From Psychroserpens ponticola (GTDB taxonomy: Bacteria; Bacteroidota; Bacteroidia; Flavobacteriales; Flavobacteriaceae), in assembly GCF_023556315.2 (NCBI RefSeq), contig NZ_CP116221.1, forward strand, positions 3,734,001-3,798,000: a stretch of 64,000 bases of DNA, read 5' to 3'. Below are positions 1 to 64,000 of the stretch, piece after piece (the first letter of the stretch is position 1; each line of letters opens with the position of its first letter). The notes beneath the pieces were generated by a model. The model worked only from the letters and a program-made list of their open reading frames with translations, was not told where the DNA came from and searched no databases. The position numbers and the translations under genes are program-made.

Positions 1-386
1 CTTATATTTTGAATCATCCCGAATTACCAATTGTATATCATGGGCAAGTTTCAAGAAGCGAATTACACGAAGTTCTATTACAATATGATATTACAATTAT
101 ACCGCTCTTAAAACGGATTTATGGATCTGTACCTTCTAAGATTTTTGAATATGCAAAGTTAGGATTGCCAATGCTATATTTTGGAGGTGGGGAAGGTGAA
201 AGTATAATAAAAAAACATGAATTAGGTTGGGTAGCAGAAGCTGGAAATTATCATAATTTAAATGCGATTATTAATTCTATTGAACTAAACATGATTTCGG
301 AAGATCTGCGTAAAAAAATTGTAGAAAATGGCAAAAAAGAATTTGATTTCAAAAATCAATTAGAACGATTAAAGGCTATCATTTAA
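1..386 (+). CDS. GT4-type glycosyltransferase, C-terminal fragment (cut by window edge)
   Basis: The frame is open from base 3, so the gene begins left of the window and only about the last 127 residues are seen. The fragment has the shape of the C-terminal Rossmann domain of GT-B glycosyltransferases. It reads YDITIIPLLKR, then SKIFEYAKLGLPML followed by a glycine-rich turn and an acidic residue, the usual nucleotide-sugar binding region (the SxKxxEY motif of GT4). A TTG at base 9 is only an internal leucine. The stop overlaps the stop of the convergent sugar transferase gene by 4 bases. Donor and acceptor cannot be told from this fragment. Confidence 0.8.
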   Translation, partial: YILNHPELPIVYHGQVSRSELHEVLLQYDITIIPLLKRIYGSVPSKIFEYAKLGLPMLYFGGGEGESIIKKHELGWVAEAGNYHNLNAIINSIELNMISEDLRKKIVENGKKEFDFKNQLERLKAII

Positions 387-1741
387 TAGGCTTTTTCTTC
401 ACCATTTACAGCATTTACAAAGGTTTTGGTGATGATTTTAAGATCTAAAAGAAGCGACCAATTTTCTATATAAAATATATCGTATTTAACACGACCAATA
501 ATATCTTTATCGGTTTCCACTTCACCTCTAAATCCGCTAATTTGTGCTAAACCGGTTATGCCTGGTTTTACAAAGTGTCTTACCATAAATTTATCAATTT
601 TTTTGGCATACATGTTAGTATGGCTAACCATATGAGGTCTTGGCCCAACTACAGACATATCTCCAAAAAGCACATTAAAAAATTGTGGTAATTCGTCTAT
701 ACTTGTCTTTCTAATAAATCTTCCAATTTTGGTGATTCTTTGATCTCCTCGTGTGGCTTGATAAAGGTGAGCATTTTTATTAGGTGTCATAGATCTAAAT
801 TTATAACAATCAAATTCCTTATAATTAAACCCATTTCTTGATTGTTTAAAAAACACTGGTCCTTTTGATTCCATTTTAATTAAAATAGCAATCAAAGGAG
901 TTAACCATGATAATAAAAAAATGATAACCAAGCTTGAAAACACAATATCAAACATGCGTTTTATGACGGTATTAAATGGCTCTTCTAAAGGAATATCTCT
1001 TAAGGTTAAAATAGGAATATAGTCATAGTATTCATATTTCAGTTTTTTAGAATGAATCTCTTTATTATCTGGTAAGAATTTTAATATCTTAAGATTGTTA
1101 TCTGCAAAATCTGTTACTTCGCTAATTTGACTATTTGTAAGTTCAGATATTGAACAGTAAATTTCATCAATAGCCTCTTCTTTAATGTACTGAAAACAAC
1201 TCTCTAAGTTAACAGATTTTTTGTCTTTAAAACTGAATGTCTTTTTATGGACATATCCATATTCAGGGTTTTTATTAAAGAAGTTTTCAAGAGCTAAGGT
1301 TTTTTTATTCAACCCAAATATTACCGTTTTTCTATAATTTCCTCCAAAAGACACTCTATACTTTTGAAGCAAATAATATAATGCAAACTTAAAGGAGGTT
1401 ATGCAGAGAAAGCTAATTAGAATATAATTAAAAACTGTTCTTGTATTGATATTAAGATTGTGGTAAAATCCTGAAAACGCAAAAACAATTAATGTAAAAA
1501 GCACCATTTGCCTTAAAGCTAGTGAGAAAATTGTAACCTCTCTGGTGTATCTATATACTTCGTAAAAGTTTGAATATATTGAAAGAATGATCCATGACAC
1601 TGAAGCAAAAAGAATAAACATTTGTGGATCGATGTCCTTGAAAAAATAAAGAATAGCCAATGCGTTAATGATACTTAAATCAATTAAGTATGAAATTGGT
1701 CTTAAATACCCTGAATATCTTCCTTGTTTAAATAAGCTCAA
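383..1741 (-). CDS. Polyprenyl-phosphate sugar phosphotransferase (WcaJ/WbaP type)
   Basis: The product (452 aa) would start a polysaccharide repeat unit by moving a sugar-1-phosphate from a UDP-sugar to undecaprenyl phosphate in the inner membrane. The N-terminal third has about four hydrophobic helices, then a soluble CoA-binding-like segment. The C-terminal catalytic domain begins with a membrane helix near residue 265 after KRMFDI. It contains KMESKGPVFFKQSRNG, the YKFRSM motif and the conserved TSIDELPQFFNVLFGDMS and GPRP segments of the bacterial sugar transferase family (PF02397). It is the last gene of the long minus-strand cluster and starts one base after the stop of the UDP-xylose synthase gene. 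The actual sugar (glucose, galactose or other) is not readable. Confidence 0.93.
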   Translation of the reverse strand: MSLFKQGRYSGYLRPISYLIDLSIINALAILYFFKDIDPQMFILFASVSWIILSIYSNFYEVYRYTREVTIFSLALRQMVLFTLIVFAFSGFYHNLNINTRTVFNYILISFLCITSFKFALYYLLQKYRVSFGGNYRKTVIFGLNKKTLALENFFNKNPEYGYVHKKTFSFKDKKSVNLESCFQYIKEEAIDEIYCSISELTNSQISEVTDFADNNLKILKFLPDNKEIHSKKLKYEYYDYIPILTLRDIPLEEPFNTVIKRMFDIVFSSLVIIFLLSWLTPLIAILIKMESKGPVFFKQSRNGFNYKEFDCYKFRSMTPNKNAHLYQATRGDQRITKIGRFIRKTSIDELPQFFNVLFGDMSVVGPRPHMVSHTNMYAKKIDKFMVRHFVKPGITGLAQISGFRGEVETDKDIIGRVKYDIFYIENWSLLLDLKIITKTFVNAVNGEEKAY

Positions 1742-1742
1742 T

Positions 1743-2729
1743 TTATATCTTTATATGTTTAGAAAAATCTCTATGTTCTCTTTTAAATAAATCTTCTTGA
1801 GAAAGGCTCTTAAAATATTCAAACGTTTTAAGCATTCCTTCTTCTCGTTGTGTTTTAGGTTCCCAATCCAATAGTTTTTTTGCCAAACTTATATCTGGTT
1901 TTCTTTGCATTGGATCATTCACAGGAAGGTCTTTATAAATTACCTTCTGATCTGTATTGGTTAATTTAATAATTTCTTCAGCAAAATCACTTATTGAAAT
2001 TTCATTTGGGTTACCAATATTTACAGGATAAACATAGTCACTAAAAAGCAATCTAAAAATCCCTTCTACTTGATCATCAATATAACAAAATGAACGCGTT
2101 TGTGAACCATCACCAAAAATAGTTAGATCTTCTCCTCGCAGTGCTTGACCCATAAATGCAGGAATAACTCTTCCATCATTTAGGCGCATTCGTGGACCAT
2201 ATGTATTAAAAATACGAACGATTCTAGTTTCAACACCATGAAATCTGTGGTAAGCCATTGTAATAGATTCTTGAAAACGTTTGGCTTCATCATAAACACC
2301 TCTTGGGCCAATTGTATTTACATTTCCGTAATAATCTTCTGTTTGTGGATGCACCAATGGATCTCCATAAACTTCAGAAGTAGATGCAATTAACAATCTG
2401 GCCTTTTTTGCTTTTGCTAATCCTAATAGATTATGTGTGCCCAACGAACCTACTTTAAGAGTTTGGATAGGGATTTTTAAATAATCTATTGGACTTGCAG
2501 GAGATGCAAAGTGTAATATATAATGCAATTCACCTTCAATTGAAATGTGTTCAGTTACATCATGTTCAATAAATTCAAAATTAGGATTGCTTTTTAATTG
2601 TTTAATATTTTTCTTGTCACCAGTAATAAAATTATCCATTCCAATAACATAGAATCCTTCTAATAAAAACCTATCACATAAATGTGATCCTAAAAAGCCT
2701 GCGGCTCCTGTTATGAGAACTTTTTTCAT
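1743..2729 (-). CDS. uxs: UDP-glucuronate decarboxylase (UDP-xylose synthase)
   Basis: This is an extended short-chain dehydrogenase of 328 aa. It has the NAD-binding GAAGFLG motif at residues 8-14, a serine/threonine-rich STSEVYGDP segment near 117-124, and the catalytic Tyr146-Lys150 pair in YDEAK. The stretch around residues 130-145 and the later [11 protein letters not shown] segment are characteristic of UDP-xylose synthases rather than generic epimerases. It would convert UDP-glucuronate to UDP-xylose. The start overlaps the end of the UDP-glucose dehydrogenase gene by 4 bases, so substrate supply and use are encoded together. Confidence 0.93.
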
Positions 2730-4039
2730 AGTGTCGCTACTTTTCTTCCTATTGATGTATAATGAAATCCTTCATTTTCAACTTCTTTTATATCATAAAG
2801 ATTTCTTCCATCGAAAATAACTGGAGCTTTCATTCGCTCTTTTAGTAAATTAAATTTAGGGGTTCTAAAGATACTCCATTCAGTACAAATGATTAATGCA
2901 TCGACATCTTTAATAGTATCATACATGTTAGAAGTGTAATTAATTTTGTCGCCTAGTTTCTTTTCAACATTTGGCATTGCTTCTGGGTCAAAAACATTAA
3001 TGTTTGCACCATGTTTAAGTAATTCCTCAATTATATACAGTGCTGGTGCTTCTCTAATATCATCCGTTTCTGGTTTAAAAGCAAGTCCCCAAACACCAAA
3101 AGTTTTACCCTTTAAATCAGTATTATAATATGATAAAATCTTAGGTATTAGAATTGTTTTTTGAGCACTATTAACTTTTATAACAGAATTTAAAATTTCA
3201 AAATCATAGTTATTGTCTTTTCCAGATTTGTGTAAGGCTTTAACATCTTTTGGAAAACAAGAACCTCCATAACCAATGCCTGGAAACAGAAATCGTTTCC
3301 CGATTCTGGAGTCTGATCCCATTCCAATTCTAACCATATCTACATCTGCACCAACTTTTTCACAAAAATTAGCGACTTCATTCATAAAGGTGATTTTTGT
3401 AGCAAGAAACGAATTTGCAGCATATTTTGTTAATTCTGCCGAACGTTCATCCATAATTAAAATAGGATTTCCAGAACGCACAAATGGTTTGTAAAGTTTT
3501 TGCATGAGCTTAGTTGCTTTTTCAGAACTTGAACCTATTACGATACGTTCAGGCTTTAAAAAATCATCTACGGCAAATCCTTCTCTTAAAAACTCTGGAT
3601 TAGATACGACATCAAAATCTATGTCAGTTTCTTTTTCAATTGCCGCTTTCACTCTATCTGAAGTACCTACAGGAACAGTGCTTTTATCAACAATAACTTT
3701 ATAGTTTTTTATATGCTTTCCTATTTCTTTTGCAACACCTAAAACATAGGAAAGGTCTGCAGAGCCATCTTCATCTTCAGGAGTTGGTAGAGCTAAAAAG
3801 ATAATTTCGCCATGCTCAAGCCCTTCTAATAAAGAGGTAGAGAACTTAAGCCGACTCGCTTTTATATTTCTTTCAAATAACACATCTAGGTACGGCTCAT
3901 AAATTGGCACTTCACCTTGTTGCATTTGTTTAACTTTATTTGCATCAATATCAATACAAAGAACTTCGTTACCAGTTTCTGCAAGACATGTTCCTGTAAC
4001 TAAACCTACGTAACCTGTTCCAATTACTGAAATTTTCAT
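2726..4039 (-). CDS. ugd: UDP-glucose 6-dehydrogenase
   Basis: The 437 aa protein oxidises UDP-glucose to UDP-glucuronate with two NAD molecules. It opens with the Rossmann motif GTGYVG. It carries the STVPVGT and NPEFLREG motifs, and the catalytic cysteine near residue 260 in YGGSCFPKD, followed by the C-terminal UDP-binding domain with [12 protein letters not shown]. Length fits the TuaD/Ugd family. It lies directly upstream of the UDP-xylose synthase gene (4-base overlap). It is separated from the preceding polytopic protein by 82 bp, one of the larger gaps in this cluster, so an internal promoter is possible. Confidence 0.95.
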
Positions 4040-4121
4040 AATTATTATTTGTTGTAAAAATATAAAAGATTATGGTATTTATTAAACTTATGCCTCTATA
4101 TTATGAAAGAAGAAATCCTTA

Positions 4122-5264
4122 TTACATTGAGTCATTATAGACTTTAAAACACTGGTTTAATACCACTAAATAAATTGCAACTGAAGCATTTAAAAAAAAG
4201 TTTCCAGATATAAAGACTAGAAAAAATAATATACTTAAGAAGTACACATTTGTTTTGTTAAATTTAAAATTAAAAAACCATTTTTTAAAACTTATAAGGT
4301 ATATCGTCATTCCTATCAATCCAAAAAAGTAAGCCATATCAAAAAAGCTCATTTGTGGTCTTGAAGAGACATCATTAATGCCTCCAAATAAATAATTAAA
4401 GATTGTCCAGTTATTATCTATAAAGGGTAATGTTTTATTAATTAGAAGTTGGTCTCGATAAGAAAGTAGTGCTGTCATAAAACCATTAGTTTTTCTAATT
4501 TGACTAAAGGTTTCCCATATAAAAAAAACATAATACGTCCCAAATAAGCTAACCAATCCAATTAAAATACTGCTAATAATTTTAATTTTTTTAGAAGTAA
4601 ACTTTACAATATAAATAGCTACCAATAATACTAAAATTATATAAAGTGACTTAGTGCCAATTAACAGACATGATATAAGTATTATCAAAGGCTTCAAGCT
4701 TAATAAAAATCTTGATTTGTATCTAAAAAACAAATACACTAGAATTGTAAAGTAGGCATACGTTGAAGTTGCAGAAGACACAAAAAGACCATTATAACCA
4801 AATCTTTGACCTAGATAAGTTTTGAAAATAGCAACATTAAAAAGGAACCCAATAACAATGAATATTGAATTAATTAAAATTAAAGTTTCAAAAACCTTAA
4901 ATAACGTTTCAGATTGTTTTGAATTTGAGACATAAAAATGTGTATAAGCTAGTAATACTATTAAAAAACAATATTTCACAAAAAAATTAACCACTAATGG
5001 ATCAAACTTGGGTTGAATACAAAGCTGTCCTATTAAAAAACAAATAGCAATTAAACCTATTTGAATCATTACTTTTTTATTCATAATTAAGATGATGGCT
5101 AAGGTTATTAAAATGATTGTTTTAATCCCTTTTGGAAGAATTGTAGCATGTCTTAATGATGACATGATAATCTTCCCGTAAGCTTCACTAATAAAAAATA
5201 TAACCAGTAAAACTGCAAGTCCTCTGTCTTTTAAAAAATGATATATTTTAAAAAAGTTTGTCAT
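4122..5264 (-). CDS. Polytopic membrane protein, possible O-antigen/EPS polymerase
   Basis: This 380 aa protein is mostly hydrophobic, with roughly ten predicted helices and one larger soluble loop around residues 250-320 (QIRKTNGFMTALLSYRDQLL onward). That topology, the position next to an O-antigen ligase-type gene (4-base overlap) and the cluster content suggest a Wzy-like polymerase. Sequence motifs are too weak for a firm call. It could also be an accessory membrane protein of polysaccharide assembly. Poly-A and poly-T codon runs are frequent here, as is usual for rapidly diverging polysaccharide genes. Confidence 0.7.
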   Translation of the reverse strand: MTNFFKIYHFLKDRGLAVLLVIFFISEAYGKIIMSSLRHATILPKGIKTIILITLAIILIMNKKVMIQIGLIAICFLIGQLCIQPKFDPLVVNFFVKYCFLIVLLAYTHFYVSNSKQSETLFKVFETLILINSIFIVIGFLFNVAIFKTYLGQRFGYNGLFVSSATSTYAYFTILVYLFFRYKSRFLLSLKPLIILISCLLIGTKSLYIILVLLVAIYIVKFTSKKIKIISSILIGLVSLFGTYYVFFIWETFSQIRKTNGFMTALLSYRDQLLINKTLPFIDNNWTIFNYLFGGINDVSSRPQMSFFDMAYFFGLIGMTIYLISFKKWFFNFKFNKTNVYFLSILFFLVFISGNFFLNASVAIYLVVLNQCFKVYNDSM

Positions 5265-6502
5265 GTTTTAACCTTTTTATTACTACAATAAATAAGACCT
5301 ATTAAAAGTGAAAAATATTTAATTCCAAGCTCTCTTTCAAGTAGACTTTCAGTTAGACAAGCAAGAGAAAATAAGGTTAATAAAACAATATAAAATGATT
5401 GATTTTTAACAACTGCTTTTCTGAAAACAAAAAATAACACATAAAGAAATGTAAAAAAGCCTAATAAACCATATGCTCCTAAATATTCTACAAATTGATT
5501 ATGAGCATTATGGCTTTCAGCATAAGCATTCATTTGATTGGTCTTTTTATAATAAGCCTTTCGAATATTATTATCGTAACCAGTTCCTGAGCCAAAAATA
5601 ATATTCTGCTTAAAGGCTTCGAAAGTTGCATCTAATCGTTGAAATCGCTTGTCTCCAAATTCTTCATCATAAAGATTAAGTGTTGTATAAAATTTTCTTT
5701 CAATAAACGATGTTCGGTCGTCATTTGATAATGATGTTGTTACTAAAATAGATGTTAATATGATTATTGTTAATAGGCCAAGAATTACCTTCCAATTCTT
5801 TTTATAAACGAAAAATATAATTGATAAAATTAATAATGACAATAATGAATTTCTTGCCGCAAGGTTAAATAAAAATAATAGAAAAACTAAACCTGTTATA
5901 GATGCAACTGTTTTTTTAAATGAATTTTGCTTGTTGTATATGTAGTTTGAAAACAAATATAATATAGATGCGACCAACATTAACCCTAAATATGGAGGAT
6001 GAATATCAATGATTCTAGTTAAAAATTCATTGCTTCTCTTCCATTCTAACACATTTAATAAAGGTTCATTATTTCTAATAACTGCTGAAATAGAATTTGT
6101 CCAACAAATTACTATTGCTATTGAACAACCTAATATAAGCGCTTTAAACACTAAGTTTTCAATGTTTTTACTTGAAATCTTAGACAAGACTATGAGCACT
6201 AAAGGTAAAAACAGTAAGGTAAGTAATCTTATGGCTTGTTCAAATGCTTTTCCAGCATCTTCTGCATATATAAGTCCGATGAGTTTTAAAATAAACAGGA
6301 ATGCAGGAATGAACAATAAAAGTGAATTTTCTTTTACATAAGATTTCAGTTTTAATTGATACACTTTATACAAAGTAACAGCGGTAACTGAAATCAAAAA
6401 CCAAGTGTTTACGTTCTCATTAATTGGTAATGTTAACACAAAAACCATTAACAAGAATTCCTCTATGCTATACTTAAAAAGGTATTGTTTAAGCTTAGAC
6501 AT
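5261..6502 (-). CDS. O-antigen ligase/polymerase family membrane protein
   Basis: The protein has 413 aa and about ten transmembrane helices. A periplasmic loop near residues 265-350 contains FQRLDATFEAFKQN, a GSGTGYDN turn, and ESHNAHNQFVEYLGAYGLLG. The last matches the conserved H-N-x-(Y/F) region of the O-antigen ligase (Wzy_C, PF04932) family. Such enzymes ligate or polymerise undecaprenyl-linked glycans on the periplasmic face of the inner membrane. Its start overlaps the end of the heparinase-like gene by 8 bases. Ligase and polymerase cannot be separated by sequence alone. Confidence 0.85.
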   Translation of the reverse strand: MSKLKQYLFKYSIEEFLLMVFVLTLPINENVNTWFLISVTAVTLYKVYQLKLKSYVKENSLLLFIPAFLFILKLIGLIYAEDAGKAFEQAIRLLTLLFLPLVLIVLSKISSKNIENLVFKALILGCSIAIVICWTNSISAVIRNNEPLLNVLEWKRSNEFLTRIIDIHPPYLGLMLVASILYLFSNYIYNKQNSFKKTVASITGLVFLLFLFNLAARNSLLSLLILSIIFFVYKKNWKVILGLLTIIILTSILVTTSLSNDDRTSFIERKFYTTLNLYDEEFGDKRFQRLDATFEAFKQNIIFGSGTGYDNNIRKAYYKKTNQMNAYAESHNAHNQFVEYLGAYGLLGFFTFLYVLFFVFRKAVVKNQSFYIVLLTLFSLACLTESLLERELGIKYFSLLIGLIYCSNKKVKT

Positions 6503-8402
6503 TATAATTTATTATTGTTTCTATTTGTAAACGCTGTTTCATTTCTAATGTTAATACTAACGTTTGTGTTTCTATTTTCTTATTAAATGAGGAAGAATAC
6601 CAACCCAATGGAGCGTTTTTGTCTCCTCTTACAAGTTTTTTATTGTTAAAGAATTCATTTTTTAATTGAATTTTTTTATTGTCATGTTCTAAAATTAACG
6701 ATCCATCGCTAGATTCAATAATGTTCACATTGGGATGAAAATGCAAATAGAATGACACATTTTTATTCTTATTAGTATCAGAAGTTAAAGTATCTATAAT
6801 CGTGATGTTTTGATGTTGTTTTTCAACGGAAAAGTGTCTGCTGTGAATAACGTTTTCAGAATTAAAAGCATTGGTTGTTCCTTTACAGGACGATTCTTGA
6901 TTAGAAGAAGTAAAGCCATCTATAGTTGTTTCAGGACAATTAATCCAACTCATTCTTCCATTGTTTGTGGCATGTTGCTTATGGTTTACAGAAATCGTAT
7001 TATGTGCTGTTATGCCTCTAAAATAATCTCTCCAAAAGGTTTTATTTGAATGGTATTGATAGGTTCCCGAATCTATAATAAAAGGACGGTTTTCTATTTG
7101 CAAATTAAAATGAAAAATATCTGAATGACCATGAGCTGCAGAAATAGTATCACCAATTGGTCCCATATCAATTGATAGTTTCATTTTTTTATCATGATCA
7201 TAAATAAAACAATATCCTGAATTCTCAAATATTGTATCAGCTTCTAATTTTTTTGATGCTTTACTTTGATATGCACTTCCAAAAATTAAATAGTTTCGGA
7301 AATCAAATGTATTATTGACGTTAAAACTCGTGTTAAAAAGATGGTTTGATGTCTTTAATTGCGATTCAAATAATGAAAACCCTTCCGCAAAATAAGGATT
7401 GATAACGCAACCTTCATCATTGTCGCCAAATACAGTATCAATGTTATAATACTGAACATGTTCAGTGAATTTAAAAAGTGATTTTAATGCATTTGACGTT
7501 TCAATTGGAATTTGATGATTGGATTGTTTCAAGAATGTCAACCCTATTAAAACTTGATCGGTAACTTCGGCGTGATATCTGGGACAAAGTTCCATGTGAA
7601 CGCCATCATTATTGACTTGTTTTTCAATTTGTTCGTAAAACATTTTAATCCAACGTCTTGACTCCTTTTCTTCAATATTACAATACGAACTTATAATGAC
7701 AAGTCCCATCAATTCTGCCATTAAATGGTTATTTGCTGAAGAAAATAATGAAAGGTGATGTTTTAAATACTTGTAATTATAGGCTAATTGTTGACGTATT
7801 TCTTCATCAATAGTTTGGGTTAATTTATCAAAATGATTTAAGATGAAATGCGTGTAAATCAAGTTAACCGTTCTTATGCCAATTTCAATACCTGATGTCC
7901 AATGAATCGAATTTAAAAATGGATTCTGAAGCGACCAATCGGTTAGTATTTTTTCTAGTGCATTGCTATTTTTAGAATGGTCATCTACAGCAATTTCGAA
8001 AGCTAAAAAGGGTAAAAATTCAAATCTTGAAAGTTCTGCAACAAATTTTATATCTCCATTTTTATTAAAATCTTGCCGTTTTATTTTTCCATAATAATCA
8101 ATAGGAGAAACGATATTGTTATGATAGTCTTTTCGCCATTCTGATACTTCAAAAATATTAACTTCGGTATTAAACAAATGAAAATTAGGTGAGAAAGGAT
8201 GTGCCTTAAAATGTTGTTCAATGTCGTTTTTATGGTATGGAACTGACTTGAATTCTGAATTTAATTGTAAACGCTTAAGTTTAGAATTGGCTTGAAATTT
8301 TCCTAAAATATGAGATTGAATAAATTGAGGCAGCCTAAAAAGGACAACTTCTTTAATACTCATTAACTTGAGTCTATTATAATACCATTTTAGTTTATTC
8401 AA
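6495..8402 (-). CDS. Heparinase II/III-like (alginate-lyase-like) protein in the biosynthetic cluster
   Basis: The 635 aa protein has an all-helical N-terminal part (toroid-like; HWTSGIEIGIRTVNLIY and SSANNHLMAELMGL are typical). The C-terminal beta-sandwich domain carries the family signature: HGHSDIFHFNL, then IIDSGTYQY, then FRGITAHNTISVN (PF07940 Hepar_II_III type). No signal peptide is seen at the start. Lyases of this type normally cleave uronic-acid glycans. Inside a synthesis locus such a protein may edit, trim or modify the polymer, in analogy to AlgL, but that role is inference. It lies between the O-antigen ligase gene and a CapK-like gene. Confidence 0.88.
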   Translation of the reverse strand: MNKLKWYYNRLKLMSIKEVVLFRLPQFIQSHILGKFQANSKLKRLQLNSEFKSVPYHKNDIEQHFKAHPFSPNFHLFNTEVNIFEVSEWRKDYHNNIVSPIDYYGKIKRQDFNKNGDIKFVAELSRFEFLPFLAFEIAVDDHSKNSNALEKILTDWSLQNPFLNSIHWTSGIEIGIRTVNLIYTHFILNHFDKLTQTIDEEIRQQLAYNYKYLKHHLSLFSSANNHLMAELMGLVIISSYCNIEEKESRRWIKMFYEQIEKQVNNDGVHMELCPRYHAEVTDQVLIGLTFLKQSNHQIPIETSNALKSLFKFTEHVQYYNIDTVFGDNDEGCVINPYFAEGFSLFESQLKTSNHLFNTSFNVNNTFDFRNYLIFGSAYQSKASKKLEADTIFENSGYCFIYDHDKKMKLSIDMGPIGDTISAAHGHSDIFHFNLQIENRPFIIDSGTYQYHSNKTFWRDYFRGITAHNTISVNHKQHATNNGRMSWINCPETTIDGFTSSNQESSCKGTTNAFNSENVIHSRHFSVEKQHQNITIIDTLTSDTNKNKNVSFYLHFHPNVNIIESSDGSLILEHDNKKIQLKNEFFNNKKLVRGDKNAPLGWYSSSFNKKIETQTLVLTLEMKQRLQIETIINYNV

Positions 8403-8423
8403 AATTGATGTCAGTATTTTTCA

Positions 8424-9680
8424 CTAATTTAAGTTATTAATCACAAGCTTAAATTTATTTTTTGATGATTTTATCAATTCGTTTTCTTCAATGTAGTTGA
8501 ATGAAAAAGGCGTATCGTTTCCTATTCTATCAATAATATTACTACGAATCAACGTTTCATCTTTATCAGAATAATCTATAGCTTTTACAATATTTACTAT
8601 AAATGATTCTTGAGTATTTTGAATTATTTGAGCAAATCTAATATTATTTACACCTTTAAAAACCAAATCCATTCTACCTATCTTTGTACCATCTTTAGTA
8701 AGCAAATAATCGTCAATTCTCCCAGTTATTTCTTTTATAACAGTTTTGTTAGACGTTGTGTCTAAAACAACGGAATCATTCACAAAATACCTAATTAAAG
8801 GGAAGCTCTTATTGATTAGATTTGTTGTAATAATGGCGTCTTCTTTATACTCGTTTATAGAATATAATTTAGGTTCAATATAATTGGAGCTATTAGGTTC
8901 TTGAATAAGTGAAATGGTTCGTTCTGCATTTCCATACCTATCATAAATCTTGGTATTTAAAACCCTTTCTATTTTCTCTCTTTGATAGGAATAGAGTGTT
9001 TCTGAAGATGTAAATACTACTGGAATATTTAGTTCTTCATTTTTTTCTAAAAGTAAATTTGATAGCATCTCAAGAGAACTTGGATACGCTAAAATAGCAT
9101 TAGGTTGAAATTCTTTAATTGCTTTAATATATGTATCTATATGTTTTCGATTTAAATTAAAACTAGATAAATATAATGTATTTGCATAGGTATCAAATCG
9201 TTTGATAGTGTTCTTATCTAGAACACCTCTTAGTGAGACTACTTTTTGACCAAAAAAATGACCTGCTTTATTTCTGAAAATCTCATTATAAGAAGCTTCG
9301 TTTAAAACACATCCTAAATCATAATAAACTTTTAATGGTGAACCAGAAGTTCCGCTAGTATAACTCGTGTATTTTATTTTATTGCCTATATAAACATCAT
9401 CGATATGATTTTTTATATCTGATTTTGTTACAATGGGTAGTTTAAGTACATCCGCTTTATTTTGAATTTGATTTAAGTTAACGCCATGCTTATTATAAAA
9501 ATCTTTATAAAATTTAGATTTATGATACGCATTATGGATGTGAGTTATTAGTTTTTCATTTTCAAGATGTTCTAATTCATTTTGTGACAAATCTTGATAT
9601 GATTTAACCAAATTAAGTTGTTTCTTAAAAAAGTAGCCGTACTTAATTTGATTTAATATGTAATTTTTAATACTACTCAT
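8424..9680 (-). CDS. CapK-like adenylate-forming enzyme (phenylacetate-CoA ligase family)
   Basis: The product (418 aa) has the adenylate-forming core motif YTSGTSGSPLKVYYD near residues 107-121. Further on it has SSETL and a YGNAERTISLI segment similar to the ATP-binding region of PaaK/CapK proteins. Members encoded in capsule and O-antigen loci are thought to activate a carboxylic acid as an acyl-adenylate for decorating the glycan. Substrate and acceptor are unknown. It is packed tightly between a GT4 gene (10 bp away) and the heparinase-like gene (21 bp), supporting a joint role. No CoA-specific motif could be judged by eye. Confidence 0.85.
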   Translation of the reverse strand: MSSIKNYILNQIKYGYFFKKQLNLVKSYQDLSQNELEHLENEKLITHIHNAYHKSKFYKDFYNKHGVNLNQIQNKADVLKLPIVTKSDIKNHIDDVYIGNKIKYTSYTSGTSGSPLKVYYDLGCVLNEASYNEIFRNKAGHFFGQKVVSLRGVLDKNTIKRFDTYANTLYLSSFNLNRKHIDTYIKAIKEFQPNAILAYPSSLEMLSNLLLEKNEELNIPVVFTSSETLYSYQREKIERVLNTKIYDRYGNAERTISLIQEPNSSNYIEPKLYSINEYKEDAIITTNLINKSFPLIRYFVNDSVVLDTTSNKTVIKEITGRIDDYLLTKDGTKIGRMDLVFKGVNNIRFAQIIQNTQESFIVNIVKAIDYSDKDETLIRSNIIDRIGNDTPFSFNYIEENELIKSSKNKFKLVINNLN

Positions 9681-9690
9681 AAAATTTAGT

Positions 9691-10752
9691 CTAAAAAGAA
9701 TAGATATCTTTTAAGTTAGAAATCACATTTTCTGGGAAATAGTCTTCAACTATTTTATACGAATTCTTTCCATGTGTTTTAATAACTTCTCTATTATTAA
9801 TATAATATTTTAAAGCCTCTTCGATTTCGGTTTCATTTCCGGGATTAACTATTTTCCCATTATAGTTGTCCTCTAAAATTTGAGGAATTCCACCAACATT
9901 AGTAGATATAATTGGCATGGAATAACTCATTGCTTCTAACAAAGATATTGGCAACCCTTCATTATAAGAAGGCAATATCATAATGTCAGACTTTTGGAGT
10001 ATGTCTGTTTTTTTCTCTCCAGAAACCCATCCAACATATTTTATAAGTTCATCTAATTTTTCCTCTTTTATAAAATTATGCATTCTAGAAATTTCACCAT
10101 CACCTCCAATAATAAATTGTATTTTATCTTTAAAAAATGATTTGTTATTGCTTATTACATTTAATAAATCAAATGTTCCTTTTCTTTCTCCAATTCGACC
10201 TAAGAAGACAACTGTTATGATTTCATAAACCTCTTTCTTTTGTTCATTTACTCTTTTTACGATATTATTAAGGACATATATTTTAGGATGAATAAATGTT
10301 GTTTCAAAGTATTCTTTCCATTCTTTAGATAATACAATTATAACATCGCTATTGCTAATCATGGCATCAATTTTAGCTTTAACAAACGCATTCGAATTAT
10401 CATAAAACAAGTGAAATTCTGCACCATGTATATGATACACCAATTTTTTTGAAAACAATTTTTTTCCAATGTAATAAAAACAATATTTTCTATAAAAACT
10501 CCCTCTTGAGGCTCCGTGAATATGAATCGTTTTAATTTCTTTATTTACGATTAAGTATAGACAAAAGACAACTAAGGTTATAGGCAACAACATAAAATTC
10601 AACCATTTATTGGTAACATATGCTGATGGTAAAAAATTAAAGTCTTTTATGTTTAACTCGTATTGTTTAAGCACACTTGAAATACCGCCTTTCCTCCTTT
10701 TATAGTTAGGAGCAACAAACAAAACGCTTTTGAAAAAATTTGTTTTTACCAT
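9691..10752 (-). CDS. GT4 family glycosyltransferase
   Basis: A GT-B fold glycosyltransferase of 353 aa. The N-terminal domain has VAPNYKRRKGGISS and a membrane-associated hydrophobic stretch near residues 50-67. The C-terminal domain has FLGRIGERKGTFDLL, IIGGDGE, GWVSGEKK and the catalytic/donor-binding SYNEGLPISLLEAMSYSMPII segment with the E-x7-E motif, then VGGIPQIL. It would add one sugar to the lipid-linked repeat unit at the cytoplasmic face. It overlaps the oligosaccharide polymerase gene by 7 bases. Donor sugar is not predictable. Confidence 0.93.
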   Translation of the reverse strand: MVKTNFFKSVLFVAPNYKRRKGGISSVLKQYELNIKDFNFLPSAYVTNKWLNFMLLPITLVVFCLYLIVNKEIKTIHIHGASRGSFYRKYCFYYIGKKLFSKKLVYHIHGAEFHLFYDNSNAFVKAKIDAMISNSDVIIVLSKEWKEYFETTFIHPKIYVLNNIVKRVNEQKKEVYEIITVVFLGRIGERKGTFDLLNVISNNKSFFKDKIQFIIGGDGEISRMHNFIKEEKLDELIKYVGWVSGEKKTDILQKSDIMILPSYNEGLPISLLEAMSYSMPIISTNVGGIPQILEDNYNGKIVNPGNETEIEEALKYYINNREVIKTHGKNSYKIVEDYFPENVISNLKDIYSF

Positions 10753-11969
10753 CTTATTATTAATGCTAAAACACTCAAAACTAAAGTTGCCAAAAACAAA
10801 AGTCTGATTAATTGAATTATTTGATTATTGATTTTAACCTTGCTTTGAGGGTTAAAAATAAATATCATAACCAAAACAAAATATACTAATTTAGGGTCTA
10901 CGGGAAAATTTCCTGCTCTTACACTCCATAATAGATTAAAGAAAAAAGCAATGTAGAGAATTTTATAAAAAAGAGAGGCTGAATCTCTAAATTTAAGGTA
11001 AAGTTTTTTAGACATATACCCTATAATAAATGGTAACATTAAACTAAAGTACCCAAAATCCATATAATAACTATAAGGGATTGCCGCAGATTGTGCGGTT
11101 CGAGCTTTAGGATTAAATTCTTTCTGTAAATACGTCGCTCCATGATCTTTATAATTTGGAATAAATAGAGATAAATAGATTCCGAAAGTATATTTACCAT
11201 AGAGCTTTTGACCATCGAGTTCATTTACAGTATATGCTCCAAATTTCTGTGATCCAGTAAGATCTCCATGTATTACCCATCCAACAACTTCTGCTGTAGA
11301 CATGGTTTTGGTTTTGTTTAAATGGTCTTTTCCTCCATGTCGCCTTATTTGTATCCAACCTATTAAAAATAGTAAAAGCATGGAAGAAAAAACTACTTTT
11401 CTAAATGTTTTTACACTAATCTCTCTATGTTTAACATACAGAATTACGGCGCCTAAAATTGTAAAAACAATTGGTGACCTTTCAGCAAATAAGATATTTA
11501 ATGCAATTGAAATTATAAACTGTACGAGGTAAAGGCTATTATTTCTAGTGAGATAAAAATAATATGCAACTATTCCTAGTAATGAAATGGCTTTAGTGGG
11601 AAAATCAACAAAACCACCTAATTTTGCCAATCTAATCCTCATGTGTCCAGAATCAGCAAACATTGGTGTTCCTCCAATGTAAACAAATTTCAATATGAAA
11701 AACAAAGCACATATAAAATATATAATATGAAATAGGTTTATTGTTTTTAATGAAATCTCTTTCGCTGAAAATTCAACTTTAGATTTAGATGTTGAATAGC
11801 CTAAAAAATAAAAAAAGATATAAAATACATAAAGCCAAAAATACTCAGTCGTATACCCTAACATTGTATGCCTCCACCCTAAACCATTAGGGATAAAAGC
11901 TAAAACACTAATTAGTACAAAAAATACAATATAAGAATGAGGATGATATATGTATTTTAACCATTTCAT
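10746..11969 (-). CDS. Oligosaccharide repeat unit polymerase (Wzy-like)
   Basis: This 407 aa polytopic protein has about ten to twelve hydrophobic helices. A large central loop near residues 205-285 contains QIRRHGGKDHLNK and, further on, a LYGKYTFG motif. This matches the architecture of O-antigen/oligosaccharide polymerases, in which basic residues of periplasmic loops bind the glycan. It directly follows the flippase gene (4-base overlap), the usual Wzx-Wzy pairing. It is one of three polymerase or ligase candidates in the locus and the best candidate for the repeat-unit polymerase. Confidence 0.82.
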   Translation of the reverse strand: MKWLKYIYHPHSYIVFFVLISVLAFIPNGLGWRHTMLGYTTEYFWLYVFYIFFYFLGYSTSKSKVEFSAKEISLKTINLFHIIYFICALFFILKFVYIGGTPMFADSGHMRIRLAKLGGFVDFPTKAISLLGIVAYYFYLTRNNSLYLVQFIISIALNILFAERSPIVFTILGAVILYVKHREISVKTFRKVVFSSMLLLFLIGWIQIRRHGGKDHLNKTKTMSTAEVVGWVIHGDLTGSQKFGAYTVNELDGQKLYGKYTFGIYLSLFIPNYKDHGATYLQKEFNPKARTAQSAAIPYSYYMDFGYFSLMLPFIIGYMSKKLYLKFRDSASLFYKILYIAFFFNLLWSVRAGNFPVDPKLVYFVLVMIFIFNPQSKVKINNQIIQLIRLLFLATLVLSVLALIIRW

Positions 11970-13270
11970 TTTGAAAAAGATTTAAAACTAACCCATGTTT
12001 TTATGTTCATTTTATGATATAAATATAAAGCTCCTAAAACATTCCATGTCATCATACCAAGTGCACTTGCGACAGCAACTCCTTCTAAACTATAGAAGTT
12101 TACTAAAACAACGCTTAAAATGAGATTTATGACCAATGCTATGCTAATAAAGTTTTGTAGTTTTACTTGTTTACCTGTCATTTGAAAAACAGGACCAACA
12201 GGGCCAGTTATAGCATTTGTTAATTGAGCAATCAGTAAAATTCTTAGCACTGTTTTGCCTTTAATATACTCTTCACCAAATATAGTTAGAACTAATTCTG
12301 GAAAACAAAAAATCAATAGAAATATTGGTAAGCTACTTAAAAAAATAATCTTAGAGGAAAACCGAACCGTTTCTTTTAATTCTTTTTGTTGCTTATTTTT
12401 ATAATACGTTGCTATTTTTGGAGTTACAATTGTAGCAACAGCACTATAAATAAATGAAACAATTGCTGCAAGTTTGATAGCTGTACTATATATACCTATG
12501 TTTTCTTCTGAAACATAAAATCCTAAAACAAAAACATCACTCCAACCCATAATCATTACAATGGCAGAAGATATCATCATTGGGTAAGATTCTAAAATAA
12601 TAAACTTATTGGTAAATGACTTATCTAAAGAAACGGATTTGTTTTTAAACCTAATGATAACATGCGAAAATATTGTAGTAGATACTAAAAACAAGCCTAG
12701 TAAATAGCTAATTATAGGAGCTTCTATGGTTTGTATTGAAACCAAATAAAAAACTAAAATAATTAAAAAAGGTAATAAGAATTTTAATAGATGAAAATAG
12801 ATTCCAAAAGTTGTTGTTTCCTTTTCACCTTTAAAATAATTGCTTGATACATCTAATATTGATAAAAAAGGGATGGCAATTGCAGCAATTTTAATACTGT
12901 TTTCTACATTAGGTTTATCATACATTAATGCTATTAATGGAGCGCATAAAAAAATAATTAAACCAACTAAAACGGAACTTATAAATGTGACTCTTAAGGA
13001 TTTAAAAAAAATTGCTTTCTTCTCGCTTATATCGACTGAATTAGCAATCCATTTTACCAAAGCGGTCTCTATTCCTAGTTTGGAAATCATATTTCCAATA
13101 GATAAAAATAAGAAGGCTATTGCAAAAACACCTTGTGTATAGGGTCCATACTTATTGGCTAAAATCCAAGTGAATAAAAACCCAAAGACGTAACCAATAC
13201 CACGAATAAAAAACACTTTTATTCCTTTTCCTAGTATTTCTTTTTTATTTGTATTGAGAAAACTGTTCAC
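11966..13270 (-). CDS. Wzx-type polysaccharide flippase (MATE/MOP superfamily)
   Basis: The 434 aa protein is highly hydrophobic with about twelve transmembrane helices. It starts with a short cytoplasmic arm and a GIKVFFIRGIGYVFGFLFTW first helix typical of the PST/RfbX family. Conserved points include the GIETALVKW segment and GWSDVFVLGFYVSEENIGIYS in the middle, the family landmark before helix 8. Its role would be to move the undecaprenyl-linked repeat unit across the inner membrane. It follows cysN by 51 bp and overlaps the polymerase gene by 4 bases. Confidence 0.92.
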   Translation of the reverse strand: MNSFLNTNKKEILGKGIKVFFIRGIGYVFGFLFTWILANKYGPYTQGVFAIAFLFLSIGNMISKLGIETALVKWIANSVDISEKKAIFFKSLRVTFISSVLVGLIIFLCAPLIALMYDKPNVENSIKIAAIAIPFLSILDVSSNYFKGEKETTTFGIYFHLLKFLLPFLIILVFYLVSIQTIEAPIISYLLGLFLVSTTIFSHVIIRFKNKSVSLDKSFTNKFIILESYPMMISSAIVMIMGWSDVFVLGFYVSEENIGIYSTAIKLAAIVSFIYSAVATIVTPKIATYYKNKQQKELKETVRFSSKIIFLSSLPIFLLIFCFPELVLTIFGEEYIKGKTVLRILLIAQLTNAITGPVGPVFQMTGKQVKLQNFISIALVINLILSVVLVNFYSLEGVAVASALGMMTWNVLGALYLYHKMNIKTWVSFKSFSK

Positions 13271-13321
13271 TCTTTAATTGTGATTTTTTCTAATAATATT
13301 AAAGATGAAATAACAGTTAAG

Positions 13322-14575
13322 TTATACAATCATTCCTGCGGCTACAGTTTCATTTGTAGCATCATCAACCAAAATAATACTTCCTGTAGTTCTATTCTCT
13401 CTATATGAATCAACCATTAAAGGTTTAGTAGTGCGTATTTTAACCTTACAAATATCATTCATATTAAGCTCTTTATCATCGTTAATGCGATCTAGAGTAT
13501 TAATATTGTATTTGTAAACGACTTCTTTAATCATTGCTTTTTGATCATTAGACGTGTGTTTTATAGTGTATTTAGCTCTTGGTTTTGCAGCATCGTTATT
13601 TAGCCAACATAACATGACTTCAATATCTTGAGAAGGTTCAGGTTTGTTATTAGAACGAACAATCATATCACCACGACTTATATCAATATCGTCTTCTAAT
13701 GTAATAGATATAGACATTGGTGCAAAAGCTTCTTCTAATGATTTATCTAAACTATCTAAACTTTTAATTTTAGAAGTAAAACCTGATGGTAATACTGTTA
13801 TCTCATCTCCTTTTCTAAAAATACCACTTGCAACACGACCTGCATATCCTCTATAATCAATAAAACCTTCACGTTGTGGTCTTAAAACGGTTTGCACTGG
13901 AAACCTAGCGTCAACTTTATTTATATCGCTACTGATATGCATGGTCTCTAAGGTATGCAACATTGGAGCTCCTTGATACCAAGGCATATTTTTCGATTTA
14001 TTAACAACATTGTCTCCATTTAAAGCACTCATAGGAATAAAACGAACATCTGTTACCAACATTTTCGAAGAAATATCTTCAAACTCTCTAACAATCTTAT
14101 TATAAACGTCTTCAGAATACGCTACCAAATCCATTTTATTAATACATACAATGATATGAGGTATTTGTAATAAGGAAGCTATAAATGCATGTCTTTTGGT
14201 TTGTTCTATAACACCATGTCTTGCATCTATTAAAATAGTTGCAACATTTGCTGTAGACGCTCCTGTTACCATATTACGTGTATATTGTATATGTCCTGGA
14301 GTATCTGCAATAATAAATTTACGCTTTGGTGTTGTGAAATATCTATAAGCCACATCAATAGTAATACCTTGCTCACGCTCATCGCGTAAACCATCAGTAA
14401 ATAAGGCTAAATCGACACCTTCATGACCTTTCTTTTTACTTGTGTTTGTTATTGCTTCTAATTGGTCTTCAAATATGGACTTAGAATCATATAATAAACG
14501 ACCTATTAAAGTACTCTTTCCATCATCTACACTTCCTGCTGTTGTAAAACGTAATAATTGATTATTATCTACCAT
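13322..14575 (-). CDS. cysN: Sulfate adenylyltransferase GTPase subunit
   Basis: The product (417 aa) is the regulatory GTPase of ATP sulfurylase, which makes adenosine 5'-phosphosulfate with CysD. GTP-binding motifs are clear: GSVDDGKST near residues 14-22, DTPGH near 95-99 and NKMD near 150. EF-Tu-like beta-barrel domains follow. It is shorter than the E. coli protein (475 aa) and has no fused CysC domain, consistent with a separate cysC gene in this cluster. It is the last gene of the sulfate-activation block, 57 bp after cysD. Confidence 0.96.
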   Translation of the reverse strand: MVDNNQLLRFTTAGSVDDGKSTLIGRLLYDSKSIFEDQLEAITNTSKKKGHEGVDLALFTDGLRDEREQGITIDVAYRYFTTPKRKFIIADTPGHIQYTRNMVTGASTANVATILIDARHGVIEQTKRHAFIASLLQIPHIIVCINKMDLVAYSEDVYNKIVREFEDISSKMLVTDVRFIPMSALNGDNVVNKSKNMPWYQGAPMLHTLETMHISSDINKVDARFPVQTVLRPQREGFIDYRGYAGRVASGIFRKGDEITVLPSGFTSKIKSLDSLDKSLEEAFAPMSISITLEDDIDISRGDMIVRSNNKPEPSQDIEVMLCWLNNDAAKPRAKYTIKHTSNDQKAMIKEVVYKYNINTLDRINDDKELNMNDICKVKIRTTKPLMVDSYRENRTTGSIILVDDATNETVAAGMIV

Positions 14576-14632
14576 TGTTTACTTTTTATTAAATAGATTC
14601 CTATTTTAAAAGGAATTAAAAATTTGTGATTT

Positions 14633-15538
14633 TTAGAAATAACCTTGACGCTTACGATCTTCCATTGCAGATTCTGAACGCTTATCATCACTTCTATTTC
14701 CTCTTTCTGTGTTTCGCATTCCCGCAACTTCTGTGGCAATTTTTTCTAAAGTATCAGCTTCAGATTCGTCACCTCCAGTAATTGTAATGTCTCCTAAGGT
14801 TCTAAAACGGATTTTTTTAGTGACGACCTCTTCGTGCTCTTCTAATACTAAAAATTCTGAATTTGGAATCCATGTGTTTTGTCTCCAAACCACTTCGCGT
14901 TCATGTGCAAAATATAAAGAAGGGATTTCTATGTTTTCACGTTTTATGTAATTCCACACATCCATTTCTGTCCAATTACTAATAGGGAAAGCTCTAAAAT
15001 GTTCACCTTCAAAATGTTTTCCGTTGAAAATATTCCAAAGCTCAGGTCTTTGATTTTTTGGATCCCATTGCCCAAAATCATCTCTATGTGAAAAAAAGCG
15101 CTCTTTCGCTCTTGCTTTTTCTTCATCACGTCTTCCACCTCCAATAGCACAATCAATTTTATTAGATTCTATAGCATCTAATAAGGTTGTAATTTGTAAA
15201 GCGTTACGCGTAGCATTTTTTCCTTTTTCTTCAGCTACTCTTCCATCATCAATAGATTCTTGAACTGAACCAACAATAAGTTTTACGCCTAAATCTTTAA
15301 TAATATCATCCCTAAACTGAATTGTTTCAGGGAAATTATGTCCAGTATCTACATGCATTAAAGGAAATGGTATTTTAGAAGGGTAAAATGCTTTTTTAGC
15401 TAAATGTGTTACTAAAATAGAATCTTTACCACCAGAAAATAAAATCACTGGATTCTCAAATTGAGCCCATACTTCCCTTAGTATAAATATAGCTTCACTT
15501 TCTAATTCGTCTAAATAATTTAAATAATATTTGCTCAT
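14633..15538 (-). CDS. cysD: Sulfate adenylyltransferase catalytic subunit
   Basis: The 301 aa protein is the catalytic half of ATP sulfurylase. It has the PP-loop SGGKDS near residue 35, the HVDTGHNFPET segment, the IGGGRRDEEKARAKER motif and a C-terminal basic tail (GNRSDDKRSES). Length equals the E. coli CysD family size (about 302). Its start codon directly follows the stop of a small lipoprotein gene in the transcribed direction (adjacent, no gap), so translation of the two may be coupled. No PAPS reductase (cysH) is near, which argues for a use other than cysteine synthesis. Confidence 0.97.
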   Translation of the reverse strand: MSKYYLNYLDELESEAIFILREVWAQFENPVILFSGGKDSILVTHLAKKAFYPSKIPFPLMHVDTGHNFPETIQFRDDIIKDLGVKLIVGSVQESIDDGRVAEEKGKNATRNALQITTLLDAIESNKIDCAIGGGRRDEEKARAKERFFSHRDDFGQWDPKNQRPELWNIFNGKHFEGEHFRAFPISNWTEMDVWNYIKRENIEIPSLYFAHEREVVWRQNTWIPNSEFLVLEEHEEVVTKKIRFRTLGDITITGGDESEADTLEKIATEVAGMRNTERGNRSDDKRSESAMEDRKRQGYF

Positions 15539-16051
15539 TTATTTTTTGTCTTCGAATAATATGTCTTTTATTATTACGGTTCCTAAACGCTTTGATTTCT
15601 TGTAATTTTTTCTTAGGTAAATATAAACATCAAGGCTATCAAAATATCTAATTTTATCAATTTTTCTTTGTAATATAATGTAATTATTATTTTGCTTTGT
15701 TGTTAGTCTTGGGTGCAAAGAAGCCTCAAATGGTTTTTGAGGACTTTCATTACTATAGCCTATTAGCCCTATACTGTAATAGTCTATTATTTTATTGGTG
15801 GTGTGGTCACCAAGTTTAAACACAAAACCATGATTTCCATTAGGCATTTTCTTCATTCCAAAACCTTCAATTTTGAAATTACCATTTAATAAAACATCTA
15901 ATTTTCTATAGTCTAATAATTTTTGGTCATAATCATTTAATATGTCTTTAGATATTTCAGATTCGGTTATTTCTGAACTATTCTTTGTTTCGTTCTTACA
16001 ATTAAAACACAGAAGATTTAAAATAATTAGGATTAAAATATAGTTTTTCAT
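15539..16051 (-). CDS. Small predicted lipoprotein, paralogue of the protein at 16679-17191
   Basis: The family is not recognised. The 170 aa product starts with a short basic end and a hydrophobic helix ending in cysteines at residues 15 and 18 (NLLCFNCKNE), so it is probably exported and lipidated, though the lipobox is not canonical. The mature part has a predicted all-beta pattern with FKIEGFGMKK, YYSIGLIGY, NYIILQRKI and DVYIYLRKNY. Similar blocks occur in the same order in the neighbour on the other side of cysC. It lies between cysC (4-base overlap) and cysD (adjacent), so it is embedded in the sulfate-activation operon. A role in handling the sulfated product outside the inner membrane is only a guess. 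Confidence 0.75.
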   Translation of the reverse strand: MKNYILILIILNLLCFNCKNETKNSSEITESEISKDILNDYDQKLLDYRKLDVLLNGNFKIEGFGMKKMPNGNHGFVFKLGDHTTNKIIDYYSIGLIGYSNESPQKPFEASLHPRLTTKQNNNYIILQRKIDKIRYFDSLDVYIYLRKNYKKSKRLGTVIIKDILFEDKK

Positions 16052-16647
16052 TTGCTTAATTTAAGCTTAGGCTCTATACATTTTAAAATCTTAGCTACAG
16101 CCTCATCTATGTTTTCTGTTTCTGTCTTTACTTCTATCTGCGGATTATCTGGCGCTTCATATGGAGCAGAAATGCCTGTCATATTTTTTATTTCACCTGC
16201 TCTCGCTTTTTTATATAGTCCTTTTACATCTCTACGTTCACACTCTTCTATACTAGTGTTTACATAAACTTCGACAAAGTTAATATCTTTAACGATATTT
16301 TTAATATTCTCTCTGTCTTTTTTATATGGTGAAACAAATGCTGCAAGAACAACTATGCCTGCATCTACCATAAGATTTGCTACTTCGGCAATTCTACGAA
16401 TGTTTTCTGTTCTGTCTTCGGGCGAAAAAGTTAAATCGTTATTAATTCCTTTTCGAATGTTATCACCATCTAATGCATACGTTTTTACACCTTTTTTGAA
16501 TAATGCGTTTTCAACAGCATTAGCAATTGTAGATTTGCCTGATCCTGATAAGCCTGTAAACCAAATTAAAAATGAGTTGTGCTTGTTTAGAGTTCTTCTG
16601 TCTTGAGAAGAAATATTATAATTGTGTAAAAAAAGGTCTTTCTTCAT
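16048..16647 (-). CDS. cysC: Adenylyl-sulfate kinase
   Basis: The enzyme (199 aa) phosphorylates APS to PAPS, the universal sulfuryl donor. The Walker A motif GLSGSGKST lies near residues 32-40. It is followed by LDGDNIRKGIN, the FSPEDRTENIRRI segment and FVSPYKKDREN, all diagnostic of APS kinases, and later KARAGEIKNMTGI. Length fits free-standing CysC (about 200 aa). It is flanked on both sides by related small lipoprotein genes, overlapping the downstream one by 4 bases. Confidence 0.97.
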   Translation of the reverse strand: MKKDLFLHNYNISSQDRRTLNKHNSFLIWFTGLSGSGKSTIANAVENALFKKGVKTYALDGDNIRKGINNDLTFSPEDRTENIRRIAEVANLMVDAGIVVLAAFVSPYKKDRENIKNIVKDINFVEVYVNTSIEECERRDVKGLYKKARAGEIKNMTGISAPYEAPDNPQIEVKTETENIDEAVAKILKCIEPKLKLSK

Positions 16648-16678
16648 GAAATTATTTATTAATTAAAAAAATAACGTC

Positions 16679-17191
16679 TTAATATAAAGTAATATTATTC
16701 AAAATAATATTGTTCCCGTATCTTTCTTTGTAGACACCTTGATTATATAAAAAAATCCGTAATGATTTAATGTGTTTTACTTTTGAGTTTAGTGTTCGAA
16801 TTACATATTTATGATTATTATAACTTTCTAACTTTGGGATAAAATCCCAACTAATATAATTTTTATTTTTTTGCAATAAGTGCTTATCAGAATCCTTTGG
16901 TTTTATATGCATTCCTAAGGTATACTTATTTAGATCTTCATTAATGGCTTCATCATTAAACTTAATGGCAATTTTATATATACTGTCATTTAGTTTGAAA
17001 AAACCTACCGATTCTACTTTAATATCATCAATTAATATTTGATTTATATCAAAACTAAACTCAAGTTCTTCCAGTCCTTGATTTAGGTGATGAGTAACAA
17101 TATCTGTACATGAAAAAAGTATGAAGAAGGAAAATAACATGAGTATTATTTTTCCTTTTTTTAACCTAAAATAATGCTTCTTATTAATCAT
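16679..17191 (-). CDS. Small predicted lipoprotein, paralogue of the protein at 15539-16051
   Basis: The family is not recognised. The 170 aa product has a basic N-terminus (KKHYFRLKKGK), a hydrophobic helix and the lipobox-like FILFSC with the acceptor Cys at residue 28, so lipidation at the inner or outer membrane is likely. The mature domain has blocks in the same order as the lipoprotein downstream of cysC: DIKVESVGFFK, KYTLGMHIK, KYVIRTLNSKVKHIKSLRIFLYN, then a basic turn and a final beta strand. Alignment by eye suggests an old duplication. It sits 10 bp after the tandem-DUF2061 gene and 31 bp before cysC. Confidence 0.75.
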   Translation of the reverse strand: MINKKHYFRLKKGKIILMLFSFFILFSCTDIVTHHLNQGLEELEFSFDINQILIDDIKVESVGFFKLNDSIYKIAIKFNDEAINEDLNKYTLGMHIKPKDSDKHLLQKNKNYISWDFIPKLESYNNHKYVIRTLNSKVKHIKSLRIFLYNQGVYKERYGNNIILNNITLY

Positions 17192-17201
17192 AAGGCATTC
17201 T

Positions 17202-17633
17202 TTATTTAGATTTATGCCGATCTGAAAGGCCGTAATTAATTTTATACCAAGCTCTTTCGTGAAAATAATATAAAATCATTTTAGTGACAACTTCTGCGAA
17301 CCCTATTTTTAATCCTGTAAGTGGGTTTCCAGAAATAATCCAGGCAATAATCATTGTATCTATGGTGCCTATTAATCTCCATGTAAATGTTTTTACAATA
17401 TGTCGTTTTCTGCTTTCCAAAACCACACCTTCTCTTGAGAAGTTAATTTTAAACCAAGCACGTTCATGAAAATAATATAATAGCATTTTTGTAATGACCT
17501 CAACCATGCCAATTTTTAAACCTATCGTTGCATCACCTGAAATAATCCATGACAATAATATCGTGTCAAAGGTTCCTATTATTCTCCAAGTAATTGTTTT
17601 GGCAATATGTCTTTTATGAGATTGGTCTTTCAT
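17202..17633 (-). CDS. Membrane protein with two DUF2061 domains in tandem
   Basis: The 143 aa protein consists of two copies of a roughly 60-residue unit. Each begins KRHI(A/V)KT(I/F)TWR(I/L)IGT(F/I)DT, runs through the WIISG and GLKIG(M/F)(V/A)EV(I/V)TKM segments and ends LYYFHERAW(F/Y)KIN. This is the DUF2061 (PF09834) pattern, a short two-helix membrane domain of unknown function. The first unit covers about residues 4-62 and the second 76-135. It sits between cysQ (1-base overlap) and a lipoprotein gene inside the sulfate-activation block, so a link to sulfate or PAPS handling is plausible but unproven. Confidence 0.9.
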   Translation of the reverse strand: MKDQSHKRHIAKTITWRIIGTFDTILLSWIISGDATIGLKIGMVEVITKMLLYYFHERAWFKINFSREGVVLESRKRHIVKTFTWRLIGTIDTMIIAWIISGNPLTGLKIGFAEVVTKMILYYFHERAWYKINYGLSDRHKSK

Positions 17634-18433
17634 TACTTAGATACAACAAACCATGGGTTTAAAAGGTTCTCTTTGTTATATAATAAAGGCTCATTGGTTT
17701 CTTTAGAAATCACTTGTATTCCTAAGGCATTACAAATGGCGTGACCTGCAGCAGTATCCCATTCCATTGTGGGAGCAAAACGAGGATATACATCTGCATT
17801 CCCTTCTGCGACTAGGCAAAATTTTAATGAACTTCCTTTTGATACTATTTTCACATCTTTTCCTGATGCTTTCAGATTCTCAATAAAATCTAAGGTTTCT
17901 TGGCTCATGTGCGAACGGCTTCCAACAACCTGAATAGCCTCACCAGTTTCTAGTTTAGGCTCTAAAGGTATTGCCTTAGCAAAGACTTCATCAATAGTTG
18001 TATCATGAGAATCTAAAATTACTTTTAGTGCTAACCCTTGATCAACATCTGCAAAATAAAGTGTTTTGGTTACAGGAACATATATAACTCCCATTTTAGG
18101 AAATCCTTCTTTTGTTAATGCAATATTGACTGTAAATTCACCATTTCTTTTGATAAATTCTTTAGTGCCATCAACAGGATCAACAATCCAACATGTATCC
18201 CAATGTTTACGTGTAGAGAAGTTGGTTTGCTTATTCTCTTCACTAATAATTGGGATCTTAGTGTCAATTAAAAACGAATTAATTATTGTGTTTGCATTTT
18301 TATCTGCAATAGTTAAGGGTGAATTATCCTCTTTTATTTCGACATCAAAGTTTGTGTCGTAGACCTCCATTATTGCTTGTCCTGCTTTGAGACTTGCTTC
18401 AACTGCTATTTTTAATAACTCTTTATTTGTCAT
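17633..18433 (-). CDS. cysQ: 3'(2'),5'-bisphosphate nucleotidase
   Basis: The product (266 aa) is an inositol-monophosphatase-fold enzyme that removes the 3' phosphate from PAP, the by-product of every PAPS-dependent sulfation. Metal-binding motifs are intact: ISEEN near residue 69, WIVDPVDGTKEF near 87-98, and MEWDTAAGHAI near the C-terminus. Length matches E. coli CysQ (246) with a modest extension. Its start is 12 bp after the end of the GT4 gene and its end overlaps the DUF2061 gene by 1 base. With a sulfotransferase three genes upstream, PAP removal is the natural job. Confidence 0.95.
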   Translation of the reverse strand: MTNKELLKIAVEASLKAGQAIMEVYDTNFDVEIKEDNSPLTIADKNANTIINSFLIDTKIPIISEENKQTNFSTRKHWDTCWIVDPVDGTKEFIKRNGEFTVNIALTKEGFPKMGVIYVPVTKTLYFADVDQGLALKVILDSHDTTIDEVFAKAIPLEPKLETGEAIQVVGSRSHMSQETLDFIENLKASGKDVKIVSKGSSLKFCLVAEGNADVYPRFAPTMEWDTAAGHAICNALGIQVISKETNEPLLYNKENLLNPWFVVSK

Positions 18434-18445
18434 GTTTCCAAACTT

Positions 18446-19630
18446 TTAATTATTAAACACCTTATTGTATATTGAAACTAATTTTTCACTCTCAAAATCC
18501 CATGAAAGTTCATTAATAACCCTATTATAACCATATTCTCCCATTTCATTTCTTTGAGATTCATTATCTAATAACAACATAACTTTTTCAGCAAAATCAA
18601 TAGGATCGGTATTATTTGCATAAAGTGATGATTTTTGGGCAGAGAACTTACCTTCTTTTAAAGTGTATTGAACAATGGGCTTTTTTAATGCCATGTACTC
18701 CATTATTTTGTTCATTGTAGACAAGTCATTCATTGCTGTTGGCTTATCAGGATTTACACAAATATCTGCAGTATTTAAAACATCAAGCATGGTTTGGTCA
18801 TCTACTCTTCCATAAAAATCAAATGCTTCAGAAAGATTCATATCTATTGCCATTTTCTTTATCTCTTCTAAGTGAGTGCCTCCTCCAACAATACCAAAAT
18901 GAACATCATCTCTTTTAGATAAAATATAATTAGCAGACTCTAACAAAAGGTCTAATCCTTCCTGTTCTCCAATAACTCCAATGTACCCAATTAGGTATTT
19001 CTTTCCTTTCTTAAGTTCGTTTTTTGGCTCTAAAATTCTTAATCGATCTAACTTTGGTCCACTTCTAACCACTTGAACATTTTCAGGCTTCATATTACCT
19101 CGTTCTACAGCAATTTTTTTATAAGACTCATTGGTAGCTATTGAATATTTAGCAGTTTTAAACGTTAGTTTTTCAAAGAGTACCATCAACTTATAGAAAA
19201 ACCCTTTCTTTTCAAATTTAGATATGTAAAGTTCTGGATTTATGTCATGGTGATCAAATATATACTTGACACCAAAAGGTTTAAAAAACAAGGAGGTAAT
19301 GAATATCAAATCTGGTGGATTACAGCCATGAATCACATGAAAACGTTTTTTAAAAAAGATTTTCCAGCTTAAAACGAATTCCCAAAAGATGGCTTGACTA
19401 TATTCTATTAAATATCCTAAAGCACCTTTACCCTCTCTTAATGGATGTCTATAAATTTCAATATCATCTATAAGTTCATAGCTCTTTTCGTAGCCTTTCA
19501 TTTTAGGACAAATAATAGAAACCTTAGCTCCATTTTCCTTTAAGGTTGTTGCTTCTTGCCAAACTCTTCTATCAAAAGGAGCTGGTAGATTTTCAATAAC
19601 GATTAATATGTGTTTACCAGCAAATTCCAA
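18446..19630 (-). CDS. GT4 family glycosyltransferase
   Basis: This is a GT-B enzyme of about 394 aa. The N-terminal domain starts KHILIVIENLPAPFDRRVWQEA, a common opening in flavobacterial GT4 enzymes, followed by HGCNPPDLIF and FDHHDINPELY. The C-terminal domain has IGYIGVIGEQEGLDLLL, IVGGG, FYGRVDDQ and NDLSTMNKIMEYMALKKPIV. An ATG at 19684 would add 18 residues that overlap the AlgD-like gene by 71 bases and match nothing known. The TTG at 19628-19630 leaves a 17-base overlap and is preferred here. The start is therefore inferred, not certain. Sugar specificity is unknown. Confidence 0.9.
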   Translation of the reverse strand: MEFAGKHILIVIENLPAPFDRRVWQEATTLKENGAKVSIICPKMKGYEKSYELIDDIEIYRHPLREGKGALGYLIEYSQAIFWEFVLSWKIFFKKRFHVIHGCNPPDLIFITSLFFKPFGVKYIFDHHDINPELYISKFEKKGFFYKLMVLFEKLTFKTAKYSIATNESYKKIAVERGNMKPENVQVVRSGPKLDRLRILEPKNELKKGKKYLIGYIGVIGEQEGLDLLLESANYILSKRDDVHFGIVGGGTHLEEIKKMAIDMNLSEAFDFYGRVDDQTMLDVLNTADICVNPDKPTAMNDLSTMNKIMEYMALKKPIVQYTLKEGKFSAQKSSLYANNTDPIDFAEKVMLLLDNESQRNEMGEYGYNRVINELSWDFESEKLVSIYNKVFNN

Positions 19631-20924
19631 TATAATTGTCTTTTGAAGTTTTTTCTTTATCGACTCTAACAAAGTCAATAACAATTTTTTCTTTAGAAAT
19701 AGTTGGAACTATTTTAGCAAATTCTTTTGCTCCGTTTCCAATTACAATTACATCTGAATTGTCTATTACTTCTTGGACATCTTGCTTTAGTAATTTATAT
19801 ATATGTGGTATGTGGCTATTAATATAGTCTTTATTTTTCCCTAATAATGAAGAGAGATGTACATTACTGTCGTATACTTTTAAATCATATCCTTTGCCGA
19901 TTAAAGTCTCGATAACATCTACAATTGGGCTTTCTCTTAAATCATCAGTTCCTGATTTAAATGCAAATCCAAGAAATCCTACTTTCTTCTTTCCTGTATT
20001 ATAAATTAAATCAAGACCTCTTTCAATTTGATAAAAATTACTTTTTAAAAGACTTGATAGTAAAGGTGTTTTTAAGTCTAAATTCTTTGCGATTTGTGTT
20101 AATCCTCTGACGTCTTTTGGGAGACAAGATCCTCCAAAAGCGAAACCAGGTTTTAAATAGTAAGGTGATAAATTAAGTTTTGTGTCTTTAGAAACAATGT
20201 CCATCACAACATGTCCATCAACATTATTTTCTTTACAAATATTACCTATTTCGTTAGCAAAAGTAATTTTCATTGCGTGAAAATTATTATTTGCATATTT
20301 AATCATTTCTGCTTCTTCTGGTTTGATGTAATGAATTGGAGCATCAATTGAACTATAAAGATCTGACATTACTGCTTCACTTATTTTACTATTAGTTCCA
20401 ACCACTGTATAAGGTGGATTGACAAAATCAAACATCGCAGTCCCTTCTCTTAAAAACTCAGGGTTTGAGACAACACCAAAATCTACATCATGCGTTTTTC
20501 CTGAAATATCTTCTATTATTTCTTGGCAAGCTTTAAGTGTTCCTACTTTTACAGTGCTTCTAATAACTATCGTGTGAAAGGTATCTTTATCTTTTATGAC
20601 TTCAGCAATTTGCTTAACCACTTCATATATGTAACCCAAATTTATTGAGCCGTTAGACAAGCTGGGCGTACCTACACAAACAAAAGAAATATCTGAATTT
20701 AAAACGGCTTCTTTATAATTTTTAGTTGCAGTTAACAACTTATTTTCAACCGATTCATTTATTTGTTCTTCTAAACCCTGTTCTATTATTGTCGATTTGC
20801 CTTGATTTACTAGATCTACTTTGATTTTATCGACATCCACTCCAATGACTTTATGTTTGTCCTTAGAGAAGCATGCACAACACACAACGCCTACATAACC
20901 TAATCCAAATATGCTTATTTTCAT
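19614..20924 (-). CDS. GDP-mannose 6-dehydrogenase-like nucleotide-sugar dehydrogenase (AlgD type)
   Basis: The 436 aa protein has a UDP-glucose/GDP-mannose dehydrogenase fold: Rossmann motif GLGYVG at the start, [17 protein letters not shown], and the catalytic Cys in FAFGGSCLPKDVR. It differs from the Ugd protein of the same locus. From recall, its INQGKS-type N-terminal region, the FANEIGNI segment, the DTKLNLSPYYLKPGFAFGG run, FKSGTDDLRESP and the C-terminal end GICW follow Pseudomonas AlgD closely. It would give GDP-mannuronate. A related sugar dehydrogenase activity cannot be excluded. It overlaps the sulfotransferase gene by 1 base. Confidence 0.85.
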   Translation of the reverse strand: MKISIFGLGYVGVVCCACFSKDKHKVIGVDVDKIKVDLVNQGKSTIIEQGLEEQINESVENKLLTATKNYKEAVLNSDISFVCVGTPSLSNGSINLGYIYEVVKQIAEVIKDKDTFHTIVIRSTVKVGTLKACQEIIEDISGKTHDVDFGVVSNPEFLREGTAMFDFVNPPYTVVGTNSKISEAVMSDLYSSIDAPIHYIKPEEAEMIKYANNNFHAMKITFANEIGNICKENNVDGHVVMDIVSKDTKLNLSPYYLKPGFAFGGSCLPKDVRGLTQIAKNLDLKTPLLSSLLKSNFYQIERGLDLIYNTGKKKVGFLGFAFKSGTDDLRESPIVDVIETLIGKGYDLKVYDSNVHLSSLLGKNKDYINSHIPHIYKLLKQDVQEVIDNSDVIVIGNGAKEFAKIVPTISKEKIVIDFVRVDKEKTSKDNYIGICW

Positions 20925-21787
20925 TAATTGTAAACTATATAATTAAACATCCTTGTAAAATAATACTTTAAGTTTTTTGCATCAATTTTACTTGAAGTCT
21001 GCAAAGATAATGTTTCTTTTAATCTTATTCTGTTTCCATCAAATAAAAAGCCTGTGTTTAATGGTTTGTCTGTGTCTAATTTCGTTTTTAAATCAGATAA
21101 ATCTAAATTTAGGTCTTTACTGATGCTGTTTATCGTCTGTTGACTGTTCTCAATTATATCTTTATAATTTACAATGCTGACATTGTGGCCATTGACTTTT
21201 AATAGCTTTACAATATACCTACACAATAAATTAACAAATAAATAATAAACATTGGCCGCAAAAAACCCTTTAGATGGCTGTTCAATATGTTTTTTTTGAA
21301 AAGACTGAACAACTTTTACCGGATCTTTCTTTAAATAAATGTATTTAATTTGATACTGATCTCTAGATAAAATTCTTGAGATATTTAAAGCTCGTAATGG
21401 GTATTTTGATGATTCAATTAAAATATTTTCACTTGTTTTTAAATACAGTGAATTGTACAGTGTTGTTAATATTTCACTGTATTCTTTATCATTTTTATTA
21501 AAAATGACTTTAAAGGCATGGGAATGGTATTCGTTTTTTTTAAAAACTTTTGACACATACGAATACTTGTATTCATTATGTTTTTTTGTTACCTCTTTAT
21601 TTATGGCTTCCCAAAACAAATGAACTTGCGAATTTAGATCCCTTTTTGGTGGATTTCCTTTTCTTTTAAAGAATCTATTAATCTCACCTAAACTAATTGA
21701 ATTGGTATTATTTCCTAAAATTATGTCAAGCAAAGTGGTTCCGCTTCTTCCGGCTCCAATGATATAAATCAACGTCTTTTCACTCAT
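20924..21787 (-). CDS. PAPS-dependent sulfotransferase family protein
   Basis: The product (287 aa) starts with the P-loop-like 5'-phosphosulfate binding motif GAGRSGTTLLDIILG at residues 11-25. A 3'-phosphate binding segment near residues 150-175 reads KYIYLKKDPVKVVQSF, matching the RxP...S pattern of sulfotransferases. No membrane anchor is evident, so the enzyme should act in the cytoplasm on nucleotide-activated or lipid-linked sugars. It is the first gene of the long cluster after a 190 bp gap and shares the operon with CysD, CysN, CysC and CysQ, which make PAPS and clear PAP. Acceptor unknown. Confidence 0.88.
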   Translation of the reverse strand: MSEKTLIYIIGAGRSGTTLLDIILGNNTNSISLGEINRFFKRKGNPPKRDLNSQVHLFWEAINKEVTKKHNEYKYSYVSKVFKKNEYHSHAFKVIFNKNDKEYSEILTTLYNSLYLKTSENILIESSKYPLRALNISRILSRDQYQIKYIYLKKDPVKVVQSFQKKHIEQPSKGFFAANVYYLFVNLLCRYIVKLLKVNGHNVSIVNYKDIIENSQQTINSISKDLNLDLSDLKTKLDTDKPLNTGFLFDGNRIRLKETLSLQTSSKIDAKNLKYYFTRMFNYIVYN

Positions 21788-21977
21788 AAATTTTAGGGCT
21801 AATCTTTTATATGTTGAACTCTTGGTTTAATTTAACTGATTTATAAATGTAGTATAATTATTAGTTTTACAGTAACACATTTGTAATTAAGATTTAAAAT
21901 ATAATTTATAAAAAATATAGGTTAATTATCTATGACTTTTAAAATTATTTTTCTGTAAATTCTTCTCATTTAATTGC

Positions 21978-22772
21978 TCACAACTTGGTGATTTGTAGCG
22001 CTGAATATTTTGGTCGTTTTGCTAGTGTGACATAACTATTATCTACAATGATATTTGTGTCGTTTAACAGTTTATTTTCTTTCAAGATCTGTTTAGCAAA
22101 ACCATACCAAGACATTTGATTTTTTCCACTAAAATGAAGAAGTCCAAATGTTTTCGATTTGCTTTTAATAATTCTGTAAATATAATTAGAAAGGTCTTTA
22201 CAGTCTGTTGGACAACTTACTTGATTGTCAACAACTTTTATGATTTCATTAGTCTTAGCTTTTCTTAATATGGTTTTATAAAAATTGTAGCCATAATTTT
22301 TGCTATATAACCAAGATGTTCTAACTATAAAAAAATCGGTCATAATATTTTGAATGTATTCTTCACCAATCAATTTAGATTTCCCATATACATTTATCGG
22401 TTTTGGCAAGTCACTAATTGTATAAGGTGAATTTTTCTGACCATCAAACACATAATCAGTAGAAATATGAATGAGTATAATGTTTTGGTTTTTACAATAC
22501 TCAGCGATGGTTTTTACTGCTTCAGAATTGGTTTCATAAGCTATTTTAGGAGTTTTTTCAGATTGTTCAACATTTGTATATGCTGCACAATTTATACAAT
22601 AATCAAAATGATGCGAATTAAAATATAATGCTACTTGATTCTTATTTGTAATATCTAAGTCCTCTTTATTAGCAAATGTAAACTCTATTTCATCAGAGTT
22701 TTGCGAGTAGATTTCATAAATAGTTTTAGCAAGTTGACCTTCTGCTCCTGTAATTAAGGCTTTTATTTTCAT
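21978..22772 (-). CDS. rmlD: dTDP-4-dehydrorhamnose reductase
   Basis: A short-chain dehydrogenase of 264 aa that makes dTDP-L-rhamnose in the last pathway step. It has the GAEGQLAKTIYE nucleotide-binding opening, CAAYTNVEQSE, the HISTDYVFDG motif and the catalytic YGKSKLIGEEY segment (YxxxK). Length is slightly below the usual 280-300 residues. The start overlaps the end of rmlC by 4 bases. rmlA and rmlB are not in the window, so the first two pathway steps must be encoded elsewhere. Confidence 0.94.
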   Translation of the reverse strand: MKIKALITGAEGQLAKTIYEIYSQNSDEIEFTFANKEDLDITNKNQVALYFNSHHFDYCINCAAYTNVEQSEKTPKIAYETNSEAVKTIAEYCKNQNIILIHISTDYVFDGQKNSPYTISDLPKPINVYGKSKLIGEEYIQNIMTDFFIVRTSWLYSKNYGYNFYKTILRKAKTNEIIKVVDNQVSCPTDCKDLSNYIYRIIKSKSKTFGLLHFSGKNQMSWYGFAKQILKENKLLNDTNIIVDNSYVTLAKRPKYSALQITKL

Positions 22773-23314
22773 GCAAACAAGCTTTCGAAAGTTGGCAAAT
22801 TGGTATCTTTTTCAGAAAGTATTAAGTTTTCGGTTTTAAAATGCCAATCAATATTTAGAGTATGATCGTTATAAATAATTCCTCGTTCTGCACTTTTGTT
22901 ATAATAATTATCACATTTATAAGAAAAAATAGTGTCGTCTTCTAAAACCAAAAAGCCATGGGCAAATCCTCGAGGAATAAATAATTGTTTTTTGTTAGTT
23001 TCATTTAAAACTATAGAAAAATGTTTCCCAAAAGTTGGTGAGTTTGGTCTTATGTCTACAGACACATCTAATACACTTCCACTAATGACTGTAACAAGTT
23101 TAGCTTGCTGAAAATCTCCTGTTTGAAAATGTAAACCTCTTAATACTCCTTTAGAGGATTTTGATTGATTATCTTGTACAAAATCAACAGAAACACCTGT
23201 ATGGTGTTTAAAGGTTTCTCTATTGAAACTTTCAAAAAAATAGCCTCTATCATCAAGGAAAACTTTTGGTGAAATTATAAAACAGCCTTCTAATTGGGTT
23301 TGTTCAACTATCAT
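22769..23314 (-). CDS. rmlC: dTDP-4-dehydrorhamnose 3,5-epimerase
   Basis: This cupin enzyme (181 aa) acts on dTDP-4-keto-6-deoxyglucose before RmlD. Motifs are FLDDRGYFFESFN, FVQDNQSKSSKGVLRGLHFQ (with the catalytic His), DVSVDIRPNSPTFGKH and FIPRGFAHGFLVL. An upstream in-frame ATG at 23371 would add 19 residues unrelated to the family. The start at 23314 (MIVEQTQLEG) gives the standard length and is chosen. It lies about 150 bp after the Wzz-like gene. Confidence 0.95.
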   Translation of the reverse strand: MIVEQTQLEGCFIISPKVFLDDRGYFFESFNRETFKHHTGVSVDFVQDNQSKSSKGVLRGLHFQTGDFQQAKLVTVISGSVLDVSVDIRPNSPTFGKHFSIVLNETNKKQLFIPRGFAHGFLVLEDDTIFSYKCDNYYNKSAERGIIYNDHTLNIDWHFKTENLILSEKDTNLPTFESLFA

Positions 23315-23468
23315 TTTATTTAAGTTGTTACAGGAATTTAAAAACAGCCAACCTTTAATAAGGTTCGGCAACTTTATAAGTTACATTTTTATTACTTTAA
23401 CAATATTAGATTTAAAAAGAATAAAAATTGATTTAATAAAACCAAAAGTTTTTGTTGCTAAAATAGAT

Positions 23469-24527
23469 TTATGCAGAATAATTTTTCACATAAATAGCAA
23501 ATTTTTTGATCAAATACCCCAAACATAATAAGATAAAAGCAAGTACAGGGAATATCAATGCATAGCGATCCTGCCAATGCTTAACTTCGTTACCAACAAC
23601 CTGAAAGCTAGATATAACATCAAAAAATACATTTTCTTCAAGTTTTTGTTCATCTAAAACTCTTAATTCGGCTTTTAATTTTATTTCCTTATCTAATAAT
23701 TGAAATTCTTTTGTTTGAGACTTTTCTTGCATTAATGGAAACCCTTCTCCTAAACTAATATTTGCCTTTGGAGATACTGATTCATTCTGCATAACTTTTA
23801 TGTACACTCTTTTAAGTGAGTCAATTTGATTAATGGCATCTTGCAGACTCTTCCTTTTAATAACAATCATAGAGTCTCGTTTTTCCATTTTTTTGGTAGA
23901 ATATCGGTTTTCAAATGAGTTATTAATACCTGTTTCTAATCTCTTAAAGATATTTTTTTTATGAGATTCTACACGAATTTCAAATAGATTACCAGTATAA
24001 ATATCTCTGTTTTCTACGAAGTCTTCAAATATAATTTCACTTGCTCTTGTGCTATCAATAGACTTAAGAAATGCGTCATATTCAATTATTCGGTCATTTT
24101 CTGTTTCAGGACCAACAGACATTTCAAAACGTAGTATTTCTGAAACTGCTTTTTGATCAATTTCAAAAATAGATGCCATTTCATCATAATCTTGGTCTCC
24201 TAATAATGCATTGTAATAATTAATATTAGTGGCTAATTGATATTTAGCATCAAAATATGTTCTAACCAACATGCTTGACTCATAAACTTTTGGGTTTGCT
24301 TTTTGTAAAACATATCCCAATACTCCAGCTAAAACCATTACTAAAGCAATCAACTTTATATTATTAAAAACTGCTCTTGAAGCATATATAAATATTGAAA
24401 AAAGACCAATAACAAGCTTTTTAACTAAGGTAACAAGATTATTTATTTTATCTCCTAAATAGTTAAATAGAACTAACAAATCTACTTCTTCATTATTGTT
24501 ATTTTGGTTCTGTAAATCTTTACTCAT
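23469..24527 (-). CDS. Wzz/chain-length-determinant-like membrane protein
   Basis: The 352 aa protein has two terminal membrane segments, one around residues 36-75 (split by a short break) and one around 318-342. Between them lies a mainly helical, charged periplasmic domain with heptad-like stretches (LLDKEIKLKAELRVLDEQKL). This two-helix hairpin with a coiled domain is the topology of polysaccharide co-polymerases (Wzz), although no proline-rich second-helix motif is obvious. It is preceded at 5 bp by the DUF6909-like gene, so it is transcribed with that gene, yet it lies at the head of the polysaccharide locus. A role in chain length control is inferred. Confidence 0.72.
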   Translation of the reverse strand: MSKDLQNQNNNNEEVDLLVLFNYLGDKINNLVTLVKKLVIGLFSIFIYASRAVFNNIKLIALVMVLAGVLGYVLQKANPKVYESSMLVRTYFDAKYQLATNINYYNALLGDQDYDEMASIFEIDQKAVSEILRFEMSVGPETENDRIIEYDAFLKSIDSTRASEIIFEDFVENRDIYTGNLFEIRVESHKKNIFKRLETGINNSFENRYSTKKMEKRDSMIVIKRKSLQDAINQIDSLKRVYIKVMQNESVSPKANISLGEGFPLMQEKSQTKEFQLLDKEIKLKAELRVLDEQKLEENVFFDVISSFQVVGNEVKHWQDRYALIFPVLAFILLCLGYLIKKFAIYVKNYSA

Positions 24528-24532
24528 AATTA

Positions 24533-26233
24533 TTAATTATTATTGAATATTTGTTGTAATATTTTTCTTGTTATTAAATATGTAGGTTTTACACCTGAAG
24601 TTCCTAAACCACCTGATGCTAATGTACTTCCTGTTTCTAATGGATTATCACTAGCATAATAAGCGTATCTTACTTTTACATTTGGATTGATACTACCTCT
24701 TACTTTTGAAGCGGCTTGAATTGCTTTTTGGTAATGTGCACCTTCCATCTCAAGTCCAATAACATTCCAAGTAGAATTATAAAAGAACTTTAATATCTCT
24801 TTATTTTGAAGTGATGTTCCTAAAACAGTAATCATTGAACCTTCGTAAACATCTACACCTTGACCTTCTAGGTCTGATTTGCATAATTCATTTTTAAAAG
24901 GATAATTATCAGCTGTTCCTTCAAAAATATGAGCTGAAGGAATCATAATATCACCTTTACCTCCTTCTAAAATACCAGCCTTACCCATTATAGAAACAGA
25001 TTCAACATTGAGGTGTACTTTTTCTCCATCAGCTTTTATAGGCTTTAATAACTCATCAATGGTCTCATAAGCTTGTTCTCCAAACGCATAATCCATTACA
25101 AAAATGACTGGTTTTTCAGTATTCTTAAACCCTTTTCCAATCTCAATATCTGTTTTAGAAAAATCGATTTTATCAGTATCAAAAATCTGAACATCAATGT
25201 TAGTTCCTGAAGTGTCTTCAATGTAAATCATTCCATTCTGCAACGCTTCTTTATTTACTTTATTGCGTAAGGCTTGATTATCTTTTTGACTTAAGGCTTC
25301 GTAAACTTCAAAAATACTTTTTTTAGTCTTTGAATTCTTTAATGCATTTGAAGCAAAAAGAGAGTTCATCACACTATGCATATTGGCACTTATAACGTGT
25401 ATTGGTCGTTTTAAAAGATCATTTTTATGTAAAACTTCTTTAATACGATCTGACCAAATTTCTCCATGAATATGATGCCCTAAACGTTCTCTTAAAACAG
25501 GACTAAAAGTAACAGTCCGTTTATCGTTATTCATAACTTCATCTATCGCTAGTTTTCCTAACCAATATATGATGTGCAATAAACGATCTGGTTTTGTGTT
25601 TGATGTAAATTGTTTATGAGCTTCTGTAAGTTCATTAAATGTTCTGCCTAATATATTTGCAGTATGCGTAATTGCAATCTCTCGTTCTTTTTGACTTAGC
25701 TTATCTTTTGAAAGCACTGCTTTTTCCAGCTTAATCCAGTCGCGAGTTGTCGATCCATTTTCATCTATTAAAACACGTTTGCTAATTTTATGAGATTCAA
25801 CAAACAAGAATGTAATATGTGTTAGTATGTCATAAATTTCTGAGCGACCTCTCGTGATCTCAATATTCATCTGCTCATCATCTATTCGATAACAATTCCG
25901 TCTTCTTTTAGGTGGAATAATTGCTTTAAAATGAGAATTTCCATAACCTTCATCACTTGTAAGGTTAATAAAACGACACTCTTCAATTCCTTCAGGAAGT
26001 CTATCAATAACGTATAATAGCCCTTCTAGTTCGGCTTTTTCTTCTGAAATTGATCCGTAAATTTCTGGTCTTAAAAGTAATAAGGCCTCACGTAAAGTTT
26101 CACCTGAAACTCCCATAGGCTTATAAAAGCCTCGATTGAACAAATGTCTCATTGTAATGTACATTCTTTCAATGGCACTTGAGCTCTCTTGAGCTCTTGT
26201 TCTTGCGTGAAGTTTTTTATTACTCATATACAC
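24533..26233 (-). CDS. DUF6909-like protein with a nucleoside-phosphorylase-like C-terminal half
   Basis: The function of this family is not known to me. The 566 aa protein belongs to what I recall as DUF6909 in flavobacteria. The N-terminal part is helical and charged (ERMYITMRHLFNRGFYKP). From about residue 374 the sequence follows the order of PNP/UDP phosphorylase and MTA/SAH nucleosidase folds. An opening strand (VIFVMDYAFGEQ) is followed by MGKAGILEGGKGDIMIP near 416, then GSMITVLGTS. The ribose-binding EMEG lies at 495-498 and ASDNP has an Asp near 529, where the catalytic Asp of this superfamily sits. Start may be the second Met at 26227. It lies 22 bp after the GH3 gene. Confidence 0.75.
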   Translation of the reverse strand: MYMSNKKLHARTRAQESSSAIERMYITMRHLFNRGFYKPMGVSGETLREALLLLRPEIYGSISEEKAELEGLLYVIDRLPEGIEECRFINLTSDEGYGNSHFKAIIPPKRRRNCYRIDDEQMNIEITRGRSEIYDILTHITFLFVESHKISKRVLIDENGSTTRDWIKLEKAVLSKDKLSQKEREIAITHTANILGRTFNELTEAHKQFTSNTKPDRLLHIIYWLGKLAIDEVMNNDKRTVTFSPVLRERLGHHIHGEIWSDRIKEVLHKNDLLKRPIHVISANMHSVMNSLFASNALKNSKTKKSIFEVYEALSQKDNQALRNKVNKEALQNGMIYIEDTSGTNIDVQIFDTDKIDFSKTDIEIGKGFKNTEKPVIFVMDYAFGEQAYETIDELLKPIKADGEKVHLNVESVSIMGKAGILEGGKGDIMIPSAHIFEGTADNYPFKNELCKSDLEGQGVDVYEGSMITVLGTSLQNKEILKFFYNSTWNVIGLEMEGAHYQKAIQAASKVRGSINPNVKVRYAYYASDNPLETGSTLASGGLGTSGVKPTYLITRKILQQIFNNN

Positions 26234-26255
26234 TGTTTAGCTAGCAAATATAACA

Positions 26256-27758
26256 TTATTTAGTCAATTTTAATGCGTATAAAGTATCTGCAATTTTTCG
26301 ATCATTTGAAAGCCTTGGAAGCTTATTTTGTCCTCCTAATTTTCCGATAGACTTCATATAATCTTGAAATCCGTTTTTTTGAATGATTTTAATTTTTAAT
26401 GGTTGAAGCACTTTTCCTTTAATTAAATCAAAATAGTAACTGTTTTGCTGTTGTAATAATTGATCTATTTCTTGCGCTAATGCGGAAATATTGTCTGGTA
26501 AATTTTCAAATTCAATAAACCATTCGTGATAAGGTAAACCTGATTCAGGGCTAATTTGAGGTGCTACGGTAAATTCTGAAACTTGAACATTTGAACCTAA
26601 AACAGCTTCTTGTAGTGCTTGCTCAACTTCTTTTCCAATAACATGTTCACCAAATGCAGAGATAAAGTGCTTTATTCTACCAGACACTATCACGCGATAT
26701 GGTTTTACACTTGTAAACTGAACTGTATCTCCAATATTATAAGCCCAAAGACCTGCATTAGTTGAAATAATAATTACATAATTTACATCAACCTCAACAT
26801 CTTTAATTGTTAAACGCTCAGGGTTTTCATCAAAAAACTCATCTGCTTTAATAAACTCATAGAATATGCCTGAATTTAATTGAAGTAACATGCCTTTTTC
26901 GCCTTGCTTATCTTGATATGCAAAAAAACCTTCGCTTGCTGGATATAATTCTATACTATCAACTTTTCGTCCTATAAGGCTTTCAAACTTTGCTCGATAG
27001 GGCTCGTAATTTACACCTCCAAAAATAAATAGATTGAAATTTTTAAAAACATCACCAATCTTTTGCCCTGTTTTTTCTTGAATTTTTTCAAAATACATTT
27101 GCACCCAAGAAGGTATTCCTGAAATGATTGTCATGTCTTCTGGCAAAGTCTCGTCAACAATTGCTTCGACTTTAGTTTCCCAATCGTCAATACAATTAGT
27201 TTCCCATGAGGGCATTCTATTTTTTTGAAGGTATTTGGGCACATAATGAGCAACAATTCCCGAAAGTCGCCCAAGCTGAATTCCATTTTGTTCATTTAAA
27301 ACTGGACTTCCTTGTAAGAATATCATTTTACCGTCAACAAATTTACTATTTCCTTTTTCAGCAATATACATTAGAATTGCATTTCTGGCGGCTTCAACAT
27401 GAGTTGGCATGCTTTCTTTAGTAATAGGAATATATTTTGCACCAGATGTTGTGCCTGACGTCTTAGCAAAATAAATTGGTTTTCCCTTCCAAAGAATATC
27501 TTCTTCTCCTGCAACCATACGATCAACATAAGGTTTTAAGGCTTCATAATCTCTTACAGGAACTTGATTCTTAAAATCATTATAAGAGATAATGTCTTTG
27601 AATTTATGATCTATACCAAACTGAGTATTCGTGGCATCTTTAATTAGTTTTTGAAACACTTTTTCTTGAGTTTCAATTGGATTATTAACCCATTTTAAAA
27701 CTGATTTTTTTACTAGTTTAGCAAAAGGTACTGCTAATAAAGATTTTATAGATTGCAT
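26256..27758 (-). CDS. GH3 family acyl-adenylating (acyl-acid amido synthetase-like) enzyme
   Basis: The 500 aa product resembles bacterial members of the GH3 family, adenylate-forming enzymes that in plants conjugate carboxylic acids such as auxin to amino acids. It shows the ATP-binding motif AKTSGTTSGAKYIP near residues 93-106, FGGVNYEPYRAKFE, YPASEGFFAYQD and a C-terminal domain with SGRIKHFISAFGEHVI. Substrate in bacteria is unknown. It overlaps the M23 peptidase gene by 1 base and is followed by the DUF6909-like gene. The three are probably co-transcribed. Confidence 0.9.
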   Translation of the reverse strand: MQSIKSLLAVPFAKLVKKSVLKWVNNPIETQEKVFQKLIKDATNTQFGIDHKFKDIISYNDFKNQVPVRDYEALKPYVDRMVAGEEDILWKGKPIYFAKTSGTTSGAKYIPITKESMPTHVEAARNAILMYIAEKGNSKFVDGKMIFLQGSPVLNEQNGIQLGRLSGIVAHYVPKYLQKNRMPSWETNCIDDWETKVEAIVDETLPEDMTIISGIPSWVQMYFEKIQEKTGQKIGDVFKNFNLFIFGGVNYEPYRAKFESLIGRKVDSIELYPASEGFFAYQDKQGEKGMLLQLNSGIFYEFIKADEFFDENPERLTIKDVEVDVNYVIIISTNAGLWAYNIGDTVQFTSVKPYRVIVSGRIKHFISAFGEHVIGKEVEQALQEAVLGSNVQVSEFTVAPQISPESGLPYHEWFIEFENLPDNISALAQEIDQLLQQQNSYYFDLIKGKVLQPLKIKIIQKNGFQDYMKSIGKLGGQNKLPRLSNDRKIADTLYALKLTK

Positions 27759-28624
27759 TACTTAAAATCAATAAAGTTAGTTGGATTAACAGGATATCCT
27801 CTATTCCAAAGTTCAAAATGCAAGTGTGGTCCAGTTGTTAATTCACCTGAATTTCCTGCCAAAGCAATAACTTCTCCTGTTTTTACTAAATCACCTTGTT
27901 TCTTTGTTAAAGTTGCGTTGTGCTTATAAACAGATATTAAATCATTGCTATGTTCAATAATAGCTACATATCCTGTTTGAGTTGTCCATTCCGCAAAAAT
28001 AACGGTTCCATCTGCAGTGGCCTTTACTGGTGTATCTTTAGCAACTACAACATCTACAGCGTAGTGCTTTTCTTTAACATTATAAGCTTCGGAAATGGTT
28101 CCGTTTACAGGAGGAAACAATACAAAGTTAGTGTTAGTTAAAGCTGATTCAAAAACGTTATACTTATCTTCTTTATCTACAACTTCACGTAGAAGTGAAT
28201 CTTCTTTTGTGGGTAATAAATTTAATTGTCCTGCATCTATATTAGCAGCGTCAATTATTGAATCTCTATTAAATTCAACTGTGCTAACATCTCCTGTTAA
28301 CACACGTTTAATAGATGCGTAATATTGTTCGTTTAAATTAATTACCTGTTGTAGAGAATCTGTTTTATAATTGAGTTCAGTTGCCTTTTTTTTAAGCGCT
28401 GTTGAAGAATACCCTGGAATAAATTCTTTTAAAGATGTAAAAGCAATAAGAAAAATGGTACCAGCAATCAATAAAATTGTCGAAATTGATGCAATAACAA
28501 AAACATTTAATCGTGTTAATTTAATTGCAAAACGCTCCTCAAAAGTGTCTTCATTTAAGACAACCAATCGATACTTGTGAAGTAACTTTCTTGATATTCT
28601 TTTTTCCTTATCTTTTTTTGCCAT
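27758..28624 (-). CDS. M23 (LytM-type) peptidase, membrane-anchored
   Basis: The 288 aa protein has a basic cytoplasmic head, one transmembrane helix around residues 31-55 (VFVIASISTILLIAGTIFLI) and a short helical linker. The M23 domain near residues 165-285 keeps the zinc ligands: HYAVD (HxxxD) and GPHLHFE (HxH). The intact ligands suggest an active endopeptidase that cuts peptidoglycan cross-links rather than a degenerate activator. It is the first gene of a minus-strand operon with the GH3 and DUF6909-like genes and is divergent from tatA. Confidence 0.92.
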   Translation of the reverse strand: MAKKDKEKRISRKLLHKYRLVVLNEDTFEERFAIKLTRLNVFVIASISTILLIAGTIFLIAFTSLKEFIPGYSSTALKKKATELNYKTDSLQQVINLNEQYYASIKRVLTGDVSTVEFNRDSIIDAANIDAGQLNLLPTKEDSLLREVVDKEDKYNVFESALTNTNFVLFPPVNGTISEAYNVKEKHYAVDVVVAKDTPVKATADGTVIFAEWTTQTGYVAIIEHSNDLISVYKHNATLTKKQGDLVKTGEVIALAGNSGELTTGPHLHFELWNRGYPVNPTNFIDFK

Positions 28625-28713
28625 TGTGAAACAAAATTAAATAAAATTTACAGGACAAGTACTAGCCTTATCTTAAAGTTTACTATAAAACGTTTATTCT
28701 TAAGTTTAATTAT

Positions 28714-28721
28714 TAAATTTG
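28714..28721 (+). promoter_or_regulatory. Candidate -7 box for tatA
   Basis: TAAATTTG matches the Bacteroidota -7 consensus TAnnTTTG and lies 19 bases before the tatA start codon. No clear TTG at the -33 position was found. Position and match are suggestive only. Confidence 0.4.
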
Positions 28722-28740
28722 CAATTCAAAATTAATCATT

Positions 28741-28929
28741 ATGATCGCATCTAGCATATTTTTAGCTTTTGGAGCATGGCAAATTGTTTTAATAGTTGTA
28801 GTGGTATTACTTATGTTTGGAGGAAAGAAAATCCCTGAACTCATGAGAGGTCTTGGAAGCGGCATCAAAGAATTTAAAGATGCCAGTAAAGATGAAGACA
28901 AGCCTACAACTACTGATAAAAACGATTAA
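28741..28929 (+). CDS. tatA: Twin-arginine translocase subunit TatA/TatE
   Basis: The 62 aa protein has one membrane helix (residues 12-26, [12 protein letters not shown]) followed by the hinge FGGKKIPEL and an amphipathic helix ([14 protein letters not shown]), then an acidic, hydrophilic tail. This is the full TatA layout, and the short length is usual in flavobacteria. It would form the translocation pore for folded twin-arginine proteins with TatC, which is not in the window. It stands alone on the plus strand and is followed by a strong terminator. Confidence 0.95.
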
Positions 28930-28945
28930 CGTTTTATAAACCAAT

Positions 28946-28978
28946 AAAAAAGCCAACATTTAAAATGTTGGCTTTTTT
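28946..28978. terminator. Bidirectional intrinsic terminator between tatA and the DUF4837 gene
   Basis: A perfect stem (AAGCCAACATTT paired with AAATGTTGGCTT) is flanked by A-runs on the left and T-runs on the right. It can therefore end transcription of tatA on the plus strand and of the convergent minus-strand gene. Confidence 0.9.
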
Positions 28979-28979
28979 A

Positions 28980-29957
28980 TTATTTAATCGTAATCGATTT
29001 AATTATAGCTTCTAATTCAAACATATAATCTCGTTTTGCTACTGAAGGTGCAAATACATAACCTTCGACAATAACTATTCTGTTGTTTACTTTATCTTCA
29101 ATGGCATAATTTATAAAAGGTCCAGACATAAACGCGTTTTTAACATCCCAAAGCCCTTTGGTTTCAAAAGCAGGTTTATTATCTAAAATCGTTTTTGAAA
29201 TAAATGGAGTATATTTATTTTCAGTTGCCATATATGAACCATCAAGTGGTCCTTCAATATGTATTTTACCTACTGAATCTCGTAATCTAACAATATCAAC
29301 TACTGCACTATCTCCTTTTCTAATTGAAGATAGAGGTGCTTCATATAACATAATATCTACTGTTCCTGTTTCAATATCTCGTCTTAACCAGAAAAAGCCG
29401 TCTTCATTTTTTGCAATTCTATACGCAGTAGGAAACCTTAAAGATAATCCTAATCGCTCTTTAATGTCTTTATCATTAAACAATGCTTTCTTAATTCTTC
29501 TTTGTTTTTCTTTAAGCTCTTCCTTCTTAAATGCATCAACAATTTTTACTGAATTAGTATTAATTTGATCTATTATTTCGACATTTGTATTACCTGATAT
29601 AACAACTACTGTTTGCGGTTTTGCGAACTTATCTGTAAGGATTAACGTTTCTGCTGGTTTGCCTTTTTCAATTTTTAAAACCGTTCTGTTTTTGGTTGCA
29701 AACCCAGTAAATACTGAAGGTGGCATTTGTCTTAATCTAAATTGAGCTTCAGGTATAGATAAACCCTCTACTGATGCTGCTAAGGTATCTCTTACAACTT
29801 CTCCTACATTGTTTTCCCAAAGTAAATTATCAACCACAACAGTGATATCATTTAAACTTCCTCCAGAAGATTTAGGGACAACGCGTTTGGCATTTTTGTC
29901 ATTACATCCATAAAATAAAGTAATAGTCAATAGCAATAATGCAAGTATATTTTTCAT
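28980..29957 (-). CDS. DUF4837 family lipoprotein
   Basis: The product (325 aa) starts with a lipoprotein signal ending in FYGC (Cys18), so it is probably anchored to a membrane. The body contains NDITVVVDNLLWENNVGEVVRD and later a GFFWLRRDIETG segment, which I recognise as DUF4837, a Bacteroidota family without known function. It follows the lytic transglycosylase gene by 15 bp, which hints at a cell-envelope role. The 3' end runs directly into the shared terminator with tatA. Confidence 0.85.
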   Translation of the reverse strand: MKNILALLLLTITLFYGCNDKNAKRVVPKSSGGSLNDITVVVDNLLWENNVGEVVRDTLAASVEGLSIPEAQFRLRQMPPSVFTGFATKNRTVLKIEKGKPAETLILTDKFAKPQTVVVISGNTNVEIIDQINTNSVKIVDAFKKEELKEKQRRIKKALFNDKDIKERLGLSLRFPTAYRIAKNEDGFFWLRRDIETGTVDIMLYEAPLSSIRKGDSAVVDIVRLRDSVGKIHIEGPLDGSYMATENKYTPFISKTILDNKPAFETKGLWDVKNAFMSGPFINYAIEDKVNNRIVIVEGYVFAPSVAKRDYMFELEAIIKSITIK

Positions 29958-29972
29958 TGTATATGTTTTTAA

Positions 29973-31565
29973 TTAGTTTGACACAATAAGTGTCATTCCA
30001 ATTTTTAGCTTGTTACCACTAATATCGTTCCAATCTTTAATATTTTGAACAGAAACACCAGGGAATTTTTCTGAGATGCTCCAAAGAGAATCTCCTTTTG
30101 TTACTTTATAGGTCGATTTACCTTCTGTATTACGTGTTTTCTTAACCGTTGAAGTACTTACAGCTTTTGAAGGTGTTGAAGGTTTTCTAGGGTAAATCGT
30201 TAATCGTTGTCCAATTTTTAGATTATTACTTCTTAATCCATTCCATCGTTTAATTTGACTAACACGAACACCATACTTTCTGGCTATTTTTCCTAAATAA
30301 TCTCCCGAACGAACACGATATCGCTCTTTCGAGTTTGAATCAAAAAATTGAGGTAATGGTTTTTCTCGTTTACTAAGTTCCTTTTCAACAAATGCGTAAA
30401 TTTCTTTTTCATTAGTAACAAATTTTCCAACGGCTTCACGAGGTAAGCGTAAAGTATAATCTTCGCCTTTTATATACGGAATGATATCTAGTTTATAGGA
30501 AGGGTTTAAAAACTGAAGTTCTTCAATTGGAACTTCAAGTAATTCTGAAACTTGATCTAAAGAAATCATTTTTTTCACATGAATTGTATCGGTTTCTACG
30601 TAATGAAAATTGGGTCGTTCTTTTTTAAACCCGTGTTCTTCAGCAAATTCAAAAATATACATTGTTGCTAAAAATGCTGGTAAATATCCAGCTGTTTCTC
30701 GTGGTAAATGCGCCCTAATATTCCAGTAATTTTCATAACCTCCAGAACGTCTAATGGCTTTACTTACATTTCCTGGTCCAGAATTGTAAGCTGCTAAAGC
30801 TAAATCCCAATCGCCAAATATTTTATATAGTCTTGCTAAATATTTACTTGCAGCAACTGAAGATTTTATGGGATCACTTCGTTCATCTACATAACTACTC
30901 ACATTTAGTCCGTATTCTTTTCCTGTTCCAAACATAAACTGCCACAAACCTGTTGCTCCAACTCTAGATTTTGCTCTAGGCTTTAGTGCCGATTCTACAA
31001 TGGCAAGATATTTTACTTCTAAAGGAATATCATAATTATCTAATGACTCTTCAAATAGCGGAAAATAATAATCACTTAAAGACATTAATTTCTCCATAGA
31101 GTTCCTTCTGTTTTTTAAATACGATTTAATAACACTTTCTAGTGAGGTATTGTATTCTATATTAAAAGGTGTTCGAGCATTTAACTCTTTAAGTCTTGCT
31201 TTTAATGTATCCGTTGGTAATTCAGGATAATCAACTGGTTCGTATTTTAGTTCAGTAACGCTCCTATAAATGGTGTCAAAAAGCGTATTGCTATAAAGTT
31301 CTTCTAGCCATTTTTGATCTAATTTTGCTGCTAACTTATGATCTTCTAAGCGTTTAAAACCGGTTGAATCTGGCTCTGCTTTAATTTCGGTTTTTAGGAC
31401 TTTATTTCCATCTATAAGAGAATCAACAACGATTGGTATATTTTCTATTTGGGCAGGTTCTATTGGCTTTATAATTTCGGTTGTCTTCGGAATACTATCC
31501 TGACCAAAACTAAATACACAGCTCAATAGAATTCCAATCGTTAGTATTTTAAGCTTTGGGTTCAT
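29973..31565 (-). CDS. MltD-like lytic transglycosylase with two LysM domains
   Basis: The 530 aa protein has a signal peptide (ILLSCVFSFGQ), a charged linker, and an SLT domain around residues 170-310. The catalytic Glu lies in LAIVESALKP, and GATGLWQFMFGTG and AAYNSGPGNVSKAI follow. Two C-terminal LysM modules (starting YRVRSGDYLGKIA and YKVTKGDSLWSIS) bind peptidoglycan. It cleaves the glycan strand to give 1,6-anhydro ends. The arrangement equals E. coli MltD, although that protein carries a lipobox. It is probably co-transcribed with the DUF4837 gene. Confidence 0.94.
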   Translation of the reverse strand: MNPKLKILTIGILLSCVFSFGQDSIPKTTEIIKPIEPAQIENIPIVVDSLIDGNKVLKTEIKAEPDSTGFKRLEDHKLAAKLDQKWLEELYSNTLFDTIYRSVTELKYEPVDYPELPTDTLKARLKELNARTPFNIEYNTSLESVIKSYLKNRRNSMEKLMSLSDYYFPLFEESLDNYDIPLEVKYLAIVESALKPRAKSRVGATGLWQFMFGTGKEYGLNVSSYVDERSDPIKSSVAASKYLARLYKIFGDWDLALAAYNSGPGNVSKAIRRSGGYENYWNIRAHLPRETAGYLPAFLATMYIFEFAEEHGFKKERPNFHYVETDTIHVKKMISLDQVSELLEVPIEELQFLNPSYKLDIIPYIKGEDYTLRLPREAVGKFVTNEKEIYAFVEKELSKREKPLPQFFDSNSKERYRVRSGDYLGKIARKYGVRVSQIKRWNGLRSNNLKIGQRLTIYPRKPSTPSKAVSTSTVKKTRNTEGKSTYKVTKGDSLWSISEKFPGVSVQNIKDWNDISGNKLKIGMTLIVSN

Positions 31566-31700
31566 TGGTAAATTATTTAACTATCAAAACGATAGGTCAG
31601 CTAAAATCGTATTTTTTTACTTAAAATGAAAGTTTGACAAGACAATTTAACAAGACCTGTACGATTCTTCTGAAATACAAAAAAAGGAAATAAATATATT

Positions 31701-32888
31701 CTATTCTAAAATAGCAGCGATTCCTGGTAACGTTTTACCTTCAAGACTCTCTAGCATTGCGCCTCCTCCAGTGCTTACATAGCTTACTTTATGTTCAAAT
31801 CCAAACTGTTTTACTGCAGCAACAGAATCACCTCCTCCAACAAGAGAAAAAGCTCCGTTTTTGGTTGCTTCAGCAATAGAATTTCCTAAAGCAATAGTTC
31901 CATTAGCAAAACGTTCCATTTCAAAAACACCAAGTGGGCCATTCCATAAAATTGTTTTACACTGCATTACTACATTATGAAAAATTTCTTTTGATTTCGG
32001 TCCTGCATCTAAACCTTGCCATCCATCAGGAATTTGAGCAACATCTAAAACTTGAGTATCGGCATCATTTCTAAATGCATTTGCCGCTATAACATCAACA
32101 GGTAAATGAATCTGTACATTCTTAGCTTCAGCTTGCTTCATGATTTCTAAAGCAAGTTCCATTTTATCATCTTCACAAATTGAATCTCCAACAGAACCAC
32201 CTTGTGCTTTTATAAAAGTAAATGTCATTCCGCCTCCAATTATTAAATGATCAACCTTATCTAAAATATTCTCAATAATCGTAATTTTTGAAGATACTTT
32301 TGCACCTCCAAGAACTGCTAAAACAGGTTTTTCTCCTGTTTTCATTACTTTATCAATACTCTGAATTTCTTGAGCTAATAAGTGACCAAAACATTTGTGT
32401 TCTGGAAAAAACTGAGCAATAATCGTTGTAGACGCATGTGCTCTATGTGCTGTACCAAAAGCGTCATTTACATAAATATCACCTAATTTTGATAAGCCTT
32501 CAGCAAAATCTTTATCACCTTGCTTTTCTTCATCATGAAAACGTAGATTTTCTAATAATAAAATTTCTCCTGACTTTAAGTTTTTAGCAGCTTCTTCAGC
32601 TTTAGATCCAATACAATCATCAACAAACTTAACTTCTACACCCAAAATATCTTCTACTTTATTTATAATGTGACGAAGTGAAAATTCTTCTTGTACTCCT
32701 TTAGGTCGACCTAGATGAGACATTAAAATACAACTTCCTCCATCTTCAAGAATTTTAATAATTGTTGGTTTTGCAGACACAATTCTAGTCGCATCAGTAA
32801 CTTCAAAATTGTTATTTAAAGGCACGTTAAAATCTACACGAATTAGTGCTTTTTTATTGTCAAAATTAAAATCATTTAAGGTTTTCAT
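31701..32888 (-). CDS. pgk: Phosphoglycerate kinase
   Basis: The enzyme (395 aa) interconverts 1,3-bisphosphoglycerate and 3-phosphoglycerate with ADP/ATP in glycolysis. Motifs are RVDFNVPLN near residues 17-25, [42 protein letters not shown] and the C-terminal [12 protein letters not shown]. Full length and standard. It is a single gene, divergent from holB, with a candidate promoter box just upstream. Confidence 0.97.
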
Positions 32889-32914
32889 AAGTCTGCTTTT
32901 TAATAAATGTTACA

Positions 32915-32922
32915 CAAATGTA
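32915..32922 (-). promoter_or_regulatory. Candidate -7 box for pgk
   Basis: Read on the minus strand this is TACATTTG, a match to TAnnTTTG, 26 bases upstream of the pgk start. A -33 TTG is not obvious. Confidence 0.45.
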
Positions 32923-33005
32923 ACTAATAAATGAGACTGATAAAAGTTGTTTTATTACGAAAACGTTTGCATAAATTAATATTATAAAAAAGGTATCTTT
33001 ACCAC

Positions 33006-34157
33006 ATGTTATTTTCAGAAATTTTAGGTCAAAAACATATTAAAAACCATCTCACAAAAAGTGCAGACCATGGTCGAATACCTCATGCACAATTATTTGT
33101 TGGACCTGAAGGTTCAGGTACACTTCCTATGGCTATTGCATATGCGCAATACTTACTTTGCAAAAATTCAGAAGGGAAAAACACTAATGGTAATGAAGCT
33201 TGCAATTTAAAGTTTAAAAACCTCTCACATCCTGATTTACATTTTGCTTTTCCTGTAGCTACCAATGATAAGATAAAAAGCCATCCTGTGTCAAATCATT
33301 TTATGGAAGAATGGAGGTTACTCATTGACAGTCAACCTTATGGGAATTTATTTGATTGGTATCGTATCTTGGGTATAAACAATAAACAAGGCCAGATTGG
33401 TGTAGATGAAGCTCAAGATATTGTTAAATCGTTAGCATTAAAATCCTATGAAGGCGGTTATAAAGTGATGTTAATTTGGATGGCAGAAAAATTAAATACC
33501 GCAGCTTCAAATAAACTTTTAAAACTTATTGAAGAACCACCAAATAAGACCATTTTTATTCTTATTGCTGAAGATGAAGAACAAATAATAAACACAATTA
33601 GATCAAGATGTCAATTATTAAACTTCCCTCCTTTAGCAGAAGAAGTCATTAAAAAGGCTTTAATTAAAAACTACCAAATTCCAGAAGCTGATGCTATAAA
33701 AATTGCGCATCAAGCCAATGGAAACTACAATAAAGCTTGTGATTTAGTTTATAATGACAGTGAGGATACTCAGTTTGAAGACTGGTTTGTATTTTGGATT
33801 CGATCAGCGTTTAAAGCCAAAGGAAATAAAAGTGCAATTCATGATTTAATTTCTTGGAGTGAAACTATTGCAAAAACAGGTCGTGAAACTCAAAAGCAAT
33901 TTTTAAACTTCTGCCTTGATTTTTTCAGACAAGCATTACTCTTAAATTATAGTGCTGAAGATTTAGTTTTTATAGAACCCAAGACCTCGTTTAAACTTGA
34001 AAATTTTGCACCATATGTTCATGGCAATAATATTATGGACATCTCAAATGAGCTACAAGATGCAATTTATCATATAGAACGAAATGGGAATTCAAAGATT
34101 ATTCTTACTGATCTCTCTATTAAACTCACACGTTTATTACATAAAAAAGCCGATTGA
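33006..34157 (+). CDS. holB: DNA polymerase III subunit delta'
   Basis: The 383 aa protein is an AAA+ clamp-loader subunit. It has HAQLFVGPEGSGTLPMA, where the Walker A lysine is missing, which is usual for delta'. A VMLIWMAEKLNTAASNKLLKLIEEPP segment (Walker B region and sensor) and the SRC motif in TIRSRCQLLNF follow. The C-terminal part is the helical collar domain. It is a single plus-strand gene, divergent from pgk. A near-consensus -7 box (TATCTTTA, 32994-33001) lies immediately upstream. Confidence 0.94.
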   Translation: MLFSEILGQKHIKNHLTKSADHGRIPHAQLFVGPEGSGTLPMAIAYAQYLLCKNSEGKNTNGNEACNLKFKNLSHPDLHFAFPVATNDKIKSHPVSNHFMEEWRLLIDSQPYGNLFDWYRILGINNKQGQIGVDEAQDIVKSLALKSYEGGYKVMLIWMAEKLNTAASNKLLKLIEEPPNKTIFILIAEDEEQIINTIRSRCQLLNFPPLAEEVIKKALIKNYQIPEADAIKIAHQANGNYNKACDLVYNDSEDTQFEDWFVFWIRSAFKAKGNKSAIHDLISWSETIAKTGRETQKQFLNFCLDFFRQALLLNYSAEDLVFIEPKTSFKLENFAPYVHGNNIMDISNELQDAIYHIERNGNSKIILTDLSIKLTRLLHKKAD

Positions 34158-34172
34158 TACACAACCGGCTTT
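34146..34172. terminator. Weak intrinsic terminator containing the holB stop codon
   Basis: AAAGCCG pairs with CGGCTTT around a 13-base loop that contains the holB stop codon. The T-run is short. It could serve holB and the convergent OmpH-like gene. Confidence 0.5.
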
Positions 34173-34192
34173 ATAAGTTATGTGAAATAAAA

Positions 34193-34711
34193 CTATTCTT
34201 CTTTATTTGTATTTGCATTTAATGCATCAATTACCGTTAGAGTAATATCATTTGCATCAGTTCCATACATTACGCTTCCAGCATCATTAGCGCCAAGAAT
34301 GTAAGTATATCCATTATTCTTACCATAATCTTTAACAAAAGCTTTGACTTCTTTAATTAGCGTATCTATTTGTTTTTGACCCTCAGCTTGAAGTTTTTGC
34401 TCCTCACCTTGTAACTGGTAATCTTGTATTTGTTTTTTCTGAAGTAATGCTTGATATTCAGTTTCAGCATTTTTTTGTGACATTTTTGCGGCTTTAGTTT
34501 GAAATAATTGCGCTTCAATTTGAATAGCTTGTCCTAAACTATCCGCTTTTTTATTAAACGCAGTTACTTTAACCTGAAACACCTTTTCGAAATCTACTTT
34601 TTTCTGATATTCATTTACAACTTTAGCATTATCTATAAATGCAATTTTTTGTTGCTCTTGACAAGATGCTAAAATAAGTACCAAACTAAGTACACCTATT
34701 ATTTTTTTCAT
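34193..34711 (-). CDS. OmpH/Skp-like lipoprotein
   Basis: The 172 aa product starts with a lipoprotein signal ending LILASC (Cys17), then KIAFIDNAKVVNEYQ, a long charged coiled-coil region rich in Q, K and E (about residues 40-125), and a C-terminal beta segment with GYTYILGANDAGSVMYG. This matches the OmpH/Skp chaperone family, which escorts outer-membrane proteins through the periplasm. The lipid anchor is common in Bacteroidota versions. A 218 bp gap follows before the methyltransferase gene. Confidence 0.9.
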   Translation of the reverse strand: MKKIIGVLSLVLILASCQEQQKIAFIDNAKVVNEYQKKVDFEKVFQVKVTAFNKKADSLGQAIQIEAQLFQTKAAKMSQKNAETEYQALLQKKQIQDYQLQGEEQKLQAEGQKQIDTLIKEVKAFVKDYGKNNGYTYILGANDAGSVMYGTDANDITLTVIDALNANTNKEE

Positions 34712-34929
34712 TTTAAGTTATTTTAATTTTTGCAAATGTATGAAAGTGCAAGTATTTATTTTATAAAAATTAGCACTATAAATATTATGTATGGTTTTTT
34801 TATACATAATAAATTATACCTATTACAATTTAACTCTTTAAAAGCTGCTAGAATATATTAAAACAATCTACTTGTAGGGATTTTATTACTATGGTTGAAA
34901 AAACGCCTTAGAACGCATAAAAATAGTTT

Positions 34930-35781
34930 TTATGACTTTTTGATGATATAAATCAAAGAAGAAAACTCTCCTGTACGTTTTGCTTTAAAATTAGAATACC
35001 ATCCAATCCTAAATGCTTTAATAGGATTCATAAATCCATTTTTATATTTTTCAGAAAGTAAAGACACATAATAAGCATCAAATGTCATCGGACTCGTTTT
35101 AATTAATTCCATGCCTTTTTGATAAACTAATTTTGAAATGGCCTTTTGAGAAAAATGCCATAGATGTCTAGGAACATCAAAAGCTGCCCAATACTTATTA
35201 TAATATTTTGCATCGTAACTTTTGTAATTTGGAACCGCAATTACTAATCGACCATTGGGCTTCAAAAGTGATTCAAATACAGCAATATGGTTTTCTAATT
35301 TTGGAAGATGCTCTAAAACATGCCAAAGCGTAATCACGTCAAAACTGTACTTTTCAAACTTCAATAATTGTTCAATATCAAAAACAGAATTATTAGTTTT
35401 TTGATTGGCAATTTTCCTAGCATTCGGATTTGGTTCAATCCCAAAAACACTCCAATTATTATCTTTTGCAACTTTTAAAAAATCTCCTGTTCCGCATCCA
35501 ATATCTAAGAGTTGTTTCTCTTTAGAATTAAATGAATTGATCAATTTTAGTTTTCGTTTTAAAGCAATCGTTTTGATAAAATGATACACTTTTTCAAACC
35601 AATTGCGCTTTGCATCTGTATGAGAAATATAGTCTTCGCTTTGGTAATATTTAGGCAATTGTTCCTCTGAAGGCTGAGGAAAAGTTTCGAGCATTTCAAA
35701 TTCTTTATTATAAATCAATTGAAATTCTTCTCCAGAAACAGAGTGATCTTTTACTTTTAAATATGTTGAATTATCTTTCAT
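34930..35781 (-). CDS. Class I SAM-dependent methyltransferase
   Basis: The 283 aa protein has the SAM-binding motif LLDIGCGTGDFLKVA near residues 90-105 and FGIEPNPNARKIA after it. The FDVITLWHVLEHLPKLENHI segment and PNGRLVIAVPNYKS follow, typical of methyltransferase type 11/12 proteins related to UbiE or glycan methyltransferases. An N-terminal zinc-finger-like or helical extension precedes the fold. Substrate unknown. It lies on the far side of a parS-like site from mnmG. Confidence 0.9.
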   Translation of the reverse strand: MKDNSTYLKVKDHSVSGEEFQLIYNKEFEMLETFPQPSEEQLPKYYQSEDYISHTDAKRNWFEKVYHFIKTIALKRKLKLINSFNSKEKQLLDIGCGTGDFLKVAKDNNWSVFGIEPNPNARKIANQKTNNSVFDIEQLLKFEKYSFDVITLWHVLEHLPKLENHIAVFESLLKPNGRLVIAVPNYKSYDAKYYNKYWAAFDVPRHLWHFSQKAISKLVYQKGMELIKTSPMTFDAYYVSLLSEKYKNGFMNPIKAFRIGWYSNFKAKRTGEFSSLIYIIKKS

Positions 35782-35836
35782 TAAATTGATTCATCGTTTT
35801 ACTCTGAATGATAAAAAATCAAATTTTTTTTACTTA

Positions 35837-35852
35837 TGTTTCACGTGGAACA
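35837..35852. promoter_or_regulatory. parS-like centromere site, copy 1
   Basis: TGTTTCACGTGGAACA is one base from a perfect palindrome and fits the chromosomal parS consensus TGTTNCACGTGNAACA bound by ParB. It begins 10 bases after the mnmG stop (on the minus strand). A second copy lies just upstream of mnmG. Confidence 0.75.
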
Positions 35853-35861
35853 TTTATAAAA

Positions 35862-37733
35862 CTATCGTCCTAAATAAACTAATAAAACAGAAATATCAGC
35901 TGGAGAAACACCAGAGATTCGTGACGCTTGAGAAATCGTTACAGGTTGAATTTTTGTAAGTTTTTGTTTCGCTTCAGTGCTCATAGACTTCAATTTATCA
36001 TAATCAAAACCTTTAGGTATTTTCACATCTTCTAAACGGTTCAATTTATCTGCATTATTCTTTTCTTTTTCAATATAACCAGAATACTTAATTTGAATTT
36101 CTGTTTGCTCAATAACTTCTCTATCCAATTTATGTTCTTGAATATAACTTTCAACAACATCAAATTGGCGCATATCTTCAGCAGTAATATTTGGTCTAGA
36201 ATATAATTTAAACATCTTATCAGACTGCTTCACTAGAGAGGAGTTTTTAGCTTCTAAAACCGGATTTGCATCTTCTGGTTTCACACTTGTTTCTCTAAAA
36301 AAATTTACAAAATTATCCGATTGTTTTTGTTTTTCTTCCATACGACATAAACGCGTCTCATTAGCTAAGCCTAATTCATAACCTTTAGGAGTAAGTCTAA
36401 AATCGGCATTATCTTGTCTTAAAAGCGTTCTATATTCTGCTCTAGATGTAAACATACGATATGGCTCTTCGGTTCCTTTTGTTATGAGATCATCAACTAA
36501 AACTCCAATATAAGCTTCATTTCGTTTTAAGATAAACTCATCTTTTTCCTGAACTTTTAAAGCAGCATTAATTCCAGCCATTAAACCCTGAGAAGCCGCT
36601 TCTTCATATCCAGTTGTTCCGTTAATTTGACCAGCAAAAAACAAACCATCTACCAATTTAGTTTCTAAAGTATGCTTTAATTGGGTTGGTGGAAAATAAT
36701 CATATTCAATAGCATAACCTGGTCTAAAAAACTTAACATTTTCAAAACCAACTACAGATTTCAATGCTTTAAACTGAACATCTTCAGGCAATGAAGTTGA
36801 AAAGCCATTTACATAAACTTCAACAGTATTCCACCCTTCAGGCTCCACAAATAATTGATGACGATCCTTATCTGCAAAACGATTAATTTTATCTTCAATT
36901 GAAGGACAATATCTTGGTCCAGTACTTTTAATTCGACCATTAAACATTGGTGAACGATCAAATCCTTCACGTAATAAATCATGAACTTCCAGACTTGTAT
37001 ACGTCATATGACATGAACGCTGTTCTGTTAATGGCTTAATATTTTCTAAATATGAGAATTTTTCAGGCTGTTCATCACCAGGTTGTTCAATCATTTTAGA
37101 ATAATCTAAAGAACGACCATCGACTCTTGGAGGCGTACCTGTTTTCATTCTGCCTGATTCAAAACCCAATTCGATAAGTTGCTCTGTTATTCCTGTTGCC
37201 GCTCTTTCTCCTGCTCTTCCGCCACCAAAGTTTTTATCACCAATATGAATTAATCCATTTAAAAAAGTACCATTAGTCAACACAACTGTTTTGGCTTTAA
37301 TCTCTAATCCTAGTGAAGTCTTAACACCGACCACTTTATGATTCTCTACAATTAATCCAGACACCATTTCTTGATAGAAATCAAGATTCTTGGTTTGTTC
37401 TAATAGCAATCTCCAATCTTCAGCGAAGCGCATACGATCACTTTGAACTCTTGGGCTCCACATTGCTGGTCCTTTAGATTTATTCAGCATCTTAAACTGA
37501 ATCGCAGATGTATCACTTACAATTCCACTATAACCACCTAAAGCATCAATTTCTCTTACAATTTGCCCTTTCGCAATTCCACCCATAGCAGGATTACAAG
37601 ACATCTGTGCAATGTTTTGAAGGTTCATTGTAACAAGTAACGTTTTACTTCCCATGTTTGCAGCAGCAGCAGCGGCTTCACTTCCGGCATGACCAGCTCC
37701 AACTACTATTACATCGTATACATCGTTGAACAT
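35862..37733 (-). CDS. mnmG: tRNA uridine-5-carboxymethylaminomethyl modification enzyme
   Basis: The product (623 aa, the standard GidA length) binds FAD and, with MnmE, modifies U34 of several tRNAs. Motifs are VVGAGHAGSEAA near residues 10-21, SCNPAMGGIAKG, GGGRAGERAATG, GRMKTGTPPRVDG, the cysteine-containing RYCPSIEDK and the C-terminal helical MnmE-binding part. In many bacteria it lies close to the replication origin next to parAB. Here it is framed by two parS-like sites, while parA, parB and rsmG are not in the window. Confidence 0.98.
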   Translation of the reverse strand: MFNDVYDVIVVGAGHAGSEAAAAAANMGSKTLLVTMNLQNIAQMSCNPAMGGIAKGQIVREIDALGGYSGIVSDTSAIQFKMLNKSKGPAMWSPRVQSDRMRFAEDWRLLLEQTKNLDFYQEMVSGLIVENHKVVGVKTSLGLEIKAKTVVLTNGTFLNGLIHIGDKNFGGGRAGERAATGITEQLIELGFESGRMKTGTPPRVDGRSLDYSKMIEQPGDEQPEKFSYLENIKPLTEQRSCHMTYTSLEVHDLLREGFDRSPMFNGRIKSTGPRYCPSIEDKINRFADKDRHQLFVEPEGWNTVEVYVNGFSTSLPEDVQFKALKSVVGFENVKFFRPGYAIEYDYFPPTQLKHTLETKLVDGLFFAGQINGTTGYEEAASQGLMAGINAALKVQEKDEFILKRNEAYIGVLVDDLITKGTEEPYRMFTSRAEYRTLLRQDNADFRLTPKGYELGLANETRLCRMEEKQKQSDNFVNFFRETSVKPEDANPVLEAKNSSLVKQSDKMFKLYSRPNITAEDMRQFDVVESYIQEHKLDREVIEQTEIQIKYSGYIEKEKNNADKLNRLEDVKIPKGFDYDKLKSMSTEAKQKLTKIQPVTISQASRISGVSPADISVLLVYLGR

Positions 37734-37745
37734 AATTTAGAATAT

Positions 37746-37761
37746 TGTTCCACGTGGAACA
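37746..37761. promoter_or_regulatory. parS-like centromere site, copy 2
   Basis: TGTTCCACGTGGAACA is a perfect 16-base palindrome. It equals the known parS consensus and starts 12 bases upstream of the mnmG start. It could also influence mnmG expression. Confidence 0.8.
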
Positions 37762-37812
37762 TTAAATTTTTAGAAAATTCAGTTTGCAAATATACAGCTA
37801 AATCCTAAGATA

Positions 37813-38223
37813 TTAAGATAGTTGTTTTATGTAGAAATCCTCTTTAGTTCGCATGACAGATTTATCTTCAATTGATTTGTCTTTGTAGCCGCAATAATGA
37901 AGAACACCATGAACCATAACCCGTTTGATTTCCTCTACAAAATCAACGTTAAAATCCACTGCATTATCTTTCACTCTATCAATAGAAATGTAAACATCTC
38001 CATGTAGTTCTTTTCCTACTGAATAATCAAAACTAATAATATCTGTTAAGGTATCATGATCTAAATATTTTACATTGATATCATGCAAATAATCATCACT
38101 GCAAAAAATATAATTTATTTCTCCTTCCCTACAATTTTCAGAAACAATAACATTTGAAATCCATGTTGACATTTCATTTTCATTGGGCAAATCAAAATCG
38201 GTTTCGTAATTAAAGCTGATCAT
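37813..38223 (-). CDS. ybeY: rRNA maturation endoribonuclease YbeY
   Basis: The 136 aa protein has the YbeY zinc-site segment HGVLHYCGYKDKS near residues 106-118. In the classic HGxLHLxGYDH motif the third His is replaced here, which I recall as common in Bacteroidota (GYKDK). The DHDTLTDIISFDYS and LHGDVYISIDRVKDNA blocks are typical. It matures rRNA ends and takes part in ribosome quality control. It overlaps the DUF4175 gene by 14 bases. Confidence 0.94.
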   Translation of the reverse strand: MISFNYETDFDLPNENEMSTWISNVIVSENCREGEINYIFCSDDYLHDINVKYLDHDTLTDIISFDYSVGKELHGDVYISIDRVKDNAVDFNVDFVEEIKRVMVHGVLHYCGYKDKSIEDKSVMRTKEDFYIKQLS

Positions 38224-41200
38224 TTGTTTTTTTAAAATACTCTTGGACTTTCTTTTTATAAACGTCTTGCAAAGGTAATGCTTGCCTATTTAAAATTTCA
38301 GTAGTGTTGAAATATTCTTTTGCTTTAGGTAATTTATTGCTAGTGGTATTTTTATAAGTTGTATTATCTGTTTCAGATTTACGCTTGTTATCTTCTCCTT
38401 GCATGAATGTGGCATTCTCCATTTTCAATAACTGATGTTGTAGATCCATCATTTTTTGAAGGGTTTGATTAGTGAAACCTTTATTAATTAAATCAAGCTC
38501 AACGTCTTCCATATCCTTTAAAAGTTTCTCTCCTTGACCTTGTTTACCAAGTTCGCCTAATTTATTTTCTAAAGCTTGACGTAATTGTTGTTGTTGCTGG
38601 TAAATACGGTATAATTCTCCATTAAGATCTTCATTACTACCTTCTCCTTCTCCTTGAGAATTTCCGTTTTCTCCTCCTTCTCCATTTTCACCATTTTCGC
38701 CTTTTTCTCCCTTTTTTCCTTTCTTACTATCACCTTCCTTTTCACCCTCTTTCTCGCCTTCTTTCTCACCTTCGCCTTCTTTTGGTTTTCCTTGCTCACT
38801 TTTTTTCATTCCATCTTTCATCATCTCATTAAGTTGTTCTTGACTCATAATGATATCAGGCAACTGCATATCTCCACCACCTTGTCCCATAGAAGGATTC
38901 ATTTGTGCATTCATATTATCGAGAACATCACTTAAAAAGCTAGCCAATTCGTTGGTAGCTGTGATGGTGTATTGTTGAGCTGCAACACCTTGATATAATC
39001 GGTTTTCGGATAATTGTCCCAAAGATTTATCAATATTAAAAAACACTTCAGTAATTTGACCATTAACGCGTTCTGAAATTTTGGGCTGCCTTAATGATAA
39101 AGCAAATAAACTATCATCAATGTGCTCAAAATGCTCTCTTAAATTGCTCTGCTTTCTTAAGAATTTTCCATACTCATTATGGTTTATTTCAATACTCTTA
39201 AATTGATCCATTAGGTGTTCTTGATCAAAAGAAAATAATACTAAATTATCTAAAACCTGTCTAAGCATTGTAGCGTCTTCTTGAGCTTGATCACCACCAC
39301 TCATTTGCATCATTTGAGACATTTCACCACTCATCTCCTTCATTTTTTTAGCGGCTTGTTTTTGTTTCCTTTTAGCCTTTTGCTGAGAATCTTGAGGTTG
39401 ACTTTCTTGCTTTTCTCCTGGCTCACCTTGATCTCCTGACTCTTGCTTTTCTTGTTCTTTTTGTTCTAAAGCATCAGTTGCTTCTTGTTGGTCTTGTTTA
39501 ATTGATTCCTCTGTTGGTTTATCTTGAGGAAGCTCCATCGGTTTTTTAAGTTCTTTATTTTCTTTCTGAAGTGCGTCCATTTCCTTTTGAAAATCTTCAA
39601 ACTTTTTATTGAGTTTCTCCTGCTCTTCCTTAGTGTTGTTTTCTTCACTTTCTTCTGAAATATTTTCTTGTTCTTCTGCAAGCTCTTCAAGTTCTTTTTG
39701 AAGTTTCTCAATTTTCTTAGCGACATAAAAACGCTTTGTTAATTCTAAAAGTTGCTTTAAGCTTCGCTCTTTGTTTTTGTTTTGTTTTGCTAATTCTTCA
39801 AGTTTTTGAGAAAACTCTTCCTTTTGAATTTTCTCTTGCATTTTTTCAAGTTCTTCTAACAGTTTTTCATCTTTCTTGAGTTGCTCTTCATTTTCTTCAA
39901 GACGTTGCTTCAAATCTTCTTTAAACTGATCTTTCTCTTCATTTTCTTTTTGAAACTCCTCAAGGTTTTCTTTCAATTTTTTATTGAAGTTTTGCATGAG
40001 TTGTTCTTGCTCCTTTTGACGCTTTAAGAAATTTTCAAACTTCTTTTTATCATTAAAATTGAGCTCTTCTTTTTCTTTTTGAGTTTTAGAAAACTCTTCC
40101 AGTTGTTTATCTTGTTCTTTGAGTTTCTCAAATGTTTTGCCAATATCTTTTATAGTTTCATTTTGCTCTTGAAGTTGCTTCTGTTCTTCTTCTTCTTGAG
40201 TCAGTTTTCTGTAGCTATAAACGGTACTTTTGGTGCTTTTATAATTATGAATGGCATCATTGTCAAACACCTGAAAATAGAACTCATAATCAACTCCATC
40301 GGTCAAATTTAATTGGTTTGGAAATGCACTGACAAACTCATCAAAATTAGATTTTGATACTGGTATTTTTTCAAAAGATTTATCACTTGGGTTTGTTGAA
40401 GGGTAATATACTAATTGCAATTTACTCAATCCATAATCATCACTTACTTGTCCGAAGAAATACAGTGTTTGATTATCTAAAGAGTCTTTTTCCATTTTTA
40501 GATTAAGTTCAGGATAACTATCTTTAATAACATTTAATGAGAATGCTAAATTTTCATAGTCTTTTAGGTTCGAATTACTAGTGCTAATACTGTAATCTGT
40601 ATTATTAAAAATTCGTTTTGAAGCTTCAAAATTACCTTCGGTTAAGTTTTTAAAATTAATAGTGTCTTTAGAATACAAAGCAACCTCATCAGTAGAACGC
40701 GTTGATACTTTCCAAGTCACATTTGTGCCTTCAGGAATTGTTGAATTCCCTGTACTTTTTAAAACCTCATCTTTCTTTAGAGTATAGGCTGGATAATCTA
40801 AAAACATTTCAAAATTCACTAAGGTTGGTACTTTAGTGACATTAATAATATAATCTTTTGAACGCACATCGTTAGCAGACAAATTAAAACTAAACCCATC
40901 TTTTAATTGAGGAAATAGGTATTCAAATTGTCCTGGAGCTGACTGTTGTAAGAAATACGATTGTCCGTTATAATGAATTTGAGCATTTTCCGGAACAACA
41001 TCACCAGCAGTATTAACAATAAGTTTAAATTCTTTGTTTTCAATGGCATTCATGTCTTCATTAGTCACAAAAAACTGAAAAGGAGCTGGTGGTTCGTAAG
41101 CGGTTTGATAATTCACAACACGCTCATAACTATCACTAAACCAGTTTATTTTACCAGTAAAATAGGAGATTAATAAAATTGCAATAGGAATGGCTGCATA

Positions 41201-41665
41201 TTTTAAATACTTGGTGTTTTTATTAAAATTAATGGCTAATTTGAATGGAATCGGACTTAATTCAGACGATTTCTGCTCAATACTAGCTTCAAGAAGTTCG
41301 GATTGTGAATTATTAAGATTTAACTGAAGTACATTAAGTAGTTTATCGTTGACTTCTGGAAAGTGGTTTCCGATAATATGCGACGCTTCTTCATAATTAA
41401 TGCCTTTTTGAAGCTTGAATAATTTCGCTATTGGAAATGCAATAAACTTAGTAAATAAAGCCAATTCAACGCTAATAAACACCCAAAAAAGAATGGTTCT
41501 AGCCGTTGGGTTGAGCCATAAAAAATACTCAATTAACAAGGTGACAATCAAATACAATAATCCAATGGCAAAAAATAAGATTGCGCCTTTAACCAACTCA
41601 TTAGTGTAATATCTTCTAATAAATTGCTCTAATTTAGATTGTATGGTCTTGAAATTATTCAACAT
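38210..41665 (-). CDS. DUF4175 family large membrane protein
   Basis: This 1151 aa protein has two or three N-terminal membrane helices (about residues 25-75 and 155-172) and a beta-rich periplasmic region to about 480. A very long Glu/Gln/Lys coiled-coil stretch covers roughly 485-760. The C-terminal part holds helices, a low-complexity run rich in Gly, Glu, Lys and Asn near 955-1010, and a final helical domain. This is the layout of DUF4175 proteins of Bacteroidota, whose function is unknown. The low-complexity DNA produces long spurious frames on both strands. Confidence 0.88.
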   Translation of the reverse strand: MLNNFKTIQSKLEQFIRRYYTNELVKGAILFFAIGLLYLIVTLLIEYFLWLNPTARTILFWVFISVELALFTKFIAFPIAKLFKLQKGINYEEASHIIGNHFPEVNDKLLNVLQLNLNNSQSELLEASIEQKSSELSPIPFKLAINFNKNTKYLKYAAIPIAILLISYFTGKINWFSDSYERVVNYQTAYEPPAPFQFFVTNEDMNAIENKEFKLIVNTAGDVVPENAQIHYNGQSYFLQQSAPGQFEYLFPQLKDGFSFNLSANDVRSKDYIINVTKVPTLVNFEMFLDYPAYTLKKDEVLKSTGNSTIPEGTNVTWKVSTRSTDEVALYSKDTINFKNLTEGNFEASKRIFNNTDYSISTSNSNLKDYENLAFSLNVIKDSYPELNLKMEKDSLDNQTLYFFGQVSDDYGLSKLQLVYYPSTNPSDKSFEKIPVSKSNFDEFVSAFPNQLNLTDGVDYEFYFQVFDNDAIHNYKSTKSTVYSYRKLTQEEEEQKQLQEQNETIKDIGKTFEKLKEQDKQLEEFSKTQKEKEELNFNDKKKFENFLKRQKEQEQLMQNFNKKLKENLEEFQKENEEKDQFKEDLKQRLEENEEQLKKDEKLLEELEKMQEKIQKEEFSQKLEELAKQNKNKERSLKQLLELTKRFYVAKKIEKLQKELEELAEEQENISEESEENNTKEEQEKLNKKFEDFQKEMDALQKENKELKKPMELPQDKPTEESIKQDQQEATDALEQKEQEKQESGDQGEPGEKQESQPQDSQQKAKRKQKQAAKKMKEMSGEMSQMMQMSGGDQAQEDATMLRQVLDNLVLFSFDQEHLMDQFKSIEINHNEYGKFLRKQSNLREHFEHIDDSLFALSLRQPKISERVNGQITEVFFNIDKSLGQLSENRLYQGVAAQQYTITATNELASFLSDVLDNMNAQMNPSMGQGGGDMQLPDIIMSQEQLNEMMKDGMKKSEQGKPKEGEGEKEGEKEGEKEGDSKKGKKGEKGENGENGEGGENGNSQGEGEGSNEDLNGELYRIYQQQQQLRQALENKLGELGKQGQGEKLLKDMEDVELDLINKGFTNQTLQKMMDLQHQLLKMENATFMQGEDNKRKSETDNTTYKNTTSNKLPKAKEYFNTTEILNRQALPLQDVYKKKVQEYFKKTNDQL

Positions 41666-41714
41666 TAATTATTTAACTCACTAAACTACAATTTTATTTT
41701 AACCTGCAAATGCC

Positions 41715-41722
41715 TAACTTTG
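41715..41722 (+). promoter_or_regulatory. Candidate -7 box for the AlkB-type gene
   Basis: TAACTTTG matches TAnnTTTG and lies 63 bases before the start codon. No good -33 box was seen. Confidence 0.4.
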
Positions 41723-41785
41723 GTAAGTTTCTGTTAATTTCGAGGAGTTGTGTTAAAATAAAGACCAAATTACACTACCATTTCT

Positions 41786-42832
41786 ATGAAAGATCTAAAA
41801 TATCTTGCAGCATTCTCTATTCCATTAGTTGCGTGTATTGGATTGTATTTTAAAGGCAATCTGGTTTTCTTAACGCCTTTATATGGATTTGTAATCATTC
41901 CAATTCTAGAACTCCTTTTTCCTATTGATACTAAAAATCTATCAACTGAAAACAGAGACCATAAATCAAAACAAAAGACCTTTGATTGGTTATTATACTT
42001 GAATTTGCCTATGGTTTATGGATTAGTTTTCTTCGGAATATACGAAGCTACAACAACAACTATTGAAACCTACGAACTTATTGGGATGATTATTTCTATA
42101 GGCATTGTTTTAGGTGTCAATGGTATCAACGTTGCTCATGAATTAGGTCACAGACAAACCACAAACGAGCGTTTTATTGGTAAAGCCTTACTCCTACCAG
42201 CTCAATACATGCATTTTTACATCGAGCATAATTTTGGTCACCATTTGCATGCCGCAACTCCTGAGGATCCTGCAACAGCCAGATACAATCAAAGTGTCTA
42301 CTCATTTTGGTTTACATCAATATTTAGGCAATATTTTAAAGCATGGCAAATTCAGCAAAAACTACTAAAAAATAACAAAAAGAGCTTCTTTTCTGTCAAA
42401 AATGACATGTTTTGGTTCGTTTTGCTTCAAATTGGGTATTTATTGATGGTATCCTTTTTCTTCGGAATCATTGGATTTCTTTTTGCTTTTTGTTCTGCTA
42501 TAGTTGGTATATTGCTCTTAGAATCAGTAAATTATATCGAACATTATGGATTAATGCGCCTCAAAACAGCATCTGGTCGTTATGAACGTGTTAAAGAAAT
42601 ACATTCATGGAATTCTAACCACGTCATTGGGCGAATTGTGCTTTACGAATTAACAAGGCATAGCGATCATCACTACAAAACATCTAAAAAATACCAAGTA
42701 TTAGATTGCCATGATGAGAGTCCGCAAATGCCCTTTGGCTATCCAACATCTATGGTTTTGGCAATGGTTCCACCTTTATGGTTTCGGATTATGAATAAAC
42801 GTGTGCCGAAAGAAATGATTTTGGTTAAATAA
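41786..42832 (+). CDS. alkB: Alkane 1-monooxygenase-like membrane hydroxylase
   Basis: The 348 aa protein is a polytopic di-iron hydroxylase. The eight-histidine signature is complete: HELGH near residue 116, the EHNFGHHLH box near 149, the NYIEHYG block near 250 and RHSDHHY near 293. These are the four AlkB boxes, as distinct from fatty-acid desaturases, which lack the NYIEHYG box. It would hydroxylate medium or long n-alkanes or related chains with rubredoxin as electron donor, but no rubredoxin gene is seen nearby. It is a single gene between the DUF4175 and T9SS propeller genes. Confidence 0.9.
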   Translation: MKDLKYLAAFSIPLVACIGLYFKGNLVFLTPLYGFVIIPILELLFPIDTKNLSTENRDHKSKQKTFDWLLYLNLPMVYGLVFFGIYEATTTTIETYELIGMIISIGIVLGVNGINVAHELGHRQTTNERFIGKALLLPAQYMHFYIEHNFGHHLHAATPEDPATARYNQSVYSFWFTSIFRQYFKAWQIQQKLLKNNKKSFFSVKNDMFWFVLLQIGYLLMVSFFFGIIGFLFAFCSAIVGILLLESVNYIEHYGLMRLKTASGRYERVKEIHSWNSNHVIGRIVLYELTRHSDHHYKTSKKYQVLDCHDESPQMPFGYPTSMVLAMVPPLWFRIMNKRVPKEMILVK

Positions 42833-42837
42833 TATCT

Positions 42838-44313
42838 TTACTTTATAATTAGTTTTACGGTTTTATTGACTAATTCCGTCTTAATATTTACAAGATAAAG
42901 TCCAGGTTTCAAATGAGTAACATCTAATTTAATAGCACTCAACTCTCTATTCTTTTGTTGAATTACATATTTTCCTGAAATATCAAAAACTTGAACAGAT
43001 ATGCTTTCAAATAATTTATGGAATTGAATATAAACATAATCACTACTAGGATTAGGATATAAATTAAAGCCTTCAAAAGTAAAATCTTTAGTAGTTAACG
43101 ACGGTTCATTAAACACTCTAACATGTCCTGAATTTGAACCATTTCCATCATTATTAATAGCTCCTATTGCGACCATAGAGCCACTATCATTTAAACAAAT
43201 AGAATAACCTGATTGGTCATTAGTAGCTTCACCTAAAATTCCAGCTCCAATTTGCACCCAATCCGTTCCATTAAATTGAAAAATTCTTGCTTGACCAGCA
43301 TAACCATTAGATCCAATATCACCTATAGCTAAAATTGACCCATCTCCATTTAAACTAGTAGAATAGCCTGACTGAAGAGAAACAGCTTCTCCTAAAACTT
43401 TTGTTCCTTTCAAATTCCAATCTGTTCCGTTAAACTCATAAACAGTTACACTTCCTGAGTTTAATCCACCATCATCATCATTTACTGCTCCTACGGCTAA
43501 AATTTGTCCATTAGAGCTTAAACTTAAAGCATATCCTGCATAACCATTGTTAGTATCACCATCAATATCATTTCCTAATTGTAGCCAATCTGTTCCATTA
43601 AATTGAAAAACCCTTGCATGTCCTCCATTATTTACTAGTCCATCATTCTCAATCGCTCCAACAGCAACAATAGATCCATCTGCGCTTAAACTAGTGGTTC
43701 TTCCAAACTGGTCACCAGAAGCTTCACCAATAATATTTTGTCCCATTTGTATCCAATTGGTTCCATCAAAATTATAGATACTTGCTGATCCAGAATTGTT
43801 ACCATTTGTATCATTGCCTATTTCTCCTATAGCCAAAACAGTTCCGTCATTATTTAAACTTATAGATGATCCAAAATTATTTACATTCCCACTGCCATTA
43901 ATATCGCTACCCAATTGAACCCAATCTGTACCATCATACTGTAATACTTTAACCTGTCCAGCAAATGGAGCTCCATCAGAGTTTCCAGGAGATGAAACAG
44001 CAACTATGCTTCCTGTTCCATTTAGACTTACTGAAAAGCCTAAATTATCGTTATCAGACTGACCTTCAATATCGTTTCCTAATTGTGTCCAGCTTCCAGA
44101 GTTGTTTTGATATACTCTAACTTGTCCAGCATCACTTCCGCCATCATCATTTCTATAGGAACCTATGGCAACTATATTTCCTTCGTTGTTAAGACTAATT
44201 TCAAATCCTGAAGTGTCATTTATAACTTCTCCATCAATGTCACTTCCAACCTGAGTCCATTGAGCTTGTAACATAAAAGGAGCTAATAAAAATAAAAGTA
44301 GTAATTGTTTCAT
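42838..44313 (-). CDS. T9SS-exported seven-repeat beta-propeller protein
   Basis: Seven tandem repeats of about 55 residues each have the form W(T/V)QLGxDIxGE ... SLSxDGxIVAIGA ... GxVRVFxFxGTD, which suggests a seven-bladed propeller of the FG-GAP-like kind. A signal peptide precedes them (MKQLLLLFLLAPFMLQAQ) and a C-terminal T9SS type A sorting domain follows (LYPNPSSDYVYIQF, VFDISGK, LKPGLYLVNI). The upstream ATG at 44337 would add eight residues, and the start at 44313 puts the signal peptide at the N-terminus. It is a paralogue of the gene at 59438-60889. Ligand unknown. Confidence 0.88.
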   Translation of the reverse strand: MKQLLLLFLLAPFMLQAQWTQVGSDIDGEVINDTSGFEISLNNEGNIVAIGSYRNDDGGSDAGQVRVYQNNSGSWTQLGNDIEGQSDNDNLGFSVSLNGTGSIVAVSSPGNSDGAPFAGQVKVLQYDGTDWVQLGSDINGSGNVNNFGSSISLNNDGTVLAIGEIGNDTNGNNSGSASIYNFDGTNWIQMGQNIIGEASGDQFGRTTSLSADGSIVAVGAIENDGLVNNGGHARVFQFNGTDWLQLGNDIDGDTNNGYAGYALSLSSNGQILAVGAVNDDDGGLNSGSVTVYEFNGTDWNLKGTKVLGEAVSLQSGYSTSLNGDGSILAIGDIGSNGYAGQARIFQFNGTDWVQIGAGILGEATNDQSGYSICLNDSGSMVAIGAINNDGNGSNSGHVRVFNEPSLTTKDFTFEGFNLYPNPSSDYVYIQFHKLFESISVQVFDISGKYVIQQKNRELSAIKLDVTHLKPGLYLVNIKTELVNKTVKLIIK

Positions 44314-44396
44314 GGTGTTTATTGTGATAATTAACATAAAAGCAAATCTAAAGCATCAACAAACATGAAAACATACGTCAAATAACGTATTTTTAA

Positions 44397-44404
44397 TACC
44401 TTTG
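44397..44404 (+). promoter_or_regulatory. Candidate -7 box for gltX
   Basis: TACCTTTG matches TAnnTTTG and ends 18 bases before the gltX start. No -33 TTG is clear. Confidence 0.45.
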
Positions 44405-44422
44405 CGGACTTAAAACAAAACC

Positions 44423-45940
44423 ATGACCAAATCCGTTCGTGTGCGATTTGCACCAAGCCCAACAGGACCTTTACACATTGGAGGTGTAAGAACAGCGCTT
44501 TTTAACTATCTATTTGCTAAAAAGCATAACGGAACCTTCGTGCTTCGTATTGAAGATACAGATCAAAATCGCTATGTTGAAGGTGCAGAAGATTATATTG
44601 TTGAGTCTTTAAATTGGTGCGGAATTCCTTTTGACGAAGGTGTTGGGAAAAACGAAAAATTTGGACCATACAGGCAAAGCGAACGCAAACATTTATACAA
44701 GCAATATGCAGATGAATTGATTGAAAAAGGTCATGCTTACTATGCTTTTGATACTGCTGAAACTTTAGATTTCCATAGAAAAGATCATGAAGCAAAAGGA
44801 AAAACCTTTATTTACAATTGGCATAACCGATTGAAATTGAGTAATTCTTTATCGCTTTCTGAAGATGAAGTAAACGCAAAATTAGAAGCTGGAGACGATT
44901 ATGTGATTCGATTTAAATCACCTCAAGATGAAACCTTACATCTAAAAGATAGTATTCGTGGTGATATAAAAATTGACACCAATGTTTTAGATGATAAAGT
45001 TTTATTTAAAAGTGATGGCATGCCAACCTATCATTTAGCAAATATCGTTGATGACCATTTAATGGAAATTTCACATGTGATTCGAGGAGAAGAATGGTTA
45101 CCAAGTTTAGCATTACATTATCAGCTTTATGGAGCTTTTGGTTGGGAAGCACCTGAATTTGCACATTTACCATTAATTTTAAAACCAACAGGTAAGGGTA
45201 AACTAAGTAAACGTGATGGTGATAAATTAGGGTTTCCTGTGTTTCCTTTAGAATGGACAGACCCAAAATCTGGAGACGTTTCTAGAGGTTATAAAGAAGA
45301 CGGTTATTTTGCTGAAGCGATGATTAACTTCTTATCATTTTTAGGCTGGAATCCTGGTACAGAGCAAGAGATTTTCAGTTTAGATGAACTTATTAATGCT
45401 TTCGATTTAGAACGTGTCAATAAAGCTGGAGCGCGTTTTGATCCAGATAAAATCAAGTGGTTTAATCATCACTATATGCAAATTCAAGATAATTCTAATT
45501 TAGCAATAGCCTTTAAAAATTCTAGAAATGAATTATCTGAAATTGATTCACAATACATTGAAATGGTAATCGCTTTAATTAAAGAGCGTGCTACGTTTGT
45601 AAGTGATTTTTGGGACTTAAGTCATTTCTTCTTTATTGCTCCTGATGCTTATGATGAAAAGGCATCAAAAAAAGCTTTAAAAGAAGGCACAGCTGATATA
45701 TTAACGAAGGTCAAAGAATTAGTTAATAGTATTGAAGATTTCACAGTTGAAAACCTTCAAAATACTGTAAAAAGCTGGATTACTTCAAATGAGATTGGCT
45801 TTGGAAAAGTAATGATGCCATTGCGTTTGGCTTTAGTTGGTGCATTACAAGGTCCTGATGTTTTTGATATTATCTATATGATTGGAAAAACTGAAACATC
45901 AAAACGAATTGATAATTTGATTTCTAAGTCAAGTGCATAG
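44423..45940 (+). CDS. gltX: Glutamyl-tRNA synthetase
   Basis: The 505 aa class I synthetase has the HIGH-like motif PSPTGPLHIGGVRTALFNYL at residues 11-30 and the KMSKS-like GKLSKRDGDKL near residue 255, followed by the anticodon-binding helical domain. Length fits. It is a single plus-strand gene with a candidate promoter box 18 bases upstream. A degenerate dispersed repeat follows it. Confidence 0.97.
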   Translation: MTKSVRVRFAPSPTGPLHIGGVRTALFNYLFAKKHNGTFVLRIEDTDQNRYVEGAEDYIVESLNWCGIPFDEGVGKNEKFGPYRQSERKHLYKQYADELIEKGHAYYAFDTAETLDFHRKDHEAKGKTFIYNWHNRLKLSNSLSLSEDEVNAKLEAGDDYVIRFKSPQDETLHLKDSIRGDIKIDTNVLDDKVLFKSDGMPTYHLANIVDDHLMEISHVIRGEEWLPSLALHYQLYGAFGWEAPEFAHLPLILKPTGKGKLSKRDGDKLGFPVFPLEWTDPKSGDVSRGYKEDGYFAEAMINFLSFLGWNPGTEQEIFSLDELINAFDLERVNKAGARFDPDKIKWFNHHYMQIQDNSNLAIAFKNSRNELSEIDSQYIEMVIALIKERATFVSDFWDLSHFFFIAPDAYDEKASKKALKEGTADILTKVKELVNSIEDFTVENLQNTVKSWITSNEIGFGKVMMPLRLALVGALQGPDVFDIIYMIGKTETSKRIDNLISKSSA

Positions 45941-45944
45941 TCGT

Positions 45945-46018
45945 GTCATTATGAGTAATAATGAATACTTTTTCTATTTTTAAAAGAGTGCTCAGTCGCG
46001 ACCAATCCTTCTGAATGA
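45945..46018. repeat. Degenerate dispersed palindromic intergenic repeat
   Basis: The segment begins GTCATTATGAG and ends CTTCTGAATGATG. These resemble the ends of the repeats at 57262 and 61952 (GTCATTyAGAGTG ... GAATGA). The middle is diverged. Likely a remnant of the same family of mobile palindromic elements. Confidence 0.4.
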
Positions 46019-46031
46019 TGATAAACTATGA

Positions 46032-46718
46032 TTAAAACGTAATCATCAAAGCAAAAGCCAGCATGGTTTGATTTCCTTCAAATTTTTCAGATAAAGGTGT
46101 GGTTGCTAAATTATCGTCGTCATTAAGTTTTCTAAAAATATTTGTAAACCCGTAACTATAGGTCGCTCTTAGTTTAAAATTCCCTATTCCTGCAGATGCA
46201 CCTACGACACCATTCACATTAAAGGGAGAAATATCACTTATATCTTCAGCTAATAATGCGTCATACCCATTAATTAAAAATGCTTCTTGGTTGCTATTTT
46301 TGAGATCAAGCTGACCATTATATTGCAATTGAGGTCCTACATCTAGCGTGATATTATCGCTTAATAGTTTCACGTGAAGCATAAATGCTAATTGTATGGC
46401 CATTAAATCATATTCTAAAAGTTCAACATCTTTAGACAATAGACCTGATCGGCCTTCAATTTCAATTGAATTTTGAGAAAATTGCAAACCATAACTCACA
46501 GTAAACCATTTATGAGGAATATCAACTGTAGCAATCATTCCGCCAAGAAAACCAGAACCGCTTTTCGTCTTAAAATTATCTGTTGTAATATCATATTGAG
46601 TTAGTCCTCCAACAAGTCCAATACCGTTTTTTATGGTGTATGTTTTATGTTGAGCTGTTGAAATTGTAACAAAAGCTATACAAAACACTACTAATACTAT
46701 AAACTGCTTCTTTTGCAT
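46032..46718 (-). CDS. Outer-membrane beta-barrel protein (porin-like, PorT-type)
   Basis: The 228 aa protein has a signal peptide (FCIAFVTISTAQ) and then alternating hydrophobic strands with glycine and aromatic residues, ending in a strand that finishes with Phe (LAFALMITF). This is typical of small eight-strand OMP_b-brl proteins. Function is not predictable. It is monocistronic, divergent from the SPFH gene. A parS-like sequence lies within the coding region at 46366-46381. Confidence 0.8.
   Translation of the reverse strand: MQKKQFIVLVVFCIAFVTISTAQHKTYTIKNGIGLVGGLTQYDITTDNFKTKSGSGFLGGMIATVDIPHKWFTVSYGLQFSQNSIEIEGRSGLLSKDVELLEYDLMAIQLAFMLHVKLLSDNITLDVGPQLQYNGQLDLKNSNQEAFLINGYDALLAEDISDISPFNVNGVVGASAGIGNFKLRATYSYGFTNIFRKLNDDDNLATTPLSEKFEGNQTMLAFALMITF
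46366..46381. promoter_or_regulatory. Weaker parS-like sequence inside the OM barrel gene
   Basis: AGTTTCACGTGAAGCA differs from the parS form TGTTTCACGTGAAACA at two positions and keeps the CACGTG core. It could be a low-affinity site or chance. Confidence 0.35.
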
Positions 46719-46738
46719 CTCTAAATTGTGTGAGTGAA

Positions 46739-46746
46739 CAAATATA
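46739..46746 (-). promoter_or_regulatory. Candidate -7 box for the OM barrel gene
   Basis: On the minus strand this reads TATATTTG, a TAnnTTTG match, 20 bases upstream of the start. Confidence 0.4.
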
Positions 46747-46795
46747 ACTTAATTTAGTAACTGATTATTTTCCTAACCATTTAAAAAAACATCTT

Positions 46796-47722
46796 ATGGG
46801 TCAATTTATTTTAATTCCAATTATATTTTTCGGCTTAATCATATTGATTTCGTCATTTTTCGTTGTTAAACAACAAACAGCAGCTGTCATTGAGCGATTT
46901 GGTCGTTTTAATAGTATTAGGCAGTCTGGATTGCAAATCAAAATACCTTTAGTAGATCGTATTGCTGGTAAATTAAGTTTAAAAATTCAGCAATTAGATG
47001 TGATTATAGAAACAAAAACTCTAGACGATGTATTTGTGCGTTTAAAAGTATCTGTTCAATATAAAGTGATTAGAGATAAAGTGTATGATGCTTTTTATAA
47101 GTTAGATTATCCGCATGACCAAATTACTTCTTATGTGTTTGATGTGGTACGTGCTGAAGTGCCTAAAATGAAATTAGATGACGTCTTTGTTCGTAAAGAT
47201 GATGTTGCAATAGCTGTGAAAACAGAATTGAACGATGCTATGGCAGACTATGGTTATGACATTATTAAAACCTTAGTAACAGATATTGATCCTGATGCTC
47301 AGGTTAAAGCAGCTATGAATAGAATTAATGCTGCAGATCGTGAAAAAACAGCTGCACAATTTGAAGGTGATGCTGCTCGTATCTTAATCGTAGAAAAAGC
47401 AAAAGCAGAAGCAGAAAGCAAGCGACTACAAGGACAAGGTATTGCAGATCAACGTCGTGAGATTGCTCGTGGTTTAGAGGAGTCTGTTGAAGTATTAAAT
47501 AAAGTGGGTATCAACTCTCAAGAAGCTTCTGCGCTTATTGTTGTAACACAACATTATGATACTTTACAATCAATTGGACAAGAAACCAATAGTAACTTAA
47601 TATTATTACCAAATTCACCTCAAGCTGGAAGTCAGATGCTAAATGATATGGTTGCTAGTTTTACAGCGAGTAATCAAATTGGTGAGGCGATGAAAAATTC
47701 AAGAAAGAAAAAAGAAGAGTAG
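46796..47722 (+). CDS. SPFH/band 7 (stomatin-like) membrane protein
   Basis: The 308 aa protein starts with a membrane helix (residues 4-23) and continues with the SPFH core: VVKQQTAAVIERFGRF, SGLQIKIPLVDR, VRLKVSVQYKV and the RAEVPKMKLDDVF segment. A long C-terminal helix rich in Ala, Glu and Arg (AAQFEGDAARILIVEKAKAE) follows. Stomatin-like proteins form oligomeric membrane scaffolds, often with NfeD, but no nfeD gene lies next to this one. It is a single gene with a terminator after it. Confidence 0.93.
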   Translation: MGQFILIPIIFFGLIILISSFFVVKQQTAAVIERFGRFNSIRQSGLQIKIPLVDRIAGKLSLKIQQLDVIIETKTLDDVFVRLKVSVQYKVIRDKVYDAFYKLDYPHDQITSYVFDVVRAEVPKMKLDDVFVRKDDVAIAVKTELNDAMADYGYDIIKTLVTDIDPDAQVKAAMNRINAADREKTAAQFEGDAARILIVEKAKAEAESKRLQGQGIADQRREIARGLEESVEVLNKVGINSQEASALIVVTQHYDTLQSIGQETNSNLILLPNSPQAGSQMLNDMVASFTASNQIGEAMKNSRKKKEE

Positions 47723-47745
47723 TAATTAATTTATTTTGAAAATTT

Positions 47746-47778
47746 AAAAGCTTCGGAAATTAATTTTGAGGCTTTTTT
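47746..47778. terminator. Intrinsic terminator after the SPFH gene
   Basis: AAAAGCTTC pairs with GAGGCTTTT (one G-U pair) and is followed by a run of six T. It lies between two convergent genes and may serve both. Confidence 0.75.
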
Positions 47779-48934
47779 ATGAAAAAGGATGTCTCTCATC
47801 CCAATCTCTAACTGGATTTGCGTATTTCACAACCAATTTTAAAACTGTATTCGCAATAATATTATTAGTGTGCTTTAAATAAATATACATATCATAAGGT
47901 TTGGCTCCAATTGAACTTTTGATTTCCATTGCTGTTCTTGCAAAAACAACTTGTTTGAATTGCTGTTCAATTCCGAAAGAAGCCATATCAAACAACATGT
48001 TTAAATACATTTGATGTTGGTGTTGCAGCTCTTGATTATAACCCAAAAAATAAGTCTCAAGTTTATCGTAATTTTTGATGACAGTATAGAACCCAATGAG
48101 TTGTTCACCTAAAAAATAGCCATATATTTTGAAGTTATCTTTAAGTTCATTTTTGAGTTGATAAAAATGATTTTTATGAAGCTTAAATGAATTTACTCCT
48201 GCATTATTAGACACATTTTCATAAAGCTCATAAATCTCCTCTGAAAAACCACTAACGTCATCTAAATTGAACTCTTTACATTCAATACTTTCACTTTTTT
48301 TACGAGCAGTTTTGTATCGTCTTCGGTATTTTTTATTGAAATTTGAAATATAATCTTCAGGTGAAGACCACTCTTGTTTTATATCAAAAATCATATTTGG
48401 TTGTGCTTGGGCTTTATATAATTTTTCTTTTCTAAAAAAACCTTTACTAGAGTGAAATGAATCGTTTTTAAAGTAATCTTTAAACGCTATAATTCTTATT
48501 TTTTTACCGAATTCATCCTTAATTGTTTTTGAAAGTGTTTTTAATCCTTGAGAAATTTGATCTAAAAACACATCTTGTGAGGTGCTTTCAGAATTAAAAT
48601 ACATGCCATGCTGTCCTGTATGCATAAGGTTTCCTACTATTAAAGCATTGCCTTTAACAATTTTTGAAATGAGCATCTTTCCACAACGTTTAAAAAACGG
48701 ATTAGAAGTTTCTCTAAACACATCATCAAAGTACATTTCGACACGTTGAATTATGGCAATTCCAACTAAATCTTCAGAATTAAATACACCTAAAAAATAG
48801 GTTGATATATTAGCAGGACTTGAGGACTCTAAAGCTTTTAAAAAGGGAGTTTTTAAAAACGTATCTTGAATAGGGAGATTGTCCCAAGATTGAGGTAAAT
48901 CTGTTGTAGAATGATATAATTTAAAGTGCGTCAA
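47777..48934 (-). CDS. GNAT/FemAB-like acetyltransferase
   Basis: The product is 385 aa long. The central to C-terminal part has a GNAT-type pattern: a helix with NKKYRRRYKTARKK, then DDVSGFSEEIYELYENV, then FKIYGYFLGEQLIGFYTVIKNYDKLETYFLGY, in line with the acetyltransferase 6 (FemAB-like, PF13480) fold. The substrate is unknown, and a specialised FemX-type role is not shown. It is preceded by a terminator, so it should have its own promoter. Confidence 0.7.
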   Translation of the reverse strand: MTHFKLYHSTTDLPQSWDNLPIQDTFLKTPFLKALESSSPANISTYFLGVFNSEDLVGIAIIQRVEMYFDDVFRETSNPFFKRCGKMLISKIVKGNALIVGNLMHTGQHGMYFNSESTSQDVFLDQISQGLKTLSKTIKDEFGKKIRIIAFKDYFKNDSFHSSKGFFRKEKLYKAQAQPNMIFDIKQEWSSPEDYISNFNKKYRRRYKTARKKSESIECKEFNLDDVSGFSEEIYELYENVSNNAGVNSFKLHKNHFYQLKNELKDNFKIYGYFLGEQLIGFYTVIKNYDKLETYFLGYNQELQHQHQMYLNMLFDMASFGIEQQFKQVVFARTAMEIKSSIGAKPYDMYIYLKHTNNIIANTVLKLVVKYANPVRDWDERHPFS

Positions 48935-48946
48935 GGTGATAAAATA

Positions 48947-48978
48947 AAAAGACTGAAAACATATGTCATCAGTCTTTT
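48947..48978 (-). terminator. Intrinsic terminator of the DUF1761 gene
   Basis: A ten-base perfect stem (AAAAGACTGA with TCAGTCTTTT) lies just downstream of the DUF1761 stop on the minus strand and is followed there by T-rich sequence. Confidence 0.8.
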
Positions 48979-49000
48979 AAAAGTTTATTATGTTACAAAA

Positions 49001-49489
49001 TTAAACCCAACCACAAACAATTGCTCCCATAATTGTCAGAGCAAGAGTCCAATATCCAGAATTGATAAATATGAGTTTCCAGCTTTTACGTTCAAACATT
49101 CCGTTGGTCGCTAGTATTGGAAATACAATAAATATTCCTGCTAATATACCATGGAATGCTCCGTGTTTATAGGTTCTAAACGCTGTTCCATAATCATCCA
49201 TAAACGCTTGAAACGAAGGTAAAACACCTTCAACTGTTGGATCTCCTCCAACCATACCTAGCGCTCCAAATTGATGAATGGTTAGTGTTTGTATAGAAAA
49301 AGCAAGTAAAATTGAAAGCATGAATGACAAGCCAAAAATGACAGGTAAATTTCCGCTTTTCATTTTAGTTTCAGTCATTTCAGCTTCTCGAGCCCAAACT
49401 GTACCTAAAAACTTTGGGTTATACCAAATAAAGCCTAAAACCATAGGTACAATTGCAGCAACAAGTACTGCTAAAAAATTAATTTCCAT
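49001..49489 (-). CDS. DUF1761 family membrane protein
   Basis: The 162 aa protein has four hydrophobic helices. The first contains ALVAAIVPMVLGFIWYNP-like sequence (residues 6-25, with FIWYNPKFLG). Helix two begins around residue 50, and the family helix FKHGAFHGILAGIFIV-like follows near 107-123. This is the DUF1761 (PF08570) pattern. Function is unknown. It is monocistronic, with terminators on both sides. Confidence 0.8.
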   Translation of the reverse strand: MEINFLAVLVAAIVPMVLGFIWYNPKFLGTVWAREAEMTETKMKSGNLPVIFGLSFMLSILLAFSIQTLTIHQFGALGMVGGDPTVEGVLPSFQAFMDDYGTAFRTYKHGAFHGILAGIFIVFPILATNGMFERKSWKLIFINSGYWTLALTIMGAIVCGWV

Positions 49490-49531
49490 GATGTGTTTTG
49501 ATTATAGTTAGTCTGTTAAATGTACAAAAAA

Positions 49532-49556
49532 ACCTCAAAGAGACTTTCTTTGAGGT
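49532..49556 (-). terminator. Intrinsic terminator of glnS
   Basis: A perfect ten-base stem (ACCTCAAAGA with TCTTTGAGGT) and a run of seven T on the minus strand lie just after the glnS stop. Confidence 0.88.
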
Positions 49557-49577
49557 CGTTAAAACTATTTTTTGTAT

Positions 49578-51581
49578 TTAAATAGTGTTAGCTTCGGCTA
49601 CTAAAAGCTCATTTTTATCAGCTTTAGCTTTTTCTATAAACGCATCAATATCTTCATTTCGTTCTTGTCCGTTTTTAAGTAAAACACTCAAAGTAATCAG
49701 TGTTGCTATTCGAGTTCCTACTTTTTTAGCAGCCGTATTAAATAGCGGTTGTAAATCTTCATAACTTACTTCTTTTGCTAATTTTAAAATTTCAACTTTA
49801 AACTTTTCTTGTTTAGCTTCAGGAACATTATTGTACTTTTTACCGAGTTGTTTTATCACTTCAATTGCTGGGCGCTTTTGTTGTGGTTGTTGAGGCTTAT
49901 TCTGATTTTGTTGTGGTTTAGGCTTTTGTTTTGCCCAAGAATCTCTTAAACCAACTGTTTTATTAAATACCAAATGTTCTGATGTTGAATCATCATCAAC
50001 ATTAAAATATCCAATACGTTGAAACTGAAAACGTTCAGATACTTCAACATTTGCCAAACTTGGCTCAACAAATGCTTCAATAGTTTTCAAAGAATTAGGG
50101 TTGATAAATTCTATAAAATCTTTATCTTGATGACTATCAGGTGCTTCATCGATAAACAATCTATCATATTCTCTAACTTCTGCTTTTATGGCATGTTTTA
50201 TTGATACCCAATGCAATGTACCTTTAACCCTCTTTTCGGTATCAGTAGCATAGGTACAATGAATTTCTGTAATATTCCCTTCCGTATTTTTAACAACACT
50301 TTCAGCTTTGATAATGTATGCGTTTTTTAAACGCACCTCACCTCCTAGTTTTAATCTAAAAAATTTACTACTTGCTTCTTCTTTAAAATCATCACGTTCA
50401 ATATATAATTCTTTAGAAAAAGGTACCTTTCTAAAACCAGCACTTGCATCTTCAGGGTTATTTTCTGCTTCAAACCACTCTTCTTTATCATCTGGATAAT
50501 TCGTAATTACTAATTTCACAGGATCTAAAACAGCCATAACTCTTGGTGCTGTTTGATTTAAATCCTCACGAATGCAAAACTCTAAAAGTGATACATCAAT
50601 GACATTTTCTCGTTTAGCTACACCAACTTTTTCAATGAATTGTCGAATAGAATTTGGCGTATAACCGCGTCGTCGTAATCCAGAAATTGTTGGCATTCTA
50701 GGATCGTCCCAACCAGACACAAGATTTTCTTCAACCAGTTTGAGTAATTTACGTTTACTCATTATGGTGTAACTCAAGTTTAATCGTGCAAACTCACGTT
50801 GTTTAGGAGGCATAGGAAGTGTTTCTGAAGCATAGCCATAAACATGCTCCTTGAACCAGTCGTAAAGCTCTCTATGAGGCTTAAATTCAAGTGAGCATAA
50901 CGAATGTGAAATTTGTTCGATATAATCACTTTCACCATGTGTCCAATCGTACATTGGATAAATGCACCACTCATCTCCTGTTCTGTGATGATCCTTCTTT
51001 AAAATACGATACATTATTGGATCACGCATCAACATATTTGGATGTTGCATGTCTATTTTAGCTCTAAGAATATGTGAACCTTCATCGAACTCACCTTGTT
51101 TCATACGTTCGAATAAATCTAAATTTTCTTCTACACTTCTATTACGATATGGACCATCAACACCAGGTTGTGTTGGTGTTCCTTTTTGTTCTGCCATAGC
51201 CTGACTAGACTGGGAATCAATATATGCTTTTCCGTCTTTTATCAACTGAACAGCCCAATCATAGAGCTTGTGAAAATAATCTGAAGAGTACAATTCATTT
51301 GCCCATTTGTAACCCAACCATTCAATATCTCGCTTAATAGCATCTACATATTCTTGTTCTTCTTTAGCAGGATTAGTATCATCAAAACGAAGGTTGACTG
51401 GTGCATTATAAGTTTCGCCTAAACCAAAGCTAATTCCGATGGCTTTAGTATGACCAATGTGCAAATATCCATTAGGTTCAGGAGGAAAACGAAACCGAAG
51501 TTTATCTCTAGATAAACCATTTGCTAAATCTTCTTCTATAATGTGCTCAATAAAATTAAGCGATTTTGTTTCTTCAGACAT
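49578..51581 (-). CDS. glnS: Glutaminyl-tRNA synthetase with C-terminal extension
   Basis: The 667 aa class I synthetase has RFRFPPEPNGYLHIGHTKA (HIGH motif) near residues 36-54 and the MSK-type SYTIMSKRKLLKLV near 265. Its C-terminal beta-barrel anticodon domains match GlnRS (E. coli 554 aa). About 100 further residues follow a Gln/Lys/Pro-rich linker (QNQNKPQQPQQKRP), ending in a helical domain I do not recognise. The upstream ATG at 51602 adds only seven residues (MCNNFVK), and the start at 51581 gives the familiar MSEETKSLNFIEH opening. It is followed by its own terminator. Confidence 0.95.
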   Translation of the reverse strand: MSEETKSLNFIEHIIEEDLANGLSRDKLRFRFPPEPNGYLHIGHTKAIGISFGLGETYNAPVNLRFDDTNPAKEEQEYVDAIKRDIEWLGYKWANELYSSDYFHKLYDWAVQLIKDGKAYIDSQSSQAMAEQKGTPTQPGVDGPYRNRSVEENLDLFERMKQGEFDEGSHILRAKIDMQHPNMLMRDPIMYRILKKDHHRTGDEWCIYPMYDWTHGESDYIEQISHSLCSLEFKPHRELYDWFKEHVYGYASETLPMPPKQREFARLNLSYTIMSKRKLLKLVEENLVSGWDDPRMPTISGLRRRGYTPNSIRQFIEKVGVAKRENVIDVSLLEFCIREDLNQTAPRVMAVLDPVKLVITNYPDDKEEWFEAENNPEDASAGFRKVPFSKELYIERDDFKEEASSKFFRLKLGGEVRLKNAYIIKAESVVKNTEGNITEIHCTYATDTEKRVKGTLHWVSIKHAIKAEVREYDRLFIDEAPDSHQDKDFIEFINPNSLKTIEAFVEPSLANVEVSERFQFQRIGYFNVDDDSTSEHLVFNKTVGLRDSWAKQKPKPQQNQNKPQQPQQKRPAIEVIKQLGKKYNNVPEAKQEKFKVEILKLAKEVSYEDLQPLFNTAAKKVGTRIATLITLSVLLKNGQERNEDIDAFIEKAKADKNELLVAEANTI

Positions 51582-51676
51582 CTTTACAAAATTATTGCAC
51601 AAAATTAAGTAAATATCCCTTTTATTGGTTATAAATCTATTCTAGTTTGATTAATTTTATAGAAAATTTAAAACTA

Positions 51677-51886
51677 ATGGAACACCTAAACTACAAATGT
51701 TCAAAGTGCGATAACAGAACTTATAAAACAGGACAAATGAGAGCAACAGGAGGAACACTTTCAAAAATATTTGATGTTCAAAATCAAAAATTCACTAGCG
51801 TAACTTGTGAACGCTGCACTTACACAGAGTTTTATAAAACCAAAACAAGTGGCTTAAGTAATGTATTTGATTTCTTTACAAATTAA
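51677..51886 (+). CDS. Zn-ribbon nucleic-acid-binding-like protein
   Basis: The 69 aa product starts MEHLNYKCSKCDNRTYKTGQ. It contains two CxxC zinc knuckles (CSKC near residues 8-11 and CERC near 47-50), a pattern of the zinc-ribbon family COG3478/PF09855. Function in the cell is not known. A start ten residues upstream (51647) is less likely. It lies 3 bp before folB, indicating co-transcription. Confidence 0.8.
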   Translation: MEHLNYKCSKCDNRTYKTGQMRATGGTLSKIFDVQNQKFTSVTCERCTYTEFYKTKTSGLSNVFDFFTN

Positions 51887-51889
51887 AAC

Positions 51890-52252
51890 ATGGGAATTAT
51901 TAAAGTTGAAAACATACGAGTTTATGCACATCATGGCTGCTTAGAAGAAGAAACAAAAATTGGTAGCGATTATCGTGTAGATTTAGAAGTTAAAGCGAAT
52001 TTAAAACCCTCTTCAAAAACAGATGAGTTGTCTGATACTGTTGATTATGTACTTTTAAATAAAATTGTTAAGGAAGAAATGCAACAGCCTTCAAAACTAT
52101 TAGAAACGGTTGCTAAACGTATTTTAAAACGTATTTTTAATGAAGATTTATTGGTTAAAAAAGCAACAATTAGTGTGAGTAAGCTGAACCCTCCAATTGG
52201 TGGTGATGTTGAAATGGTAACGATAAAAATGACCAAAAGACGAAAAAAGTAA
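51890..52252 (+). CDS. folB: Dihydroneopterin aldolase
   Basis: The 120 aa protein has the FolB fold: RVYAHHGCLEEETKIGSDYRVDLEV near residues 8-33, the DTVDYVLLN block and the catalytic LETVAKRI segment with Glu/Lys, plus KKATISVSKLNPPIGG. It cleaves dihydroneopterin to 6-hydroxymethyl-dihydropterin in folate biosynthesis. It forms a two-gene unit with the zinc-ribbon gene and is followed by tRNA-Cys. Confidence 0.95.
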   Translation: MGIIKVENIRVYAHHGCLEEETKIGSDYRVDLEVKANLKPSSKTDELSDTVDYVLLNKIVKEEMQQPSKLLETVAKRILKRIFNEDLLVKKATISVSKLNPPIGGDVEMVTIKMTKRRKK

Positions 52253-52341
52253 GGGTTTAGTGTATACAATGGTATTTTTTTTTACATTTGCCTTCTTTGT
52301 TGATAACAACCAATAAAGATTCCTGCTTTCGCAGAAAAATT

Positions 52342-52412
52342 GGCGTCTTGGCCGAGTGGCTAGGCAGTGGTCTGCAAAACCATCTACAGCGGTTCGAATC
52401 CGCTAGACGCCT
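52342..52412 (+). tRNA. tRNA-Cys (anticodon GCA)
   Basis: The 71-base cloverleaf has acceptor arms GGCGTCT/AGACGCC and discriminator U. The anticodon stem GTGGT/ACCAT (one G-U) frames the loop CTGCAAA with anticodon GCA at 52374-52376. The T-arm loop is GTTCGAATCC-like. No CCA is encoded. A strong terminator follows. The gene is on the plus strand. Confidence 0.97.
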
Positions 52413-52415
52413 CAG

Positions 52416-52450
52416 AAAAAAAAGAGATACAAATTGGTATCTCTTTTTTT
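52416..52450. terminator. Strong intrinsic terminator after tRNA-Cys
   Basis: An A-rich stem (AAAAAAAGAGATAC) pairs with GTATCTCTTTTTTT over a short loop, immediately after the tRNA. Confidence 0.9.
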
Positions 52451-52585
52451 GTTTTACAATTTTTATGAAAATTAATTAAAGACAAAAGCAGTTCGAATCT
52501 ATTGAAAACTCAAGAGCCTTCATATTTATACATGGAAGTTTTTAAAAAAATTATCAAAATAGATTTTGTCAAGTAGTAATGAATT

Positions 52586-52607
52586 GCTGAAACAAGTTCA
52601 GCATGAC
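52586..52607. repeat. Short dispersed hairpin repeat
   Basis: GCTGAA/TTCAGC stem around ACAAG, followed by ATGAC. The same core (CTGAAACAAGTTCAG-xATGAC) recurs at 63018-63040. It resembles a known Flavobacteriaceae intergenic repeat. Confidence 0.55.
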
Positions 52608-52631
52608 GTTACCTAATAATATTGTAACCAT

Positions 52632-52982
52632 TTAATTAAACCACACAGCATAGCGTTGTCGTCTCAACTCTAAGGCTAAGGTTTCTTCCATTTTTAAAGC
52701 TTCTGCTCTAGTCTGTAATGGCTGAATATGATTGTATAAACTTGGTCTTAAATAGGATCCATATTTTTCTACAATATTTGAAGATAATTTATGGCCTTTT
52801 TTATTTCGGTAACCTGTTTTGTGTTGTTCAAATCGCTCTTTAGGTGTTTTACTGGTCATGCCAACATAAAGACATTCTAAAACACCATTAAATTGTGGAT
52901 TAGCTTCTCTAAATTTACGGTGTTCTGTAAATACTTTTTTAGATAATTCTACAACGTAGATACGATATTCTGTTTTTGGCAT
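52632..52982 (-). CDS. GIY-YIG nuclease-like protein
   Basis: The 116 aa protein starts RIYVVELSKK (GIY-like strand). It then has ECLYVGMTSKTPKERFEQHKTGY, matching the YIG...(R)xxxH core, and a later KMEETLA segment with a Glu at the position of the metal-binding residue. A roughly 25-residue insertion separates the GIY and YIG strands. Such small stand-alone proteins may be nucleases of unknown role. No homing or repair partner is adjacent, and it is 15 bp from the LysE-type gene. Confidence 0.7.
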   Translation of the reverse strand: MPKTEYRIYVVELSKKVFTEHRKFREANPQFNGVLECLYVGMTSKTPKERFEQHKTGYRNKKGHKLSSNIVEKYGSYLRPSLYNHIQPLQTRAEALKMEETLALELRRQRYAVWFN

Positions 52983-52997
52983 AGTATAATGTTAAAG

Positions 52998-53672
52998 TTA
53001 TAATCTATGCTCAATTTCTTCTTGAAGTAATTCTTTACCTGCTGGAAATAAGCCTTGAACCAATAATAAAATTCCAAAACCTAGAATAGCTAGAGCCACT
53101 ATTTTTTTTGTTTTATAAATAAGTCGTGGTGTAAGCTTATTTTTTAATCGCTTTGCAGCTGCAATTTTCACCAAGTCCGTAAGGAAGTAAACCGTTAACA
53201 TGGTTATAATAAAAATTGTAACACCATTTTCTGATTCGGTAATTGAGCTTCCAATAACAATGAAACCTAGCCATCCTAAAAGTACTCCAATGTTTATAAA
53301 ATTGAGGAGAAACCCTTTTACAAATAATTTCCCATAAGCATTCTTTTCAATCTCTACTTTATGATATTCTCTAACAATCGATCTAAATGATTTAGAGGTT
53401 TTCATAAAAGAAATAATACCATAAACAACCAATAATACACCTCCAAAAATCAAGAAATTTGGATCATCTTTTATTTTATCAATAAGTTTATTGGTACTGT
53501 AAAAAGCTAAAAGAATAAAAACAATATCAGCAAATATAACGCCTAAATCAAAAATTAAAGCGCTTTTAAAGCCTTTAGTAGCACTAGTTTCGAGCAGTAC
53601 AAAAAATACTGGACCAATAGTGAAGGCAAGAATAATTCCGAACGGAATAGCTGCTAAAATATCATCAAACAT
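52998..53672 (-). CDS. LysE/RhtB-type amino acid exporter
   Basis: The 224 aa protein has six hydrophobic helices. The first contains IPFGIILAFTIGPVFFVLLETSATKGFKSALIFDLG, the LysE/RhtB signature with the conserved GP motif. It would export amino acids or other small metabolites. Substrate is not predictable. It precedes the GIY-YIG-like gene at 15 bp. Confidence 0.88.
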   Translation of the reverse strand: MFDDILAAIPFGIILAFTIGPVFFVLLETSATKGFKSALIFDLGVIFADIVFILLAFYSTNKLIDKIKDDPNFLIFGGVLLVVYGIISFMKTSKSFRSIVREYHKVEIEKNAYGKLFVKGFLLNFINIGVLLGWLGFIVIGSSITESENGVTIFIITMLTVYFLTDLVKIAAAKRLKNKLTPRLIYKTKKIVALAILGFGILLLVQGLFPAGKELLQEEIEHRL

Positions 53673-53739
53673 ATGAGTTGCATGGCTTTCCTACAAAACT
53701 AATAAAAAAAGACACTAACTCAACCTAAACCTATAAGGA

Positions 53740-54414
53740 TTAGTTCATTCGTTTTACACGACCTCCAAAAGTTGTTTTTTCTTTGATATTGTCTGGATTT
53801 CCATAAATAAAAACATCGCCTCCAGCAAGAACTTTAGCGTTGACCTTTTTTGAGGCATGAACTTCAGCTTCTCCAGCAGCTTTAATACTTACGGTTGTAT
53901 TTTTAGTTTCGAAAGACATGCCTTCATAAATGCCTCCTGTATTTAACACAATGTCTTGAGAGATGGCTTTACCTTTAGTTTCAATAATACCACCTGTAAC
54001 TGCTCTAATATCTACTTTATCGACATCTAAACCTATTTTTAAAATTGCTCCTTCTTGTGCTCTTAGTTCAATATAGTCTTGCGTTATTAATTCGTTTGAA
54101 GAAATAAAAGCCCCTTCATTACCATCAATAACATTTAATTTGGTGTAATACACGGCAACAAAAGTTCGTTCTCCATTAAAGGCTTTATCAAACTTCATTC
54201 TAATTTTTAGCTTTCCATCTTTATTGATGACTTCTACATCTTCAATATCATCTCCAGTAATCTCAACTTTATCAACATCAGATTTGACTAAATTCACTTC
54301 TATGAGATCGTATACTTTAACTTCGTCAAAATCACCAACGCCTTTTTCTTTTGGGTTTTGTGCTGTTAATACTGATGTTACTACTAATAATGCAATGGTT
54401 AAAATAGTTTTCAT
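53740..54414 (-). CDS. Head-GIN domain (DUF2807) secreted protein
   Basis: The 224 aa protein has a signal peptide (LLVVTSVLTAQ). It continues with the DUF2807 right-handed beta-helix pattern: FDEVKVYDLIEVNLVKSD, KVEITGDDIEDVEV, then repeated A(x)G(x)I/V turns (RAQEGAILKIGLDVDKVDIR, GGIIETKGKAI). It is probably exported to the periplasm or outer membrane, and a function is not known. It lies between the YbjQ and LysE-type genes, each about 70-80 bp away. Confidence 0.85.
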   Translation of the reverse strand: MKTILTIALLVVTSVLTAQNPKEKGVGDFDEVKVYDLIEVNLVKSDVDKVEITGDDIEDVEVINKDGKLKIRMKFDKAFNGERTFVAVYYTKLNVIDGNEGAFISSNELITQDYIELRAQEGAILKIGLDVDKVDIRAVTGGIIETKGKAISQDIVLNTGGIYEGMSFETKNTTVSIKAAGEAEVHASKKVNAKVLAGGDVFIYGNPDNIKEKTTFGGRVKRMN

Positions 54415-54495
54415 TTGACTATGTATTTATATGTTTCTTTTATTAAAGAGTGAACAAAAACAAAATTGTTACAGTTTTAAAATCATTAAATACAA

Positions 54496-54789
54496 CTAAG
54501 CAACCAAAACAGCAGTTCCTGTGACGGAAACAAAAAAGTAGGATCCACCAACGGTTTCAACATCGACACTAATTCCTACAACCGCATTGGCTTTTAAATG
54601 ACTCGCATTTGTTTGAAGTTTTTGAAAGGCTTGTTCTTTAGCTTCGTTCATTAAATCCTCAATGATTTGCATGTTTTTATCATTTTTGAAGGAAAATTTT
54701 GTTTTGAGCTCCGAAGACGTTCCTGTGACAATACCTTTATAATCTGTTATTTTAAAGCCTTCGATAGTGTTTGTTGTGGTTAGAATCAT
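54496..54789 (-). CDS. YbjQ family protein
   Basis: The 97 aa protein contains YKGIVTGTSSE near residues 18-28, EDLMNEAKEQAFQKLQTNA and ANAVVGISVDVETVG, the conserved pattern of the YbjQ/UPF0145 family. These proteins form small pentamers and were once linked to heavy metals, but their role is unclear. It is full-length. A structured intergenic element lies upstream. Confidence 0.88.
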   Translation of the reverse strand: MILTTTNTIEGFKITDYKGIVTGTSSELKTKFSFKNDKNMQIIEDLMNEAKEQAFQKLQTNASHLKANAVVGISVDVETVGGSYFFVSVTGTAVLVA

Positions 54790-54855
54790 GGTTTATTGTT
54801 TTTCTTATTTATTTTTCTTATTTGTGTTTCTTTTTCAGGAAATGTTACAAAAGTA

Positions 54856-54960
54856 GTATCGATTCGCGTTAAGGATAGAAGTGGCATCCTTTTGGTTTTT
54901 TTACCAAAAGATATAACGGATAGCCTGACCTTTAGGTAACGCCATAAAAATTATCGATAC
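54856..54960 (+). ncRNA. Structured intergenic element, candidate ncRNA (Flavo-1-like?)
   Basis: Three nested helices are visible. The outer perfect stem is GTATCGAT (54856-54863) with ATCGATAC (54953-54960). The second is GCGTTA (54866-54871) with TAACGC (54937-54942). An inner perfect hairpin CTTTTGGT/ACCAAAAG has a six-T loop (54889-54910). GGATAG occurs twice (54873 and 54918). I recall near-identical motifs in many flavobacterial intergenic regions, possibly Rfam Flavo-1, but cannot check it. Strand is inferred from that recall. Confidence 0.6.
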
Positions 54961-55001
54961 ATAACAACACATATCGTTGGAACACTCGAACTGACAAAAA
55001 A

Positions 55002-57239
55002 TTATGCTTCTTCGTGCTTACCTATTAAAGTAAAATCAAGATGTTTCTTAACTAAATCGGTGTTTTTAACTTTTACAATAACCTCATCTCCAAGCTGATA
55101 CATTATTTTTGAATTTTTACCAATTAATGCAAAATGGTCTTCATCAAATTGGTAATGATCATCTTTCATGTCTCTAACACTTACCATGCCTTCGCATTTA
55201 TTTTCAATGATTTCGACATAAATTCCCCAATCTGTAACACCAGAAATCACACCAACAAAATTTTCGTTTTTATGATCTTCCATAAAGCGAATTTGCATGT
55301 ATTTGATTGAGTCACGTTCTGCTTTAGTGGCTAGATATTCCATTCGACTAGAATGGTTACATTTTTCTTCGTAAATGTCTGCATTAGCTGAATTTCCACC
55401 ATCGAGATACTGTTGTAATAAACGATGTGCCATGACATCTGGATATCGACGAATTGGTGATGTGAAATGACTGTAATAATCAAATGCTAATCCGTAATGA
55501 CCAATGTTATGTGTTGAATATTCGGCTTTACTCATAGTTCGAATTGTTAAGGTATCAACCAAATTTTGCTCTTTTTTACCATTAACGTCTTTTAATAAAT
55601 TATTCAAGGATGAAGATACACTTTTTCGGTCTTTAAAATTGAGCTTATAACCAAAGCGTCCAACAACATTTTGCAATGCTGCTAATTTACTATCATCAGG
55701 TTCGTCATGAATACGATAGATAAAAGTTTTCTTTTGTTTTCCAATAAATTCACCAACTTTTCTGTTGGCTAATAACATGAATTCTTCAATCAGTTTATTC
55801 GCATCTTTACTTGTTTTAAAGTACACTCCTACTGGATTTGCATCGTCATCTAAATTGAATTTTACTTCCACTTTATCAAAAGAAATCGCACCAGAACTCA
55901 TACGTTTACGACGCATGATTTTTGCGAGTTCGTCTAGTTTTAAAGTCGCTTGAGCAACTTTTTGCGATGTTTTATATTCTTTACCTGTAAGCGACACCTC
56001 TTTAGGAATCGTTAAATCTATCTTATTTGGCTTTTTAAGCACTTCGACTGCGCTCAATGTGGCATTATTTTCTATAATAGCTTGTGCTTCTTCATAAGCA
56101 AATCGCGCATCAGAATAGGTTACTGTTCTTCCGAACCATTGGTCTTTTATTTCTGCTTTCTCATTCATATGAAACACAGCTGAAAACGTATATTTCTCTT
56201 CGTGTGGACGTAATGAACACGCACCATTTGATAAGATTTCTGGAAGCATTGGTACGACTCTATCTACTAAATACACAGACGTTGCACGCTCAAAAGCTTC
56301 GTCATCTAAAATGGTATTTTCTTGTAAATAGTGAGAGACATCTGCAATATGAATTCCGATTTCAAATAAACCATTATCTAAGATTTTAAATGATAAGGCA
56401 TCATCAAAATCTTTAGCATCTTTTGGATCTATGGTAAAGGTTAAATCTTTACGCATATCACGACGTTTTGCGATTTCTTCTTTAGTAATAGACGTATCTA
56501 TTTTATTGGCAAATTCTTCAACTTCGTGAGGAAATTCTAATGGTAAACCATACTCAGCAAGAATGGCGTGAATTTCTGTATTATGTTCTCCAGGTTTACC
56601 TAATACTTTTAAAACTTTTCCGTTTGGAGAATCAGCTTTTTCTGGCCAATCTTCAAGAGAGACAAGAACTTTGTCACCATCTTCTGCTTTGTTAATTTTG
56701 TTAATTGGGACAAAAATATCTTTATACATTTTGTTTCCATCAGGAACGACGAATGCAAAATTCTTTTTCTCATGAATTTGGATGACGCCAACATATTCGC
56801 TTTTTGCACGTTTGATGATGCTTGTAATTTCACCTTCAAGCTTGCCACGTTTTCTACGTTTGTATGCATAAAATTCGACCTCATCTCCATGAAGTGCTTT
56901 ATTCATATTGTTTGAAGCAATGTAAATATCGTCTTCAAAATCGTCGCATATAATATATCCAGATCCTCTAGATGCCATATCGACACGACCTGTGTGATAT
57001 TCGGTATTTACAATGGCTTTAAATTTACCACGATCTACTTCTTCAATCTCTTGTTTTGCTTTGAGTTGATGTAGTTTTTTTATGATTTGATTTCTACTAC
57101 TTGCGTCGTTAACACCAAGTATAGCAGCAATTTGTTTGTAGTTAAATGTTTTGTTTCTGTCTTTTTTTAAAATACTCAGAATAGTATTTGTAAGATTTGG
57201 AATCCCTTTATTGGATTTCTTTTTTTTTCGTTTTGTCAT
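55002..57239 (-). CDS. rnr: Ribonuclease R
   Basis: The 745 aa 3'-5' exoribonuclease has an N-terminal helix-turn-helix-like segment, cold-shock domains with FAFVVPDG and KVLVSLEDWP, and the RNB catalytic core with the four-aspartate motif DPKDAKDFDDALS near residue 265. A HYSHFTSPIRRYPD-like segment (YYSHFTSPIRRYPD) and a C-terminal S1 domain with a lysine-rich end follow. It degrades structured RNAs in quality control. It is a single gene, and the gap upstream contains a palindromic repeat. Confidence 0.96.
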   Translation of the reverse strand: MTKRKKKKSNKGIPNLTNTILSILKKDRNKTFNYKQIAAILGVNDASSRNQIIKKLHQLKAKQEIEEVDRGKFKAIVNTEYHTGRVDMASRGSGYIICDDFEDDIYIASNNMNKALHGDEVEFYAYKRRKRGKLEGEITSIIKRAKSEYVGVIQIHEKKNFAFVVPDGNKMYKDIFVPINKINKAEDGDKVLVSLEDWPEKADSPNGKVLKVLGKPGEHNTEIHAILAEYGLPLEFPHEVEEFANKIDTSITKEEIAKRRDMRKDLTFTIDPKDAKDFDDALSFKILDNGLFEIGIHIADVSHYLQENTILDDEAFERATSVYLVDRVVPMLPEILSNGACSLRPHEEKYTFSAVFHMNEKAEIKDQWFGRTVTYSDARFAYEEAQAIIENNATLSAVEVLKKPNKIDLTIPKEVSLTGKEYKTSQKVAQATLKLDELAKIMRRKRMSSGAISFDKVEVKFNLDDDANPVGVYFKTSKDANKLIEEFMLLANRKVGEFIGKQKKTFIYRIHDEPDDSKLAALQNVVGRFGYKLNFKDRKSVSSSLNNLLKDVNGKKEQNLVDTLTIRTMSKAEYSTHNIGHYGLAFDYYSHFTSPIRRYPDVMAHRLLQQYLDGGNSANADIYEEKCNHSSRMEYLATKAERDSIKYMQIRFMEDHKNENFVGVISGVTDWGIYVEIIENKCEGMVSVRDMKDDHYQFDEDHFALIGKNSKIMYQLGDEVIVKVKNTDLVKKHLDFTLIGKHEEA

Positions 57240-57598
57240 TTAATTTGTAATCTAATTGTGTGTCATTTAGAGTGAAGCGAAGAATCTCATTTATTATTAG
57301 AGATTGCCACGCTTTGCTCGCAATGACAATTAATTTTCAACTTAATAAAAGGAGAAGAAGGTTATTAAGTTTCTGCAAATCTACGGTTTAATTATTTAAT
57401 GCTGTTTTGTAAGTGTTAAATTAATGGAAACTAGCTGTTATAATTAGAAATATAACTCCTACTTTTTAAATAAAAAGTGAATCAACTACCATCTATAATA
57501 AATTACTAACCAACCATACTTTTTTTTATAAATGTTAAGTATATAAAATCTACCTTATGGTATTAGGTTTTTAAACCTATTAATTAAAAACTTGTATT
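57240..57598. other. Intergenic region of 359 bp, no gene seen
   Basis: Contains the palindromic repeat at 57262-57328, a perfect 8-base hairpin ACTTTTTA/TAAAAAGT at 57461-57478 and an inverted repeat TAGGTTT/AAACCTA at 57564-57579 before the leucine-rich-repeat gene. It probably holds promoters for both divergent genes. No TAnnTTTG box was identified with confidence. Confidence 0.6.
57262..57328. repeat. Dispersed palindromic intergenic repeat
   Basis: GTCATTTAGAGTGAAGCGAAGAATCTC on one side mirrors GAGATTGCCACGCTTTGCTCGCAATGAC on the other, giving a long imperfect hairpin typical of REP/MITE-like elements of flavobacteria. Confidence 0.65.
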
Positions 57599-59416
57599 AT
57601 GAATACAAAATTACACTACCTATTATTTTTATTTAGTCTAATATTTTTAAATTATTCATATGCTCAAACAACATACGTCCCAGACGATGTCTTTGAGCAA
57701 TATTTAATAGACCAAGGTTATGATGATGTCTTAGATGATTATGTGCTAACAACTAATATTGATAATGTAACTTATATAGGTTTAAATAATACAAGTGTTA
57801 GTGACTTAACTGGACTAGAGGATTTTATTGCATTAAAAAACTTTCAAGTTTTTAACACACCTCTAAGCAGTATAGATGTAAGTAATAATACGTTATTAGA
57901 AATTTTACAAGTTAGTAGTACATCCATAAGTAGTTTAGATGTGAGTGCCAATACCGCCTTAACTAGTTTATCTGCTAGTAATAATTTTATAAATAGTATA
58001 GATGTGAGCACTAATACCTCATTAATTAATTTATGGATAGGTAGCACGTTAATAAGTAGTTTAGATGTGAGTAATAATACGGCATTAGAACTTTTAAATA
58101 TTGGAAACACTTCAATAACCAGTTTAGATGTGAGCACAAATACTGCTTTAACCGACTTAGATGTTAATAACACACCTTTAAGCAATTTAGATGTTAGCGT
58201 AAATACGGCTTTAACACGATTATATGTTTATAACACATCGCTAAATAGTTTAGATTTGAGTACTAATAACCTTATAAATGATTTAATAGCCAGTGGGACA
58301 TACTACCTATATTGTATTACTGTAGCAGATGAAGTAGCAGCCAATGCAGGTATAGGAATCTACACCAATTGGCAAAAAGATGTAACTTGTAATTATAGTG
58401 AGGTTTGTAATCGTACTTATATTCCTGACGATGTATTTGAGCAGTACACAATAGATCAAGGTTATGATGATGTATTAGACGATTATGTATTAACAGATAA
58501 TGTTAATAATGTATTTGGAGTAGATTTAAATAATACAGATGTTAGTGATTTAACAGGACTAGAGGATTTTATAGCATTAATTTATTTTGATATTTCTTAC
58601 ACTTTGATAACTGATTTAGATGTGAGCACTAATACTCAATTAACTTATTTAGATGCTTCTAACAACTCGTTGTCTAGTTTAGATGTAAGCACCAATACTC
58701 AATTAACTTATTTAGATGTTCATAATACCAATACTAGTACTTCATTAAGTGCTTTAGATGTAAGTACCAATACCGAATTAAATACTTTAATTGTTTATGA
58801 AACCTTAATAAGTAGCTTAGATTTAAGCACCAATACCGAATTGAATACACTATCTGCTAATAATACTTCACTAAGTGCTTTAGATGTGAGTACCAATACC
58901 GAATTAAATACTCTAATTGTTTCTAACACTCCACTAAGTACTTTAGATGTGAGCACCAATACCGAATTAACTCTTTTGTATGTTCATAATACTTTACTAA
59001 GTACTTTAGATGTAAGTACGAATACCGTATTAAATACTATGTATGCTTATGATACACCTAACTTAGATTGTATTGCTGTAGCAGATGAAGCAGCAGCAAC
59101 AACAGGTACAGGAATCTACACTAATTGGATAAAAGATTTTACTTGTAGTTATAGTGAAAACTGTGATGCTTTAAGTGTTTCAGACTTTGATGTCTCTAAA
59201 GTATATATTGGTCCAAACCCTGTAAAAAATGAGTTGCAAATACTATTAAACAATGTTGCTATATTACAACATGTGACATTATATGATATCACAGGAAAAG
59301 TAATACTCACAGCTACGCGTACTACTATTTCTACAAGTCATTTAGAATCTGGTTTATATTTAATAAAAATAACCACAGATAAAGGTAGTATTACAAAAAA
59401 ACTAATGAAAAATTAA
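57599..59416 (+). CDS. T9SS-exported leucine-rich-repeat protein with internal duplication
   Basis: The 605 aa protein has a signal peptide ending SYAQ. Two homologous halves follow (offset 248 residues). Each half begins with the segment PDDVFEQYxIDQGYDDVLDD, then about six to eight 21-residue leucine-rich repeats of the form LDVSTNTxLxxLxVxNTxLSS, and ends with a (C)IxVADExAAxxGxGIYTNW module. A C-terminal T9SS type A sorting domain (GPNPVKNELQI, LYDITGK, LESGLYLIKI) follows. The repeat surface suggests protein or glycan binding at the cell surface. Ligand unknown. Confidence 0.88.
   Translation: MNTKLHYLLFLFSLIFLNYSYAQTTYVPDDVFEQYLIDQGYDDVLDDYVLTTNIDNVTYIGLNNTSVSDLTGLEDFIALKNFQVFNTPLSSIDVSNNTLLEILQVSSTSISSLDVSANTALTSLSASNNFINSIDVSTNTSLINLWIGSTLISSLDVSNNTALELLNIGNTSITSLDVSTNTALTDLDVNNTPLSNLDVSVNTALTRLYVYNTSLNSLDLSTNNLINDLIASGTYYLYCITVADEVAANAGIGIYTNWQKDVTCNYSEVCNRTYIPDDVFEQYTIDQGYDDVLDDYVLTDNVNNVFGVDLNNTDVSDLTGLEDFIALIYFDISYTLITDLDVSTNTQLTYLDASNNSLSSLDVSTNTQLTYLDVHNTNTSTSLSALDVSTNTELNTLIVYETLISSLDLSTNTELNTLSANNTSLSALDVSTNTELNTLIVSNTPLSTLDVSTNTELTLLYVHNTLLSTLDVSTNTVLNTMYAYDTPNLDCIAVADEAAATTGTGIYTNWIKDFTCSYSENCDALSVSDFDVSKVYIGPNPVKNELQILLNNVAILQHVTLYDITGKVILTATRTTISTSHLESGLYLIKITTDKGSITKKLMKN
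57680..59160 (+). repeat. Two-unit internal tandem duplication of the LRR gene
   Basis: Bases from about 57680 and from about 58424 (744 bp apart, exactly in frame) encode the same order of PDDVFEQ domain, LRRs and closing module. Within the second unit the AGTACCAATACCGAATTAAA-type DNA motif recurs several times, which points to recent expansion of single repeats. Confidence 0.7.
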
Positions 59417-59437
59417 TAACGTAATATTTATTTTATA

Positions 59438-60889
59438 CTAATCTATAATTAGTTTTTTAGACGCTTTACCTTCTGTGGTTTGAATTTCTACAATGTAAGA
59501 ACCTGAAGCCAATGTTGAGGTGTCAATTACTGTATTTTCAGAAGTTAAAACCACTTGACCTAAAGTGTTGTAAATATTTATTTCTTTTAAGATTGAAGTA
59601 TTATTTAATTGAATTGTGAATTGATTTTTGGTTGGGTTTGGATAAAGCTGAAACATAGAATTTTGAAATTCATCAATTGATAAAGGATCTGATAAATCGA
59701 AGATTCTTACATGACCAGAATCAGTTCCGTTAGCATCATTATTTAATGCTCCAACAGCTAATGTTGTACCATCTCCAGATAAGGATACACTTGTACCAAA
59801 ATTATCTTCAGAAGCTTCGCCATCAATATCGATTCCTACTTGTGTCCAACTATTATTTTCAAAATTATACACGCGAACATGACCTGCATCTGGTTCACTT
59901 CCATCATTTAAATGTGCTCCAATTGCAACAGTTGTTCCATCAGAAGATAAACTCAAAGACCATCCAGAATAATCATTTGAAGCCTCTCCATTTATATCAT
60001 CACCTAATTGTTGCCATTCATTATTTAAATATTCAAATACACGAACATAACCAGAATCATTTCCATTGTCATTATTAAGAGGTGCTCCAACAGCTATTAT
60101 CTGTCCATTAGAAGATAACGATACACATTGACCTGATTGATCAAAAAGAGTTTCATTAACAATGTCGTTTCCTAACTGTATCCAATTATTATTTTCAAAT
60201 TCATAAATACTTGTTTTATTTGAGTTTCCTGTTGCTCCAACGGCTAAAATAGTGCCATCTGATGATAATGAAATACTCTCACCAAACCTTTGATAATCTG
60301 CTGTACCATTGATAGTATTTCCTAATTGCGTCCAATTATTTCCTTGATATTGAAATATTTTTACATGTCCAGTATTTTCTCCATTAGTGTCATTATCTGC
60401 AGAGCTAATTGCTACTATATTACCGTTAGAAGATAAAGAAGTACTTCTTCCGAAGAAATCTAATTCATTTTCTCCATCAATATCAGATCCAAGTTGAATC
60501 CAAGAATTATTTTGAAATTTAAATATGCGAACATGTCCTGCTCTATCACCATTTCCATCATTTCCAAAAGCACTAATTGCAACAGTAGTTCCATCTGATG
60601 ATAAAGTGGTAACAATACCAGAACCATCAAATTCTGCTTCACCACTTATGGTATTTCCTAATTGTTCCCAATTACTATTTATGTTTGTATACACTTTAAC
60701 TGAACCAGAATTAAACCCATTTTCATCACTAAAATCTGAACCAATTGCTACAATACTTCCATCTAAAGATATAGATACACTAATTCCAAATCTATCAGTA
60801 ATATTAGTACCATTAATATCATTACCAATTTGGACTTGACAAAAACATAAAAATGGAATTACAATAAAAAGTAACGTAATTTTTTTCAT
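59438..60889 (-). CDS. T9SS-exported seven-repeat beta-propeller protein (paralogue of 42838-44313)
   Basis: The 483 aa protein has a signal peptide ending in CFCQ. It has seven repeats of about 55 residues of the WxQLGxDIxGE ... SLSSDGxxVAIGA ... GHVRVFxF form (the fourth is shortened) and a C-terminal T9SS type A sorting domain (LYPNPTKNQFTIQL, IYNTLGQVVLTS, LASGSYIVEI). It is clearly related to the gene at 42838-44313 in domain order. It is convergent with the LRR gene (21 bp gap). A surface-binding role is likely, but the target is not known. Confidence 0.88.
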   Translation of the reverse strand: MKKITLLFIVIPFLCFCQVQIGNDINGTNITDRFGISVSISLDGSIVAIGSDFSDENGFNSGSVKVYTNINSNWEQLGNTISGEAEFDGSGIVTTLSSDGTTVAISAFGNDGNGDRAGHVRIFKFQNNSWIQLGSDIDGENELDFFGRSTSLSSNGNIVAISSADNDTNGENTGHVKIFQYQGNNWTQLGNTINGTADYQRFGESISLSSDGTILAVGATGNSNKTSIYEFENNNWIQLGNDIVNETLFDQSGQCVSLSSNGQIIAVGAPLNNDNGNDSGYVRVFEYLNNEWQQLGDDINGEASNDYSGWSLSLSSDGTTVAIGAHLNDGSEPDAGHVRVYNFENNSWTQVGIDIDGEASEDNFGTSVSLSGDGTTLAVGALNNDANGTDSGHVRIFDLSDPLSIDEFQNSMFQLYPNPTKNQFTIQLNNTSILKEINIYNTLGQVVLTSENTVIDTSTLASGSYIVEIQTTEGKASKKLIID

Positions 60890-61148
60890 AACTATCTATT
60901 TCATATAAAACAGCTCAACTAGATATTTACCTACCATAATTTAAAATTTATAGTTATCAACATATATATACATATTATCATTTTTCTTTTAAAATTTAAA
61001 AAAATAAATGATGGTTATTATAGTGTGTTAATAGTGACTATAACTTTTTTGTATTTTGTTTTGATATGTGACTTATATAATTCGATGAATAATTAGTTAA
61101 CATGGTTTTTAATTATAAACGCCTCATTTTAAACTTCATTTATAAAGC

Positions 61149-61166
61149 TATTAACAGCTGTTAATA
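61149..61166. promoter_or_regulatory. Perfect 18-base palindrome, possible operator
   Basis: TATTAACAGCTGTTAATA is fully symmetrical and lies in the middle of the long gene-free region between the propeller gene and rpiB. A dimeric regulator site is the simplest reading, but no regulator is nearby. Confidence 0.45.
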
Positions 61167-61381
61167 ATTACTGTTGACAACTAAAATTTAATAAGTATTT
61201 TAAAATTTAGTGTTGGTATCTTAGTATTTCGATGCTGATAACTTGACTAAAAAAACTAGGTAACTTTTTAGGTTGTTTCATTTCAATTTTGGTTTGAAAA
61301 AATTACGAGATAATCCTAGTAAAAGTTGTAAATACTTAAGAGAAGATATTAACAAGTAATGAATATAAATCACCATAGAAG

Positions 61382-61402
61382 TTAACAATACTTAATTGTT
61401 AA
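61382..61402. repeat. Short inverted repeat upstream of rpiB
   Basis: TTAACAAT and ATTGTTAA form a perfect 8-base stem with a five-base loop, about 110 bp before rpiB. It could be an operator or part of a leader RNA. Confidence 0.4.
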
Positions 61403-61512
61403 GAAAATCACATCCTTGTCAAACTTATATATTATGAAGAACTAAGTGTATTATCCTTCGGTTTATTTATAAGCAATTATTAACTTTAAGGTTTTAAACA
61501 ACACAGAAAAAT

Positions 61513-61944
61513 ATGACGATTTCAATAGGTAACGATCACGCAGGAACTGAATATAAACAAGCTATTGTAGCACATTTAGAAGCTAAAGGTTTTATTGTTA
61601 ATAACTACGGAACAAACACAAATGACAGTGTAGATTATCCAGATTTTGTACATCCTGTAGCGAATGATGTTGAATCTAAAACAGTAGATTTAGGAATTAT
61701 TGTCTGCGGAAGTGGAAATGGTGCTAACATGACTGCAAATAAACATCAAGGTGTACGTTCTGCTTTGTGTTGGAATAAGGAAATAGTAGCTTTAGCAAGA
61801 CAACATAATGATGCTAATATATTAAGTATTCCAGCGCGTTTTACAGCTCAACAACAAGCCATTGAAATGGTTGACACGTTTTTAAATACTGAATTTGAAG
61901 GTGGACGACACCAAAACCGTGTAGATAAAATTCCGTTAAGTTGA
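61513..61944 (+). CDS. rpiB: Ribose-5-phosphate isomerase B
   Basis: The 143 aa enzyme interconverts ribose 5-phosphate and ribulose 5-phosphate in the pentose phosphate pathway. Motifs are IGNDHAG at the start, YPDFVHPVAN, the catalytic Cys in IIVCGSGNGANMTANK (near residue 65), VRSALCWNKEIVALARQHNDANILSIPAR. Length and ends are standard. It is a single plus-strand gene, followed by a palindromic repeat. Confidence 0.96.
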   Translation: MTISIGNDHAGTEYKQAIVAHLEAKGFIVNNYGTNTNDSVDYPDFVHPVANDVESKTVDLGIIVCGSGNGANMTANKHQGVRSALCWNKEIVALARQHNDANILSIPARFTAQQQAIEMVDTFLNTEFEGGRHQNRVDKIPLS

Positions 61945-61951
61945 AAATACT

Positions 61952-62024
61952 GTCATTCAGAGTGAGACAAAGAATCTCTTGAAAATTAGATAGATTCTTC
62001 AGTCATATTATTCCTTTTGAATGA
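61952..62024. repeat. Dispersed palindromic intergenic repeat
   Basis: GTCATTCAGAGTGAGACAAAGAATCT is mirrored by AGATTCTTCAGTC and TTTGAATGAT. Same family as the element at 57262-57328. Confidence 0.6.
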
Positions 62025-62047
62025 TATCAAATAATTATTATAGTGTA

Positions 62048-62965
62048 ATGAGTCATTCACACAATCATAACCACTCCCATAATCATAGCGATTTAAAAGG
62101 TAGAAATCTACTTATTTCTATCTTATTAAATATCATCATCACTGTTGCTCAAGTGATTGGTGGATTACTTTCTGGAAGTTTATCATTACTGAGTGATGCA
62201 CTCCATAATTTTAGTGATGTTGTCTCGCTGATGGTAAGTTATATTGCTGAACGACTTTCTAAAAAACAAGCCTCATTACAAAAAACCTTTGGTTATAAAC
62301 GTGCTGAAATTTTAGCCGCTTTCATTAATGCTGCGACACTTATTATTGTGGCAGTTTTATTAATTATTGAAGCCGTTGAGCGTTTTCAAAATCCGCAAGA
62401 GATTGAATCAAATCTAGTGATTTGGTTATCGTTTGTTGCCATTTTAGGAAATGGTTTTAGCGTCTTACTTCTAAAAAAAGATAGCCAATCTAATATGAAT
62501 ATGAAAAGTGCCTATTTACATTTACTAACCGATATGATGGCTAGTGTTGCAGTGTTAATTGGTGGTTTATTGATGAAGTATTTCCAATTATTTTTGGTAG
62601 ATAGTGTCTTGACGTTTGCTATTGCTGTGTATCTTATCATAATGGGTTATAGCTTACTTAAAAATTCATTTAAAGTATTAATGTTATTCACTCCAGAAGA
62701 TATTGAAGTTGAAGATATTGTTCGTGTCGTTCAAGATATAGACGTTATTAAAAATGTGCATCATGTGCATATTTGGCAATTGAATGAAGAAGAAATTCAT
62801 TTAGAAGCACATATCGATTTTAAAGAGGACATTACCTTATCAGAATTTGATGTCATCTTGCACAAGATTGAAGACTTGGTTTTTCATAACTTCGGAATTA
62901 ATCATGTTAACATTCAACCAGAATTTGGTAAGTGTGATGATAAACATGTGATTGTACAGGATTAA
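62048..62965 (+). CDS. Cation diffusion facilitator (zinc-type) transporter
   Basis: The 305 aa protein (starting MSHSHNHNHSHNHSDLKGR) has a histidine-rich N-terminus that may bind zinc. Six transmembrane helices include SLSLLSDALHNFSDVVSLMVSY (family metal site) and LLTDMMASVAVLIGG, and a C-terminal cytoplasmic domain contains HHVHIWQLNEEEIHLEAHIDF. This is the CzcD/ZitB group that exports Zn2+ or similar ions. The upstream ATG at 62021 adds nine unrelated residues and is not chosen. Confidence 0.94.
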   Translation: MSHSHNHNHSHNHSDLKGRNLLISILLNIIITVAQVIGGLLSGSLSLLSDALHNFSDVVSLMVSYIAERLSKKQASLQKTFGYKRAEILAAFINAATLIIVAVLLIIEAVERFQNPQEIESNLVIWLSFVAILGNGFSVLLLKKDSQSNMNMKSAYLHLLTDMMASVAVLIGGLLMKYFQLFLVDSVLTFAIAVYLIIMGYSLLKNSFKVLMLFTPEDIEVEDIVRVVQDIDVIKNVHHVHIWQLNEEEIHLEAHIDFKEDITLSEFDVILHKIEDLVFHNFGINHVNIQPEFGKCDDKHVIVQD

Positions 62966-63017
62966 TATATTACTATAAATTAAAATAATTAAGACGTCAT
63001 CATCTATAATAATGAGC

Positions 63018-63040
63018 TTCTGAAACAAGTTCAGGATGAC
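63018..63040. repeat. Short dispersed hairpin repeat, second copy
   Basis: TTCTGAAACAAGTTCAGGATGAC shares the CTGAAACAAGTTCAG hairpin and ATGAC end with the copy at 52586-52607. Confidence 0.55.
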
Positions 63041-63055
63041 AAATCATTTAAAATA

Positions 63056-63499
63056 ATGTTAAAAATAAAAGTCAAAACCTTTCAAGAATTAACGACACAA
63101 GAATTATACGATGTACTTCAACTTAGAAGTGAAGTATTTGTGGTAGAACAAGATTGCGTGTATCAAGATATCGACGGAAAAGATCATAACGCATTACATG
63201 TAATAGGCTTTAAAGATGGAAACGTTGTGGCTTATACAAGACTTTTCAAACCGGGTTATTATTTTGATAAAGCCAGTATTGGTAGAGTAGTGGTTAAAGA
63301 TTCTCAACGTGAGCATAAATATGGTTATGAGATTATGAAGGCTTCTATTAAAGCGATTAAAAGTCATTATCAAGTAAGTACTATTAAAATTTCTGCACAA
63401 ACGTATTTAAAGCGATTTTATAATGCCTTAGAATTTTTTGAAGTAGGAGAGGAGTACCTCGAAGATGGTATTCCACATATAGCAATGATTAGAAATTAA
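63056..63499 (+). CDS. ElaA-type GNAT acetyltransferase
   Basis: The 147 aa protein starts KVKTFQELTTQELYDVLQLRSEVFVVEQDCVYQDIDGKDHNALH, the ElaA family opening. It then has the acetyl-CoA site IGRVVVKDSQREHKYGYEIM and KISAQTYLKRFYNALEF. Substrate is unknown. It overlaps the OmpA-like gene by 4 bases at its stop. A candidate -7 box was not found in the short leader, which also holds a hairpin repeat. Confidence 0.9.
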   Translation: MLKIKVKTFQELTTQELYDVLQLRSEVFVVEQDCVYQDIDGKDHNALHVIGFKDGNVVAYTRLFKPGYYFDKASIGRVVVKDSQREHKYGYEIMKASIKAIKSHYQVSTIKISAQTYLKRFYNALEFFEVGEEYLEDGIPHIAMIRN

Positions 63500-64000
63500 T
63501 TTCTTTGGTTTGCAGTACCAACATAAGTGACTAAAACTTCAACACGTCGATCAAATTTTGGCTCTCCACCTAGAGGAAATTTACGTCGCATACCAACATA
63601 CTTCATACGTCGTTTATCAACTCCTTTTTTAGCTAAATAATCATAGATAAACTTTGCTCTTGCTAACGATAAATTTCTTTTTTTAGTTTGACGGTCAATA
63701 GCATCTCTACTATATTTTGTACAACACACATGACCTTGAATAGTAAAGTAAATATCTTTTCGTTCTAATAATGCCTGAGCTAAACCCTCAAGTGTTGACT
63801 TAGATTCAGGCAGTAATTTACTATAACCTGTTTTAAAAAGAATGTTTTCTAATGTGAATTTATCACCAGCAACTAACTCTCCTTTAATAATATCTTCAAG
63901 TTTCTGAGGTTCTTTATTTACAACTTTTTGAACGCGTGCAGGATTATAAGGTTCAACAATTATTTCAACCTTTCGGTTGAGTCCTCTAATTTTATGAATA
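63496..64000 (-). CDS. OmpA-family protein with two OmpA-like domains, C-terminal part (cut by window edge)
   Basis: The frame is open to the right window edge, so at least 167 residues are visible and the N-terminus lies outside. The visible piece begins with HKIRGLNRKVEIIVEPYNP, which looks like the end of one OmpA domain. A second domain follows: ENILFKTGYSKLLPESKSTLEGLAQAL, then the peptidoglycan-binding NLSLARAKFIYDYLAKKGVDKRRM and FDRRVEVLVTYVG. An internal GTG at 63729 is not the start. It is convergent with the ElaA-type gene. Confidence 0.85.
   Translation of the reverse strand, partial: IHKIRGLNRKVEIIVEPYNPARVQKVVNKEPQKLEDIIKGELVAGDKFTLENILFKTGYSKLLPESKSTLEGLAQALLERKDIYFTIQGHVCCTKYSRDAIDRQTKKRNLSLARAKFIYDYLAKKGVDKRRMKYVGMRRKFPLGGEPKFDRRVEVLVTYVGTANQRN

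Follow-up and report, generated by a model that had tools for sequence, protein, structure and literature searches.

The intergenic segment between ybjQ and rnr, two genes on the minus strand of the window (the whole 64,000-nucleotide stretch of Psychroserpens ponticola DNA analysed), contains a genuine copy of the catalogued Flavo-1 family. A new observation is that the full unit in this genus is a three-way junction exceeding the Rfam model, with an outer stem lying partly outside it. Comparison across the genus shows that the rnr–ybjQ copy is under purifying selection in some species and lacking in others. Our tentative preference is for a dispersed palindrome of REP type, probably derived from a mobile repeat, that would act as folded DNA, rather than for a promoter-driven small RNA.

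Identification and Distribution of the Element

The Rfam 15 scan matched RF01705 over the full model (1–76 of 76) on the plus strand, well above the cut-off (Table 1), which confirmed the family that an initial sequence-only reading of the segment had named as a possibility. The parts listed by this reading were all present: GTATCGAT is complementary to ATCGATAC, GCGTTA (54866–54871) to TAACGC (54937–54942), the two sides of the 8-bp hairpin (54889–54896 and 54903–54910) flank a T6 loop at 54897–54902, and GGATAG occurs twice, once per arm. It had judged the segment to be strongly structured and such pairing to be unlikely by chance, an observation that was confirmed. The folding energy of the 105 nt was −27.8 kcal/mol (z −3.3), a value matched by one of 200 dinucleotide shuffles; the GTATCGAT...ATCGATAC arrangement had a single occurrence in the window and none in shuffled sequence.

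Table 1. Coordinates of the features in the window.
Feature	Position	Strand	Basis and remarks
ybjQ-like gene	54496–54789	−	Its start and promoter region are turned toward the element's 5′ side
Outermost stem of the sequence-only reading, 5′ side, GTATCGAT	54856–54863	+	Outside the family; missing at the other rnr–ybjQ loci of the genus
Rfam RF01705 Flavo-1 match	54863–54934	+	57.2 bits, gathering score 42
Full Flavo-1 unit, three-way junction, genus-typical form	54866–54942	+	Boundaries from 46 independent loci; covariation
Outer stem, 5′ side, GCGTT	54866–54870	+	Pairs with 54938–54942; covariation in 80 copies
Arm 1, Flavo-1 core	54872–54926	+	Helices interrupted by a mismatch and two internal loops; 122 distinct copies
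Arm 1 mismatch	A54875·G54923	+	Kept in 122/122 distinct copies
Arm 1, first purine-rich 3×3 internal loop	54878–54880 with 54918–54920	+	
Arm 1, second purine-rich 3×3 internal loop	54883–54885 with 54913–54915	+	
Apical hairpin, 8 bp and T6 loop	54889–54910	+	Hypervariable in the family; GGT..ACC retained at rnr–ybjQ
Arm 2, small hairpin ACCT-TT-AGGT	54928–54937	+	In other copies far longer and able to contain other repeats
Outer stem, 3′ side, AACGC	54938–54942	+	Past the end of the Rfam model
Outermost stem of the sequence-only reading, 3′ side, ATCGATAC	54953–54960	+	Not conserved in orthologs
rnr (RNase R)	55002–57239	−	ORF and orthologs; the gene ends toward the element's 3′ side

Flavo-1 RNA was described by Weinberg et al. 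2010 (PMC2864571), has figured among candidate RNAs since that year and carries the type label sRNA in Rfam. Twelve copies in the genome, a single contig of 4.03 Mb, exceeded the cut-off, and a thirteenth scored 39.6 bits. Copies above the cut-off were detected in 35 of 57 relatives, with up to 32 matches per genome; two genomes from another genus of the family showed 38 and 41 matches, and 29 of the 247 genomes of a phylum-wide sample were positive. A set of 133 copies was extracted together with their surroundings, and 128 of them fell outside open frames of 90 amino acids or more. Flavo-1 thus occurs in multiple intergenic copies with a range in Bacteroidota and, among the Flavobacteriia sampled, constitutes a compact, sharply bounded intergenic repeat with up to about 40 copies per genome. 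The phage search gave no Flavo-1 match, and the plasmid search a single weak one (74% identical, Aquimarina). The genes beside the copies of the genome, judged by their sequence, include phoH, obgE, mgtE, rnr, accC and metK, and no common function was seen among them. The window copy shares with the Rfam family the core sequence, the helices, the internal loops, the Bacteroidota range and the many intergenic copies; it differs, as do most copies of the genus, by the additional outer stem and second hairpin, which are missing from the 76-position model.

Variant forms were encountered. Three loci (L013, L065 and L335) combined the usual outer part with another inner arm, which reads GAAGCTCTTTTT..AAAAAGCGACTGC in L013 and L335. 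L013 scored just under the Rfam cut-off; the three may represent an undescribed Flavo-1 subfamily. In genome G045, at loci L103–L109, Flavo-1 was the terminal part of a larger dispersed repeat, about 330 bp long, which opens with the inverted repeat TATAAACACACC..GGTGTGTTTATA.

Other repeats were visible around the element in the window. Between rnr and the element, CACTCGAACTGAC at 54983–54995 corresponded to half of another palindromic repeat, which also occurs in the apical loops of two Flavo-1 copies (L009 and L012). Inside rnr, the palindromic dispersed repeat CTTCGACTGCGCTCA at 56042–56056 was in frame and read as LSAVEV. At this point the rnr orthologs presented a short gap or other repeat-like inserts (SSRAQSRD, VMLSEVEAS), so that it looks like an insertion hotspot in a loop of rnr.

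Structure of the Complete Unit

Across 46 independent loci of the genus, the unit was conserved from TT-GCGTT to AACGC-C(C)AAA, and no conservation was found beyond the TT before it and the CCAAA after it. The compensatory changes which had been predicted for the GCGTTA/TAACGC stem were found. By position, the pairs of the outer stem in 80 copies were GC/CG; CG/TA/GC/AT; GC/AT; TA/CG; and TA/AT/GC, the partner being picked by best pairing, a procedure which biases toward pairing; an alignment of 24 sequences nonetheless agrees. In this alignment, 97.4% of the cells were paired compared to 87.3% after shuffling, double-changed cells numbered 62 compared to 15.7, and covariation reached 0.322 compared to 0.123 (0 of 500 shuffles), the controls with slid partners giving at most 0.091. 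A sixth pair, A54871 with T54937, is possible.

Within arm 1, the G·A pairs were kept in 119/122 and 122/122 distinct copies, and the flanking Watson–Crick pairs covaried. The second hairpin (ACC..GGT), which completes the three-way junction, was the helix with the weakest support (87.9% paired); a second form of the unit, in which an A-rich bulge replaces this hairpin, is common outside the family and in g32, another of its genera. Taken by itself, the sequence of the element has a minimum-energy fold that differs from the conserved one, GGCATCC pairing with GGAT..GCC, and it is the comparison of copies which supports the three-way junction. The fold conserved for the Rfam strand comprises the outer stem, an arm with two G·A-rich 3×3 loops, a free apical stem-loop and, in this genus, a second small hairpin. 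The sequence-only reading had described a single structured unit; the GCGTTA/TAACGC stem and the hairpin indeed belong to a conserved family, while the enclosing GTATCGAT/ATCGATAC stem has to be removed from it. The latter received no support: none of the orthologous copies has it, and it may be a local feature or have arisen by chance.

The apical part varied freely and often contained other palindromic repeats. Nested dispersed palindromic repeats were found in the apical loops of six copies (L005, L007, L009, L012, L174 and L219) and in the second hairpins of three (L005, L130 and L149), which suggests that the loops are unconstrained or attract insertions.

Conservation and Patchy Presence at rnr–ybjQ

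Orthologs of ybjQ were found in 23 of 23 genomes of the genus. The closest matches to the ybjQ of the window were an Algicola MAG (95%) and Psychroserpens species (87–89%). The standard element with the GGT..ACC apical stem was located at rnr–ybjQ in seven species, with pairwise identities of 84–99%. In the same seven species, identity at the fourfold sites of rnr was 38–57%, reaching 76% in the closest pair, and the left flanks of the element failed to align. An element identity so far above that of the rnr fourfold sites, next to unaligned flanks, reflects purifying selection. The gap between the element and the rnr stop codon was only 5–11 nt in six of the seven species.

Among the 24 ybjQ loci of the genus, 11 carried the element, one of them with the variant inner arm, and 13 were devoid of it. 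The same site held the variant arm in Algibacter amylolyticus; apart from this, 76 family-level ybjQ loci gave only one match, from the same genus, so that a broad conservation of the rnr–ybjQ copy outside the genus was rejected. On the Rnr tree, the presence pattern requires about six changes, of which at least four are forced. We read this as an old presence followed by repeated loss; repeated insertion at a favoured site is another possibility. The filled interval of G004 measured 133 nt and the empty intervals of G003 and G006 measured 53 nt, an 80-nt difference. About half of the element-free genomes simply had a short rnr–ybjQ gap, with no obvious replacement. In four related genomes, the Flavo-1-free interval (L056, L057, L064 and L067) was occupied instead by another conserved block, whose inverted repeats read CTTCGGAAA..TTTCCGAAG in most of the four.

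Orientation and Transcription

A marked orientation bias was observed in this lineage. Both neighbours were antisense in 84 of the 133 copies versus 23, and in 46 versus 12 when orthologous loci were counted once. The right-hand gene ended toward the element in 101 of the 133 copies and, among antisense copies, a median of 44 nt separated the 3′ side of the element from the end of this gene. In G045 and in several copies of G037, the T-run of an intrinsic terminator stopped directly at the element. A preference for one replication strand, of the kind expected from ssDNA insertion on the lagging strand, was not found: counts on the lagging and leading strands were 9:4, 14:14 and 20:14 in three genomes, differences that are not significant, with origins estimated from GC skew alone.

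No conserved upstream promoter motif was detected across the flanks of 46 independent loci. The flavobacterial −7 box TAnnTTTG was rarer than expected upstream on the plus strand (4 of 83 antisense copies for 9.1 expected) and commoner on the minus strand (10 of 83 for 3.8 expected), an excess that is expected from the promoter of the neighbouring gene. The situation was different in genus g32, where orientations were without bias (both neighbours sense 10, both antisense 7, divergent 9, convergent 4). Several sense copies of g32 ended 14–22 nt ahead of a start codon, and an upstream TTCTTTTGAAAA block, which could be part of a promoter, was common to 12 of the 30 copies. This lack of bias is consistent with the available text of the F. 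psychrophilum transcriptome study (PMC9723704), according to which Flavo-1 matches lie in sense, in antisense or outside transcripts, with no pattern; the same text (Guerin et al.) reports that several 5′ regions overlap Flavo-1 matches.

Folded Strand and Nature of the Element

The core pairs included 857 Watson–Crick, 17 G-U and 2 A-C pairs. Once one misaligned copy, the source of both A-C pairs and of two G-U pairs, was set aside, the ratio of G-U to A-C was 15 to 0, over 13 independent loci in several gene contexts; it was 12 to 6 in the apical stems and 2 to 3 in the outer stem. Together with the G·A-rich loops, this excess designates the Rfam (plus) strand as the one likely to be folded, with moderate confidence; the copies were retrieved with a model of that strand, which slightly biases the result in the same direction. 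A stable fold was likewise obtained for the minus strand of the window copy (z −4.2). A cis-regulatory RNA leader of ybjQ was considered and rejected, ybjQ being on the minus strand and the wobble and G·A motifs placing the fold on the plus strand.

G-U pairs were scarce in absolute terms, about 2% of the core pairs and 1% of the apical stem pairs (12 versus 1243), compared to 6.6% in 26 tRNAs taken from the same sequences, a rough comparison since base content and constraint differ from those of Flavo-1. From this low share in freely varying pairs, complementarity would seem to be established in the DNA itself, for example through a hairpin DNA intermediate or quasi-palindrome correction.

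Several known DNA elements resemble Flavo-1. Like REP elements it is a short dispersed extragenic palindrome, often located just behind the 3′ end of a gene, folded with defined mismatches and with a free apical part; unlike REP/REPIN, it is longer and branched, has no linked RAYT and is conserved at the same locus across the genus. A link to a RAYT/Y1 transposase was not retained: the gene was lacking from the majority of the genomes of the genus, and Flavo-1 was found at none of 20 transposase loci. In integrons, attC sites are found in arrays downstream of cassette genes. Flavo-1 shares with them a strand-specific fold, a variable terminal loop and a preferred orientation downstream of genes. 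Its GCGTT...AACGC ends, however, are the inverse of the attC core-site layout and its copies are dispersed instead of being in cassette arrays, so that an identity with attC was rejected.

On these grounds a REP-like repeat of folded DNA, kept at gene ends, seems to us somewhat more likely than an sRNA, because of the missing promoter, the antisense placement and the scarcity of G-U pairs. The sequence-only reading had proposed a candidate noncoding RNA; the family is right, and it is the RNA label that is weakened, by these first two observations and by the patternless published transcripts. The opposite view, that Flavo-1 is a true noncoding RNA transcribed from the plus strand into the three-way junction and acting in trans or as a leader for some genes, is possible although doubtful. 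It would account for the wobble bias and conserved G·A loops, both typical of folded RNA, for the strong covariation, for the selection at rnr–ybjQ, for the g32 copies in sense near start codons with their shared TTCTTTTGAAAA block, and for the F. psychrophilum 5′ regions. Of these points, the wobble bias, the G·A loops and the g32 copies, as well as the absence of orientation bias in g32, of a linked transposase and of a replication-strand bias, count against a DNA element, the wobble and G·A argument being softened by the fact that single-stranded DNA tolerates both. The RNA view has to face, in turn, the unalignable left flanks at rnr–ybjQ, the 84 copies antisense to both neighbours, the G-U depletion relative to tRNA, the lack of correlation between strand and transcript in the available F. 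psychrophilum text, and adjoining genes that share no theme.

It is improbable that the functional molecule is the reverse complement, present in the 3′ UTR of rnr-type mRNAs and protecting or terminating the message. The gene ends directed toward the element, the short distances to them, in particular to the rnr stop codon, and the stable minus-strand fold of the window copy are in its favour, but the wobble and sheared-type G·A motifs are on the opposite strand even in antisense copies. Moreover, the separate terminators of G045 and G037 end just ahead of the element, which would then fall outside the message, and about half of the element-free genomes have a short gap with no obvious substitute. 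We consider very improbable a purely selfish, actively moving repeat, which a REP-type or IS200/IS605-type transposase would cut and paste in the form of single-stranded DNA. The near-identical cores held by G045 at separate loci, the patchy occupation of the rnr–ybjQ loci, the 80-nt difference between filled and empty intervals and the differently armed variant at the same site would fit such mobility, but Y1_Tnp genes were missing from most Flavo-1-carrying genomes of the genus and flanked none of the 20 loci tested, plasmids and phages gave almost nothing, and no replication strand was preferred. Purifying selection at a single locus is not expected for a selfish copy, so that the preferred reading, a folded DNA repeat, must include a host function.

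On one side of the element lies the 3′ end of a gene, here rnr, and on the other the promoter of its neighbour, here ybjQ. This gene boundary would be marked or insulated by a putative protein that recognises either a single folded strand or a cruciform. As a more speculative proposal, which we rate as possible and no better, Flavo-1 in general would be a strand-specific folded DNA element and not an RNA gene, forming a three-way junction in this lineage, situated by preference behind gene 3′ ends with the template strand folded, kept by selection at certain gene boundaries and recognised by a putative dedicated binding protein.

Significance

Among the RNA families listed for Bacteroidota, Flavo-1 is a widespread one. 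The present analysis provides its full three-way junction, its boundaries and its probable strand, together with a strongly selected locus open to clean deletion and grounds to doubt the sRNA label. Together, these results make the question of its function testable.
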